From: Muscardinus avellanarius
Lineage: Eukaryota > Chordata > Mammalia > Rodentia > Gliridae
Assembly: GCA_963383645.1 (NCBI GenBank)
Contig: OY726560.1
Coordinates: forward strand, 89,601,093-89,665,092
Length of the DNA: 64,000 bases
Reading direction: 5' to 3'
Within the stretch, counting starts at the first letter, position 1; every line of letters starts with the position of its first letter. This document shows positions 1 to 64,000 of this stretch, piece after piece. Under the pieces are notes generated by a model, which searched no databases, had not been told where the DNA came from, and saw only the letters and a list, made by a program, of their open reading frames with translations. A program made the translations under genes and the position numbers.

Positions 1-60
1 TGACCTCCCCAAGCTTGGAATAGGGCCAGCTTCCTCTTGAGTAGGTGGGCCATGAAAAGT

Positions 61-94
61 AATGAAGTCAGTACTACAAAATGAAGTCAGTACT
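61..94. repeat. short tandem duplication, 19-bp period
   Basis: The 15-mer AATGAAGTCAGTACT occurs at 61-75 and again at 80-94 with a 4-bp spacer. It is a small local duplication in otherwise single-copy sequence. The rest of 1-350 shows nothing I can name. Confidence 0.85.
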
Positions 95-355
95 CCATGG
101 AAAGACTGAAGAGGTTATGAATGCTGGAATCAGCAAATACCTTTCACTACAGGAGGACATGAAAAAGTCAGGTTGGGGCAGCTTATCAACCAACATTTCT
201 TATCGTTTGAAATAGCCTCAAACCATGGTTCCATTTATAAATTTTGAAAATGGATATAATTAAAAGAATTGTAAGAACAATACAATTATTCTGAGTGATT
301 TTTCCATCGTTGAAACAAATTTTAGTTAAATTGAACGCTTGACCATCTTTTTTTC

Positions 356-522
356 TCGTATTGAAAATTGAACTCAGGAAAATTCTACCTATGAGATACA
401 CCCCCATTATTTTTTTACTTCTTATCTTGCAACAGGGTTTTCCTGAGTTGCTGAAGATCTTGCTAAACTGCCAAGGTTGTCCTTACAGGCATGATTGTAG
501 GCATGTACCATCGTACCCAGCT
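356..522 (-). mobile_element. SINE, squirrel-type dimeric B1-ID, diverged
   Basis: Read on the minus strand this is an old copy of the dimeric SINE that recurs through the window. The inverse of the tRNA-like half (GAACTCAGGAAAATTCTACC) comes first, and the 7SL-like head ends near 522 (GTACCCAGCT). Many substitutions make it one of the older copies. Open frames across it on both strands have no family resemblance and are not genes. Confidence 0.7.
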
Positions 523-945
523 GTGAACTTTTCAATAGCAGCGAATGAAGCAAAAAAATTAAAAAAGTGAATTTTAATATTACACTGTTCTTGTTACTCT
601 TTTTCCTAGGCATTTTAATATAATTTGAGTAAAAGTGACTACCACTTCATTTCTATGTGCTATATAATAATAATGCTTTTATAGATTATAATTTACAGTA
701 AATTTTATCCTTGAGTTTAATTTTGAAACTCAGAAAAAGTTGGCTAGGTTTGGTTTTTCATGAGGAAATTTGGGAAATTTCTAATGGTTCTAGTTTAAAA
801 TTGTTTATAAAAGCACAAATATTTTATTTTTATTACTTCAAACCAATTTTTCTGACATTGCCTCTATCCCCACGCTGACTTTTAGAGTAATTATTAACAT
901 ATGTGTGAGAGTTTAGAAGAAAAATAATTAGAAATTTGTTTAATT

Positions 946-1194
946 AGAAACTTGTTAAGCTGGACGCGATGGCACATGCTTGTAATCTCAGCATTTGGGA
1001 GGCTGAGACCGGAGGATTGCAGTTCGGGGACAGCCTCAGCTACTTAGTGAGGCTCTCCACAACTCAGTGAGACCCAGTTTCGAAAAATAAAAGAATAATT
1101 TAAAAAAAAATAGGGCAGGAGGTGTAGGTCAGAGGTCGAATTCCCCTGGGTTCCATCCCCAGACCCGCAAAAAAAAAAAGAAGAAACTTGTTAA
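946..1194 (+). mobile_element. SINE, dimeric B1-ID, with target-site duplication
   Basis: A full dimer at about 959-1181. It has a B1/7SL-like head (TGGCACATGCTTGTAATCTC), an A-rich linker, then a tRNA-Ala/ID-like half with a box-A-like GTAGGTCAGAGGT and a box-B-like GGTTCCATCC, ending in an A tail. The 13-bp direct repeat AGAAACTTGTTAA at 946-958 and 1182-1194 is the target-site duplication, so both boundaries are exact. The internal pol III promoter is the expected type for this class. Confidence 0.93.
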
Positions 1195-1291
1195 TGACTA
1201 TAATTTCATTTATATGATTTTATAGAACTATATTCTTTTTACACTTATACTGAAAGTACATTTATCTTATGCATTGACCTTTAGACTCAAG

Positions 1292-1485
1292 TTTAGGCTT
1301 AAATTTAAAGTTATATATTATAAAAAGCATTTAGAAGGTTTTATTTTTCTGTTTTTTATTTACAAAATGTTTTTTGTAGAACTTACCATATGATAGGCAT
1401 TACTAAAAATGACCAATATTAGCTTATTGGCTCCTCAGAGCAACACAATAAGGCAAGTACTATTATTATTATTATTGTTCCTATT
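1292..1485 (+). repeat. local direct duplication, copy A
   Basis: About 190 bp starting TTTAGGCTTAAATTTAAAG and running through the first half of a MIR. It is repeated at 2262-2446 in the same orientation with few differences. The copies share 80 bp of non-MIR flank upstream of the MIR, so they are not two independent MIR insertions. The tandem-like spacing is about 970 bp. Confidence 0.85.
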
Positions 1486-1605
1486 TTATATATTTAAGAA
1501 AAGGAGGCACTGAAACATTAAGTGACTTCCCAAGATAATAACACAGCTTATCAGTGGCAGAATTAAATAGGATTTGACTCCAGACAGTCTGGGAACAAAG
1601 TTGGT
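1370..1605 (+). mobile_element. MIR (ancient mammalian tRNA-derived SINE)
   Basis: Diverged MIR signature in order: GATAGGCATTACT, a (TTA)-rich tract following AGGCAAGTAC, then AAGTGACTTCCCAAGATAA, CAGTGGCAGAATTAAATAGG and a CCAGACAGTCTGG-like end. It belongs to the oldest repeat layer of the window. Its 5' half is duplicated at 2340-2446. Confidence 0.75.
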
Positions 1606-2261
1606 ATACACACATAATTTAAAGCGTAGACTTCTTTGTTTTTTTGTTTTTTTTTTTTACTTAGTTTTGATACTTTTAATTCTGTCCAGGGTCTCTATGA
1701 TTTATTTCATGAATAAAAGTCATTCATCTAGTGTGTCAAATTTAACCCCTTTTAGATTCACAGAGCAGTTAACTGAAGGGGACAAAGCAGATAAACTCTA
1801 TAATGAAAACTTAAGCATTAGCTCTTCTGTTAAAAATATCTTCTGTGCACCTCCTGTGACTCAGACACTGATTTGGATAAAGGAAGTAGAGTAGTGAACA
1901 ATCACAAAAATAGATCACATCTCTACTCTCATAGCAATTATAGCCAAGTGGGGCAAAACACAGAAAATAAATAAACACGGAGTGACAAGTGCCCAGAGTA
2001 AATTAAAATAGGACATGGAGACACAGTGATGGGAACACTGGAGGGCTGTCAGGAAAATCAGGAGGAAGCCATAGAGCCAGCCATGTGGGTGGATACCTGG
2101 GAGGAACGCTCTCCCGCAGATGAAAATCCTGCAGCCGAAACTTTCCTAGAGACTTCTGGGAGCAATGAAGAGAACAACATGGCTACCACAGTGTGACAAT
2201 CAGAAACATGCCAAAGGATGAGAATAGGCTTCTGAAAAACAAGGCATGTAGGTCCTTTAAA
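1606..2261. other. single-copy sequence, no gene seen
   Basis: AT-rich non-coding DNA. The longest frame (1574-1894, 106 codons) runs through a poly-T stretch and part of the MIR, and looks like chance. No splice-flanked conserved exon is visible. Confidence 0.5.
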
Positions 2262-2446
2262 TTTAGGCTTAAATTTAAAGTTATATATTACAAAAAAGCA
2301 TTTGGAAGGTTTTATTTTTCTGTTTTTAATTTACAAAATGTTTATGTAGAACTTACTATATGATAGGCATTACTAAAAATGACCAATACTAGCTTATTGG
2401 CTCCTCAGAGCAACACAATAAGGCAAGTACTATTATTATTCCTATT
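2262..2446 (+). repeat. local direct duplication, copy B
   Basis: Second copy of 1292-1485. It diverges from copy A after CCTATT at 2446, inside the MIR homology, and lacks the MIR 3' half. That breakpoint inside a repeat fits a segmental event, not an independent insertion. Confidence 0.85.
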
Positions 2447-3202
2447 GTGAGAGCGATCTTATTTTATTAAGAAGGAAAGCCTTGGAAAGCATTTTGAGCA
2501 TAGTAGCATGAACCTATATGCAAAGACCTCATTTTGACTACTATGTAGGGGAAGACCAGAGATTCAGCCAGGGCAGAAACAGAATTGACATTGCAATCTT
2601 CAAGAAAATGATGGCTATTGCTAACTCGACACAGATGGAATTGGTGAAAAATACTTGAGTTCTGCAGGAATTTAGAGGGTAACTGACCACAGTCTTTGCA
2701 GATTAGATGTGAGAGGAAGTCAAAGAGCACTAAAAATTTCATGGTTTGAGCAGCTGGAAGAATTTAAGTTGCATTTTGTAAAGCTGGAAACACCAGAGAA
2801 GAGACAAGTTTGAGGAAAATGATTGAATTTTGATTTTTGCACTCATTGATTTTGAGATATGTTAGTTTAGTATTGCTGCTAAAACAAATAGACACACACA
2901 TCTATTATTAAGGCAACTCATATTTATTATCTTTCAGTTCTATAGGTTGCAAGATGACATGAATTTCCCTGAGCTCAATTCATGGTGTCTACAGGTCTTC
3001 CTTCCTTCCAGGGGCTCCAGGGTAGAAGCTGTTTTTTGAGAGTTATTAAGCCTTTGGTTCATGCCCTCCTTTCTCCATCTCCAAAGCCAACCAAGAAGGA
3101 TCAGGTCCTTCTCACATATCTAGTTGGTACTTCTCCTCACCCTACTCCCTTCCATTTTTAAGGCCCCTGGTGATTATATTTGGTCTACCAGATAATCCAG
3201 AA
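2447..3202. other. single-copy DNA with a possible ancient repeat
   Basis: Around 2860-3000, words such as TATTGCTGCTAAAACAAATA and CTTTCAGTTCTATAGGTTGC recall a widespread ancient mammalian interspersed repeat. I cannot assign the family with confidence. Nothing coding is seen. Confidence 0.35.
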
Positions 3203-3981
3203 TAATCTCCCTATTTTTACATACTTTTATTGGTGCATTGTAATTATATATCATATTAAAGTTCAAAGTGATACAAATATATTTGCACACATTAGTTGGC
3301 ATGCTTTCTTCTTCAACCCATCCTTGGGTCCCTCCATACATTTAGTGAGATTGGTAGTGATCCTTCATATGGATATAACATTATTTAAACTGCTCCCTTT
3401 CTCAGTCTTCCTTCTCCCCTTCCCCACTTCCCTCCCCCAACCCCCTTTCACTATTCTTCTGGTTTCATTTTATCTGAAGTCCCTTTTGTTCCTTTTTTCT
3501 TTCTAGTTTCTATATAACATGAAAAGCATACCACCCTTGACTTTCTGAGATTGGCTGATATCACTTAGCAGAATATTCTCTAGTTCTATCCATTTTCTGC
3601 AGATGACATAATTTTGTTCTTCCTTTTGGCTGAGTAAAATTCCATTGTGTATATATACCACATTTTCTTTATCTGGTCATCTGCTGATTGACAGGTAGGC
3701 TAGTTCTGTAATCTGGCAATTGCAAATTGTGTTACCACAAATTTAAGTATCCTGTATAATGATATACTATAAGGATATATAAGGACATTCTGACCTTAAT
3801 TCCTTTGGAAAGATACTAAGATATAGTGGGGTCGTATGGTGGTTCCATTCCTAGTCCTTTGAGGAACCTTCATACTTCCATAGTGGTTATAACATATTAT
3901 AATTCTACCAGCAATGTTTAAGCATCAATAAAAAATGCTGGTAAGGATGTGGGGAAATAGGAACTTTAATCTCCCTATTTT
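3203..3981 (-). mobile_element. L1 3' end with 5' inversion (twin priming), perfect TSD
   Basis: The L1 body at 3218-3927 reads on the minus strand: inverse of the 3' tail (TTTTATTGGTGCATTG), a pyrimidine-rich 3'UTR tract, then inverse ORF2 C-terminal sequence. At about 3928-3966 the orientation flips, and a short plus-strand ORF2 piece (AAAAATGCTGGTAAGGATGT) follows. The whole is bounded by the perfect 15-bp duplication TAATCTCCCTATTTT at 3203-3217 and 3967-3981. A terminal inversion inside one target-site duplication is the hallmark of twin priming. It has no coding capacity. Confidence 0.92.
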
Positions 3982-4299
3982 AATCTTCCTAATTCTTTAT
4001 TAATTTGCTTCTTTGGCTTCTGTTTTCTCTCCCATGATTTATTATTTTAAAATGAAACTCTTAATTGTGTGGTTATACTAATCAGCATATTTTCTTGGAA
4101 TTAAAAATAATGCAATTCAGTCATTTTCTCATTCAACAAACATTTTACCCACTTACCATATACAAAATACTACTTTAGGGCATGATGAACAGAAATAAAT
4201 TAGAGATTGAGCTCACATTCAGGATTTGGAGTCTAGTAGAAAAAGGTAAGCAAATTTATAATCAAATATGTAGATGACTGTTCAGGAAGTTATAGCATG

Positions 4300-4300
<1 letters not shown>
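3982..4300. other. single-copy or ancient repeat sequence
   Basis: The stretch from about 4125 (TTCATTCAACAAACATTTTA, then CATACTACTTTAGGGCA-like words and a GGAGTCTAGTAG end) resembles an old L2/MIR-class repeat, too decayed to name. No gene is seen. Confidence 0.35.

Positions 4301-4301
<1 letters not shown>

Positions 4302-4345
<44 letters not shown>
4302..4345 (+). repeat. (GT)n microsatellite, about 22 units
   Basis: Uninterrupted GT/TG dinucleotide run. It sits 35 bp upstream of the inverted-repeat arm that begins at 4381. Confidence 0.97.
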
Positions 4346-4350
<5 letters not shown>

Positions 4351-4380
4351 GTTTGTATTCATCCTCCGAAAGAGGGACTT

Positions 4381-4481
4381 CTTGGAAAGAATAGAAGAGT
4401 TTTTCATCCAGGGTAGCCAGGCCTCCTTCTCAGTCCTTTCTAATGACCATCAAGGTTTTCAAGTCAATCAACAGAATGCTT
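4381..4481 (+). repeat. inverted repeat, left arm
   Basis: About 100 bp whose reverse complement is found at 4882-4932 continued at 5826-5865. Shared words include CCAGGGTAGCCAGGCCTCC and the complement of AAAACCTTGATAGTCATTAG. A 400-bp loop separates the arms. Over the aligned core the arms differ at only a few positions, with an 8-bp gap near the outer end. It could be an inverted local duplication or the long terminal inverted repeats of an old DNA element; I cannot choose. Confidence 0.85.
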
Positions 4482-4881
4482 GTTTTAACCAGATCTCTTA
4501 AGACACGGAACACATGGTATTTGTACTTTGTGTGGGGGTGTGTATTTGAGACCACTAGGATCCAAAATCTCCAATGTGAAAATGTGTCATAAAAGCTGTG
4601 GGTACCCAGATGTACTTGGCAGTAGACCTGAATAAAGATCAGCCTTAACCAACTTATAATGAAAGAATAAAATCACACTCAAAGCTGTTCTTCTAAAAAG
4701 ACAAGGTTGGATTGGAGAGGAACCTGGGGTGAAACAGCAGCAATAGGCAAAGGAAGGAAGTCCCTGATTGCACAGCAGTGGCCTTGTGCACCAGCAAGAA
4801 TGACAGGGTCAAAGCCAGAAAATCCAGAATGCTTGCCAGGCAGGACCTGCTGAGGCTCAGAGCACTCAAGAGTGCTGAATC
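4482..4881. other. loop between inverted-repeat arms
   Basis: 400 bp of non-coding sequence between the arms. No transposase-like frame was seen. The minus-strand frame at 4693-4899 has no recognisable domain. Confidence 0.5.
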
Positions 4882-4920
4882 AGCATTCTGTTGATTCAAT
4901 TGAAAACCTTGATAGTCATT

Positions 4921-5825
4921 AGAAAGGACTGATGGCCAGTGATGAAGAACATCTTTTCATGTATCTATTGGCCCTTTGTATCTGGGAGATGCAAATCAAA
5001 ACTACACTGAGATTCTATCTAACCCCAGTCAGAGTGGCAAGCATAAAGAAATCAAATAACAACAAATGCTGGCGAGCATGTGGGGAAAGAGGAACTCTTT
5101 TACACTGTTGGTGGGAATGCAAACTAGTTCAGCCACTATGGAGATCTGTGTGGAGATTCCTAAGAAAGGTGGGAATAGATCCACCATATGATCCAACTCT
5201 ACCACTCCTGGGTATCTTTCCAAAGGGGTGGAATTCAGAGAAATACAGCAACATATGCATACCTATGTTCATAGCAGCACAATTTGTAATAGCCAAAATA
5301 TGGAACCAACCCAGATCTCCATCAATAGATGAATGGATAGCAAAACTTTGGGAAATACACACAATGGAATTCTATTCAGCCATAAAGAAGAACAAAATTA
5401 TATCATTTGCAAGAAGATGGAAAGCCCTGGAGAACATTATGTTAAGTGAGATCAGCCAAGCACAGAAGGAGATGGTATACATGTTTCCTCTAATATGCCC
5501 AAACTAGGAAACACAGAGGATACCAGTGGGACTCCAGATAATGGAGGGGAAATATCAGCAAAGTTTGAATGGAAAGATAGAAGAGGAATGCTGATCTTGA
5601 TTAATGAGGGTCTACATCTGAACATGTGTAAAATTATGAATATGACATGGTTAACCTGGACAACCATTGGTGGGAGGGGGAAAGGGAAAACGGGGGCGGG
5701 GGGAGAGGGCACCAAATATAGTTTAAATGTATACCATTTACGTTCAATAAAAAAATCGTTAAAAGAAAAAAAATAAAATAAAATGACAATTAAACTAAAA
5801 AAAAAAAAAAAAAAGAAAGGACTGA
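4921..5825 (+). mobile_element. L1, 5'-truncated, 881 bp, with 12-bp TSD
   Basis: Target-site duplication AGAAAGGACTGA at 4921-4932 and 5814-5825. The insert 4933-5813 carries the ORF2 C-terminal end, a G-rich polypurine 3'UTR (GGGAGGGGGAAAGGG at about 5672), a polyadenylation signal in TTCAATAAAA, and a long A-rich tail. It is one of the better preserved L1 ends here. The same 3' end subfamily is seen at 39,954-40,102. Confidence 0.95.
4932..5507 (+). pseudogene. L1 ORF2 C-terminal fragment, frame still open (191 codons)
   Basis: Matches the C-terminal end of L1 ORF2p, the endonuclease/reverse transcriptase that performs target-primed reverse transcription. The cysteine motif of the family is visible as C46-x3-C50-x7-H58-x4-C63, followed by the conserved stretch containing PMFIAAQFVIAKIWNQP and HTMEFYSAIKKN. 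The endonuclease and RT domains are absent because of 5' truncation, so the product could not act. The apparent start ATG is partly made by the insertion junction and is not a native start. The lack of stops suggests a fairly recent insertion. Confidence 0.85.
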
Positions 5826-5865
5826 GAAGGAGGCCTGGCTACCCTGGATGAAAACTTCTTTCCAA

Positions 5866-6415
5866 ACTCTCAATTTTCCATAAGTAATCCAAGTCAACAT
5901 AGTGCTTGGCTATAAAATGCTAATCTTATATGAATTACACAATTAAAATGTCATTTTTAAATTTTCATACAAAATGAATAAAAAGTGTTATTTGTTCATC
6001 TGGTGATGTCCTGGTTGTGCTAAAGGTTTAAACTTCTGCTCTCTTTCTCTGCACAGTGCTTTCTGGCCCTTTTTCTATGGGCTCATTTTTCTGTTATATA
6101 GATTGGCACACGAGTACTCCCAAGAATATGATTCTGGATTCCCTGTTAATTTTAACCTCTTCTATGCTTCTAGAACACCAATCTAATTGAATTTGAGAAG
6201 TGAACAGTGTGATCTTTTTCACACCTGAACTGTGTGAATCAATTTGTATTTATTGTAGTTACAACATGAGTGGAAAAATTTCAAGAAGCATATGAGAGGA
6301 TTAAAGATTTTATTAAGAGAAATAGGGAAAATAGAGTTAATTATATTAGGAATCTGAAAGGATTTATGGACAGATATATAGATCTGCATTTGGGCTTAAA
6401 GGGTAATAGAAATGC
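5866..6415. other. single-copy AT-rich sequence
   Basis: Non-coding, with no repeat I can name. The plus-strand frame beginning at 6270 runs into the purine tract that follows and is not a gene. Confidence 0.5.
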
Positions 6416-6419
6416 AGAG

Positions 6420-6502
6420 ACAATTAGAAGGAAAGAGAGAGAGAGAAAGAGAGGGGGAGAGGAGAAGGGAGAGAGGGGAAGGGAGAGGGGAGAGAGAAAA
6501 CA
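6420..6502 (+). repeat. purine-rich (GA)n low-complexity tract
   Basis: Almost pure A/G for about 80 bp, mostly GAGAGA and GGGAGA words. Such a mirror-like polypurine strand may adopt a triplex. Frames through it are compositional artefacts. Confidence 0.95.
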
Positions 6503-6509
6503 AACACAA

Positions 6510-7000
6510 ATGTAAGGAAGACCCTAACTTCCTCTGTTGCTCCAAGACTGAGATGTATGCCTGTCCTGATCAGGTGGTGAAGTTTCCTGAGATCTACAAG
6601 CAGTCACTGTAAAGCTGGAAGCCACCACCTGGGGTGCCAGAGAGAGAGTTGCTGAATGCTGCCCACTGGGAAGATGTCTATGGTTATGCTTGTAAACTCT
6701 TTGGGAGGGTGTGGACCATCTCAGACCAAAGGTAGTGGAGCTGCAGGTCAACAAGTAGGCTGCCTGTGGAGGAGAAAGCCACCCATTGACATTTGAGCAA
6801 TAGGAGCAAGGTGCATAGAACTGGAACAAGAAAGAGAAGTCCTTTCCTCCTGCAGAGACCAAACCAATCCCCTTGCATCTTACAAAAGGTGGCAAAGAGC
6901 AGTATTTATAGGGCCCTGTTTCAGGACACAGAAGGGTGGCTTTGGAGGGAAGAGGCGGCAAACTGGTAACTGACACATTGACTATTAATGTGTATGTATC
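6510..7000 (-). other. unassigned segment, promoter- or LTR-like on minus strand
   Basis: A moderately GC-rich block unlike its AT-rich surroundings. On the minus strand it has the TATA-like word CCCTATAAATACTGC (near 6898-6912) and a long frame (6524-6976, 150 codons). That frame has no recognisable domain and may be chance. A solitary LTR or an old repeat is possible, but I saw no terminal TG...CA pair or target-site duplication to prove it. Confidence 0.25.
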
Positions 7001-7588
7001 TTCAGATGATTGAAGAACTACCTATTTTCCACTGATCTTCAAGCTTGAAAGTGTCAGAATGCAAGTTTTCTGTGGCAAATTGAAACTTGTTTTTCAAATT
7101 TTGCACTAATGCTTTTTATATCTATAGTTGTTTTTGTTTATCAATAGTGTACTCCTAGATTTATTCCATAGTGCTTAGTTTTTTGTTTTTTGTTTTTGTT
7201 TTGTTTTTGTTGTTGTTTTCAATTGGCTTGGGGCGATGGGGTGAGAACTGAACTCTCTTCATTTGTAAACCCTATTTACCTAGACTATATCCTATTTATT
7301 GCTCCTACCAAATTAATCTGCTATATTTTTACCCCATTGCATTGGGCTAATTGTTCTAAAATATTATTTTTTATTGAATTAGATCCAAATGAAGTGAGTG
7401 ATTAAAAAAAGTTTGGGGAGTGAGGAAGATCTGAGTTTGAATTCTATCGCTTTACTTAGGTTTTATGTGGTGCTGAGCCTAGTATCTAAGTTTTCTGAAG
7501 CACAGATTTTCCATCTGTGAAAAGATAATTCTAAAATCTGTGAAGACAATGAATACATATGCATGTACATGCATATACGCATATATGA
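7001..7588. other. single-copy sequence, T-rich in part
   Basis: Includes a poly-T/G tract at about 7165-7220. No gene or recognisable repeat was seen. Confidence 0.5.
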
Positions 7589-7707
7589 TTTTATTTTGAA
7601 ACGGTCTCACTAAGCTGCTGAGGGCCTCACTAAATTTCTGAGGCTGGATTTGAACCTACAATCTTCCTGTCTCAACCTCTTAAGTACTGGGATTACAGGG
7701 GTGTGAT
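7589..7707 (-). mobile_element. SINE fragment (B1-like head)
   Basis: Inverse of the SINE head and linker: TTATTTTGAAACGGTCTCAC, then CTGAGGCTGGATTTGAACC and TACTGGGATTACAGGGG. The tRNA-like half is missing. Confidence 0.85.
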
Positions 7708-8869
7708 TCTTAAAATGAATGAAGATGATAGACCTGTTGGATATAGTTTCTAAAGTAACAATTCAGAAAATGAAGGAGCAAAGAGGCTGCCAGTTAGTAA
7801 CTGGCATGATGGCTCTGTGGATGTCCATGAGGACACCAAGGGAAGAACTGAATTCTTGATGAATGACATGAAAACTAGAGAATTCCTTCCACAAAGGTAA
7901 TAAAAACAAGGTATTAAAAACAATGAATAATCAGATCCAGTTTGCATATTTTTAGACTGTGTTATAGACCAAATCTGTTTTACTGTCATTTATATGACAG
8001 ATACTATGACAACTTTATTGAGCTGATAAATTGTTTTCAGTGGTTTAATCACAGTGCAATCATCTTACTGTATTTGTGCTCCTGTAATTTGAAACAGATG
8101 CCTCCCTCTTTCCAGATGCTTTCCTGTGCCTACAGTGCTGGTCAGCAGGCTGGGCTGAGCCCTTCAGCCTGTGTGTCTCTGAAAGAGACAGCACCATGTT
8201 TCTGTCACAAGCCACATCTGACGTGACAGGATTTGTGTTTCTCCTCAGGTTAACAATATCTGATGGAGGCACCAAGTCTTCTCTCCTTAAAATCAAGGAG
8301 TCTGAATATGAGTTTAGGAAGAGGTGCTTGCAAGATCAAAACCAGGCCCATGACAGTGACAAGTGGGTTTGTGAATTGGGAGTGGCAGCATCAAATCTCT
8401 CCTAAACAGGGAAAATAGGCCCTGGCTAGCCAAAAGGAACATGGTATATTGCCAGCCCCAATTAGAGAAGGTTTTGTAAGGCAACCTCATGCACTAATGT
8501 TTCTCATGTAGTTCTGTACTGATTGTTAGAAAAATGAAGACCAGACAACATATAAATTTATAAGCATCTATGCAACTTCAGAAATAAGAGCAAAAAATGT
8601 GGCTTTCTTTTAAGTTAAACTTTCAAATGAGACTTTTGGTTCTGGGTGGGATGTATGTTTGCAATTTCTGATTGGAATAATTAGTAAGGCAGGAATTAAC
8701 TGAATTTAAGGCTTGGCAAGTTAATAATTATAATAACATATATTCTTATTTAGAGACTTTAATAATTATTATTTGCAAGCTTTAATGATGTAGAATTATC
8801 TAACCTAGTATTCATTAAAACCCATAGTAGGACTTTTCATTAATTATTTAATAATATAATGATTGACAA
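7708..8869. other. single-copy sequence
   Basis: Overlapping short frames on both strands around 7942-8405 show no domain and no splice context. Nothing else stands out. Confidence 0.45.
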
Positions 8870-9040
8870 TTTATTTAGCATTTACTATACTTCTTATACA
8901 AAATTTCATTTCACTATGACAACACTGGAAAGGAGATCAGTTATCAATTTATAGGCTCTCAAAGAAGATCAGTAACTTACAAGACATGGAGTTAGTAGTT
9001 TCAAGTCCTTATCTGGCTCATAATCTTTCTTTTACTCCAG
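8870..9040 (+). mobile_element. MIR-like remnant
   Basis: Order of decayed MIR words: ATTTAGCATTTACTATAC, then GATCAGTAACTTACAAGA (for the AAGTAACTTGCCCAAGG region), then GTTTCAAGTCCTTATCTGG. Divergence is high. Confidence 0.5.
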
Positions 9041-9450
9041 CCTACCCCTCAATCAATGGTCTCAAAACATTAACATTACACCAAGAGGAATGTTTAGGAA
9101 AAGCTTCCTAACCTCTAATAGGCTTAGTCTCATCATCATCATATGTACAATAGGGAGTTGCTGTGAAGTTAAATGAGGTAAAACAAGAAATTTCTTAGAA
9201 CACTAATACATAGTACGTTTTGATTGACTCAAGCCAAAGCACGTTTCTTTTTAAAATGAGGATATGCAGTCTCCTCCCAAAACTATAGTAAATTATTCCT
9301 TTTCATCAAAATTTTTAAAATGCAGTTTAATTTTTAATTACTTGAATCCAATTTTCTCCATTTCTCTAATGACTCTCTTTTTAGTTAGTTTTAACCTAGT
9401 AAGTGCATATAGAGAAATATAAAATGTTACATTAAAAAAACTCAAAACTT

Positions 9451-9545
9451 ATGACCCAGGCCTGTAATCCCAATACTTGTGAGGATAATGCAGGAGGATT
9501 GCAGGTTTGAGGCCACCCTCCGCGACTTAGTGAGACCCTATTTAA

Positions 9546-9577
<32 letters not shown>

Positions 9578-9648
9578 CAGGGCAGGAGGTGTGCCTTGAA
9601 GGTAGAATGTTCCAGGGTTAAATCCCTAGTACCACACATACACACACA
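9451..9648 (+). mobile_element. SINE, dimeric B1-ID, with (AAT)n linker
   Basis: Head GCCTGTAATCCCAATACTTG, then a linker expanded to about nine AAT units (9547-9574), then the ID-like half ending in TAGTACCACACATACACACA. The CA-rich tail start is the kind that has grown into long CA arrays at other SINEs here. Confidence 0.88.
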
Positions 9649-9737
9649 AAATCATGACTCTTGAAACTTGATGGTTGGGAATCAATTTGTTTTTACAGAA
9701 ACTGTCAATCCAACTTCAAAGAATTAAGTTATTTAGA

Positions 9738-9860
9738 GAATGATATTCGGTTAAAGTTCCCAAAATGATATTCGGTTAAAGTTTTGGGTTTCATAAAAGT
9801 AAAGATTGAATAAAAAGCTAACTGAAAATAAAATAAAATAAAAAGCTAACTGAAAATGCA
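9738..9860 (+). repeat. two adjacent short tandem duplications
   Basis: TGATATTCGGTTAAAGTT occurs at 9741 and 9766 (25-bp step). TAAAAAGCTAACTGAAAAT occurs at 9811 and 9839 (28-bp step). Two independent small duplications within 120 bp suggest local replication slippage. Confidence 0.85.
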
Positions 9861-11281
9861 TAGGAAATTTAATCTTTTTGTCATATCAAACAGCTAAACA
9901 TAGACCAGCATGAAAAAATCATGGCTTTCCATCAGCTTGTTAGTTTTTTTTTTAAAGCTTGTACTTTCTATTTGTTCTTCCTGTGATATTAGTGAACCTT
10001 TTCCTATCTAGGAGTTGAGGAATAAATGGTACAGACAACCTGGTAAGTGGCACACTGAAGGGAGTTTTGAGCTCTTCCTGTGTTGGAATCAGTTCCTTTG
10101 TGACTAGAAGCACTCTGAAAAGGAGTTTTGTTGTACTTTAGATCTCTCTTCATCATGATTGTACTTATGAAAAACCATCTGGCTTAGTAAATCTAGAAAA
10201 TTATAATCTTTCTGATAATGTTATGCCTGTCCCTTAATATATTTTACTGTATATCTGATGAAATCAACCATGATATTTCTAAGAAGCAATAATATCAATA
10301 GTTTACACTACAGATTATATAACAGTGAACAATGAAATAAGAGTAAAATTAGTAAACTTTATTGCTTTATGCCACAAAAATATGTCCACAGGCCGAGAAA
10401 GAAGGATAGTTGATCTGGGACACATCTAGGAATTTGAATAGTTATGTGTTACTTGAAGATTCTTGGTTTACTACAGATGAAAACATGGGGCAGTCTCATT
10501 TTTACAAAACTGCTTCTAATGATGGACTCTCTTCTTCACAAGAAGCAGAATCTCTGTACATGGCTCTAACCTTAAAGTGTTCTTGTCATGTTGGGTTCAT
10601 AAAATAGCCTTTTCTCTGAGTCAAAATTCTACTCCTTTCTCTCAGACACGACCTGTGGCAAGAAGATCTTGTCTGGCTTTCTTCATACCTCTCCTCCCCT
10701 TTTCTTTCTGTTTTATCCCACAAGACTGTTTTTCAGTGTCAGAGTGTAGGGAGAGGTGATATTTGTTTACTTGAGTCACACATGTTGCTACCAGCAGGCA
10801 CATGGTCCCCTTTCTGTGGGCCACTACTTCTTACCATAAAGCCTGTTTTTTCTTGTATTTAAGCATTGCCTTTCTTTTTGTGGATTCATTTATTCTTATC
10901 TGAAAATTCAAGACTGTCCCTTGCAGGCTTCTACCATGAGAGAGTTGCCAGCCACTAGTCAGTGCCTTCTTCACCCAAGGCTTCTTGTCTTTTCTACTTC
11001 CCCAGGAGTCCTGTTCACACCACAGCCTTTTACTGATGAAGACCCCTTAACACTTGAGTGCCCATGGCCCTTAGTCTGGTGGTGATGGAGAAGCATCAGC
11101 CTGCAGTTTTAGCAAGGGGCATTTAGACCCACATATCCTTGCCTGGGAACACGGGCTGCCTCCTGCCTTCCTTGTCTCACCAGCCCCATTCTCTCCCATC
11201 CTTTCTGCACACTCTAATTACTTCAAGAGCACTACGAATTTTATGTTTCAGCAATTTTCAGACAAGTTTCCCTCACTAGTT
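9861..11281. other. single-copy sequence
   Basis: No gene or repeat is confidently recognised. The stretch 10,930-11,230 is less AT-rich than its surroundings but has no long frame with family resemblance. Confidence 0.45.
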
Positions 11282-12345
11282 GTAGCTTAAGGTTATGTTG
11301 TTTGTGTTTTGAATGATTGCCATGCTAATTGAAGTTAGGTGAAATCTCAGGGTAGTTTTTATTTGCATCTCTCTGTTAATGATGTTGAGCATTTTTCATG
11401 AATTTATTGGCCATTTGAGTTTCCTCTTTTGTGAAATGCCTGTTTAGTTCACTGCCCATTTTTTGAATATTTGTTTTCTTAGTGCTGAGTTTCTTGAGTT
11501 CTTTGCATGTTGTTGATATTAGTCCTCTATTGGAGGCATAGGTGGCAAAAATTTCTCCCTTTCTATTGGTTCTCTGTTGAGGTTCTTGATAGTTTTCTTT
11601 GCTGAACAGAAGCTCTTCAGTTTTATGAAACTCCACACATTGATCTGCCTTTTAGTTTCTTGTGCCTTTAAGGTCTTTTTGAGTTTTTACCTGTGCCTAT
11701 GTGTTGCAGTGTTGGACCTATGATCCAGTAATACTACTTCTGGGTATCTACCCAAAAGAATGGAAACCAAACTACAAAACTAATTCATGCATATCTATGT
11801 TCATAGCTGCACAATTCACCATTGCCAAACTATGGGACCAGCCAAGATGTCCATCAACAGATAAATGGATTACAAAATTATGGGATATGTACACAATGCA
11901 GGTTTACTCAGCCATAAAAAAGAACACAATTTAGTCATTTACAGGGAAATAGGTGGACCTGGAGAACATTATGTTAAATGATATTAGTCAGCCACAAAAA
12001 ATAAGAAATCAGATGCTTATACTGTCCCTAATATGTGGAAGCTAGAGAGAAAAAATGTGTCATAGGAGGGACTCTAGACAAAGAAGGAGATACTGTGGAT
12101 GAACAAGTAAGGCAACCTAACTGAGGGGATGGAGGGGAAGAGGAAAATTCTCTAATGCACAGGATAGTTATTCACAAACACATCAAAGTCAAACATGAGA
12201 AGGAGGGAGGGGGAGGAAATGAGGTGGAAGTGGGCAGGGACTAATTGGGTGATGGGTACATGTATGCCTCTTCCATTTTGTACCTTATTAAAATGTATGA
12301 CAACAATGTATCAATAAAAAATTAAAAAAATAATAATGAGAAAAA
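11282..12345 (+). mobile_element. L1 3' portion with large 5' inversion
   Basis: 11,282-11,712 reads as L1 ORF2 on the minus strand, comparable to the inverse of 17,430-17,880. At about 11,713 the strand switches and 11,713-12,345 reads as ORF2 C-terminus plus 3'UTR on the plus strand. It ends in ATCAATAAAAAATTAAAAAA. Comparison with the collinear L1 at 17,130-18,612 shows that roughly 120 bp is missing at the switch. Inverted 5' end, small deletion and intact A tail together fit twin priming. I did not find a convincing target-site duplication. Confidence 0.88.
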
Positions 12346-12915
12346 AAACTATATACATATAGGACATTTATAAAGTGCTGGATTTAAAACTGAAGGTATC
12401 TATAATTATGTTATACAACTCATCAGATCAGGTGGTTACATATAAATTATTGAACTATCTACAGGTTTTAGAGAGGAATGAATTAAAGTTATTGTTCTCA
12501 TGTTAGGTATGTAGCTATTTCATATACAAGCAACAACTTTAGTTACAATATGGCTGCTTGTGGTGTTACTATGACATACAGGTGCCATTTATGAAAATGT
12601 CAGGACCAGAGGAAGAGATCACTGTAGCTCTCCAGGAATTAACAACTTAGTAGGTACTAAATGACAAAACCCTGTTTATAAAGCACCATCCCAGAACTTT
12701 ATGGAAGCCACTATGTTAAGAATTACCATGGTTTAGATCAAATTTGAGCATATTATTCCATGCTATAGAGTATCATGTTTTCAGATTTTGATCAAAGTCT
12801 ATTAAGTGCAATAAAAAGTGAAACTTTTACTTCATTCATTCAATAATATTTATTATATACCTAATATACGAAAGAAACATACTAGCTGAGCATACTAATT
12901 AAAAAATTAGTCTCT
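12346..12915. other. single-copy sequence
   Basis: AT-rich with no gene. The word TTCATTCAATAATATTTATT near 12,835 hints at an ancient L2/MIR-class remnant only. Confidence 0.4.
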
Positions 12916-13357
12916 GATGCATTTCTATTTTTTATTGGTTATATTGTAATTTTACATCATATTTGGGTAGAGTTTTTGTAAAATACATGCACACACTCTT
13001 GTTGCCCTCCTCACCATCCCTCCTCACCCCACAAGTCCTTGAGATTAGAATTGGCAATTTTGTATACATTCATAGCATTATTTCTATTACTGTATTTTTT
13101 ATAACTTTGTCTCCCTCTCCTTCTCTACTTGCCCTTGGTCACTTTTCTAGAGTCTCTGCTCATCTATTTGATGTTGCCTTTGTTGTCAAATATCTCGCTA
13201 GCTTCCACATATAAGAAAGAACATACATCTACTTATTCTTTGGGACTGAGTATACTCAGTACAATGTTCTTGAGTTCCATCAATTTTCCTGTAAATGGAG
13301 TAATTTTGTTCTTCTATATGCCTGAGTATACATTTCTATTTGTATGTTAAAATTTCT
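12916..13357 (-). mobile_element. L1 3' end, 5'-truncated
   Basis: Inverse of an L1 tail (TTTTTTATTGGTTATATTG), a pyrimidine-rich 3'UTR and the last part of ORF2 (inverse of the segment around 18,190-18,550). No intact frame. Confidence 0.85.
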
Positions 13358-13358
13358 A

Positions 13359-13457
13359 GGCCAGCATGGTGCACAGGCTTGTAATCCCAGAATTTTGGAG
13401 GCCCAGATGGGAGGATCACTACTCTTGGACAGCCTCAGCTACTTAGCGAGGTCCTTT
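13359..13457 (+). mobile_element. SINE fragment (head only)
   Basis: B1-like head GGCTTGTAATCCCAGAATTT through ACAGCCTCAGCTACTTAGCG, then broken off. It abuts the L1 just upstream. Confidence 0.82.
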
Positions 13458-13554
13458 AAACTTAGGTTTGAATTTTTCTAGTTTTGAGGTTATTAACATT
13501 GTTACTATTACAAAATATCTAAAATAACTTATGAGAAGGAAAGGCTTACTTTAT

Positions 13555-13650
13555 TTCGTGGTTTGGAGGACGGGGGTGGAGAGGGGGGAGGAAGAGGAGG
13601 GGAAGAGGAGGAGGAGGAGGAGGAGGGGGAGGAGAAGGAGGATAAAGGGA
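13555..13650 (+). repeat. polypurine (GGA)n tract
   Basis: About 95 bp of nearly pure purine dominated by GGA and GAGGAG. On the opposite strand it gives a meaningless Leu/Ser-rich frame. Confidence 0.95.
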
Positions 13651-13689
13651 GCTAGAAGACAAGCATAAGAGAGTATAGAAACATCATGT

Positions 13690-14305
13690 TCCCTCCTCTT
13701 CCCCATACAGACTACTGAGATTGGAACTGGCAATTTTATATATGTAGATAACATCATTTGAAATGTTTACTTTGTGAAGTCTTTCTTCTCTTCTCCCTCT
13801 CCCAGGCCCCCTTGTTCACTTCATTGGGGTCCTTATTCCTTTATTTGCAGTGTCTCTTATATCCTAATTATTCTCTAGCTTCCATAATGAGAGAAAACAT
13901 AACCCTTCACTTTCTGAGATTTGCTAGTCTCACTTAGCATAATACTTTCTAGTTCCATCTATTTTCATTCAAATGACATAATTCTGTTTTTTATTATTTA
14001 TTTATTTATTTATTTTACACTACTGGGAACTGAACCCAGGGGCATTCTATCTCCGAAATACACCTCCAGCCTATTTTATTTTATTTTGAAACATGATCTC
14101 ACTGAGTTGCAAAGGACCTCACCAAGTAGCTGAGACTGTCTTTGAACTGAGATCCTTTGGTCTCAGCCTCATGAATTCTAGGATTACAAGCGTGCCCCAC
14201 CAGGACCAGCTCTGTTTTTTTTTTTTTTTATTGAGTAAAATTTTATTCTGTGTAATCCTACAATTTTATAATCCATTCATCTGTTGTTACCACTGACTAA
14301 CCAGG
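13690..14305 (-). mobile_element. L1 3' fragment interrupted by a SINE
   Basis: Minus-strand L1 sequence (CCCTCTCCCAGGCCCCCTTG, CACTTTCTGAGATTTGCTAG) runs to about 13,992 and resumes after the SINE at 14,211 (TTTATTGAGTAAAATTTTAT). The L1 is therefore older than the SINE that split it. Confidence 0.85.
13983..14220 (-). mobile_element. SINE nested in L1, with TSD
   Basis: Full minus-strand dimer between a (TTTA)n-like tail at 13,995-14,016 and the head end at 14,210. The direct repeat TCTGTTTTTT at 13,983 and 14,211 is the likely target-site duplication. Confidence 0.88.
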
Positions 14306-14537
14306 TCTGCTCTGGGACATATGGAGGTAGGCATTATCATAAATGATTTCAAAGTTTGCCCGGATTCAAATAATAGATTTTTATAATCATCAGGTCAAAT
14401 TCTGTTTGTTTTCAATTTCAGTACATAGAGATCATCTTTGAAATATGTAAAACTATTATGATAATTTATGTAGCTTCATTTGGTTTAAAAGCTGAAAAGT
14501 GAGTAAAAGATGAAAATATTTTATTGTCACTAATATA

Positions 14538-14650
14538 TTTTTTAGTTTTTATTTTATTGGTGCACTATAGTCTTACATCATAATGTGGATCATGTTGACA
14601 ATGGCATCTATTCACACAGTACTGGGTGCTCCCCCCACTTCCCTTTTTCT
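14538..14650 (-). mobile_element. L1 3'-terminal fragment
   Basis: Inverse of the tail and 3'UTR only: TTTATTTTATTGGTGCACTA, then TGCTCCCCCCACTTCCC. About 110 bp, an extreme 5' truncation. Confidence 0.82.
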
Positions 14651-16199
14651 CAGAGAATAGTATGAACTTCAAGAGATCTCTAAATTAAATTGTTTATATC
14701 CCCAACTTTGTAAGTGATAAAGGTCAAGCTCAGGTTGAGACTTGCCCAAAGATAGACATGGCCACCAGAAGACCTGGAACAAATCTGAGATGTAGAAGAA
14801 AATGAACACACCTTGGACCAGGAGTTCTGGAAGGTGGAAATTAATCAATAAGGAAACTGAGGATGGGCTGACTGGATATAATTTGACCACGAGGACATGT
14901 AAATGAAAGGTCTTTTGCCTGAAAGCCCATTTCTTTCCATTGTATGACCTGGAGTCTTCTTTTCACTAATGATGGTTTATAATGGTGATTCTGGCCTCTG
15001 GTCTCCCACTGAGATGCCTTGTTGCTTAACAGTCTCTTGGCAACAGTAAGTATGGACTAAAAAGATTCCCCATGGTTTAAATTGACTTGTATTTGTGAGA
15101 CCAGATTTGAATTTATAACCTAACAAACTGCCACAGACTATTCTTGAAAGAAGGCAACTTGCACAGGATCCCCCTCTTCTCATGATGCCTACATAATAAT
15201 ATTTTTTCCAAGGATTTTATATTTCCTGAGATGAGCTTTCTTCCTCTTGCTTTTTCAGGAATGAGGAAGTGCTTATAATTTCACCTCTTAAATTACATTT
15301 TAAGGCCTCGCAAACCATACTGAAGAAAGGGACAGAACCAGCACTAATTTCATATAGTATCTGTAAGGGAATTAATTGCTACCGGACTTTTTTTTAAGAA
15401 ACTGTAAAAGAATCCTGTAAATTTTAAAGGAGGAATATGTTCTTTCTCAAAAGTAGTGTGAACTGTAGTAAAATATTAAAATAGCACAAATTAAACTTGC
15501 CTGGAATCTCTTGTAAAATTGAACTAAACAAAAATGTAGCAAATATCACTCTGATGAGAAGTAAGTGTCCTTCCAGCAATAAAATTAACGATTAAAGATA
15601 TACTGTACAAATAATTCTGAGTCAAGATACAATAAAATAAATATGTCACACAGTAATATTTTGAGTTGATATTAATATATTTTCTCAAACTTGATTGTTT
15701 TAAGAGGAAAGTTATTTCCTCTTAATAAGCAATATATCCTGGAAAAAAGTTAAATCAAGATGTTATCTCAAAAGTAGGATCACTTTACTAGTGATCATTT
15801 AAAATAGTAATTATTTCTTGAAATTTATAGTATTAATACAAAACATAGAGTAATATATATATTCTGTGATCATTTTCCCTTAACTTTTCAATATGTTATC
15901 TCTCTCTTCTACATGATAGATAACTCGGAATTCAAATTACTTTTAAACTATCCAAGGAAAATTATCATCTTACTATCCAAAAATTATGTGGATAGTAATG
16001 GCAAAAATTATAGCATGATCATGCAAATACATTACCTGAAAATCTTTAGAAAATTAGACTTGTAAAATTGATATTTATAATGCCTCCTTAAGTGAAATTA
16101 GTTAAAGTTAGTTATTTGTCATTATTTAGGGCCCTAATCCCTCTACATTTGTAAATAACTAATATTTGTTCATAAAATTTATAATCTTCACTAAACTGT
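14651..16199. other. single-copy sequence
   Basis: 1.5 kb of AT-rich DNA without a recognised repeat or gene. It is one of the longest repeat-poor stretches, so a comparative alignment here would show whether any non-coding constraint exists. Confidence 0.45.
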
Positions 16200-16380
16200 A
16201 GCTATCAAGAGTCATAGACCTGAATATGAGTCTTATCTCTGCCTCTAACGAGTTTGTTTTTTTAATCTGCATCTTAGCTTTTCCTGCTATGAAATGGTAA
16301 TAATACTTGCATTTATCTTTATAAGGATAATGAAAAGATTATGTGAATTAGTGTGTATGAATTATTTGGAGCATGCTAAG
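16200..16380 (-). mobile_element. MIR remnant
   Basis: Inverse MIR order: ATGAGTCTTATCTCTGCCTC, then TGCTATGAAATGGTAATAAT, then GTGAATTAGTGTGTATGAAT and GGAGCATGC. Confidence 0.7.
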
Positions 16381-16510
16381 ATTTGAATATGGTTTATCTC
16401 TACCAAATTTCACACTGAGTCCTACTTCCTCAGTGCAGCAATGTCATGAAATGTTGCCTGGTGAGAGGCACTTGGATCATGGGGCTGAAGCTTTCATGGA
16501 TGAATCAAAG

Positions 16511-16728
16511 CTATTCTCCTTAGCCGGGCATGGTGGTGCATGCTTGTAATCCCCGCGCTTGGGAGGCAGAGACAGGAGGATCGCACAGGTTCGAAACCAG
16601 CAGTGCGTGCTGGTTTAGGAGACTCTGTTTCTAAATAAGAACATAAAAATGGGTCTGGGAGTGTAGCCCAGAGGTAGAAGGGCTTCCAGGAACCCCAGTA
16701 CTACAAAAAAAAAAAAGTCTATTCTCCT
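16511..16728 (+). mobile_element. SINE, young CCGCGCTTGGGAGG subfamily, with TSD
   Basis: Insert 16,521-16,718 with target-site duplication CTATTCTCCT at 16,511 and 16,719. Diagnostic words are TGTAATCCCCGCGCTTGGG in the head and CTTCCAGGAACCCCAGTA in the ID half. These replace the ...GCATTTGGG and GGGTTCCATCCCCAGTA words of the older dimers in this window. The retained CpGs support a young age. Confidence 0.93.
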
Positions 16729-17124
16729 CGGAGTGGGTTATCTATTACAAGAGCTTGGTCCCTTTTCTTCTCTTTGCACAAAATCATTTGTTCTTCTGCT
16801 TTCTACCATGCATGGAGCCCCACAAAGCCCTCCACAGAGGCTAAGCAAATAATGGTTGCATATTCTTAGACTTCCAGAATCATGAGCCAAAGTAATCTTC
16901 TTCCATTTATTAGTTAGTTACTCAGTTTCAGGTATGCTGTCAAAACAGCAGAGTATGACCCACAATCTTAGAAAACTTTAATAAAAAAGCAAGTCAAATC
17001 TGTTGTGACAATAATTATGAATGTTATTTTTACTTTCCAACACTTTGATTTTGTGTAAGTTAGTAATATCTTTGAACCTAACCTATGTCATCTGTAAAAT
17101 TATGGTCCTTAGCCTAAGTTACAA

Positions 17125-18615
17125 AAGGATTGCATGTTTGAGGATAGACACAGTAATATTAACAGCATAGTACACAAAAACAGACACATAGACCAGTGGA
17201 ATAGAACAGAAAACTCAGAAACAAATCCACACACTTACAGCCAATTGATTTTTGACAAAGGAGCCAGAAAACATACACTGGAAGAAAAAAAGCCTATCCA
17301 ACAAATGGTATTGGCAAAACTAGTTAACCATATGCAGAAAAATGAAAATAAACTCCACTTTTTCACCCTGCACAAAATTCAAGATAGATCAAAGACTTGG
17401 AAATTAGACCAGAAACCTTGAGGTTCCTTGAAGAGGGCATAGATCCAACACTGCAACACATAGGCACAGGTAAACCCTTTCTTATCAAGACCCCAAAGGC
17501 ACAAGAAACTAAAAGTCAGATCAATAAATACATGGGATTGCATTAAACTGAAGAGTGTCTGTACTGCAAAGAAAACTATCAAGAACCTCAACTGAGAGCC
17601 AACAGAATGGGAGAAGATTTTTGCCATCCAGTCCTCTAATAGAGGACTAATATCTAGACTATACAGACAACTCAAGAAACTCAGAACTTAAGAAAATGAA
17701 TAACTGAATAAAAAATGGGCAAGTGAATTAAATAGACACTTCATGAAGGAAGAAATTCAAATAGCCAATAAATGCATGAAAAATACTCAACATCCTTAGT
17801 AATCAGAGAGATGCAAATCAAAACTGCCCTGAGATTTCACCTATTCCAACTAGAATGGCAATTACTCAAAACACAAACAACAACAAATGCTAGCAAGGAT
17901 GTGGAGAAGTGGGAACTCTACTACATTGTTGGTGGTACTGTAAATTAATACAACTACTTTGGAAAACTGTATGGAGACTCCTCAGAAGAATAGGAACAAA
18001 CTTACTATATGATCAAGCAACACCACATCTGGGTATCTATCCAAAAGAATAGAAACCAAGCTACCAAACTAATGCATGCCCGTCTATGTTCATAGCTGCA
18101 CAATTCACCATTGACAAACTATGGAATCAGCCAAAATGTCCATCAACAGATGAATGGATTACAAGACTATGGGATATGTACACAATGGAATTTTACTCAA
18201 CCATAAAAAACCACAATTATATCATTTACAGGGAAATGGGTGAAACTGGAGAACATTATGCTAAGTGAGATTAGTCAGTCCCCAAAATAATAAATTGGAT
18301 ATTCTCCCTAATATGCAAAAGCTAGGTAGAAAATGGGTCATAGGAGGAACTCTAGATGAAGGAGATAGTATAGATGAGCAAATAAGGTGACCTAACTGAT
18401 AGGATGGGAGGAAGAAGCAGGGCAATTCTCTAATGTCCATGATGTACGTTAAGAAACATCAAAGTCAATCACTAAGCCAAACATGAGAAGAAGGGAGAGA
18501 GAATGGGGTGGGAATTAGGTAGGGGCTAATTGTGTGCATGTATGGATCCATCATCCTGTACTCCATTAAGATGTATGACTACAATGCACCAATAAAAAAT
18601 AAAAACTACAAAAGA
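17125..18615 (+). mobile_element. L1, 5'-truncated, about 1.5 kb
   Basis: Collinear ORF2 C-terminal third plus 3'UTR and A-rich tail (GCACCAATAAAAAATAAAAA). Frames are broken: open pieces at 17,134-17,421 and 18,086-18,268 carry ORF2 words such as CPSTDEWITRLWDMYTMEF, separated by stops and shifts. It is useful here as the reference copy for the inverted L1 at 11,282. A short TACAAAAG match on both sides is a candidate but weak target-site duplication. Confidence 0.92.
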
Positions 18616-19737
18616 AACAAAAATAATTGTGCATCATGTCAGTATAAAAATTTTACCAATCAGGCATAAAACACAAGTTGTAATGCAGATTATACACTAT
18701 CCTATGTTTCCCAGAAAGCCCAATTTCTTTCCAAGTTTCCAGAGCATCTTTCAGTACTTGGTAAACAAAAATGCAAACCAGGAGTTATGTAACCTACTTA
18801 GCAACTTCTTTAGCTAAGTTTGTAAATTTTGTTAACCTCTAATTTGCATTGGGTGTTTTGGATTTTTAAAAGTCTGTCCAATTCTGTCTGGCTTTGAACA
18901 TTGTCTTTGGAGGTCAATAATTCTTTTGAAATTTTGACAAGTTCCTCCAATCCACTTAATTTTTTGAACAAAATGTCCTGACGAAAACTAAAGATTTATG
19001 ATGAGTAATTTAAAGATCTTCTTTCTCCATTTTATTTGATCTAAGATTTGAAAATACCAGGTCATATGGTCCAGTCTGAGAATGAAGTGGCATCTCTAAG
19101 ACCATTTTACACCGCAAAACAGAAAAATTCATAATGGTTTAGAATGTATATTTTGATTAAGATGTATGTAATATATATGTATCTACATATATATGTCTTT
19201 GTCTTATGTCCTACAATGACTCAAATAAACATATATAATTTAATTTACTTGAGATTCCCATGATTTGTGCATTAATACATTTTCTCTTACCTCACCAACA
19301 AAGCTTAAAATTGATACAGTCCTTTTGTGTATTCTCTGCCTGAAAAGTTGATCAATATAAGACATAATTTTCCTCTGCATATAACATAAACCTACATTTA
19401 TTTTGGTTTAAATATACACAAAAAACTGGTTATTTTATGTTTATATATATGTGTGTGTGTATATATATATATATATATAATTTCCCTTTCTATGGTGCTT
19501 CTAAATGTATAAAAAATTAAATGTATTGATAAAGGCACCAAATCTAAACCACTCTTATTTCTTTGTACTATCAGTTTTATTTTGAACAATTAATTATATA
19601 GAGAAGTAAGGGGAATCTATACTTTATTAATCAATTAGGCCTATAAAGTTATAATACTTTCTATAGAGTGTAGTAACCTCAATCATATTAGCTTACTCAA
19701 TTGAACATATATTTGTTTTTATATTTAAAAGTTTTCC
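18616..19737. other. single-copy sequence with AT-dinucleotide tract
   Basis: Contains a TATATG/GT/TA microsatellite at 19,441-19,480. Nothing else is recognised. Confidence 0.5.
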
Positions 19738-19950
19738 TGAGCTGGGTATGGTGACACATTCATATAATCTCAGTACTTGAAAGGCTGAGATTGGAGGATC
19801 ACAGGTTTCTGACCAGCCTCAGCAATTTAGCTATGCCCTCTGCAATTTAGTGAAAGCCTGTTTGATTAAATAAAAAAAATAAATAAATAAAAATGGCTGG
19901 AGGTGTAGCTACTCAGAAGTAGAATACTCTTAGGTTCAATCCTTGGTAAA

Positions 19951-19992
<42 letters not shown>
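19738..19992 (+). mobile_element. SINE with (CA)n-expanded tail
   Basis: Old dimer (GCTGGGTATGGTGACACATT, an AAATAAATAAATA linker, then GTAGAATACTCTTAGGTTCA) whose 3' end passes directly into about 20 CA units at 19,953-19,992. The tail position of the microsatellite shows that it grew from the SINE end. Confidence 0.9.
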
Positions 19993-19996
<4 letters not shown>

Positions 19997-20103
19997 GATG
20001 AAGGTAGATATTATAAGGTTAGTTTTTCAGATCTGTACACTGTTAATTTGAAAACTAAAGTTCTTTGAACGTATTTTCAATAGTAATGAAATAATCTTAT
20101 TTA

Positions 20104-20338
20104 AGTATATTATTACGCCGGGCATGGTGGCGCACACTTGTAATCCCCGAGCTTGGGAGACAGAGACAGGAGGATCGCGCTGGTTTGGAGCCAACCTCAC
20201 TGGCTTAAGAGACCCTGTTTCCACATTAAAAAAAAAGTTAAAAAATAGGTCTGGAAGTGTAGCCCATGGGAGTGTATCCCGGAGGTAGAAGGGCTTCCAG
20301 GAACCCCAGTACCACCACCAAAAAAAAGTATATTACTG
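20104..20338 (+). mobile_element. SINE, young subfamily with 15-bp insertion
   Basis: Insert at about 20,114-20,326 with AAGTATATTA on both sides. The ID half contains GTAGCCCATGGGAGTGTATC, in which an extra copy of a GGGAGTGTA-like word is inserted. The same insertion recurs in the copy at 34,505-34,716, so these two share a source gene. Confidence 0.92.
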
Positions 20339-22544
20339 AATAAGATCTTAAAAGTATTTGGTACTTACTTAATCTTAATGAAGTAATGAAACATGAATTT
20401 ATATAAAAGTACTTTTCACTCAAAATGAAAATATACTTTAGAAATATATTCTACATAGAGCTTCCAAAATGTACTTATATTCCTGGCCTTTCTTGTTCCA
20501 TCTCTCTGGAAATCAAACAAAGAAACAAACAAACTTAATGTGTCTTAACTCTCATTCTCTTAGTGACCCATTCTACTAAAGTAATTAAAGTTGACTGTGT
20601 TACCCTCAGAAATAATATGTGCATTCATTAAGATGTTTGAAGTTAATGACTTCTTTTAGGAAATAGGCATAAGTGTCAGATCCTTTTTCAGGTCAGTTAT
20701 AAAGAAAGCTGTGTGCAAGTAATTTGTTTATTATTTTAAAAATGATACATATTCTATTATATAGCTTCTTGCCACCTATTATACATTGATCTACTCAATA
20801 GACAAGTGACATGAATACCCTACAGTGTAAAACTTAGGGTGGTTTTTCCAGAAGTACTTGGCAACTTCACCCAGGTAATGTCTGAATAGCAAGAGACGCA
20901 CATCACAGGAACGTTGGACTTGGTTCATGTTTATACAAGGTTTCGCTGTTTCAAAGAGGAAAAGAATAATGTATATATGGCTGGTACTTTAAAGAAAAAC
21001 CAACATATTTAGCCAGTCATTCAGTGAGGTGAGGTATGTGGTTGGATCAGTGGAGATCCTTGCAGGAATCCACTGAGCAACCCTGATGTAAGCAGCAAAG
21101 CAGATTTTAGCTAGGCAGCACTGAAGCAGCCAAGGGTATGGGGCATCATCTTGGTCATAGAATCTAATTTATAAACAAACAAAAAACATGTTTAGAAGTA
21201 ATAACTTCAATGTTATTTTTTTGAGAGAATAACTGTTTTTTTTAAGAAAAAAATGAACTTAAAGATAGAACCTAATATTAAAAAAAAAAGTCTTGGAAAG
21301 ATGGCCTAAACTGATTTAGTTATTACACCGCTCACAATCTGTTTTAGGTTACTCCAAATGTCCCTGTGAATACTCAGTATTCTATTTTCTTTTACTTTTC
21401 ATTTTGATTCAGAATATCCTTTATCTTGATTTATTTCTTCCCAATTTGCTTCATTATAATAATATGGCAACAGCTCCCTAATTGTCAACTTTGTGTTTTG
21501 AATATACTGTTTAGATACTAAGCAAACATAAAGTGAATGCTTTTGAGACTCAGAGGAGACAAAGAATGGGATCCTCTGCAGCAGAGATGCACCCTTGTTC
21601 TTGACTAAATTACTCCTGTCAAAATCTCCATCACCATTTATCATCCAAGATACCCAGCAGAATGTAGTATAAGCATTAATAAAAAAGTGAATAATAATAT
21701 CAAATTGAAATGGCAATTATAGTTAGATATGAATATTTACATATTATTTTGCAATGATCTTGAAATCCAGAGAGAAGAGAATGGTAACTATAAAGAGCAT
21801 ATTGAACTTCTTTGTATCTTCTTATTTACATGATAATCTGAGAGTTCCAGAAATAGCCACACTGGTTACTATTTGGATTGGTAGGCATTTCTACTGTTAG
21901 TCTATATTACAGATACAACTCTTACATGGGTTTTAAATTCCTCCTTTCATGGTTGGCAATAATGCAAAAAGGTGCAGGATGAGAGACAAAAACAGAAACG
22001 ATGAGAAGATAATTGCATACTCAGTACCACCAGAACAATTGCTCCAAGACCTGCTATAGTGAGAAGGACAGCATGAATCATACAGTAAAAAACAGCCTTA
22101 GAGCTAAGTGGCTAACCACAAAAAAATGAATGCAATCCAATTAGCCTATGAGTGAGGCACAGAATCCACAAATGCACTGCACACATTTTTTTTAAACACT
22201 TACCTGGGAATCAGGGGATGCTGGCAGTGTAATAACTGTGCCAAGAATGTAAAATAAAAATAAGAAGTGGACAATTACATATTTTGGAGGAATATCCAAT
22301 TTACTGACTAGCCACAAAGTCATTTTCTTGACAAATTTAAGTCCAGAGATATTTTCAGTGAGATCATGGTATAAAAACAAATCAAAATAAAACAGTGTTT
22401 CTTGCTTTCATGCATACTTCCCTCTAGTTCATCAGTGTCATCCCCACTCCCAGACTAGGGGTATAGTGTAGTTTGGGCTGTATAAGAAGGTATTCTGTGA
22501 AGCTGCTCTGGGTATTTTCCAGGCTGATGATCAAGGACTTTAAA
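20339..22544. other. single-copy sequence, 2.2 kb
   Basis: No recognised repeat. The minus-strand frame 21,399-21,716 (105 codons) has no domain I can name and no retained-gene context. It is a stretch where conservation analysis would be informative. Confidence 0.4.
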
Positions 22545-22828
22545 AAAAATGTTTTGTTAGCCCATTGCAATTGTACATGGCAGTAAGATTCATAGTGATA
22601 GAATAATGTGCACAAAACATTATGGAGTTCACTTTCTTTCCCTTTCCTTCTTTCTCCCTCAATCTCTTTTTACTATTCTTTGTTTTCTCTCCTAATTCTC
22701 ATGAGATCCCTATTCTTTCCTTTTTATTCTCTAGTTCCCATATATGAAAAAGAACATGTGGCCCTTGATTTTCTGAGTCTGGTTTATCTCAGTATAGTAT
22801 AATGTTCTCCAGTTCCATCCATTTTTTT
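22545..22828 (-). mobile_element. L1 3' fragment
   Basis: Inverse L1 3' end (TGTTTTGTTAGCCCATTGCA, pyrimidine tract, then TGTGGCCCTTGATTTTCTGA). It is cut by the SINE that follows. Confidence 0.82.
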
Positions 22829-22830
22829 TG

Positions 22831-23025
22831 TGTGTGATACTGGGGTTCCTGGAAACCCTTCTACCTACGGGCTACACTCCCAGACACCTATTTTTTAATA
22901 TGTTTATTTGGAATCAGGGTCTCTTAAGCCAGTGAGGCTGGCTTTGAACCTGGAAGATCCTCCTGTCTCCACCTCCCAAGCGCGGGGATTATACGGATTA
23001 TACGTGTGCACTACCATGCCCATCT
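22831..23025 (-). mobile_element. SINE, young subfamily
   Basis: Minus-strand copy with the diagnostic inverse words TACTGGGGTTCCTGGAAACC and CCCAAGCGCGGGGATTATAC. A 9-bp tandem duplication (GATTATACG twice, about 22,986-23,003) lies in the head. Confidence 0.9.
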
Positions 23026-23173
23026 TCCTCATATGGATATGTTTGAAAAAAATATACATAGTTTTGTGCAGGAAGACAAGTTATATTTTGTTACTTTTGG
23101 AAGATGTAAAATATGATTGTGCATCTAATATCTTTGAGGTTTTTCTCCACTTAAAATCATAACATGGTTCCGG

Positions 23174-23185
23174 GAAGATGGCGAC
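23174..23185 (+). promoter_or_regulatory. YY1-like site at L1 5' end
   Basis: GAAGATGGCGAC lies within 10 bp of the element start, the position and sequence at which YY1 sets the start site of mammalian L1 transcripts. Its retention suggests this copy began with a full 5' end. Confidence 0.7.
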
Positions 23186-24132
23186 AGAGAAAAGCGGGGC
23201 TTACAAGCCCCGCTAACAACCAATCTCTATTACCACAAAATCAGTGACTTTCATAGCCAGAAAACACCATCAGCAGAGAAAAAAAAAAAAAAGTAAATAC
23301 AAGGGACAGAGAAAAAGAGGGCTGGAAAAACAAGACACCAGAAAGAAACCAGACTGCAGTGCTGCGGCCGGAGCCGCAGCTCAGAGCAGCGTGGGCGCCA
23401 TCTTCCCTTGCAGCACTAGGCTCCAGAGAGGAGGGGGACTCAGAACGGAGCTCAGAGCCACAGAGGAGATACACCAGCCTCACGCCTGAGGACGCAGCAG
23501 CAGCGCCTTACTGCCAGTGGCAGCAGCGAGTTCATCACTCAACAGCCCACCAGGCTCCAGAGAGGAGCAGCAGACAGCGAGCCAAGGTGAGCAGCTGCGG
23601 ATCAGCCAGGAGGAATTCGGCAGATTTTTCAGCGCAGGGAGCATCTAAAGCTCCCAGGGGTTGGGCTCAGCACACCCTGCAGGGACTCAGAGTGGGGCTC
23701 AAACCAGAGAAGAAATATGCCAGCCTCATGGCCGAGGGCATGGCAGTGGTGCCATATTGCCACCGGCGGCAGCAGCAGCGAATTCACTGAGTTCACTACA
23801 GCTCCATCAGCGCACTCAAACACTGTGAGTCAAATTGCGGCCCCTAGAGGAGAAATCCCAGTACTGTACTCCCAGGGACTTGACCCAGTGGGGGAGTGGC
23901 GGTGGCAGAGATATCACACCATAGTCACAACTCCCCACAGGAGAATGCCCAACCTGGCACCACCAATGTTCTAAAGCAGCCTCGATTGACTCCCTGGGTC
24001 TGAGACTTTGTGATACAACCGAGTAAAGGAGTAGTGGTGACTGAGATACCACAGACTCGAGATCCAGAGCACCTTAAGTGAACTTGTAGTGACCCAGAGA
24101 AGAACCCAGAGAAGGAACAAACTTCCAAAATC

Positions 24133-25058
24133 ATGGGAAAGAGGAATAACAATGGAGCAATAAATGCCCACAACCCCACAACTTCAGAACCTGATAAAAC
24201 AGAAAATCAGAGATTTCTAGAAGATCAGATCAGGAAAATAACTGTAGAAATAATAGAGGTGTTTCAAAAAGAATTCAGAGAGAGAGCCAAAAAGAGATAA
24301 AGGATGCAATTAATGAAGTAAAGGCCTCAATTCAAAGTACAAACAACCAACTAGACCACATGGAGAATAGAATCTCACTCCTAGAAGATGATCACTCCAA
24401 AAATGAACGCATAGTTTCTAATTTAGAAAAAAAAAATCCGACAGCAGGAATCTGACATTGAAGAAATATGGGCCCATTTTAAGAGAGCTAACCTAAGAAA
24501 AATTGGAATAGAGGAGGAAAAAGAAGGTGAAACCAAAGGGATCAACAATATCTTCAAGGAAGTAATAGCAGAAAATTGCCAAAACATAGAGCAAGAGGTC
24601 GATACACAGGTCCAGGAAACTTATAGAACTCCCTTTGGACAGGATCAGAGAAGAGGATCCCCATGCCACACAATTGTCAAAATGACCAATGTGGAAGCCA
24701 AGCAGAGAATCTTAAAGGCAACAAAAGCAAAGGGCCAAGTGACATTCAGATCAGAGGCAAACCAATTAGAATCACTCCAGACTTCCCAAACCAAGTCATG
24801 AGACCCAGAAGGGCTTGGAGTAACATATTCCAAACTCTGAAAGAAAACAACTTCCAGCCAAAAATTTCCTACCCAGCAAAACTTTCTATCAAATTAGATG
24901 GAGAAATAAGAAGCTTCCATGACAAACAGAAACTGAAGGAATTTATGTCTTCAAAACCAGCGCTCGAGAAAATACTTAAAGAGATCAACTACAAAGAAGA
25001 AATAGGTAACACACACCAGAACCAGAGAAACAAGATTTTCCATCCAACAGACAACTAA
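24133..25058 (+). pseudogene. L1 ORF1 (RNA-binding chaperone), broken, copy 1
   Basis: Encodes the remains of ORF1p, the trimeric coiled-coil RNA-binding protein of the L1 particle. Visible in order are an N-terminal start (MGKRNN), a coiled-coil region (NRISLLEDDHSKNERIVSN), an RRM-like segment and the C-terminal domain (FQPKISYPAKLSI). The frame ends at TAA 25,056-25,058. Lesions: a 2-bp insertion near 24,280 with a stop at 24,298-24,300, a 1-bp insertion in the A run at 24,427-24,436, and a shift near 24,743-24,757. The last is shared with copy 2. Confidence 0.88.
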
Positions 25059-25099
25059 GATTGGTTATCTGTGGAGATTCATTATTTATGTTAGTCTTT

Positions 25100-25745
25100 T
25101 ACCTATCTCTAAATTGTATTGTTTGCTTTTATTGTTGCTAATTTTTAGGATTTCTAGTTGGAATATTAATATACCTTTAGATATAGCATTTAGAAATATT
25201 TTATCCCATTCTATCAGTAACTTTTAACTCTGTTTACATTGTCTTTGGATATACAATATTTTTTTATTTTTTTATTTTTTAGGGAGTTTATTTACCATTT
25301 TGTTGCCTGTGCCACTGAAATCATATCCAAGAAATCACTGCCAATTTCAATGTTGTGAGGGTTTATGACCCAGATTTTCTTCTAAAAATAAAAATCTTAA
25401 GATTTATATTTAGGTCTTTTATCTATTTTGAGTTAATATTTGTATATGGTGTTAGGTAAGGGTCCAATTTTATTCTTTTTCATGTAATTATTATTTCTCA
25501 ACAATATTTAGTTAAAAGATTATTATTTCCTCCACCAAATGTTTTTGAAAACCTTGTCAAAAATAACTTTACAATATATGGACGAATTTATCTCTAGGCT
25601 TTTATTTAACTCCAATGGTTTATATATCTGCCTTTATAACAGTACTATACTGTTTCAATTATTGTAGCTTTATAAGGTTTGAAATCAGAAAATATATATC
25701 TTCTAGCTTTGTTTTTTTTCAAGATCGTTTTGGATATCTAGAGTC
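25100..25745 (-). pseudogene. antisense block of L1 ORF2
   Basis: Read on the minus strand this matches the ORF2 region just upstream of the cysteine motif (sense words GAAATCAGAAAATATATATC..., ACTCAAAATAGATAAAAGAC, AATCTGGGTCATAAACCCTC). It lies opposite to ORF1 and to the 3'UTR of the same element. The same inverted block sits at the same place in copy 2. Confidence 0.85.
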
Positions 25746-26234
25746 CATATTCCATATTAGGATAGATTTTTTTCTGAAAAATAAATAAATAAATGTATGA
25801 TAGTTTCACCTAAAAAAAAAATTTAAAAAATATTCTCTGGTAAGAAAGAAAGCAAAAAGAAATATTGAAATGTTATCTTTAAGTCATCAAAAGCTTGGTA
25901 TCAGACAAATGAAACTGCTATGTGAGATTATCATTGTTAATTTTGGATAAATTGCTATAATACTAGATGTCAACCACTAAGCCAAGCATGGGAAGGAGGG
26001 ATGGGGAGGGAATGTGGTGGGGATCAGGAAGGGGCTAACTGGGTGATGTTTGCATGTATACAAAAGCTTTTTTTTTTATCCCATTATGATATATGAATAC
26101 AGTGCACCAATAAAAAATAAAAAAAAATAAAATCATAACATGGAAGCAATTTTAAAGGAAAGTAATTTATTGAAGGAATAAATAAAAATAATTAAGATTT
26201 TAAAATAGCATTTCTTATAGGCAATTGAAAATAC

Positions 26235-27125
26235 ACTTCACCAAAAAAAGAGGTACAAATGGCCAGTAGATACATGAAAAAATGTTCAACATCATTAGCA
26301 ATTAGGCAGATGCAAATCAAAACTACACTGAGATTCCATTAACTCCAATCAGAATGGCAATCATCAAGAAGTCAAATAGCAACAAATGTTGGTGAAGATG
26401 TGGGAAATAGGAACTCTTACATATTGTTAGTGGGATTTCAAACTAGTTCAGCCTCTATGGAGATCAGTGTATATATTCCTTAGAAAACTGGGAATGAATT
26501 CCTTAGAAAACTGGGAATGAATCCACCATATGATCTGGCTATACCACTCCTGGGTATCTTTCCAAAGGGGCCTCAGATCAGAAAACTACAGTAATATATG
26601 CATACCTATGTTCATAGCAGCACAATTCACAATAGCCAAATTTTGGAACTAACCAACGGATGAATGGATGTCCCATCAACAGATGAATGGATTAAAAGAT
26701 TTGGGAAATACACAAAGTGCGATTCTACTCCACAATGAAGAACAAAATTATTTCATTTGCAAAAAAAAAAAATGGGAGGACCTGGAGAACATTATGTTAA
26801 GTGAGATTAGCCAATCACCAAAAGTGATGGGTCATATGTTTTCTCTTACATGCATGAGGTAGGAAGTAATTGGGTTACCAGATGGACTCCAGATAGTGGA
26901 AGAGAAATCTCAATGGAGCCAGGGAGGTGGTCTAAGGGATTCATTAATGGAAATACTACTATTAACTATGTATACAAATGTGACTATACCAAGGTTAACC
27001 TCAGTACTCTGCTTTAGAAAGGGGGAAAATGAGGAGGTGGGGGAGGGAACAAGTGCTGTGTGCATCTCTGTCATTGTCAACATTATGATATGAGACTAAA
27101 ATTCACCAATAAATTTTCACATTAT
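26235..27125 (+). mobile_element. L1, 5'-truncated
   Basis: ORF2 C-terminal region (GATGCAAATCAAAACTACAC through ACATTATGTTAAGTGAGATT) and 3'UTR, ending AAATTCACCAATAAATTTTC. It contains a 23-bp tandem duplication, CCTTAGAAAACTGGGAATGA at 26,478 and 26,501. Frames are disrupted. Confidence 0.9.
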
Positions 27126-27210
27126 AAAAATAGCTTTCCTAATATAAAAATAGATGGTCTTTACTTCGTAAGTTTGAAAGTTGATGCATATATAGAAAAA
27201 TTGGAAGAGT

Positions 27211-27446
27211 AGCCAGGTGTGTTGATGCACGCTTGTAATCCCAGCATTTGGGAGGCTGAGACAAGAGGATTGTGATTCACAGCCAGCCTTAGCTACTACT
27301 TTGTGAGGCACTCTGCAATTCAGTGAGACCCTGTTTCAGCTGTTTCAGAATAAAGAATAAAATATATAGGAGTGCAGGTATAGTTTGGAGGTAGAATGCC
27401 CATGGGTTCCATTTCCAGCACCAAAATAAAACAAAACAAAAAAATG
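27211..27446 (+). mobile_element. SINE, dimeric B1-ID
   Basis: Head AGCCAGGTGTGTTGATGCAC; linker with a repeated CAGCTGTTTCAG; ID half TGGAGGTAGAATGCCCATGG; tail of AAAATAAAACAAAACAAAAA. Confidence 0.9.
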
Positions 27447-27703
27447 AAAGGGCTTGCTAAATTTGTCATATTGGAACTAAAATATAGTGAAAGGGGATAT
27501 TTTAAAGTATTATTTAGCATTTATTTTCTGATTTATGAACTTCTTAGCTGTCTCATGTGTTAGTGGCTCAGTAAAAATTTAAAATTTATTTCAATCTTAT
27601 TTTTAAATGAAAGAACAATTTGAAAAGCAATATCTACACCATGAAAACAATGATAACTTTTGTGTGAATGAAAGTAAGTAAAAATAAAACAAAAATATAC
27701 CTG

Positions 27704-27925
27704 TAACCAGACATGGTGGTGTATGCTTGTAATGCCAGTACTTGAGAGGCTGAGACAGGATGATCGCAGGTTCACAGCCAGGCTCAGCTACTTACAGAGG
27801 CTGTCTGCAACTTAGTGAGACCTTGTTTTAAAATGAAGAATAAAAAAATAGGGCTCAGGGTATAACTCAGATGTAGAATGTCCCTGAGTTCAATTCCAAG
27901 AACTGCAAAAAAAAAAAAAAAAATT
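27704..27925 (+). mobile_element. SINE, dimeric B1-ID
   Basis: Head AACCAGACATGGTGGTGTAT; ID half AACTCAGATGTAGAATGTCC; 17-bp A tail. Moderate divergence. Confidence 0.9.
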
Positions 27926-28899
27926 ATGTAACATAAAAGTAATTCAAATTAGTAATCCTTGGTTTCCTCTTTAGATCTCTTTCTTTTGCTTGAACCCCGA
28001 AGGTGCTCTCAGCCAGTAGCAAAACAGAAGAAGAAATGCAAAGATACTGCCGACCTGAGTTCAGGACAGAGATATGATTTCATGATTGAAGAGACAATTT
28101 TTCTTCCCACAGGATCTAGTTAAACAGGGTTTCCACGGAAATAATGGAGGAGACTAGAGTCCTGCAATGCTAACAGAAGAAGACTTTGCATATGAGTGAA
28201 GTAGAAGAGCTTGGGCTTCTTCTAGTTCCAACAGCAGATCCCTTCTATCAGCCTGGGGAAATCTATCTGGACCACTGGGTCAGGGAATGAGAAATCAGGT
28301 ATGTGGATGACCAAGAGAAAAGTGTCTAGAAGCAGTTAGAAGGTTTCTAAAGATTTGAAGCAACTAGAAAAACTTATAGGTAAAGACCTGAAGGAAACAT
28401 TCCAAAGGGAAAGTCTTTGCCTCTACGGACATTAGTAGAGATGAAGGATGACGAACAGTTTTACATCATCTCTGGCTTAATGGCTTTGTAAGAAGGGATT
28501 AATTCAGTGTTTGTATAATTTACAAATTTTTAATTGTTAATTTTACTTTTAACAACAGGAAAGTAAATTGGAATAAAATATTATTAAATATTTTCTTGAA
28601 AGCTGGTAATATTTAAAATTAGTTTTGTTAGAGGATGATTTCTATTGAGATTCTCAATTACTCTTCCAGGTATTTCCAAGGGGTTTACCAGTAGTGTTGG
28701 TCATATCTAATTTCATATAAAATCATGCCAACTTCTTTTTATTTGATATAATCACCATTTGTAATCACTTATAATAATAAAAAAGACATGATTTGGGTTG
28801 ATTTGAGAGACATGAAGAAATATCTAAAACTGGGAGAGAAAAAGGGACCATGAAGGTAGCTAGAAGGGAAATGTGTATATGATAACAGTTGGTATTTAT
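27926..28899. other. single-copy sequence
   Basis: No recognised repeat, and no long frame. The part at 27,960-28,480 is less AT-rich than its surroundings. Confidence 0.45.
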
Positions 28900-29105
28900 T
28901 GGAGTTTATAGATCTTTTTCTGTGTGATAGCCATTATTTTATAGTTCTATATATGAATTTGGTGTTCCTATGTTATAATATTACAAATGCAGCAACTGGG
29001 CCTCAAAAAAGATAACTTGTCCAAAGCCAAACACCTGGCTATGAAGAGAAGTGAACTAGAAAGTCTAACTCTAGAGTTATATTCAGCCACCATACTATAC
29101 TTCCT
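28900..29105 (+). mobile_element. MIR remnant
   Basis: Decayed MIR words in order: AGCCATTATTTTATAGTTCT, ACAAATGCAGCAACTGGGCC, GATAACTTGTCCAAAGCCAA, GAAGTGAACTAGAAAGTCTA. Confidence 0.6.
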
Positions 29106-29203
29106 TCACATGTACTCAATGATAATAATTATGGAAGGAATCGACTATGGCTAGATATGTCAAAACAAAAGTGGAATGAATGAATGGTTAAAGTACCTTA
29201 AAG

Positions 29204-29222
29204 TGCCACTAGGTGGCAGTGG
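29204..29222 (+). promoter_or_regulatory. strong CTCF-type motif
   Basis: TGCCACTAGGTGGCAGTGG contains CCACTAGGTGGC, which fits all 12 positions of the CTCF core CCASYAGRKGGC, and the next four bases AGTG fit the RSYR extension. It lies in single-copy DNA about 100 bp after a MIR and not in a young SINE. CTCF binds such sites to form loop anchors, and the motif is in forward orientation. Occupancy cannot be seen from sequence. Confidence 0.72.
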
Positions 29223-30480
29223 AGGCTCATGACAGCTTAATTATTGTCTGGAGTAAGGGTTAGCCAAGAGGCCTTAGGCTAGGTATGGGTAGGGAGTTGT
29301 GTACCACCTCTGTTCAAATGTGTGGGACATTTGCAAGTCAAATTTAATTCTTGTAGGTATTTTAGTGACTGTGGCTAAAGAGAAAAGTGAAGCATCATGT
29401 ATTAACATCCTCATTAATTTCTTCTATATAACTTCAAAATTTGTCAGTAATTAATCATTATATAGAGACATAACTCTGCCAGTTATTATATATAATACAT
29501 ATGTATATGGCATCACATATGTATTATATCATATATATATATAAATATATAGAGAAGTTCATCAAAAGACCCCTTCCTTTTTCTTCATGGTTTTTATTTA
29601 AAAATGAAAAAATGACAATGAAACCCAATATTAAAGTAAAATTGTTAATTTTAGATATAGTTGTAGCATTAGACTCTAATCAGATGATATTTAGCTAAAG
29701 AACCAAGTATTACTGAGTCCTTTCTTTGCCTAACCATTCTGACCCCATGAAGGTATTCACAGGAGGCAAATAAGTTCCCCATTCTCCAAAAAAGTGCAAT
29801 TTGTCCAATCTGGAGTTTGGTGGGAAACTGGATATCCCAAAGTTATTTGAGTTCAAGTATGAAATGGAGCTCTGTACTCATTTTGACCCCTTTTCTTACT
29901 CCAGTTGGATGCTCCAGTGAAAGACATGAGTTTGTCTAAAAGTCTAAATTCCCTGTGGCCTATGTAAGCGGCTGATAGCTCAGGACCACTAGCTGGTATT
30001 CAAGAGCCAGGTCTTGGGTCACATTTCTCTATGGAGACAGAAAAAAAAGGCAGAAAATATGGAGACAAGACCCAAGAAAGTGAACTATATTCAGCTATGG
30101 GAACTTCCAGCACAGAGTGCTAATGAGTCTAGTAACTGGTCTATGTACTGTTCTGGAAGCTGGTATCAAAATAACAACTCCATGTCTGGGGAGGCAGTCA
30201 GTAGTACACAGGACTAGTCCTAAGGGTATGCCCCTCCCCAGCCACACATACAAGTGAGCACTAAGCTATACATTTTAAATTCAGGAAGGTTGAGCTAGTA
30301 GGTGTAGGAGCAGTTAGCCAGGAGCAGATGTTGAGCACTTGACAATGCGACTAGGGAACCGAACTTGTTATTTAATTTAATTTAATTAATTTTAATTTAA
30401 ATAAAATGAGCGAAAATATGTCTCCTCTTAAATACAGTTTTGGCAGGACAGAATTACACTTTCATTACAAGATACTATTG
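29223..30480. other. single-copy sequence
   Basis: Includes AT-rich tracts at 29,490-29,550 and 30,365-30,405. Nothing coding is recognised. Confidence 0.5.
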
Positions 30481-30668
30481 TGGGGGATATTGGGATTGAA
30501 TTCAGAGGCATTCTAACTCTGAGCTACACCCCCAGTCTTTTTTATTATTATTCTTTTGAAATGGGGCCTTTCTGACAGTCTTGCTACATTGCTGAGTCTG
30601 TCCTCAAATCCATGATCCTCCTGTCTCAGTCTCCCACGTACTGGGATTAGTCATGCATCACATATCAG
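30481..30668 (-). mobile_element. SINE, dimeric B1-ID
   Basis: Minus-strand copy from GGGATATTGGGATTGAATTC to CCCACGTACTGGGATTAGTC. The head end is degraded. Confidence 0.87.
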
Positions 30669-30884
30669 TCTTCACACAGATACTAGGTGCATATAAGTAC
30701 TTCAAATAAACACAGTTTAATATATAAGAAATTTCAGTTTGGATGATTTTTAAATGTATTTACATGAATTTTAATTCATACAGTGTGTTATAATGATACT
30801 TACATAAATTGTAATTTAATTTAAATAATTTAATAGTAATATAATTATCTTATAGTTAAAATAAGTATGGGCAAATATTCAATA

Positions 30885-31230
30885 TTTTTTCAGTATTGGG
30901 GATTAAACCCAAGGGCAAGCCAGGTGTGGTGGCGCACCTTGTAATCCCCGCGCTTGGGAGGCAGAGACAGGAGGATCGCACAGGTTTGAAGCCAGCTGCA
31001 CGCACTGGCTTAGGAGACCCTGTTTCCAAATAAAAATGTAAAAATAGGTCTGGGAGTGTAGCCCGGAGGTAGAAGGGCTTCCAGGAACCCCAGTACCACA
31101 AAAAAACAAAAAAAAGTAAAAACAAAAAACCCAAGGGCATTCTACCTTTGAGCTATACTCACAGCCCTATTTTATTTTTTTTTAATTTTAAAACAGGGTC
31201 TCACTAAGTAGTAAAAGGCCTCACAAGTTG
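30885..31230 (-). mobile_element. older SINE split by a younger SINE
   Basis: The outer minus-strand SINE (CAGTATTGGGGATTAAACCC ... AAGGGCATTCTACCTTTGAG ... ACAGGGTCTCACTAAGTAGT) is interrupted at AAACCCAAGGGCA. The two parts join seamlessly when the inner element is removed. Confidence 0.92.
30905..31139 (+). mobile_element. SINE, young subfamily, nested, with 13-bp TSD
   Basis: Inserted inside the older SINE with perfect target-site duplication AAACCCAAGGGCA (30,905-30,917 and 31,127-31,139). It carries TAATCCCCGCGCTTGGGAGG and CTTCCAGGAACCCCAGTACC. The nesting orders the two subfamilies in time. Confidence 0.95.
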
Positions 31231-31279
31231 AAATATTCAAATTTAAAATACAATCATCTTTATGTTTGAGAAAATTCCA

Positions 31280-32445
31280 TGTGTATATTTATCAAGCTTT
31301 TATTATTCATTCATCTTTTGATGAAACTTAGGTTGGTTCCATAATTCACCTAGTGTGAATTATGCTGCTACACATGGATATTCATGTATCACTATAGTAT
31401 TCTAATTCTTTTGGAAAGATACCAAGGAATGATATAAAGGGTCATGTAGTGGTTCCATTCCTGGTCTTTATAAGGACCTTCATACTGATGTCCATCATAG
31501 CTGTACTAATTTACAATCCTAGGAAGAGTCTTAAGAATTTCTATTTTCCCACAGCCTCTCCAGCATTACTATGGTTTATATTCTTGATAATTGTCATTAT
31601 AACTGGAGTTAGATGGATTCTCAGTGTAGTTTTACTTTGCATTTCCATGATTGCTAACAATGTTGACTATTTTTTCATATTTTTGGCCATTTGTATTTCT
31701 TCTTTTGAGAAGTATCTATTCAGTTCAATTGCTCATCTTTGATTTTTTTTAAGTGTTAAGTTTTTAAAGTTCTTTATATACTAGATATTAGCTCTCTATA
31801 TGGCAAAGATCTTCTCCCATTCTGTAAGGCTCTCTTTTTAGACTCTTCATAGTTTCCTTCACTGAGCAGAAGCTTTGTAATCCCATTTATTGATTCTGAT
31901 TTTTATTTCCTGAGTTTTGGGGGTTTTATTGACTCCCCTGTACTAGTGCATATAGGTTGGATGATTGGTCCTATGTATTTTCAAGTAATTGTAAAGTTTC
32001 TGGTCTAATTTCTAGGTGTTTGATCCATGCTAAGGTTACTCCTATGCAGGGTGAGATATTGGGAGCTAATTTTATTATTCTATATATGGATATCCAATTT
32101 CCATAGCACTACTTCAACAGTTCAATATTTTCTTTAATATATGGAAGCTAGAAAGAAAAGAGAAAACAAAAGTGACTTTAGAGCATTGACGATAATAGAA
32201 GATAATAGAAGAGGATAGGGAGAGGGATGTGAGGAGGGGAAAGAAAGGACTCAACTGTTCAACAAAACATTTCAAAATATGCTGTGCCCATGTATAAAAG
32301 TATCAAACCAATCTCACTAATATTAGGGGGATGAGCGAATAGCAAGCTGGGGCCTGAAGGGAAACACACTGAGACCCTCCTGTGCATGTTAATTTGTATG
32401 ACTTTGAACTTCACTATAGTGTATAAATATAATACAAATAAAAGT
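31280..32445 (+). mobile_element. L1 3' portion with 5' inversion
   Basis: 31,280 to about 32,128 reads as L1 ORF2 on the minus strand (GTTGGTTCCATAATTCACCT, TCTCAGTGTAGTTTTACTTT, AGCTCTCTATATGGCAAAGA). About 32,129-32,445 then reads as plus-strand 3'UTR, ending TAATACAAATAAAAGTACAA. The strand switch inside one element with the tail at the right end fits twin priming. A short GAAATATT on both sides is only a weak target-site duplication candidate. Confidence 0.82.
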
Positions 32446-32563
32446 ACAAAGAAGAAATATTTAATAACAATATTTTAAAAACAAAAATATTTAATAACAA
32501 AATCTAAAACTAAACCACGATTACAAGTATGTTAGATCAATTGACCAAAATTTTAAAAAATTC

Positions 32564-32564
<1 letters not shown>

Positions 32565-32603
<39 letters not shown>
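32565..32603 (+). repeat. (TG)n microsatellite at a SINE tail
   Basis: About 19 TG units immediately 5' (plus strand) of a minus-strand SINE, that is, in its 3' tail. Confidence 0.95.
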
Positions 32604-32607
<4 letters not shown>

Positions 32608-32785
32608 GGGCACTGAACCCAAGGGCACTCTACCACTAGAGTACACCACCAGCCCTTTTATTTTCATTTTTAATTTTGAAACAGGTTCTCACTAATTTTC
32701 TAAGGCTGGTCTTAAACTTACTTCCTCCTATCTCAGCCTTTAAAATATTGAAATTATAGGCATGTACCACTGTACTCCGCTAAAA
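32604..32785 (-). mobile_element. SINE, dimeric B1-ID
   Basis: TTACTGGGCACTGAACCCAA through GGCATGTACCACTGTACTCC, moderately diverged. Its tail is the adjacent TG array. Confidence 0.9.
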
Positions 32786-32902
32786 GTCTTTTCTTTAGTT
32801 TTAGATGAGGCATATGATGTTAAAGATGCCACTTCCTAGTTAAGACTAATTATGACTTGTTTTGAAGTATTAAAGAACACTTAAACTTATAAAAAATGTA
32901 TC

Positions 32903-33030
32903 AAGCTCAATCTCAGTACTCTGTATGGGGAGGGGTATCTGATGAAGGAGTGGGGGCAACAGTGCTATCGTCATGATTTATGTTATGATGTCAGACTATA
33001 ATCCACCAATAAAAGCATATTAAAAAGAAT
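32903..33030 (+). mobile_element. L1 3'-terminal fragment
   Basis: Only the last ~130 bp of an L1, comparable to 26,995-27,125: CAATCTCAGTACTCTGTATG, TGATGTCAGACTATAATCCA, then CCAATAAAAGC and an A-rich end. Confidence 0.8.
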
Positions 33031-33261
33031 TTTGTCAACTCATAATTTCCTTTGGAAATTACATTGGTATAGATACTTTAGATTCTCAAGAGAAATTTAA
33101 AATAGATATAAAAATCTATTTCTATTCTAACAGACTCCAGCTAAATTGTCACAAATTTAGATATTTTGCCTTGTAAAAACAAGAGATGTTTTCTTTCTTT
33201 CATTCCACTTCTATGATTCACAATTATTTTTAGGCCATTAACATTTAAATTTACAAGTTAT

Positions 33262-33494
33262 AGTCCAGCAAGGTAGCACACTCTTGTAATCCCAGAATTG
33301 GGAGGCTGAGACAGGAAGATCACTGTCCAAAGCTAGCTTCAGCTATTTAGTGAGGCTCTCTGCAACTCACTGAGACCCTGTTTCAAAATAAAGAATAAAA
33401 AATAGGGCCAGTGGTATATCTCACAGGTAGAATGCCCCTGATTTCCATCTCTAGTACCGCCAAAAAAAAAAAAAAAATTACAATTCATGAAAAA

Positions 33495-33540
<46 letters not shown>
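33262..33540 (+). mobile_element. SINE followed by (CA)n array
   Basis: SINE at 33,262-33,479 (AGTCCAGCAAGGTAGCACAC ... TCTAGTACCGCC and an A tail). A 17-bp gap and about 22 CA units at 33,497-33,540 follow. Confidence 0.9.
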
Positions 33541-33543
<3 letters not shown>

Positions 33544-33638
33544 AAAGCCATAAATCTTTGCTAGTTATAAAAAATGGATTCAATAATCTTGTTTTGCTTG
33601 ATAATGGTCATTAAGTGAGTAGTGGAACAATTTTACAG

Positions 33639-33640
<2 letters not shown>

Positions 33641-33672
<32 letters not shown>

Positions 33673-33800
33673 GGGTCTGGGGATGGAACCCAGGGGCATT
33701 CGGCCTCTGAGCTTCAGCCCCTGCCCTATTTTTTTTTTTTTTTGAAACAGGGTCTCACTGAGTTGAAGAAGGACTCACTAAGTAGCTGAGTTGTTTTTTG
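33641..33800 (-). mobile_element. SINE fragment with long T tract
   Basis: A run of about 30 T (inverse of the A tail) precedes GCGGGTCTGGGGATGGAACC, and the head is lost after CTAAGTAGCTGAG. Confidence 0.87.
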
Positions 33801-33845
33801 TTTTTTTTTTTGTATTGTTTACTCCAAATCAAGATTATCTGAAAC

Positions 33846-34058
33846 AGCAGGGCATGGTGGTGCATGCTTGTATTCTCAGAATTCAGGAGGCTGAGACAGA
33901 AGGATCTTGGTTCACAGAAAGCCTCAGCTACTTAGTGAGGTCCTCCGCAACTCAGTGAGACCCTGTTTCAAAATAAAGAATAAAAAAATAGGGCTGAGGG
34001 TGTAGCTTGGAGGTACAATGCCCCTGGGTTCCATCCCTAGTACTGAAAAAAAAATCTG
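33846..34058 (+). mobile_element. SINE, dimeric B1-ID
   Basis: GCAGGGCATGGTGGTGCATG through TTCCATCCCTAGTACTG and an A tail. ATCTGAAA occurs on both sides and is a plausible target-site duplication. Confidence 0.9.
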
Positions 34059-34504
34059 AAAAAGTAACATGGATAAAAATGGCAGTATGAGTTATGTTTT
34101 CCCACTTATGTTACACTGCACAGAAATAAATTTAAAGTTCTAAGAAGTAGAAAACATATGACCTAACTTAAACTTGTGACCTAAGTCAATAATAATGATT
34201 TTATGCATTTTAAACACAAATCAAAATACAGAATATTTCAATTATTGCCAATGATGCAAATTGGCTACAAAAGTTACAAAAAAATCTTTGAAAAAATTTG
34301 TGTTAGTATTGCTCAACTTTTAGATTTTTTTATTTTCTGAAATACCTACTTTGAATTTTATAACACTGAGTTGACACAAGAATTAGTGAATTAAGTTAAT
34401 TTGAATAGGCATCGTTTGGAACTGATGTACTTTTGCTTCTGAGGCAAATCAGTGATTCTAAAAAATAATGAACCAGTTTTGCCAATGTGTGTGTGAATAT
34501 TAAT
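34059..34504. other. single-copy AT-rich sequence
   Basis: Nothing recognised. Confidence 0.5.
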
Positions 34505-34716
34505 AAAAATGTTCAGCCAGGCGTGTTGGCACACGCTAGTAATCCCCGCGCTTGGGAGGCGGAGACATATAAAAAAAGTAAAAAATAGGTTTGGGAGTGT
34601 AGCCCGTAGGAGTGTATCCTGGAGGTAGAAGGGCTTCCAGGAACCCCAGTGCCACCAAAAGAAAGAAAGAAAGAAAGAAAGAGGAAGAAAGAAAGAAAGA
34701 AAGAAAGATGTTCAAA
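34505..34716 (+). mobile_element. SINE, young subfamily, internally deleted, (GAAA)n tail
   Basis: ATGTTCA flanks both ends. The head runs from GCCAGGCGTGTTGGCACACG to GGAGGCGGAGACAT, then jumps to the linker, losing the middle of the B1 part. The ID half carries the same 15-bp extra word as the copy at 20,104 (GTAGCCCGTAGGAGTGTATC). The tail at 34,660-34,708 has mutated into GAAA repeats. Confidence 0.9.
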
Positions 34717-36061
34717 AATAGACAAAAATATATGTTTTCAAAGGTTAATATCATTACATCTAAATAATGATCACATATTTCTAGTGATAATTTAGCTCCC
34801 AAGCAGTATGTGGTATACATTATAACTATAGTTTACATATCAGATATCAGAAAATTAGTGTGAAGTGTGTAACACATCTTTTTCACATTTTCCAATATTG
34901 ATTATTTTTAGTTTTTGTATTGGGTTAAAGTATATACTAAAATTAATTTGTCTCTTTTTTGTATTTATTACAAAATTTAAATTTAAATGTTTCACAGTAT
35001 ACTATGTTAAACAACACTAAGTTAGGATGTGTATAAAATTACTTGGAGAGTTACACTTAATTATAAAGGGTTTGTAGTTTAATTTTGATCTAACACATTT
35101 GCAATTTTTAGTTCTAGAGTAGAGCATTAGGAAAAGAAAACAAAAAATAAAGTAGAATGCTTTTCTGGTAATTTCCCTGACAAACACTTGGATATATAAT
35201 ATCTTTATCAATCCCATAACACAGATCTTCTTAATCTCTGAGTGCCTGCTTCCTGCACAGTTTTCTTATGACCTTCCTCTTAAAACCTTAATTCTAACCT
35301 TCATTCTCCAGAAAAATTTTTGGCCAAGTCCCTAAAAAGCTACTATTGCCCTCTTTTCTTTCACCCTGCCCATTGCATACACATCTGCTAACACTAATTG
35401 GCTTCCTTTAAGGTCTCCTAGAGGAAATCAGACTTTCTAATCAACAGAGAGGTTATCATTCCGTTCATCTGGTTCTGCATACCTTAAGAAATTACTGTCT
35501 ACTTAATGAAAGACACGTCACCCCATTTTTGTATAAACTTACAAAGGGGAAAGAAAATTCACTGGGTTCATGCTTCCTTTTCCTCCAATTTGTGGCTCAG
35601 AAAAAGAAAAAACCACTGGGATTATTATAAAACATGAGTCAAGAATCTAAACCAAGTAGACATATTTATCAGAGGAGGACCAATTTAGAAAGTGTTTTTG
35701 AAGATATGCATGCACAGAAAGACACAGTTTAATGTTAAAAGGCATACACTACAAGTCTAAAATATTGAGTTTGAAATTATTTTAATTGGTATGTGTTTGT
35801 GAGAGCAATAGAAATTTCAAAATTAAAAAAATCTCTTCAATCTGACATGCATTCAGGCATTCTATGAATTAGTTTAAAATAGAATTCCAGGCAAGAGAAT
35901 GACAGATTTTTAGTAAGAGCTAATTTATCCTATAATTAGATTATTTCTTTTTTTTTCTTCTCCACAGACCTACTTGGCAGAAATAAAAAAATAGTTCTGC
36001 AATAATTTTCATGAAAATGTTTATGTTTATCTTATAAAATTTAGGGTAATCACTCTACATA

Positions 36062-36062
<1 letters not shown>
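34717..36062. other. single-copy sequence, 1.3 kb
   Basis: AT-rich, with no recognised repeat or gene. Confidence 0.45.
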
Positions 36063-36128
<66 letters not shown>

Positions 36129-36321
36129 ACTGGGAATTGAACCCAGGGTCATTCTACCTCTAAGCTACACCCCTGCCCTCTTTCATTTTTTTATGTTTAT
36201 TGAGAATCTCACTAAATTGCTGATGTTCTCTTTGCTATAATTGCTGAGACTGGCCTGGAAACTACTACTGTCTCAGTCTTACAAGTACTGGGATTACAAG
36301 TGTGCAGCACCACACCCAGCA
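36063..36321 (-). mobile_element. SINE with (GT)n-expanded tail
   Basis: About 30 GT units at 36,063-36,125 lead straight into TTTTACTGGGAATTGAACCC and the rest of a minus-strand dimer, which ends at CACCACACCCAGC. Confidence 0.92.
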
Positions 36322-37114
36322 TGTTCTGTTTTTTTGGTCCAGAGAAAGAAAATATTTACTAAGTCAGGGCTTTATGAAAAGACAATAAGGGGGGAAAGAA
36401 AGAATTTTATAAATCTCAAAGTTTCCTTTTTGTGTCAAAGTAGAACTTAATATTCAAGGCATAGAGTTTTGCTATTAGATTCTAAGAAGAAAGATCTGAC
36501 AGAGGGTGCTCCCTTTCATATAACAAAATCAAAACAGAAACCTTTTGAACTGCCCGGGTTAGAAAGTGAGAGGCTATGAAAAGCAAGTGGCAGGTGTGAG
36601 AAGATGAGAAAGTTGCCCAAGGCTTCTGGGTGGGGCTTAGAGAGGAGCAGTGGCTGTGAGGGACATTCCCATATGAATTCCAGATAGAATGATGGAAAAA
36701 AAAAAGAACATTCATGCTTCTCTTTCTCTTCCTTCTGCTTTGAAACCTGGAGCCATGAATATAAGCAGAGGAAAGGTCTGGATATGGAGCACTGGTCCAG
36801 TATGCCACTAACTTATAGCCAGTGCTGTATGGAAAAGATTCTAAAGTTCCAACAAGACCATATAAAGGAAGAAGCAAGTTGCTGAGAATGGAAAGTAAGA
36901 AAAACTAAATAAAATCAGACAGACAAAACTGCCAAGTGGTAACTGTGGCTCAGACAGCCCCAAGGAAAGGCTGCTGAGACTCAGACAATTAATACTCCCT
37001 GAAAGAGTGACAGTTCAGAGCCCAGCTCCTCAGGAGCCATCTCAGCTCTGCCTATACTCAGAGCATAGGCTGTGAGCTCTATAATCCAGACCCTTTTGGA
37101 GTACATTTTTGGGG
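36322..37114. other. single-copy sequence with chance frame
   Basis: A minus-strand frame at 36,482-36,877 (131 codons) is uninterrupted but has no domain, signal peptide or family resemblance I can defend. A short tract of A occurs near 36,700. Coding status is unsupported. Confidence 0.35.
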
Positions 37115-37275
37115 GAAAGGGAATTACTGTGGATTGAATCTAGAGGCATTCTACCTCCAAACTACATCCCCAGCTCTTTTTTTTAATTTTGAAACATGAT
37201 CTCACTAAGTTGCTGAAGGGCTCAATATGCTTCTGTTTCACTTATGCAGTACTGGGATAATAAGTGTTGCCAACT
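37115..37275 (-). mobile_element. SINE, diverged
   Basis: GTGGATTGAATCTAGAGGCA ... CTACATCCCCAGCTC ... TGAAACATGATCTCACTAAG ... CAGTACTGGGATAATAAGTG. The head is shortened. Confidence 0.83.
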
Positions 37276-39529
37276 TTGAGTATTTTTTAATCAGAATAGT
37301 AGAAGGAAGACCAAGAGCAATATGAGGTTATTTATAGAACATAGTCATTTGATATTTTTGTTGAACTTATTTGGAGTATATAAATGTTAACCTTGCCATA
37401 GGAGCACCTGTGGCTATTTAGCTCTTACCTGACTTTCATCAATATAGGAGCACAGGCACTTCCCTAATCCTGCTGGGAGGAAAGATGAAACTATATCCAG
37501 AATATTTTCAGATATGAGTCTAATACAGTCAAAATACTACTTTGGAATGTAGAGTGAGCAATCGGAAGCTTTTACATATGAATCAGATTAGTGGGAAAAG
37601 TGAAGTTTATGCTCAGAAAAGCTGCCATTATTGGCTGGTGGTAAATTGGTATGGTTTATTTTAACTATCATCTTCCAAATATTTAATGAATGAGACCAGC
37701 CCCTTGGCTTGTTTCAATAATAACTTGGCAGTTAGATATCACCCTGAACAATGTACCAGCTTGAGAGTGTAACTGACAATGCCACACACTGCGATCCTTT
37801 ATAACCTTAGGGTGTTCCTTAAAGATTTATTTTTAGTTATTTGATGACATGTTTCTCCTGATACTCAGTATTTTTCTCTCATCTCCGTGCATTCACATCT
37901 GACCAAACCACAAAATGAATGCTCAATAAATCATTTCAGGTTCTTACCACTTAAGAATCTTTTCTGCTTATTTATTTAATCTCCACTTGTTTGATGTTCA
38001 GATGTACCTTTTATTTGAAGGGAAAGAGGAGAGTAGTTTTTAATTGACCTGCAAATATTTATATCTTATACATCCTGTGATTATAGCAATTATACTTATC
38101 AGTTTTCCACCCCCTGCTAAGGTAACCACATTATCAGGAGGGAATCATGAAAAACAAAACAAAACAAAACATCGTTGTGCACTCATTCAACTTTTAATAT
38201 AACGAAAGGAGAAATGCCTTTCTTTGAAATTTTGAACTGCAAAATTATTTTCTACTCTGAGAACAATTGGTCTTTCCCCACCACTGATGATCCACCACTG
38301 TGATAGAATTTGACTGTTAACCTCAGGAATGCAAAAAGAAAAAATTGTTATTTTGCAATGCTGTGTCCTGTAAATTTTTGAGTTATGCCTGTAATCGCCT
38401 TGGGACACAAGCCTGCTGTGCTTGCTTATGACCAAGAACAATTTAGAATACCAGACTTGAATCATTAATAGCCTCAATTACTAGCTGGTACTTGGATGTT
38501 AGTAAGAGAAAAACATAGTTAATATTTGTGTCCTATTTGCCAAAGAAATTCTTCTAGAACCTTTCATGGAATGATGGCATAATTTATTCTAATTCAAACT
38601 TCTGGTACTTAGTTTCATAAAGTAACTAGCAAGTGTAGAATGTCTGGCTCACAAATAGACCTTTCCAATAATTTGAGTTTAGGATTCAGCTATAGGAACT
38701 CTGTGCTTCAGATTTTCTAGGACCTTTGCCTGTGCTCTTAGCACAGATTGGATTTCAAATTTGAAAATAGCAACCCAGTACCAGATTAGTTTGGAAGTAT
38801 TTGGTGGCTCTGCCAAAGTGCATGAGGAGCTATTTTTTAAGGAAGTGGGCCATGCGAGCAAACCACGAGGAAGAGGCATGCTTGGGTCATGTTCTGTGGA
38901 ACAACAGTGACATCCAGTGCTAACGTAGTTGCTGTGATGAGCCCTTAGTAATGATATCATGGCTTTGCTTGGTGAGTGAACAAACATGATGGCAAGCAAA
39001 GTGTGGTTTAGATGACTGTCTTCACTAATAGCCTCTAGCAGCCAGAACAGATGATATTCATGGATAGGGAACATAAATGTAGCACCTCCTGCCAGGAAGT
39101 AGCCTGCTGGCTTATGTTTCCTTTCAGCCTTGCTTCCAGGGAATGCTGGCAGGGCACCCGACCCTCAGAGCCTTTTCAGTTTATCTCTCCTTGTTCCCTC
39201 TTCTGCTTTGTTTCTGTGAGATAGTGATGGCTCCTTGAGCAGTCAGCACCTGCTGAGTTTATCAGCAAAATGGAAATGATCATGCCATTCTGGTCTTGGA
39301 CCACAAAACTATCAGGTTCTGCAAAAATTGATCTGGAGTCATCTTTTTTTAGATGGAAGATGACTAGTCAGAGGCATCACTAAAGGTATAGAAAAGTGCA
39401 AACAGTTTGCCATTTTAGTAATACTATTTAGGTTTTAATTTCAGTTTGTCTCCAGAGAATGACTCACTCTTTGGTGATCTTTCTATCATAATAAGTGCTG
39501 AGAAAGACACATGCTATCTGTCTTGAATT
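37276..39529. other. single-copy sequence, 2.25 kb
   Basis: The largest repeat-poor block of this part. A minus-strand frame at 38,679-39,074 (131 codons) has no recognisable domain. An AAAAC pentamer run lies at 38,152-38,170. Part of the block (38,640-39,200) is less AT-rich and would be the first place to look for constraint. Confidence 0.4.
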
Positions 39530-39783
39530 TTTAGGGGGTACTAGAGATTGAATATAGGGGCATTCAACTTCTGAGCTAAATCCCAGCCCTATTTGATTTT
39601 GTTGTATACTTTTATGGGTGCATTATAGTTTCACATCATAATGTAGTTCAGATGTCACTATTTTATTTAAAAACAGTCTTGCTATGTTGCTGCAAACCTT
39701 GCTAAGTTGCTGAGGCTGGCTTCAAACCTGAAATTCTTCCATCTTAGCCTCCCAAGAACTGGGACTACACATGTAAGCCACAT
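39530..39783 (-). mobile_element. SINE carrying a short L1-tail-like insert
   Basis: The minus-strand SINE runs from GGGGGTACTAGAGATTGAAT to GACTACACATGTAAGCCACA. Between its ID half and linker (about 39,600-39,658) lies TTTATGGGTGCATTATAGTT and following bases, which resemble the inverted last ~55 bp of an L1. Confidence 0.75.
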
Positions 39784-39940
39784 GTTGTTCTTTATATGAT
39801 GTAGACATCAAATTGCCATGCTTTAGGGAAAAACTACCTGCGGACACTACTCTATTTATACATCTATTTGTTTGATGTTAGTAGCAAATATCCCTCTCCT
39901 TAATTATTTCTTTATCAAATTAGCAATGAATACCTATTTA

Positions 39941-40115
39941 AAACAGGCATAGTATCTGAAAATGTGTAAAATTATGAATAAGACATGGTTAACCTAGACA
40001 ACCATTGGTGGGAGGGGGAAAGGGAAAATGGGGGAGGGGGAGAGGGCACCAAATATAGTTTAAATGTATACTATTTATGTTCAATAAAAAATTGTTAAAA
40101 AAAACCAGGCATAGT
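39941..40115 (+). mobile_element. L1 tail insertion (149 bp) with TSD
   Basis: Flanked by AAACAGGCATAGT and AACCAGGCATAGT (one mismatch). The insert 39,954-40,102 matches the last ~150 bp of the L1 at 4933-5813 (ACATGGTTAACCTAGACAAC, polypurine tract, TTCAATAAAAAATTG). It landed in the 5' end of a MIR. Confidence 0.9.
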
Positions 40116-40260
40116 GCTAGGCTTTGCTAATACACCAGGTTTTGCCCCTGTTTTACAGAGGAGGGAAATCAAGGTTATAAGGGCTTATGCTCACAAAACT
40201 GTTAAGTGAGAATTTATTTGAACCCAGACTTTCTTACACCACTGTGCCTTTCAAGAAAAT
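40104..40260 (+). mobile_element. MIR remnant
   Basis: CCAGGCATAGTGCTAGGCTT, CCTGTTTTACAGAGGAGGGA, TTATAAGGGCTTATGCTCAC, TTTGAACCCAGACTTTCTTA: clear MIR order. Confidence 0.8.
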
Positions 40261-41378
40261 GCAGTCCAGAGTTCTAAGCCTTGGACTGCTTGCCTGGGCC
40301 TCTCTAATGGTAAGAACCCTAACTTTGTTTAAATTTTTACCATATTTAATGTATTAGCATGTATGTTTCAAATGAATTACATGAGTTTTCAACTAAATTC
40401 TGATCTCTTTAACAACAGTGATTACATTTTTATCTTTATATTTAGTATTAGCTTGAACATAGTTTTGGACACACATAAAACCTGCCCTATATATTTGTTT
40501 TAAATGGAAGAGGCATCCAATATGTCCCAACCCTCAAATCTGTATAATCTTCACCTCCTATCAAATGCTTTAAGAAGATCAGTGGAATTATGTTGCCTAA
40601 GAAAGTGAAGTTACAAGGGAACCTCTATTTAAATTCTGTACAAGTGTGAGTTCTGTGGGTAGGATCATGTTTTTTGAATCTTTTATTACTTATAAAACCT
40701 AATGCAATCATTTATAGGTTGTAGATGCTCTGTAAAATTTGAATTTGAAGACATATTGAGCTTTCTACTTTGCAATTTAGCTAATAGAGCCATTTTCATC
40801 TCCTAGAAACAGAGAGAAAAGACTTGATCTGTATATCTCCAATTTCCATTTTCTCCAATGAATTTTCATGCCATAAAGCATGAAAACAACAACAACAACA
40901 ACAAACCAACAAATAGTCCTTATCTTTCCATGAAGAGACACTCAGCAGGAGAGTAATACTCTTTGGGCTAAGGAAAGGGTCCTGGAGTGATTGAAGAAAT
41001 ATGGTAGAGAGAAAGGGGCCTTTGATGAGAGCTAAAACAGAGCAGAATGTGTTTGTGGATATGCAGCTTCACCAGAGCACATGATGATTGAAAGAACTAG
41101 AGCACATCTTTTCCTTTCTTAATCTTTTATGAGGAAAAGTACACACTTGCACTTTGGCAAGGAAATCATCTCTATTTTTGTTAAACTACATGTATTCTGA
41201 GGGTATGGAGTATGGCTTTCTTGTAGACAACTGAATCTGCAGAACTTAGTTCCAAAATTGGCATGCAATTAATAAATGAATTAATAAAGGGGTGAATAAG
41301 TTTATTATAAGGACTTTAACTTGGAAACGCTGGAAGGGCCAAGTGAGGAGTCTAGAAGAATTTATCTGTTTCTGGATG
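40261..41378. other. single-copy sequence with (AAC)n
   Basis: An AAC trinucleotide run at 40,883-40,903. No gene or other repeat was recognised. Confidence 0.45.
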
Positions 41379-41472
41379 CTGTTCAATACACTAGCCACCA
41401 GTCATTCCTCATTCTCACTAACCACACTTGATGAAGATTATTATTATTATTATTATCATTATTATTTGTGAA

Positions 41473-41505
<33 letters not shown>

Positions 41506-41645
41506 ATGTGTACATGCACATGTGTGGTGCTGGGGATCTAGCTACACTTTAAATGTGAGATAGCCACATGTATCCAGGGACTATAAGGTATAATGCAAAT
41601 AAAAATCATTACCTTCAATTCTCAAAGTTCTGTTGGACAATGTTG
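41379..41645. mobile_element. MER5-like hAT DNA transposon remnant split by simple repeats
   Basis: The right end AAAGTTCTGTTGGACAATGT matches the inverted terminal repeat of MER5A-type non-autonomous hAT elements. The left part has TGCTGTTCAATACACTAGCC, and the inner part GTGAGATAGCCACATGT. A (TTA)n/(TG)n block at 41,438-41,501 separates the halves. Such elements are ancient and inactive. Confidence 0.6.
41440..41501 (+). repeat. (TTA)n followed by (TG)n
   Basis: About eight TTA units then about 16 TG units, adjacent to a short SINE-like word GGTGCTGGGGATCTAGCT. Confidence 0.92.
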
Positions 41646-42882
41646 TGCGGGGTAAAGGCTTAAGGAAAAAAGCCAATGATGTCTTTAAGATTGTTTGTTT
41701 GCTTTTCATTAAGGTATGCAGCCCAGTTCACAAGTTAACAAAAATCCTGATCCTATAGCATGAATGGAGGGCTGAAATAAATAATATGCATTTGGCTGGA
41801 GAGTGTCATATTTTGTATTTCACAATGGCAGAAACCAAAACAAAAGTGGTGCATGAGGAAAAGTTGTAAGGGAAAGAATCCATCTGCAACAGCCTCCCTG
41901 TTGAGCCCAATCTTTTACTGGCTGTAAGGTCTAGGGATTCTGCACTTGTCTTTTTGAGACTCCTATGATTGAAAACAAATTTTTACATTACAAAGAAAAA
42001 ATTTATTTGATTATGAAAATTTATTGGAATAAATTTAGAAGACATAAGTCAGAGTGCAAAAGCTAAAATCATCAATTGTCCCACTCTTAAAATGCCTATG
42101 TTTAAAATACATTCTTTGTCTTCTCTATAAGGACTTTTTTGATTTTTACAATGCTTCATAAACTATTTTACATGTCATTGTTCTTAAACAATCCTATATA
42201 ACATTTTAATGAGAATATTTAATAATTTTAGGCATCTATAGTATAAATTAGCAATATCTTATCATTGGACATTTAATTGATTTTCATTTTCTTGTCATTT
42301 TGCTAAAACAAATATTTTTGAATGAAAAGCTCTGATGTCCTTAAAATTATTATGAAGCATGGAAACTCTGGATCTAATTATCAGCAATGTGTAAGCCTTT
42401 TGCACACATATTGATGAAATTGTTGTCTACATTCATAATTAAATGTGAATTTGCCCATTGTAGTTTTACTAGAAGCATGCTTTTCTCAGAGAAACATTGA
42501 TAAGAATGGTACTTCATTGTGACTCTGGAAGTTCAACGTGTGGGAAGTAACTATTTCATTCCAGTGGTTCAAATCTTAACATCTTAGACAGTGAGTAAAT
42601 CATTATACACCAGAAATCAATCATGTTGGACACTCAAATAATCTATCTTTAATCAAGGGCTGATGAATCTGTAGAGATCTCACCCTAAAAAGTCCAAAGA
42701 AAAAAAATTTTTTGCAGTGGTGTTGTTACTCTTTGTTTTTGTAAGTAATATAGATAAGACTGTGATAAGTGGTATAGATGTGGGGCTAAATTGGAATATA
42801 TTTATAATTTGATGTTTATATATTGGAGCTGATGAAACCCAAGGAATTTTGCAGGGTTTCCTGCTATTAACAATGGAAACTC
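41646..42882. other. single-copy sequence, 1.2 kb
   Basis: AT-rich; no recognised repeat or gene. Confidence 0.45.
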
Positions 42883-43100
42883 TGTGTGTGTGTGTATGTG
42901 TGTGTGTGTATGTGTGTGTGTGTGTGTGTGTTTACTTGGGATTGAATCCAGAAGCATTCTATCTTTGAGCTACATACCCAACCCTTTGGGTTTTTTTCAA
43001 ATTTTGCTAAGTTGCTGAGGCTGTCCTTGAATCCACAATCCTTCTATCCCAAACTCCCACATTCTGGGATCACAGGTGTACGCCACCACGCCTGACTGAA
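42883..43100 (-). mobile_element. SINE with (TG)n-expanded tail
   Basis: TG/TGTA repeats at 42,883-42,931 pass into TTTACTTGGGATTGAATCCA and a minus-strand dimer ending CGCCACCACGCCTGACTG. Confidence 0.9.
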
Positions 43101-43774
43101 AAACTCTTTTTTCTCATCACTCTAAGGACTGCTTAATCCCCAAAGTAGCATGTTTAGTCAGCATCTTTGAGTGTCTGCCAACTTTATTTTATATTTTTGA
43201 AATCTTGGGGTAATGTCATAATGATTAGATATGGGGAGAAGATACAGAATTGCTACCTCTTATTTTTAAATCTCCTATCAGATAATTTACATCTCCAATT
43301 AATTTCCTAGATTTACTTTATTTATTTATTTATTTATTTATTTATATTTATTTATTTTTTATTGGTGCACTGTATTCATACATCATAGTGGGATACAAAC
43401 TTTTGTAGACATACATGCACATATCGCCCAGTCAGCCCCCACCCGATCCCCACCCCATTCTCTCCCCATCCCTCCTTCCCATGCTTGGCTTAGTGGTTGA
43501 CATTTAGTATTATAGCAGTTTATCCAAAATTAAAAATGATAATCTCACATAAGAGTTTCATTTGTCTGATACCAAGCTTTTCATGACTTAAAGATAACAT
43601 TTTAATATTTCTTTTTACTTTCTTTCTTACCAGAGAATATTTTTTTCTATTTTTTTTAGGTGAAACTATCATATATTTATATATTTATTTTTCAGAAAAA
43701 AAAAAACTATCCTAATATGGAATATGGACTCTAGAAACACAAAATGACCTTGAAAAAGAACAAAGCTAGAAGAT

Positions 43775-44300
43775 ATATATTTTCTGATTTCAAACCATAT
43801 AAAGCTACAATAATTGAAACAGTGTAGTACTATTCTAAAGGCAGATATATAAACCATTGGAGTTAAATACAAGCCTAGAGCTAAATTCTTCCCTATATTG
43901 TCAAGTTATTTTTGACAAGGTTTCCACGAACATTTGGTGATAGAAATAATAATCTTTTAACTAAATATTGTTGAAACATAATAATTACATGGAAAAGAAT
44001 AAAATTGGACCCTTACCTAACACCATATACAAATATTAACTCAAAATAGATAAAAGACCTAAATATAAATCTTAAGACTATAAACTTTTAGGAGAAAATC
44101 TGGGTCATAAAACCTCACAACACTGAAATTGGCAGTGATTTCTTGGATATGATTTCAATGGCACAGGCAACAGAAGGGTATACAAACTCCCTAAAAAATA
44201 AAAAAAAAATTGTATATCCAAATACAATGTAAACAGAGTTAAAAGTTACTAATAGAATGGGATAAAATATTTCCAAATGCTATATCTGAAGGTATATTAA
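43775..44300 (+). pseudogene. antisense block of L1 ORF2 in copy 2
   Basis: Plus-strand L1 ORF2 words (CACCATATACAAATATTAAC, ATCTGGGTCATAAAACCTCA, GGCACAGGCAACAGAAG) lie inside an element otherwise read on the minus strand. It matches the block at 25,100-25,745 of copy 1 base for base over long runs. Confidence 0.85.
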
Positions 44301-44407
44301 TATTCCAACTAGAAATCCTAAAAATTAACAATAATAAAGGCAAACAATACCATTTAGAGATAGGTAAAAGACTAACGTAAGTAATGAATCTCCACAGATA
44401 ACCAATC

Positions 44408-45330
44408 TTAGTTGTCTGTTGGATGGAAAATCTTGTTTCTCTGGTTCTGGTGTGTGTTACCTATTTCTTCTTTGTAGTTAATCTCTTTGAGTATTTTCTC
44501 GAGCGCTGGTTTTGAAGACATAAATTCCTTCAGTTTCTGTTTGTCATGGAAGCTTCTTATTTCCCCATCTAATTTGATAGAAAGTTTTGCTGGGTAGGAA
44601 ATTTTTGGCTGGAAGTTGTTTTCTTTCAGAGTTTGGAATATGTTACTCCAAGCCCTTCTGGGTCTCATGACTTGGTTTGGGAAGTCTGGAGTGATTCTAA
44701 TTGGTTTGCCTCTGATCTGAATGTCACTTGGCCCTTTGCTTTTGTTGCCTTTAAGATTCTCTGCTTGGCTTCCACATTGGTCATTTTGACAATTATGTGG
44801 CGTGGGGATCCTCTTCTCCGATCCTGTCTAAAGGGAGTTCTATAAGTTTCCTGAACCTGCGTATCAACCTCTTGCTCTATGTTTGGAAAATTTTCTGCTA
44901 TTACTTCCTTGAAGAGATTGTTGATCCCTTTGGTTTCACTTTCTTTTCCCTCCTTTATTCCAATTATTCTTAGGTTAGCTCTCTTAAAATGGGCCCATAT
45001 TTCTTCAATATCAGATTCCTGCTGTCGGATATTTTTTTCTAGATTAGAAACTATGCGTTCATTTTTGGAGTGATCATCTTCTAAGAGTGAGATTCTATTC
45101 TCCATGTGTTCTAATCGGTTGTTTGTGCTTTGAATTGAGGCCTTTACTTCATTAATTGCATCCTTTATCTATTTTTGGCTCTCTCTCAGTTCTTTTCGAA
45201 GCACCTCTATTATTTCTACAGTTATTTTCCTGATTTGATCTTCTAGAAATCTCTGATTTTCTGTTTTATCGGTTTCTGATGTTGTGGGGTTGTAGGCATT
45301 CATTGCTCCAGTATTATTCCTCTTTCCCAT
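44408..45330 (-). pseudogene. L1 ORF1, nearly intact, copy 2
   Basis: Starts at ATG 45,330 (MGKRNN, as in copy 1). It runs through the coiled coil and RRM-like part, which are open from 45,105 to 44,665, and ends at 44,408 with the C-terminal domain (FQPKISYPAKLSI). Only two lesions are visible: a TAG at 45,169-45,171, where copy 1 has GAG, and a frame change near 44,709-44,724, which is identical in copy 1. The better preservation makes this copy the guide for the family. Confidence 0.88.
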
Positions 45331-46102
45331 GATTTTGGGAGTTTGTGCCTTCTCTGGGTTCTTCTCTTGGGTCACTATGACTTCACTTAAGGTGTTCGGG
45401 ATCTCGAGTCAGTAGTATCTCAGACCCCACTACTCCTTTACTGGGTTGTATCACAGAGTCTCTGACCCAGAGAGTCGTTAGAGGCTGCTTTAGACTGTGG
45501 GGGGGTGCCAGGTTGCATGTTCTCCTATGGTGTGATATCTCTGCCACCGCCCCTCCCCCACTGGGTCAAGTCCCAGGGAATACAGTACTGGGATTTCTCC
45601 TCTGTGGCCCGCAATTTGACTCACTGTTCTTGAGTTCGCAAATGTAGCTGTACTGGACTCGGTGAATTAGCTGCTGCTGCCACTGGTGGCAATATGGTGC
45701 CGCTGCTACGCCCTCGGCCATGAGGCTGGCGTATTTCTTCTTGGTTTTGATATCCACTCTGAATCCCTGCAGCGTGTGCTGAGCTCAGCCACTGGGAGCT
45801 TTAGATGCTCCCTGCGCCGAGAAATCCCGCCTGGCTGTTCCGTAGCGGCTCACCTCGTCTCCCTGTAGCCATCCGGTGAGCCCGCCGCTGCCGCCGGCAG
45901 TAAAGCGCTGCTGCCGTGTCCTCGAGCGTGAGGCCGGTGTATCTCCTCTGTGGCTCTGAGCTCTGTTCTCAGTCCGCTTTCTCTCTGGAGCCTGGTGATT
46001 TTTTTGTTTCTCTGGTGATGGTGTTTTCTGGCTATGAAAGGCGCTGATTTTGTGGTAATGGAGATTGGTTGTTAGTGGGGCTCTTAAGCCCCGCTTTTCT
46101 TG

Positions 46103-46115
46103 GTCGCCATCTTCC
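46103..46115 (-). promoter_or_regulatory. YY1-like site at L1 5' end, copy 2
   Basis: GTCGCCATCTTCC on the plus strand is the inverse of the GGAAGATGGCGAC start motif, again within about 10 bp of the element's 5' end. Confidence 0.7.
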
Positions 46116-46137
46116 CGGAAGTCCCTAGATACTTTAT

Positions 46138-46404
46138 GATTTATGATTAAGATGACATGCATTTTTGACTCCTATTCTAGAATTATCTAAGTCTTCTTTG
46201 CTGAATCCTTAGTCTACCCTCAACTCTAGTTTAAATACCTTCTCCAGATGCCGGAGCTTTCCGGATGGTTTGCGTCCACTTGCACTGCACCTCCAGTCTC
46301 TCATTGATTTAGCTTTGATTTCTTTCCTGGCACACATCTTACACATCCACTGTATTGAATGACCCAGAAGGTAAATACACAGTCTCTGGAGCATCTTTCT
46401 GGTT
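46138..46404. other. single-copy sequence
   Basis: Nothing recognised. Confidence 0.5.
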
Positions 46405-46560
46405 TTGAATGTTGGCTTTATTAGTTACTCATTGTGTGACTTTGGGTAAATGACTCACTTCTCTGGTGTCATATCTGTAAAAGCAGAATAAAAATAGCAA
46501 CTGCCTTGCAGGATTACATATGTTAGCAAATTATCATCAGTGTTAATAATTTACTAAGTA
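46405..46560 (-). mobile_element. MIR remnant
   Basis: Inverse MIR order: GTTACTCATTGTGTGACTTT, GGTAAATGACTCACTTCTCT, AGCAACTGCCTTGCAGGATT. Confidence 0.78.
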
Positions 46561-46699
46561 GTTTCAACCTTTAGTGAATATTATATAGTGTTGATTAAAA
46601 CTTAAGAATCTCTTTTGAAGTCCCTATTTTCACCTATCAATGTTTTCAGTACCTTTGCATCTTTTTCTGCCCACCCATTCAGATTTTAATGCTTTGGTT

Positions 46700-46912
46700 T
46701 TGTTTATTTGTTTGTTTGTTTGTTTTGTGGTACTGGGGTTTCCAGAAGCCCTTCTACCCCCGGGCTACACTGCCAGACCTATTTTTTTTTTTTTTTTAAT
46801 TTGGAAACAGGATCTCTTAAGCCAGTGCGGCTGGCTTCAAACCTGCGTGATCCTCCTGTCTCCGCCTCCCAAGCACGGAGATTACAAGTGTGCGCCACCA
46901 CACCCGGCATGC
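46700..46912 (-). mobile_element. SINE, young subfamily, (GTTT)n tail
   Basis: Tail (TTTG)n at 46,700-46,722. Then GGTACTGGGGTTTCCAGAAG, CCCCGGGCTACACTGCCAGA and GATTACAAGTGTGCGCCACC. Diagnostic words place it in the CTTCCAGGAACCCCAG subfamily. Confidence 0.92.
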
Positions 46913-46929
46913 TTTGTGTTCTTTAGAAT

Positions 46930-47168
46930 AGATGTCAAACAAGCCTGGCGTAGTGGTGCACACTTGTAAGAGCAGCATTTAGGAGGCTGAGACCAGAGGA
47001 CCACAGTTCACGGACAGCCTCAGCTACTTAGTTAGGCCCTCTGCAACTTAGTGAAACCCAGTTTCAAAATAATAAAAAAATTGGGCAGGGGGTGTAGCTC
47101 CGAGGCCATATGCCCTTGGGTTCCATCCCCAGACCTGCAAAAAAAAAAAAAAAAAAAAAGATTTCAAA
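46930..47168 (+). mobile_element. SINE, dimeric B1-ID, with TSD
   Basis: Target-site duplication AGATGTCAAA / AGATTTCAAA (one mismatch). Insert 46,941-47,158 with head CTGGCGTAGTGGTGCACACT, ID half GTGTAGCTCCGAGGCCATAT and a 20-bp A tail. Confidence 0.92.
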
Positions 47169-47354
47169 GAACTATAACAATCTTTAATTATTCCCTTCTT
47201 TCATTGGATGAGACATTTATAACTCTTTTTTCTAGGAGTGCCCATCACTGAGTCTGAACACTATATCAAAATGTTTCAAATCGATTTATAACACTGAGCA
47301 CCTAATTATGAACCAACATAATGATATTAACAACTTAACCTAAAATTGCTTTCC

Positions 47355-47500
47355 ACCCTCACTAAAGCCTATAAGTAGGTACAGTTATTATCCTTGTAGT
47401 AAACAGAAGATTAGATTGAGAGGTTGGGTCATTTTCTCAAGGTCATATAAAAGAAGCAGGAACAGGTGAGAAATGAGATTTGTCTGAGATTTTTGCCACT
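47355..47500 (+). mobile_element. MIR remnant
   Basis: AGTAGGTACAGTTATTATCC, GATTAGATTGAGAGGTTGGG, TTTCTCAAGGTCATATAAAA. Confidence 0.72.
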
Positions 47501-47667
47501 ATCTTTTTTTCAATCTGTTCAATGCAGAAGCAGATCACACAGCTGCTTCACTTTTGTACTACTTACCTCTCAGTGGGATGCTTCTTCTGTTGATGAAAAT
47601 ACTATGAAGAGCCTTCCAGTGTTAGACACTTGACATAATTTAGATATGTCAATGTTTTTGTTTGCTG

Positions 47668-47765
47668 ATAATTTGATTTCCACTTTACAGGTGAGAAAAT
47701 CAGGAACATTAAATTATACCTCCAAAATTGCACAGCTATTAAGGAACAGAGTCAGAATTTATTGT
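47668..47765 (+). mobile_element. MIR core fragment
   Basis: CCACTTTACAGGTGAGAAAA, TTGCACAGCTATTAAGGAAC and AGAGTCAGAATTTA follow the MIR core order. It is cut by the SINE complex just downstream. Confidence 0.65.
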
Positions 47766-47774
47766 TTGTATTTG

Positions 47775-48211
47775 TTTTTTTCTTTTTTCGTGGCATTGGG
47801 AATTGAACTCAGGGGTATTCTGCCTCTGAGCTATCCCTCCTGATTTTTTTTTGGGGGGGTGGTGGTACTGGAGGTGGAACCCAGGGGCTTTCTATCTCCA
47901 GGCTATACTCCCAGACCTATTTCATACTTTATTTGAAAACAGGGTCTCACTAAGTTGCTGAGAGCCTCACTAAGTAGCTGAGACTGGCTTTGAACTTGTG
48001 CAACCTCATGTCTCAGCCTCCCAAGTGCTGGGAATACAAGCGTGTGCCACCACACCCAGATCTTCTGTTCTTTTTGCGTTTTTGTTTTGAAACAGGATCT
48101 TTCTAGATAGTCAAGAGTCTTATTACGTGTTGAGGCTGCACTTGAACCTGGGATCATCCTGTCTCAGCCTCCCAAGTACTGGGATTAGAGGTGTGAGACA
48201 CCATACCTGGC
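47775..48211 (-). mobile_element. SINE nested within SINE, same orientation
   Basis: The outer minus-strand SINE is seen as its ID half (47,790-47,850, TTGGGAATTGAACTCAGGGG) and its head (48,063-48,211, GAAACAGGATCTTTCTAGAT to CCATACCTGGCC). A complete second SINE at about 47,855-48,062 (GGTACTGGAGGTGGAACCCA to CACCACACCCAGATC) has inserted into the A-rich linker of the first. Confidence 0.9.
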
Positions 48212-50251
48212 CAGAGGCAAAATTTATGACATAGTTCTGTCTCACTTGGTATTGCTCAGATCCATATAGATATTTTAAATGAATATTTTTATTGAATATG
48301 CACTAATATGTGTATGCATGTCTGGTAGCAGGGGAATATAGAAGATGAACTTTTCTAGTTGAAATTGTATATTAATGAAATGACATGGCATGCTACTCTT
48401 TTGTACTTTTTCCATTTCTGAGTGCAAAAATTCAAAAACTCAGGACTGCCATTTCAGGAGGCCAATCTTTTCTGTTACATTAATGGGGTGGTGGTGAAAG
48501 CCTGTGGATCTAGTTATTGTTTTCTTGGAGCATTAGCATTCATCCTTTACTGTCCAGAATGCTTCTGAAGCTCTGTCACTCTAATTTAAAAAATGCTTCT
48601 GAAGAGGGCTCCACACTGTCTGCTCTGAAATGAGACCTTGCTATTCTTATTTATAAACTGTCAGCATGAGACAGGAACTAACCATCAGTAAGATTTGCTT
48701 TTACAAAAATATGAAGTGATTAAAAACCCCCAAGCATCTCTAAGTCTTTGTCTTTCATTCTTCCAGTTTGTTCTTTCTGGTGCCTTACAAAAAAAAAAAA
48801 CAAAAACAAAAACAAAAATAAAACCCAAAAACAACAAAAAAAAAAAAAAAAAAAAAACACAGTGTCCTTTGGGGGTATTCATTCATTGTTTGGTTGGCTT
48901 TTAATTCTCAGATAATTTCTTCAACTGCTGTGTTTGCAGAATCAGTTCATGACTAGAGGCTCTATTAGAAGCAAGTATTATTGCAAAAATATTTTTTCCT
49001 CCTCTCAGAAGTTTTCATGTTATTTGAAATGAGTGCTGTCATTTCAATACACTAGAGAGTCAGAAGATGGAATCAATGTTACATTCAGTAGGGACTGGAT
49101 ACAATGATCTGTCTTGCTAATTATTTGTATCTCTATTTCATGTGTGGTCTTTTTAGCATTTACATATGTTGGATAACTTTCTTAGTCACTTATGGAATAA
49201 TCTTCCAAAAGTGTTCCTTTGGAGACACAGTGCCCACAGAGTAGGGAGGACACACTAAGGAACCAGTTTTACATATATAAAAAAAACTCTAGAAAATTCA
49301 ATCTTGGTAATTATAGGGCACAGAACTTGGATCCAGAGGCTTATCTTCAAATAGTCACTAGGCCAGATGTGTGTTTTCTGTGAGAACGCACATTTTAGGA
49401 AGTTCAGTGTTTAAACTGGTTCTGTGCTCACATCCCTTTTCATTACACAGGCTCTTGCAAAGCTGATTCCATTAAAACATTTCTCAGGTACAGAGAAGAA
49501 GAAATGGGACAGCACAGGGAGGTGGGCATTTGTCATTCTTTCTGCAGAAAACTTAGCTGCAGCCCTGTGGCAAATGATGAGCTTTGATGAAATTTCGGCC
49601 TACTATGAGCACACTGTTTTCTAGGAAAGAAGGATGCACAATGATCTGTTGTCCATGAAGCCTTTGTAGATCTCCTATTCTCTTCCATATTTTCTATGTT
49701 ATACTATGGTACAGAGTCTTCTTGCAGATCAACTATTACATTTGGTCAAAAACTATTGGTGTCCTAGTGTGTTTATCAGTGTGAGGTCTTAGAATGCATT
49801 TGTTATTTTATTTAATGCAATAATTATCAAATTTATGTACTTGTGAAATGAATGAATAGGCACATGATTATCAATAAACAGAAATAATATTTAATAAATT
49901 TACTTGCTTAGATAGTCACTAGAAATAGGTACTAGGTGAATTGTCTTTTAGGAAGAAAGTAAAGTAACTAAATTGAGAGAGAAAATATAACCCATTGCAA
50001 AATTTTCAAATATGAAACTAGGAGATGTTTTAGAAATATTCAGAGGTTTTTTTTTTTAATAGAAAGAGGCAGAGGAAAAAGCATGATATTTTATAGTCAT
50101 GAAAAAGGTGATTAATATTCAAAGCTTTGGAAAACAACTTATTTGTATAATTTTATATATTATTTTTTCTGATTGACTTTTATAAGTTATTTGTAATAGA
50201 ACTTGGAGTGGGAAGAAGAAATATTCAGAAAGTTTCTTTTCTTTCTTTTTT
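48212..50251. other. single-copy sequence, 2 kb, one A-rich tract
   Basis: An A/C-rich tract at 48,787-48,857. The frame 49,424-49,624 and others have no recognisable domain. No exon is supported. Confidence 0.45.
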
Positions 50252-50446
50252 TGCGGGTCTGGGGATGGAACCCAGGGGCATTCAACCTCCGAGCTATACC
50301 CCCTGCCCTATTTTTTATTCTTTATTTTGAAACTGGGTATCACTGAGTTGCAGAGGGCCTAAGTAGCTGAGGCTGTCCACAAACTACCATCCTCCATTCT
50401 CACCCTCCTGAATGCTGGAATTACAAGCGTGTGCCACCACACCTGG
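50252..50446 (-). mobile_element. SINE, dimeric B1-ID
   Basis: TGCGGGTCTGGGGATGGAAC through TACAAGCGTGTGCCACCACA, well preserved. Confidence 0.92.
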
Positions 50447-50470
50447 CAGACAATTTCTTAAGAAGCTTAA

Positions 50471-50619
50471 GATTTAGGCTGGGTGCTCACTTTGGCAGCA
50501 CATACACTAAAATTGGAACCATGCAGAGAAGATTAGCATGGCCCCTATGCAAGGATGACACGCAAATTTGTGAAGCATTCCATATTAAAAAAAAAAGAGA
50601 GAGAGAGATTTAAGCTGGG
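50471..50619 (+). pseudogene. retroposed U6 snRNA copy with TSD
   Basis: 50,483-50,586 matches U6 spliceosomal snRNA end to end, from GTGCTCACTTTGGCAGCACA to TGAAGCATTCCATATT. By my recollection of canonical U6 it differs at about nine sites, many being CpG transitions (for example TTCGG to TTTGG) and one in the ACAGAGA box (to GCAGAGA). The AGC triad is kept. A tail of A then GA repeats replaces the T-tail terminator. GATTTAGGCTGGG / GATTTAAGCTGGG flanks it, as expected for L1-mediated retroposition. No TATA or PSE is seen upstream, so it is almost certainly not expressed as U6. Confidence 0.93.
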
Positions 50620-50812
50620 CATAGGCCTGGTGGCACATGCTTGTAATACCAGCATTTGGGAGGCTGAGATAGGAGGATCACAGTTCATGGAAAGCCTCAG
50701 GTACGTAGGCCCTTTGCAACTCAGTAAGACCCTGTTTCAAAAATAAAGAATATAAAGTAGGGCTGGGGGTGTAGCTCAAAGGTAAAATTCCCCTGGGTTC
50801 CATCCTTAATAA
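50613..50812 (+). mobile_element. SINE, dimeric B1-ID, directly after U6 copy
   Basis: AGCTGGGCATAGGCCTGGTG through GGGTTCCATCCTTAAT and a short A tail. The U6 copy landed exactly on its 5' edge, so the right target-site duplicate overlaps the first bases of this SINE. Confidence 0.9.
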
Positions 50813-51635
50813 AAAAATTAGTGTAAGTTTGTAAATATGTACATAACATCTGGAAACACTTTGATAAATGTTATAAGATGGATTTGTTCTGAGGGAATTG
50901 CAATGTCTTCATAAAGAGAGAACAGAGCAGAGTGGCTAAGAGCTTGGATTTCTGTGTTCAAATTCTAATTCCTTCCTTGCCAGCTTAGCATCCCTGTGCA
51001 AGTGTTTAAAATGCCTTCTGAAATACAATAAGAAAAAAAATGGCAACTCTTTCTGATCAGAGTAAATAGATGTTTGCCTGGGGCAGAGGGTGGGGAAGGG
51101 CAGTGAGAGGTCTAACATTTGCAAGGTTCAGAAATTAAAAACATGGGTGTTTGAAGAGTCTCAGAAGTTCAAGGGAGTTGGAGCACATGGTTCACATCTC
51201 TGACTAGGACTCTAGCTGCAGTGAAAAGGCAGACAGCTCATAGATTTATACTTAACCCCTTAGCCAACCCCCATGAAGTTCTTCCCACAGAGTGACCCCA
51301 CACCGGGCACTTGCCAATGTCTGTTATAATAAATGCCTCTATTTGCCTTAACAATTTTTTTATTTTAAATTAAAACAGATTTTAAAATACTTAACCTATT
51401 TTAACTCTTACTGTACCTATTCAGTTATATGTCCTTTTATTAGTTCATTTATTTACTTTAAAGTTATATAATAATTTAAATAACAAGTGAAAGAGAAACT
51501 GGAGAGAGGGGTTCTAACCCAAAGAGGATAGATGTCCTTTTCTTCTAGTTTGAGAGGTCACTTTTAGATTCTTGTATTTACTTTGATAAAATACATTGTA
51601 TCTGAAAGCAAGAAATAGTCCCTCTATAAAAATGA
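50813..51635. other. single-copy sequence
   Basis: Nothing recognised. Confidence 0.45.
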
Positions 51636-51735
51636 GTGATATGTGCATGTATGCCTCTAACATCTTGTACCCCACTAAGGTGTATGACTACAATGCACCA
51701 ATAACTAAATGAATATAAATAAATACACAAACAAA
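51636..51735 (+). mobile_element. L1 3'-terminal fragment, ~100 bp
   Basis: GTGATATGTGCATGTATGCC, CCCCACTAAGGTGTATGACT and ACAATGCACCAATAACTAAA give the last part of an L1 3'UTR and tail. Confidence 0.85.
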
Positions 51736-51824
51736 TAAGAAAAAGTAAACTAACATTTTTTTCTAGAAAGAACAGCTAGACATTTTTTCCATGAAAACTC
51801 AAGTTTTTGGAACAGTTGTGATTC

Positions 51825-52107
51825 TTGCTCTTTCTTCTTTCTTTTCTTTTTCCTTCCTTCCTTCCTTCCTTTTCTTTCTTTTTTCTTTTTTATTTCTTTT
51901 TCAGTTCTGAAGCTTGAACCCAAAAGAATTCTACCTCCAAGCCCCATTTTGTATGTTTGTTCATTTTGTAGGGTCTTTCTAAGTTATCGAGGGACCTCAC
52001 TAAGTTACTGAGGCACTTTGCTACGTTTGAGGCTGGTCTCAAACCTATTATCCTCCTGTCTCAGTTTTCCAGGTACTGGGATTGCAGGTGTGCCACAATG
52101 CCCAGCT
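51825..52107 (-). mobile_element. SINE with pyrimidine-rich tail
   Basis: A CTTT/CCTT repeat tract (51,825-51,903; inverse of an AAAG/AAGG tail) leads into AGTTCTGAAGCTTGAACCCA and a diverged minus-strand dimer to GCCACAATGCCCAGC. An extra CTGAGGCACTTTGCTACGTT interrupts the middle. Confidence 0.87.
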
Positions 52108-52455
52108 TATTTCTTGTTTCTTAGACTTCCTCATAAGGAAACATTAATAGAATCTATAATTTCCAACAATGTCACCTCTCATTTATCTGATGGTAGAAAT
52201 TCTAACCATGCTGAGAAGATGCTCTATTCGTCTGTTTAACTTTAAAAGAATGTCCCCTGCCCCTACACACACATGCTTCCCCTCACAAAGTAGATTTTTT
52301 TTTTCTGGTCTTCAGGGAAATAAGAAAGAAAGATAATTGAGAAATGTAGGACATTTTTCACAAAGCTAACTATTTGCAATGTAAAAGATAATTAACTCTG
52401 AATTTTTTATTGTTAAAATCTCATCTTTTTAATTAATGGTGATAAAGAATACAGA

Positions 52456-52662
52456 AGCTCGGTGTGGTGGCACACACTTTTAATAGCAGTATTTGGGAGG
52501 CTGAGACAGGAGGATCACAGGTTGGAGGCCAGCCTCAGCTACTCAGTGAGACACTCTGCAACTTAGGCTCTGTTTCAAAAATTAAGAATAAAGGACAGAG
52601 CTGGGGGTGTGCCTGGGAGGTAGAATGCCTCTGGGTTCAATCCCTAGTACTACACACACAAA
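52456..52662 (+). mobile_element. SINE, dimeric B1-ID
   Basis: GCTCGGTGTGGTGGCACACA through CAATCCCTAGTACTACACAC. CA-rich tail start; short ACAGAA flanks. Confidence 0.9.
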
Positions 52663-53362
52663 ACAAAAAACAGAAATAAAAATGTCTCCAAATAAGACTC
52701 CCATACCCTTTTGACAATCTCTGCTCTTAAAAATTTACTATTTGGTAAATTCCAAAAGTATGAAAACTTATGTATTAGAAAATAACAAACTATTCCTGTA
52801 CTTTTTATGAGGTTTTTTGGAGGAAGGCTTAATATAGGAACTAAAGTAAGCTACTGAAATTCTTTTCATACATCCTTGCTTCTAGATGAGCCTAAGTAAA
52901 CCAATTAATCAGGAATAACACTTTTAGAATTCACTCTACATACCCCAATACACAAAAGTGATATCTTTTTTCTTTTAAAATGATTTATATATCCCTAATT
53001 TACGTCTTTGCTTCAAATATCCATTACATTAGAAACATCATCCTCCATTTTGCCTGCCGAATCCCACATGTGCTATAACACCTAACTTAAATGATTCATT
53101 TTCATAAAAGTCATGAATTTTTTATCTTTCTTCCAGAATCTGAAAATCTTTAATCTATTATGTTTAGTACTTTTTGAAGCTCTGAGGACAAGCATGACAC
53201 TCTTAAGAAAAAGTTGGTGGTTAGCCTTGTTTTCTAGCACTACCACTCTAAAGTATTAAAATCCAGGTGGATCAAGACAGCAGAAATTATTTACTACATG
53301 TGGAATTAATTTCAGAAGTCTGAAGTTAATGTATCTGCAAGGCCACATTCACCCCAAAGATA
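52663..53362. other. single-copy sequence
   Basis: Nothing recognised. Confidence 0.45.
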
Positions 53363-53545
53363 CTAGAAAGAAGCTATTCTGTTTTCCTCCTCCATTCGAG
53401 GAGCTTCAAGCATTACTTGCTTTACAAATGTACCATAATGTTCATGTTCCAAGATGATACCTTCACCAGATCTTCTATTCATATTTCTCTGTCCAAATTT
53501 CTTCTTTGTGTGATAATAACCAGCCATACTGGATTGGGGGTACAT
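53363..53545 (-). other. open frame of 60 codons, unrecognised, possible gene fragment
   Basis: A minus-strand frame with a charged, non-repetitive composition (FGQRNMNRRSGEGIILEHEH, then a Met/Glu-rich end). It is unlike the Leu/Phe-rich chance frames elsewhere. I do not recognise the family. It stops at 53,363, and the other end lies 26 bp from the target-site duplication of the large composite element. It may be a decayed exon or retrocopy of a cellular gene, or chance. Confidence 0.2.
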
Positions 53546-53586
53546 CCATCCTCCCTCGTGACTTCATTTTAAATTTGATTAACTCG

Positions 53587-53746
53587 GTAGCACGCCAGAC
53601 CCCTGGAGAAACCAGGCCCAGTAAGACGCTGGGTTCTGGGCAGGGGTCGCGGGCTGGGCACGCCAGATGGGGCCCGGGTCGCGGGACTCTGGGCCCCAGG
53701 CCGAACTGCGAGTAGCACGCCAGACCCCTGGAGAAACCGGGCCCAG
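53587..53746 (+). repeat. 125-bp-spaced direct repeat in GC-rich 5' region
   Basis: TAGCACGCCAGACCCCTGGA begins at 53,588 and again at 53,713. Each match continues with GAAACC(A/G)GGCCCAG, giving about 35 bp repeated 125 bp apart. The intervening sequence has GGGTCGCGGG twice. The arrangement is like 1.3 copies of a promoter monomer, as in some rodent L1 5'UTRs. CpG content is high. Confidence 0.88.
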
Positions 53747-54235
53747 AACAGAAAAAGATAAAGAAAAATATCGGAGAGGAGGTAAGAAAGCCGTTATGGA
53801 TGCCAGGACACTGGAGATGCAGACAAAACTTATCTAAATGCACTGGAACTTATGGAAAAATTCGCCGTGAAAGAGGACTGCTATTTCTCTATATTGTTAA
53901 AAATCTCAGACATCACATATAAGGAGAGAGTTTAGTGGAGACCAAGGAGAAATGCAGTGTTGAAAGAGTTCTCCGCGATGGTGGTGGAGGCTTGTATTCA
54001 GGAGAAGCAGAAACCGGATCTTACCAACTTTATTTTTTTGGAGAAATTACACCAAATGTCGAATGTTACCATCACGCATGCTTAGGAACACTGGACAACA
54101 TTCAGAGTGGAAAAAGAGCCTGGGAAGGATTTGAAATGGTGGAGGCAGTGGCAATGCCAGTGGCCAATATTCGGGGGAGGCAGAGATCTGATACATTACA
54201 ACTGGAACCTTTGAAATAATAACCACAGAGACAGT
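53747..54235 (+). other. unique 5' body of the composite element
   Basis: Non-repeated sequence between the GC-rich start and the VNTR. It holds a good splice-donor-like word GAGGAGGTAAGAA (near 53,775-53,790) and an acceptor-like TTGTTAAAAATCTCAG (53,895-53,910). I recognise no L1, SINE or LTR sequence in it. Its origin is unknown. Confidence 0.6.
53935..54219 (+). CDS. 94-codon open frame inside the composite element, unknown
   Basis: The frame starts METKEKCSVERVLRDGGGG and ends with a Leu-rich LQLEPLK, terminating at TAA 54,217-54,219. No signal peptide, membrane segment or known motif is seen. It covers most of the unique 5' body and stops about 20 bp before the VNTR. It may be part of an ancestral coding exon captured by the element, or a chance frame. 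Confidence 0.2.
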   Translation: METKEKCSVERVLRDGGGGLYSGEAETGSYQLYFFGEITPNVECYHHACLGTLDNIQSGKRAWEGFEMVEAVAMPVANIRGRQRSDTLQLEPLK

Positions 54236-57200
54236 GATCGGAACCTGCTGAGGGGTTAGGCGGGCGCCGGGGCCAGTGGCCGACATTGGAGCTTGCTGTG
54301 AGGCAAGGCCACTACTGAGGCCTCCGTGGCTGGGATTGGAACCTGCAGAGGGGTTAGACCGATGCTGGGGCCAGCGAGGCCAGCATTGGAGCCTGCCATG
54401 ATGCAAGGCTTGTGCTAGGGCCTCCGAGGTCGGGTCCGGAACTTGCTGAGGGGTTAGGCCGGTGCTGGAGTCAGCGAGGCCGGCATTGGAGCCTGCCGTG
54501 AGGCAAGGCCAGTGTTGGGGCCCCCGAGGACGAGACTGGAGCCTGCTGAGGGGTTAGGCCGGTGCTGGGGCCAGCGAGGCTGGCATCAGAGCCTGCCATG
54601 AGGCAAGGCCGGTACTTGGGCCTCGGAGGCCAGGATAAGAGCCTGCCGAGGGGTTAGGCCGGTGCTGGGGCCAGCGAGGCATCAGAGCCTGCCGTGAGGC
54701 AGGGCCAATACTGGGGCCTCCGAGGTCAGGATAAGAGCCTGCCGAGGGGTTAGGCCGGTGCTGGGGCCAGTGAGGCTGGGATCGGAGCCTGCCATGAGGC
54801 ATGGCCGGTGCTGGGGCCTCCGAGGCCAGGATAAGAGCCTGCCAAGGGGTTAGGCCGGGTCTGGGGCCAGCGAGGCCGGCATCAGAGCCTGCCGTGAGGC
54901 AAGGCTGGTACTGGGGCCTCCGAGGTCAGGATAAGAGCCTGCCGAGGGGTTAGGCCGGTGCTGGGGCCAGTGAGGCCGGCATCGGAGCCTGCCTTGAGGC
55001 ATGACCAGTGCTGGGGCCTCCGAGGCCGGGATCGGAGCCTGCCGAGGGGTTAGGCCAGTGCTGGGGCCAGTGAGGCCGGCATCGGAGCCTGCCTTGAGGC
55101 AAGGCTGGTACTGGGGCCTCCGAGGCCAGGATAAGAGCCTGCCGAGGGGTTAGGCCGGTGCTGGGTCCAGTGAGGCCGGCATCGGAGCCTGCCTTGAGGC
55201 AAGGCCAGTACTGGGGCCTCGAGGCCAGGATAAGAGCCTGCCGAGGGGTTAGGCCGGTGCTGGGGCCAGCGAGGCCTGCATCGGAGCCTGCCTTGAGGCA
55301 AGGCCGGTACTGGGGCCTTCCGAGGCCAGGATAAGAGCCTGCCGAGGGGTTAGGCTGGTGCTGGGGCCAGCAAGGCCGGCATCGGAGCCTGCCGTGAGGC
55401 AAGGCTGGTACTGGGGCCTCCGAGGTCAGGATAAGAGCCTGCCGAGGGCTTAGGCTGGTGCTGGGGCCAGCGAGGCCGGCATCGGAGCCTGCCTTGAGGC
55501 ATGACCAGTGCTGGGGCCTCCGAGGCCGGGATCTGAGCCTGCCGAGGGCTTAGGCCGGTGCTGGGGCCAGTGAGGCCGGCATCGGAGCCTGCCGTGAGGC
55601 AAGGCCGGTACTGGGGCCTCCGAGGCCAGGATAAGAGCCTGCTGAGGGGTTAGGCCAGTGCTGGGGCCAGCGAGGCTGGCATCGGAGCCTGCCTTGATGC
55701 ATGACCAGTGCTGGGGCCTCCAAATCCGGGATCGGAGCCTGCCAAGGGGTTAGGCCGGTGCTGGGGCCAGCGAGACCGGCATCGGAGCCTGCCTTGAGGC
55801 AAGGCTGGTACTGGGGCCTCTGAGGCCAGGATAAGAGCCTGCCGAGGGGTTAGGCCGGTGCTGGGGCCAGCGAGGCCGGCATTGGAGCCTGCCGTGAGGC
55901 ATGACCAGTGCTGCGGCCTCCGAGGCCGGGATCGGAGCCTGCCGAGGGGTTAGGCCGGTGCTGGGGCCAGCAAGGCCGGCATCAGAGCCTGCCATGAGGC
56001 AAGGCCGGTACTGGGGCCTCCGAGGCCAGGATAAGAGCCTGTAGAGGGGTTAGGCCGGTGCTGGGGCCAGTGAGGCCGGCATCGGAGCCTGCCTTGAGGC
56101 AAGGCCAGTACTGGGGCCTCGAGGCCAGGATAAGAGCCTGCTGAGGGGTTAGGCCGGTGCTGGGGCCAGCAAGGCCGGCATCGGAGCCTGCCATGAGGCA
56201 AGGCCTGTACTGGGGCCTCCAAGGCCAGGACAAGAGCCTGCCGAGGGGTTAGGCCGGTGCTGGGGCCAGCGAGGCCGGCATCGGAGCCTGCCGTGAGGCA
56301 AGGCTGGTACTGGGGCCTCCGAGGCCAGGATAAGAGCCTGCTGAGGGGTTAGGCCGGTGCTGAGGCCAGCGAGGCCGGCATCGGAGCCTGCCTTGATGCA
56401 TGACCAGTGCTGGGGCCTCCAAATCCGGGATCGTAGCCTGCCAAGGGGTTAGGCCGGTGCTGGGGCCAGCAAGGCCGGCATCGGAGCCTGCCTTGAGGCA
56501 AGGCCGGTACTGGGGCCTCTGAGGCCAGGATAAGAGCCTGTAGAGGGGTTAGGCCGGTGCTGGGGCCAGTGAGGCCGGCATCGGAGCCTGCCGTGAGGCA
56601 AGGCCGGTACTGGGGCCTCCGAGGCCAGGATAAGAGCCTGTAGAGGGGTTAGGCCGGTGCTGGGGCCAGTGAGGCCGGCATCGGAGCCTGCCGTGAGGCA
56701 TTACCAGTGTTGGGGCCTCCGAGGCCGGGAGCCTGCCGAGGGGTTAGGCTGGTGCTGGGGCCAGTGAGCCCGGCATCGGAGCCTGCCTTGAGGCAAGGCC
56801 GGTACTGGGGCCTCCAAATCCGTGATCGGAGCCTGCCAAGGGGTTAGGCCCGTGCTGGGGCCAGCGAGGCCGGCATCGGAGCCTGCCTTGAGGCAAGGCC
56901 GGTACTGGGGCCTCTGAGGCCTGGATAAGAGCCTGCCGAGGGGTTAGGCCGGTGCTGGGGCCAGCGAGGCTGGCATCGGAGCCTGCCTTGAAGCATGACC
57001 AGTGCTGGGGCCTCCGAGGCCAGGATCGGAGCCTGCCGAGGGGTTAGGCTGGTGCTGGGGCCAATGAGGCCGGCATTGGAGCCTGCCATGAGGCTAGGCC
57101 GGTTTCTGGCCTCTGAGGCTGGGATTGGAATCCTGCCAAGGGGTTAGACCGGTGCAGGGGCCAATGGCCAGCATCGGAGCCTGGCATGAGGCAAGTTCAC

Positions 57201-57365
57201 TTCTGCGGCCTCCAAGGCAGGGACCAAAGCCAGCTTAGGGGTTAGACCGGTTCAGGGGCCAGCGAGACCAGAACTGGGGCCTCCCATGAGGCAAGGCCGC
57301 TGCTTCAGCCAGCGAGGTCTGGATCAGTCCACTGAGTAGCCAGGCCACTACTGGGACCATCAAGA
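54236..57365 (+). repeat. VNTR: about 31 copies of a ~100-bp CpG-rich unit
   Basis: The word GCCGAGGGGTTAGGCCGGTG recurs with a spacing of 99-101 bp. Each unit is a dimer of related half-units of about 49 and 51 bp. Both halves contain AGCCTGCC, GGCCGGT, CTGGGGCC and CGAGGCC, and they differ at linked sites (GGGGTTA against GAGGCAA). There are about seven CpGs per unit in fresh units. The first and last few units (54,236-54,560 and 57,080-57,365) are the most degenerate, as usual for array edges. Long minus-strand frames arise because the unit lacks stops in those frames. Confidence 0.97.
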
Positions 57366-57567
57366 GTGGGATTGGTACTTGCAACGCAGCATGCACATAG
57401 AAATATCGCAGAAAATATAAATCAGACGCTTCTCTTAATCAGCAATTACTAGGAGGAAAAGGGCAACAGGAAGAGGTTGAGCTATAGAAAGGGCCCTATA
57501 GTGAAGCAACTAATGTGACCAATCAGAGGGTATGTAATACTGGAGGACAGAGCCTCTTTAAAATGCA
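57366..57567 (+). other. unique link between VNTR and L1 tail
   Basis: Contains a CCAAT-box-like GACCAATCAGAG (57,518-57,529) and, about 30 bp on, a TATA-like CTTTAAAATG. Such spacing is seen in promoters and LTR U3 regions. Nothing else identifies the source. Confidence 0.45.
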
Positions 57568-57783
57568 GGAGGTACATAAACAAATGTATCAAAGTAAATC
57601 ACCAAAGAAGTGTGGGATGGAGGGAGGGGGAGGGAATGGGATGGGGGATGGAGGAGGGCTAATTGGATGATGTGTGCTTGTATATCGTCTCAAGTCTTGT
57701 ACTCCAATGTGATTGATATATGACTACAATGCACCAATTTAAAAAATAAATTAATTAAAAAAATGTTGAGAATGCAAGAAAAA
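57568..57783 (+). mobile_element. L1 3'UTR-type tail of the composite element
   Basis: TATCAAAGTAAATCACCAAA, a polypurine tract (GGGATGGAGGGAGGGGGAGG), TAATTGGATGATGTGTGCTT, and ACAATGCACCAATTT followed by AAAAAATAAATTAATTAAA. This aligns in order with L1 3' ends at 18,440-18,600 and 25,970-26,128. Confidence 0.9.
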
Positions 57784-57978
57784 AAATTTGATTAACTCTG
57801 TAAAGAATTTCCAAATGAGGACATATTCCGAGGCAGTAGGGGTGAGGACTGCACCATGTTTTTCAGGTTGCAACTCAACTCAGAGAAGTGGTCCAGAATA
57901 GTTAGTTCCTGAGGATTCTTGGAGATTCTGAAATATGAGATAGAAGTAATAAACTAGGCACACACCATGACATTTTTT

Positions 57979-58182
57979 GCATGTGTGTATGATACTGTGG
58001 ATTAAATACAGGGGCATTCTACATCTGAACTACAACTCCAGCTCTTTTTATGTTTTATTTTGAAACAGGGTCTCACTAAGTTGCAGACGGCCTCACTATG
58101 TTTGATGCTGACTGCGATCCTGTGATACTCCTGTCTCAGCCTCCCAAGTACTGGGATTACAAATGTTTGCCACCATGCCTGG
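57979..58182 (-). mobile_element. SINE, dimeric B1-ID
   Basis: TGTATGATACTGTGGATTAA through TTTGCCACCATGCCTGGCTC, moderately diverged. Confidence 0.9.
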
Positions 58183-58189
58183 CTCATAC

Positions 58190-58370
58190 AATTTTTTTTT
58201 TTTTTTTTTTTGTGGTACCTGGGATGGAACTCCAGGGCATTGTACCTCCTAGCTACACCCCCAGCCCTATATTTATTTATTTATTTATTCATTTATTTAT
58301 TTATTTATTTATTTTGCGGTACTGGGGATGAAACCCAGGGAAATTCTACCTCTGAGATACCCCCAGCCCT

Positions 58371-58410
<40 letters not shown>

Positions 58411-58634
58411 CTTATTTATTTATTTTTTATTTTTGCAGTACTGGGGATGGAACCCCAGGGCATTCTACCTCCGAGCTACACCCCCACCTTATTTTTAATT
58501 CTTTATTTTTGAATCAGGGTCTCACTGAGTTGCAGAGGGCCTCATTAAGTAGCTGAGGCTGTCCACGAACTGTGATCCTCCTGTCTCAGCCTTCCGAATG
58601 CTGGGATTACAAGTGTATGCCACAACGCCCAGCC
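58190..58634 (-). mobile_element. three stacked SINE ends with (TTTA)n linkers
   Basis: ID-type halves on the minus strand occur three times in succession: 58,210-58,270, 58,313-58,374 and 58,430-58,495. The first two are each followed by a (TTTA)n tract and no B1 head. Only the third continues into a full head (to 58,634). The pattern fits repeated insertion into, or tandem amplification across, the A-rich linker. Confidence 0.9.
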
Positions 58635-59085
58635 CAGAAATCTTTTTTTTTTTTTGTGTGTGTGTGGGTATGGGGGTGAAACCCAGGGACACTCGACCTC
58701 CGAGCTACACCCCCTGCCCTATTTTTTATTCTTTATTTTGAAACCGGGTCTCACTGAGTTGCAGAGGGCCTAAGTAGCTGACGCTGTTCGCAAACCACCA
58801 TCCTCCAGTCTCAGCCTCCCGAATGCTAGGATTACAAGCGTGCGCCACCACACCCGGCTTTAGCCAAGAAAAAAATTTTTTTTTTTTTGGTGGTATTGGG
58901 GTTCCTGGAAGCCCTTCTAACTCCAGGCTACACTCCCAGACCTATTTTTACATTTTTATTTGGAAACAGGGTCTCCTAAACCAGCGTATGCAGCTGGCTT
59001 CGAACCTACGCGGTCCTCCTGTCTCTGCCTCCTAAGCGTGGGGATTACAAGCGTGCGCCGCCACGCCCGGCTCAGCCCAGAAATT
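58631..59085 (-). mobile_element. two adjacent SINEs between a shared AGCCCAGAAAT repeat
   Basis: 58,643-58,859 is an older-type dimer (CGACCTCCGAGCTACACCCC). 58,876-59,072 is a young-subfamily copy (GGTATTGGGGTTCCTGGAAG, GCCGCCACGCCCGGCT). AGCCCAGAAAT at 58,631 and 59,074 brackets both, so one inserted at the edge of the other after the first target-site duplication formed. Confidence 0.85.
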
Positions 59086-59126
59086 TTTAAATAAATAAAT
59101 AAATAAAATTCAAAAAGAATCCGGAA

Positions 59127-59305
59127 GGCCGGGCGTGGCGGCACACGCTTGTAATCCCCACACTTGGGAGGCGGCGCTAGCTTAAGGACCCTGCTTCCAA
59201 ATAAAAAGTATAAAATAGGTCTGGGAGTGTAGCCCGGAGGTAGAAAGGCTTCCAGGAACCCCAGTACCACCACCACAAATAAAAAATAAAAATAAAAAAA
59301 TAAAA
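59127..59305 (+). mobile_element. SINE, young subfamily, internally deleted
   Basis: GGCCGGGCGTGGCGGCACAC with many CpGs retained, an internal deletion after GGGAGGCGG, and ID half GTAGCCCGGAGGTAGAAAGG to CAGTACCACCACC. The tail is AAATAAAAATAAA. It faces the copy at 58,876-59,072 in inverted orientation. Confidence 0.92.
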
Positions 59306-61838
59306 GATTCCTAAAGAAAGTTATATGGCTTGTTATCTTTTTTAGTTATCCCAGCATTTACCATTCTAATGGTTGAGCACCTTCCTAAGGCTGGACATAG
59401 ACAGGAGGGGAGAGAAATAATTTTCTAACGTTTGAGAAGAAATTTGGCAAAGAATCTGTAGTTATCTTTAATTTACCATAGCATGGAAGTTAACTCTTAG
59501 GATAACTAAGTCAACTCTTAGTGAAATTCATGCAGGTATTTTTGGAAGTTGTTGTAAAGTTTCTAACTTTATTTACCATATACCCAGGCAGGTAAACATA
59601 CAAGTCCAGTTACATTAGTCAAGCTAAATCTGTATTCTGGGTACTATTACTCACAGTTTAAGACTGACAATTTTGAATTTATAATACTGATAAAGCTAAG
59701 CTGCCTACTGTCTCTTAAACATTTTACATTGCTGCAATATCACAATGTAGCATAAACTAATATAATATGAGAAACACCAAAAATACTATCCATCTACACA
59801 GGGTATTAAATGTGAAATATTCACAGTCAGATTTTGGTCAATTTTTCAATATATTTTTGTTTGAAAATATATGTATTTTTAAAACATTCTTTGGTGGTAT
59901 TGCCATAATGAGTTGGGAACAAATATTGAGGCCATTTGATAATATTTAAAAAACTCAACTCCTGGATACTCTGTTCTTTTCTTGGTTTTACACAGTTCAA
60001 TAAAACACAAACAGCAGTTTTATTGTTGAACTTCTGTTGTTTTATGGACTTACCATTGGGAGCATGCTTCTGATGCAGTCAGCATTTTAGACAGGCAGAG
60101 GGCCCAGAAGCCAGGCACAGCCTCACTGAGGTCCTGCAGTGCTTTGTTTTGGAAAATGTCATGCTGGTGATTATAAAGGATCAAGTCATATATATCTACC
60201 AACCACATCCTGTCATTATGGTAATTCTAATTGTAATGAACTTTGGAATCGATGGAAAGAGAAAAATATCACTTTCAATCAAATAAGAAATGAACAAAAT
60301 AAAGCTATCAATGTTTGGCAACCTTTCATTTGTTTGTGTAGCATTGCCAAAAAAATAACATTGTAATTCTAGAAGAACAAAAGAATGTTATAAATATATG
60401 TTTCATTGAATATTTACAAAACTATTATTATTAGTATCATTATTATCAACACCATTGTATTATATAAAGTTATTGTCCTAAGTGATTTATTGGACTCACT
60501 GATTGAAGTTCAGCAAAACAATTAGTCTGACACATCTCATGCTGTGTTTCATAAACTATGAACTAATTCTCTACCAACCTACACTCTTTGGTCCATTACT
60601 TTCTACTTTTTTCTTATCACTAAAAGCACAAAATTAGAACAGAAAGGTAAAGTTGGGACCTCTTGGGAATTCATTCTATCAGAAGAATCAATATTTGCTA
60701 AATGCAGGGTTCAGCAAGACCATAATTGCTAGCTTTATGATGATATGATGTTACACATAAGTCCACTTCATGATACTAAATCCATTAACAAAAGAAAGAT
60801 ATATTTTTCTACTTTCATCTTCAGGCCCATTAAGGAAAAACAATTAGATAAGTTCATTCATGTATCATTTTGTTACTGGTCACTCAGTATTGTACCAGTA
60901 TGAGATGTTCAAAAGATGAATGAGAAATGTCTGTAACACAAGGGATTACAATAAGGAAAAAGAAATATATGCACATACAAATATTTAAGTGATGATTTTA
61001 GTGTTTGAGCTTGTTTAAGTGAGACATTAAAAGATTGTTCATAAGATTTAAGAATAATTATTAGGCCTGTTATTTCAAAGGTTTACCATCTTGTGGAATG
61101 AACTTGGACTTTTTTTCATCATTTTAGCCATAGATTCTAATAAAGTAGAATTTAGGCCTTTGTTTTCACCACAATTCAAATACTATTACTATTTTTAATT
61201 TAAAATTTGTATTTAATTTCCTCCATCAATGATAAAGCCAGTTGCAATGCAGGTTATACATTTTATTCAGGTTGTCTTTTAGGCCTTATATGGAGATGTA
61301 TTTAATGTATAAACTATTATAAATTTGGGGAACCTACATGCTCAGAGGCTTGATGTGGTTAGTCATCTGAATATATACTAGACAGAAATGTTTAACGGTA
61401 TAGTAAGCAGATTTAATAAAGTCACAATGGAATGAGTCTATTCTCAACTCTGACCTTTGCTTTCAGTAGAGAATAAATGTAACCATCTCCTTTGATACAG
61501 TTGTGAGATTCTAGATTATTTAAGAGATCATAGTCACAAAATAGAAATAGGAATTGAAAAAGAATTACAGCATTCTTTCTCATTGTAGTAATTAAAATAG
61601 CTGCCAGCATTTTGTTCGACATATTGAAAAAAATCAAAACTTCTTGCAATCATTTGCTAAAAAGTAGTACATGCAATAGAATTTGAGAAATGTTATTTAC
61701 AGAAAACGAACAATCTATAAATGGTAATGAAGTCCTTCATACAAGAATGTTACAAGTTAACCCCAGACTCCCCCAGGGTAGAAAGCATAGGATACAGAAG
61801 TTTGGAAGACATTCAATAAAAAGAAATTAGAAAAAAAA
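59306..61838. other. single-copy AT-rich sequence, 2.5 kb
   Basis: No recognised repeat except a possible ancient remnant near 60,850-60,950. No gene is supported. The frame 60,139-60,366 has no recognisable domain. Confidence 0.4.
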
Positions 61839-62032
61839 TTTTTGTATTGGACTTGAACTCAAGGTCATTCTACTTCCAAGCTAGACTTCAGCCCTATTTT
61901 TTTTTTATTTTAAAACAGGGTTTCATTAGGTTCCTGAGGGGCTCACTAAGTTGCTGAGGTTGGCCATGAACCTGCCATTCTCCCATCTAAGCCTCTTAAA
62001 TACTGGGATAGCATGTTCCACTATACCTGGTT
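61839..62032 (-). mobile_element. SINE, diverged
   Basis: TTTTTGTATTGGACTTGAAC, CCAAGCTAGACTTCAGCCCT, CATGTTCCACTATACCTGGT. Confidence 0.88.
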
Positions 62033-62112
62033 GAAATGTAGACCCAACGATAGTAGAAACCATTTCTTGGTCATAATTTTTATGATTTAATTATGAGAAA
62101 AAGTCTTTAGTA

Positions 62113-62266
62113 AGATAGGACGATCACAGGTTCAGGACCAGCCTCCGCAACTTAGTGAGACACTCACCAACCTGGCAAGGTCTTGTTTCAAAATAAAAAA
62201 TGAAAAGTGCTGGAGGTATAGCTCAGAGGTAGAATGACTGGATTTTTTCTCTAGTACCAGAAAACA
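62113..62266 (+). mobile_element. SINE, head-truncated
   Basis: Begins within the B1 part (AGTAAGATAGGACGATCACA), then GGAGGTATAGCTCAGAGGTA with good pol III A-box-like spacing, and ends TCTAGTACCAG. Confidence 0.85.
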
Positions 62267-62354
62267 TTGGATTCTTCTCAATTTTTATTATTATTTAAAA
62301 TATTAAGTTACCTACATGCATAGACTAGTAAAATTCTTTATTTTTATTTTATTT

Positions 62355-62540
62355 TTTTCAGTACTGGTGATGGAACCCAGGGGCACTCTACCTCTGAGCT
62401 ACCCTCCCAGCCCTATTTTTTGAAACAGGGTCTCAATGAAGTGTGAAGGGACTAAGTGGCTGAGACTGTCTGCAAATTGCGATCTTCCACTCTCTGCCTC
62501 CCGAATGCTGACATTACAAGCATGTGCCACCAGGCTTAGC
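62355..62540 (-). mobile_element. SINE, dimeric B1-ID
   Basis: TTCAGTACTGGTGATGGAAC through AAGCATGTGCCACCAGGCTT, with a short deletion in the linker. Confidence 0.9.
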
Positions 62541-64000
62541 CTAAAATTCTTAATTTTATAGAGATACATAAAATTTATTCAAAACCCCAAAGTATTTTAT
62601 CTTGCAACATTCTGTTGCTATTTCTTGCTTAAACAGTTTTCTGCAAAACTCTGATTATGCAGTCTTTCCTTCTCATACTAACCACCTTAAACCTATATTA
62701 TAGGGCATTTTAAGCCCATCTTTTGTTTTCTTGTACAAGAAAACATAAAAAATAGACAGCATGTGATTAAAGAATTATTTTCATATAGATGCTACTAATG
62801 TAGATGTTATAATGGTAGGCACTGTTTCTACCAAAATCAAGAAGCCTCTATAAAGCACCAAAGAGATTAAAATATTTCCATCTATTAATTAGATTAACAT
62901 ATTAAGTAGTCATGCAATTAATTAAACTATTCCCATGTTCACCTACTTTCAAACCTGGCATTGAATGTACTTATTCTGACACTGGTTAGTGTTGGATCAT
63001 ATGGACTACTCTATCATTTTTTGTAAAGATGAGTCATTAGGGATTTGATTAAATGTGATTTAACATCAAGTTAAAAGTATAAGACATATAAGTCTTCAAA
63101 CTAATTTCCTTTCCTTCTATACAAGATTTCTCCTTGTAGTACCACATGTTTTTTCTCTTAAGGTAAACAAAGTGAGTGATAAAGTTCGCATTGAATTCCT
63201 CTCTGAACATATAAATTCTCTTGAAAATATAAATAGCATTATATATAAGATAAATATTCATATTATTTAATATTGCTTATTAAATAATATACAAAAATGG
63301 TATGGGAGTATTTTGTTCATTTACTTAGTTTGTAGAAACTGTTTTTATGGATGTAGTTCTAGTCATATTTTTTTATTCTGAGGAAGTTTTATTTTGGGGT
63401 GTTTCTCATGCAGAAAATACTGAACCAAATATAATATTCAAGGAAGCAAAGCCAAATATTATACTCAAAGTAGCAAAATATTGGTATTTTTCTGCAGAGT
63501 GTAGTAACATCAGCAGCCTGGCTCCACTCTGAAATAGTGAGTGACTCTTTGACTGATAACTGGACCAGTCAAATGACAGTTGAGCATCTAGCCATATGAG
63601 CTCCCAAAGCTTTTAGTGCATGGTAATCAAATAAGGCAGTAACTGATATAGTCCATTGTAAACAAGAAAATGATAATTACTTGTGGTTAGTGACTAGTAA
63701 AACAATTAGCAGGTATCCACTATAGAGATTTTTCTGAGTGGATAAAAACTTGACTGTGACAGAGAATTAGGTTATATTAAATACAAAATAGGCATGTTTG
63801 GGAAGAAGGTTTACCTACTTCCAGAGAAAATTCTATATATCCTGAATTTTGGTCCATAAAAGTTAGAAAGCAATTGAACATGTGCCCAGTGTCATATCTA
63901 TTTCCAATATACTCTAGAGGGTCCCATTTATACTGGCTTTTCATTGAGTCAGGTTTCAGAGTGGTCCTGCCTGGATGGTTCTTGCAAGATGTCTTGTCAC
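62541..64000. other. single-copy AT-rich sequence to window end
   Basis: No recognised repeat or gene. Frames of 60-70 codons (63,049-63,261 minus and 63,347-63,532 plus) have no family resemblance. Confidence 0.45.

Follow-up and report, generated by a model that had tools for sequence, protein, structure and literature searches.

The element lies at positions 53571–57802 of a 64-kb window, the whole stretch of DNA that was analyzed, and spans ~4.2 kb, in which sequence analysis resolves three components: GC-rich sequence at the start, an extended tandem array, and a tail of L1 origin. The layout is that of a 5′ part, a VNTR, and an L1 3′ end, with the L1 ORFs absent. Read on the plus strand, the element is bounded by the 5′ copy (53571–53589) and the 3′ copy (57784–57802) of a target-site duplication; between them lie a GC-rich 5′ end (53590–53746), a middle part of ~480 bp (53747–54225), the VNTR (54226–57383), a short joint of ~28 bp (57384–57411), the L1 3′ end (57412–57760), and an A-rich tail (57761–57783). 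There is no long ORF in 53590–57783, where the longest ATG-started frame has 56 codons on the plus strand and 82 codons on the minus strand, and no Pfam match in the six frames of 53590–54240. The absence of ORF1 and ORF2 that an earlier note on this DNA had described is thereby borne out, as is the GC-rich 5′ segment, with 71% GC at 53590–53746. The CpG observed/expected ratio is 0.60 in the 5′ end, 0.51 in the middle part, and 0.47 in the VNTR, compared with 0.12 and 0.34 in the flanks; that of the L1 end, 0.29, is within the flank range.

The two flanking repeats match at 18 of 19 positions. In a control of 400 pairs of 60-bp stretches chosen at random from the same window at a spacing of 4.2 kb, no 19-mer match was better than 16 and none of the pairs reached 18, which upholds the 19-bp duplication noted earlier. 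CATTTT directly precedes the 5′ copy, so that the nick site at 53571 reads TTTT/AAA on the top strand, a site that we take to be of the L1-endonuclease type. The three features by which L1-mobilized retroposons are judged, a target-site duplication, an L1-type nick site, and an A-rich tail, are all present. The tail, read directly, is interrupted by 15 bp, TGTTGAGAATGCAAG, that precede the final A-run; the other aligned tails in the window end without any counterpart of these residues, which are possibly a short 3′ transduction.

Within the GC-rich 5′ end, a 125-bp unit is begun twice: self-BLAST aligns 53587–53621 with 53712–53746 over 35 bp at 97% identity (E = 7e-11), revealing a partial 125-bp tandem. 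The middle part has a GC content of 42%, a donor-like AG/GTAAG site at 53782, and a longest stop-free run of 98 codons, a length that 13 of 1000 shuffles reach. Frames of the 5′ part, run against protein databases, returned no homologue from libraries that include no rodent proteome, and four PDB sequences matched at E values of 0.4–0.55 were taken as chance. Rfam gave no match in 52000–60000, and a tRNA scan of the whole window gave none. For neither the 5′ part nor the VNTR was a second copy found within the window.

The tandem array is assigned by TRF to 54244–57299, with a period of 100, 30.7 copies, 86% matches, and a score of 4197, in agreement with the ~3.1 kb of repeats reported earlier; a period of 50 also fits (59.4 copies, 70%). 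Half-to-half alignment shows that each 100-bp unit consists of two related halves of ~50 bp each, and the VNTR has a GC content of 68%. Among 30 aligned units, units 1–3 and 29–30 differ from the consensus at 15–24 columns and units 4–28 at 2–14; the core units are thus more alike than the edge units, which indicates that the array did expand. Similarity to the VNTR continues beyond the array: 57300–57400 scores 42 against the consensus (shuffles 17.3 ± 3.5, 0/200 reaching the score), and 57330–57400 scores 26 (15.6 ± 3.1, 2/200). By this similarity, the 3′ edge of the VNTR is placed at about 57383. Several other properties were considered for the array and rejected. A coding function is discounted by a TAG within the unit and a length, 100, that is not a multiple of three. 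A regular higher-order repeat is not apparent, since the mean difference among 25 core units at lags of 1–12 is 9.17–11.75, compared with 10.75 for all pairs, with lags of 7, 5, and 9 giving the slightly lowest values. G3-type quadruplex motifs number 0 on the plus strand, compared with a shuffle mean of 9.3; looser G2-type motifs number 222 versus 170. Derivation of the unit from the 5′ part also fails, because 99, 74, 45, and 47 of 200 shuffles reach the scores of the consensus against four 5′ pieces. Seventeen pairs of inverted repeats (18–26 nt, 75–82% complementary) occur in the element, within the array and its 3′ edge.

Between the VNTR and the L1 tail, a unique link had been proposed at 57366–57567. 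Most of this region is not unique, with the VNTR extending to ~57383 and L1 beginning at ~57412. In comparisons with two L1s of the window, for which shuffles were made, as for the VNTR edge, by dealing out non-overlapping dinucleotides, 57412–57567 scores 60 (shuffles 23.5 ± 3.9) and 46 (24.1 ± 4.3), with 0/200 shuffles reaching the score in each case. The segment 57384–57480 is above shuffles with one of these L1s (0/200) and not clearly so with the other (22/200), and for 57330–57411 the score is reached by 27 and 183 of 200 shuffles; the joint at 57384–57411 is assigned to neither neighbor. The L1 end is homologous to sequence from 18284 and from 11995 onward, both at ORF2 C-termini, and has 64.7% identity to the 18-kb copy over 357 columns. 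These C-termini, located at 11719–12042 and 17713–18287 with a human ORF2 C-terminus as the query, precede the same kind of tail; in two other L1-tailed elements of the window, an ORF2 C-terminus was not found. The L1 part presumably begins with about the last dozen ORF2 codons, as counted on the human ORF2 end, and continues into the 3′UTR, which contains a G-rich stretch at 57613–57658. The L1 3′UTR-type end named in the earlier note is therefore well founded. The tail is only ~65–75% identical to other tails in the window, such that no close driver L1 is seen.

The window also carries two HAL1-like copies, A and B, with the same kind of L1 tail. A B1 consensus has 22 matches in the window at E = 1e-3, of which 0 fall inside the element, and B1 was rejected as a source of the element. 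In two B1-like copies, inspected by eye, the B1 part is followed by an ID-like one, a type that we take to mark squirrels and their relatives. The assignment to a squirrel-type genome is plausible: the B1 matches and the ID-like parts speak for it, and against it an ID consensus gave no match in the window at E = 1e-3.

Very probably, the L1 machinery inserted the whole segment, a non-autonomous retroposon, in a single event. The duplication, the type of nick site, the A-rich tail, the L1 3′ end, the VNTR, and the absence of long ORFs are observed; the single event is argued by the 18/19 duplication around the VNTR, the TTTT/AAA site, and L1 homology that 0/200 shuffles reach with both window L1s. 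The absence of a long ORF and of a Pfam match in the 5′ part, the ORF2 C-termini that precede the same kind of tail at two other places, the CpG ratio, raised over that of the flanks in all parts upstream of the joint, and two further elements with L1 tails elsewhere in the window also count for it. Counting against it are the single copy seen in 64 kb, the 5′ part without a matched source, the lack of a close driver L1, and the low CpG ratio of the L1 end. A polymerase II transcript would start within the GC-rich tandem 5′ end or close to it, where a promoter is presumed, extend across the middle part, then the VNTR, and on into the L1 3′UTR, and be polyadenylated. L1 ORF2p would then take this transcript, presumably in trans, with the L1 3′ end and poly(A) as the handle, and reverse transcription at the TTTT/AAA nick would generate the 19-bp duplication.

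The 5′ part may derive either from an L1 5′UTR, which would make the element a deleted L1, or from elsewhere, which would make it a composite. In the first case, which is a real possibility though short of probable, the element is an internally deleted or spliced L1, one whose 5′UTR, that of a subfamily of squirrel L1s, is preserved as the 5′ part and VNTR and from which ORF1 and nearly all of ORF2 have been lost. In its favor, L1 sequence sets in within the final part of ORF2, as a deletion would leave it; the tandem start of the 5′ part is reminiscent of the monomeric 5′UTRs of murine L1s, a donor-like site is present, and HAL1-like L1 derivatives occur in the window. With the link shown to be mostly L1, this alternative is stronger than the earlier note thought. 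However, neither the 5′ part nor the VNTR has another copy in the window, and the 5′ part is not similar to the 5′ end and ORF1 of HAL1-like copy A (score 33, shuffles 32.5 ± 3.9, 94/200; other strand, 128/200), with nothing clear for the VNTR consensus either (19/200). The 5′ part does exceed shuffles with the L1 at 11719–12347 (44, shuffles 29.0 ± 3.5, 0/200) in a gapped, purine-rich alignment, but we judge this match to be chance or low complexity, since it does not recur with the L1 at 17438–18640 (90/200) and is not listed by word-4 BLAST at E = 10. A unique retrocopy, made from a chimeric transcript of cellular origin that joined a host exon, a minisatellite, and an L1 3′ end, and belonging to no family, is unlikely: the single copy, the 98-codon stop-free run, and 15 bp before the final A-run that could be a transduced flank are consistent with it, but the frames that were tried have no protein match in the libraries described above. 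Both of these rivals are versions of the single-insertion reading and are not exclusive of it. A locus-specific minisatellite grown beside an unrelated truncated L1 would accommodate the expanded core of the array but is highly improbable, because the duplication encloses the entire 4.2 kb and insertion of the tail alone is rejected, its best 12-mer flank match (8, random bests 7–12) being at chance and thus no duplication.

Returning to the single L1-mediated insertion, the SVA-like logic recognized earlier stands: a VNTR-centered segment without L1 ORFs is flanked by target-site duplications, the nick site reads TTTT/AAA, and the tail is A-rich. B1 is related to Alu and, like it, 7SL-derived. 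Similar to SVA, whose VNTR units are given as 35–50 bp in the text cited (PMC5753468), the element is VNTR-centered and L1-mobilized, with ~50-bp halves paired into 100 bp, and its central VNTR is GC-rich with a 50-bp period; the likeness is one in kind. Unlike SVA, the element contains 0 exact CCCTCT in 53571–57802 and five scattered AGAGGG, has a 3′ domain accounted for by L1 instead of SINE-R/HERV-K10, and sits in a rodent-type genome. As to an Alu-like part, the comparison covered the B1 consensus, which has 0 matches in the element at E = 1e-3, and none was recognized. Judged on the missing CCCTCT and on L1 in place of SINE-R, it would fall outside SVA. Spliced or internally deleted L1 insertions are known, e.g. 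SpIREs, and share with the element a retained L1 3′ end and a missing interior; unlike in these, the 5′ part and VNTR are matched to no L1 5′UTR in the window comparisons. The gibbon elements LAVA, PVA, and FVA are likewise VNTR composites, and the 3′ part of LAVA is described as including an L1ME fragment (PMC4432496). That piece is one of several 3′ fragments, whereas the 3′ part of the element is L1 from the ORF2 end to the tail, and no hexamer is found. HAL1 (half-L1), described in the cited text as a non-autonomous L1 derivative (PMC5753468), resembles the element in this respect; it encodes ORF1p, whereas no ORF1 was found here by six-frame Pfam analysis of the 5′ part or as a plus-strand frame above 56 codons.

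More tentatively, the element may represent a putative multi-copy family of L1-mobilized, VNTR-centered composite retroposons that arose in squirrels independently of apes, in which a promoter segment of high GC content and a dimeric minisatellite capable of self-expansion are joined almost directly to an L1 3′ end. One copy is seen in the 64-kb window, and further copies may exist. Scans of viral and GTDB collections for exact VNTR, 5′-part, and L1-tail patterns gave no matches; these collections, being viral and prokaryotic, bear on this neither way. VNTR composite retrotransposons are described as specific to hominoid primates (PMC4432496, PMC7353768), which would make confirmation of a rodent family notable. 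Such a second, unrelated origin would reveal the requirements of these elements, namely, a VNTR of high GC content and a 3′ end that L1 can use, with an Alu part perhaps dispensable, and comparison would allow a test of how the VNTR contributes to L1 trans-mobilization. It would also have implications for the LINE and SINE quiescence that Platt and Ray (2012, cited in PMC5857283) reported for the ground squirrel.

The VNTR element at 53571–57802, read directly over 53301–58200, is most likely a single L1-mediated insertion, and what was inserted is either a composite with a VNTR core or an L1 that underwent extensive deletion. The element lies between the 5′ copy, AAATTTGATTAACTCGGTA (53571–53589), and the 3′ copy, AAATTTGATTAACTCTGTA (57784–57802), of a target-site duplication, which match at 18 of 19 positions. 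The 19-bp flanking duplication claimed in the earlier note is upheld by a chance control: when 60-bp stretches of the window separated by 4.2 kb were paired at random 400 times, no pair reached 18 and the best 19-mer match was 16 or less. The motif CATTTT directly precedes the 5′ copy, giving a nick site of TTTT/AAA, which we take to be of the L1 endonuclease type. This one duplication pair encloses every section of the element, from the 5′ part through the VNTR to the L1 end, and a separate duplication around the L1 tail, as a tail-only insertion would leave, was sought there and not found, which argues against a minisatellite beside an unrelated L1 tail.

The ~3.1 kb of tandem repeats described earlier corresponds to an array at 54244–57299 with a period of 100 bp (TRF; 30.7 copies, 86% matches). 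A period of 50 bp also fits (54237–57192, 59.4 copies, 70%), and both halves of one 100-bp unit are related to each other. Thirty units were cut at a recurring anchor and aligned: edge units 1–3 and 29–30 are 15–24 columns off the consensus, and units 4–28 are 2–14 columns off. Doubling of a 50-bp unit to 100 bp, followed by internal multiplication, would yield this pattern of edge and core. No clear higher-order period is seen among the 25 core units.

Array similarity extends 3′ to ~57383, and L1 homology begins at 57412, opposite 18284 in the last ORF2 codons of a window L1 (wider alignment). The “unique link” proposed for 57366–57567 is therefore mostly L1, with only ~28 bp matched to neither neighbor. 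Against two window L1s, 57412–57567 scores 60 (shuffles, 23.5 ± 3.9) and 46 (24.1 ± 4.3), each reached by 0 of 200 shuffles in which non-overlapping dinucleotides were dealt out; 57384–57480 scores 40 (0/200) and 29 (22/200). The L1 3′UTR-type end is likewise confirmed, as the ORF2 ends of these L1s (11719–12042 and 17713–18287), among those located by tblastn with a human ORF2p C terminus, are followed by similar tails. Three further such tails lie at 25989, 43481, and 51637. In the A-rich tail (57761–57783), 15 bp separate two A-runs; a short 3′ transduction would explain this interruption, in which case a source copy should exist at another locus. At 4971–5900, an L1 ORF2 end is followed by a 3′UTR clearly unlike those of the remaining L1s that were read, and the window thus seems to contain two or more lineages of L1 3′UTR.

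The 5′ part (53590 to ~54225) opens with a 125-bp unit begun twice, as 53587–53621 (35 bp) recurs at 53712–53746 with 97% identity. Its six frames match no Pfam family and no homologue in the protein collection, and the best PDB hit has an E value of 0.4. The longest stop-free run in the remainder, 98 codons, is equalled or exceeded in 13 of 1000 shuffles, and a former coding piece is thus possible. Neither the VNTR unit nor copy A of the HAL1-like element resembles the 5′ part. An unreplicated match of 53756–53860 to an L1 3′UTR stretch, 12076–12178, exceeds 200 of 200 shuffles. The CpG observed/expected ratio is 0.60 in the GC-rich start, 0.51 in the middle, 0.47 in the VNTR, and 0.29 in the L1 end, with 0.12 and 0.34 in the flanks.

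The element is similar in plan to hominoid SVA, yet it is not an SVA. The abstract of PMC4432496 restricts SVA, LAVA, PVA, and FVA to hominoid primates, and that of PMC7353768 does so for SVA and LAVA. Among the matches listed in a search covering few subscription papers and no repeat library, no title or abstract start names a rodent or squirrel VNTR composite.

SINE consensuses give 22 matches for B1 and none for ID in the window at E 1e-3. Read directly, two B1-like copies appear to continue into an ID-like part, a SINE type of squirrels and relatives; no published paper naming this type was found. The squirrel-type genome proposed in the earlier note is therefore plausible. Downstream of the element, 58191–58884 holds a B1-like SINE cluster and TTTA-rich repeats; tandem repetition here has periods of 103, 119, and 225 bp.

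Two copies of another element, A (23168–26131, + strand) and B (46120–43341, − strand), share 89.6% identity over 2728 columns and 91.8% over a 122-bp piece. Copy A is flanked by a 15-bp duplication, AAAATCATAACATGG, and copy B by an imperfect one, AAAGTATCTAGG/AAAGTAAATCTAGG. Both start with TTCCGGGAAGATGGCGAC, which resembles an L1 5′ end, and terminate in an L1 tail of the VNTR element's kind. Judged by eye, the stretch before the tail may be L1 ORF2 in antisense; if so, this element would also be composite. A scan of copy A detects a decayed L1 ORF1 in two frames (PF02994, E 9.9e-17; PF17490, E 8.8e-22), and the query for the C terminus of ORF2 has no match inside either copy. Both may be called HAL1-like; HAL1s have several separate origins in mammals, according to a passage of PMC5753468. 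Copies A and B suggest that L1 derivatives without at least the ORF2 C terminus were once mobile in this lineage.
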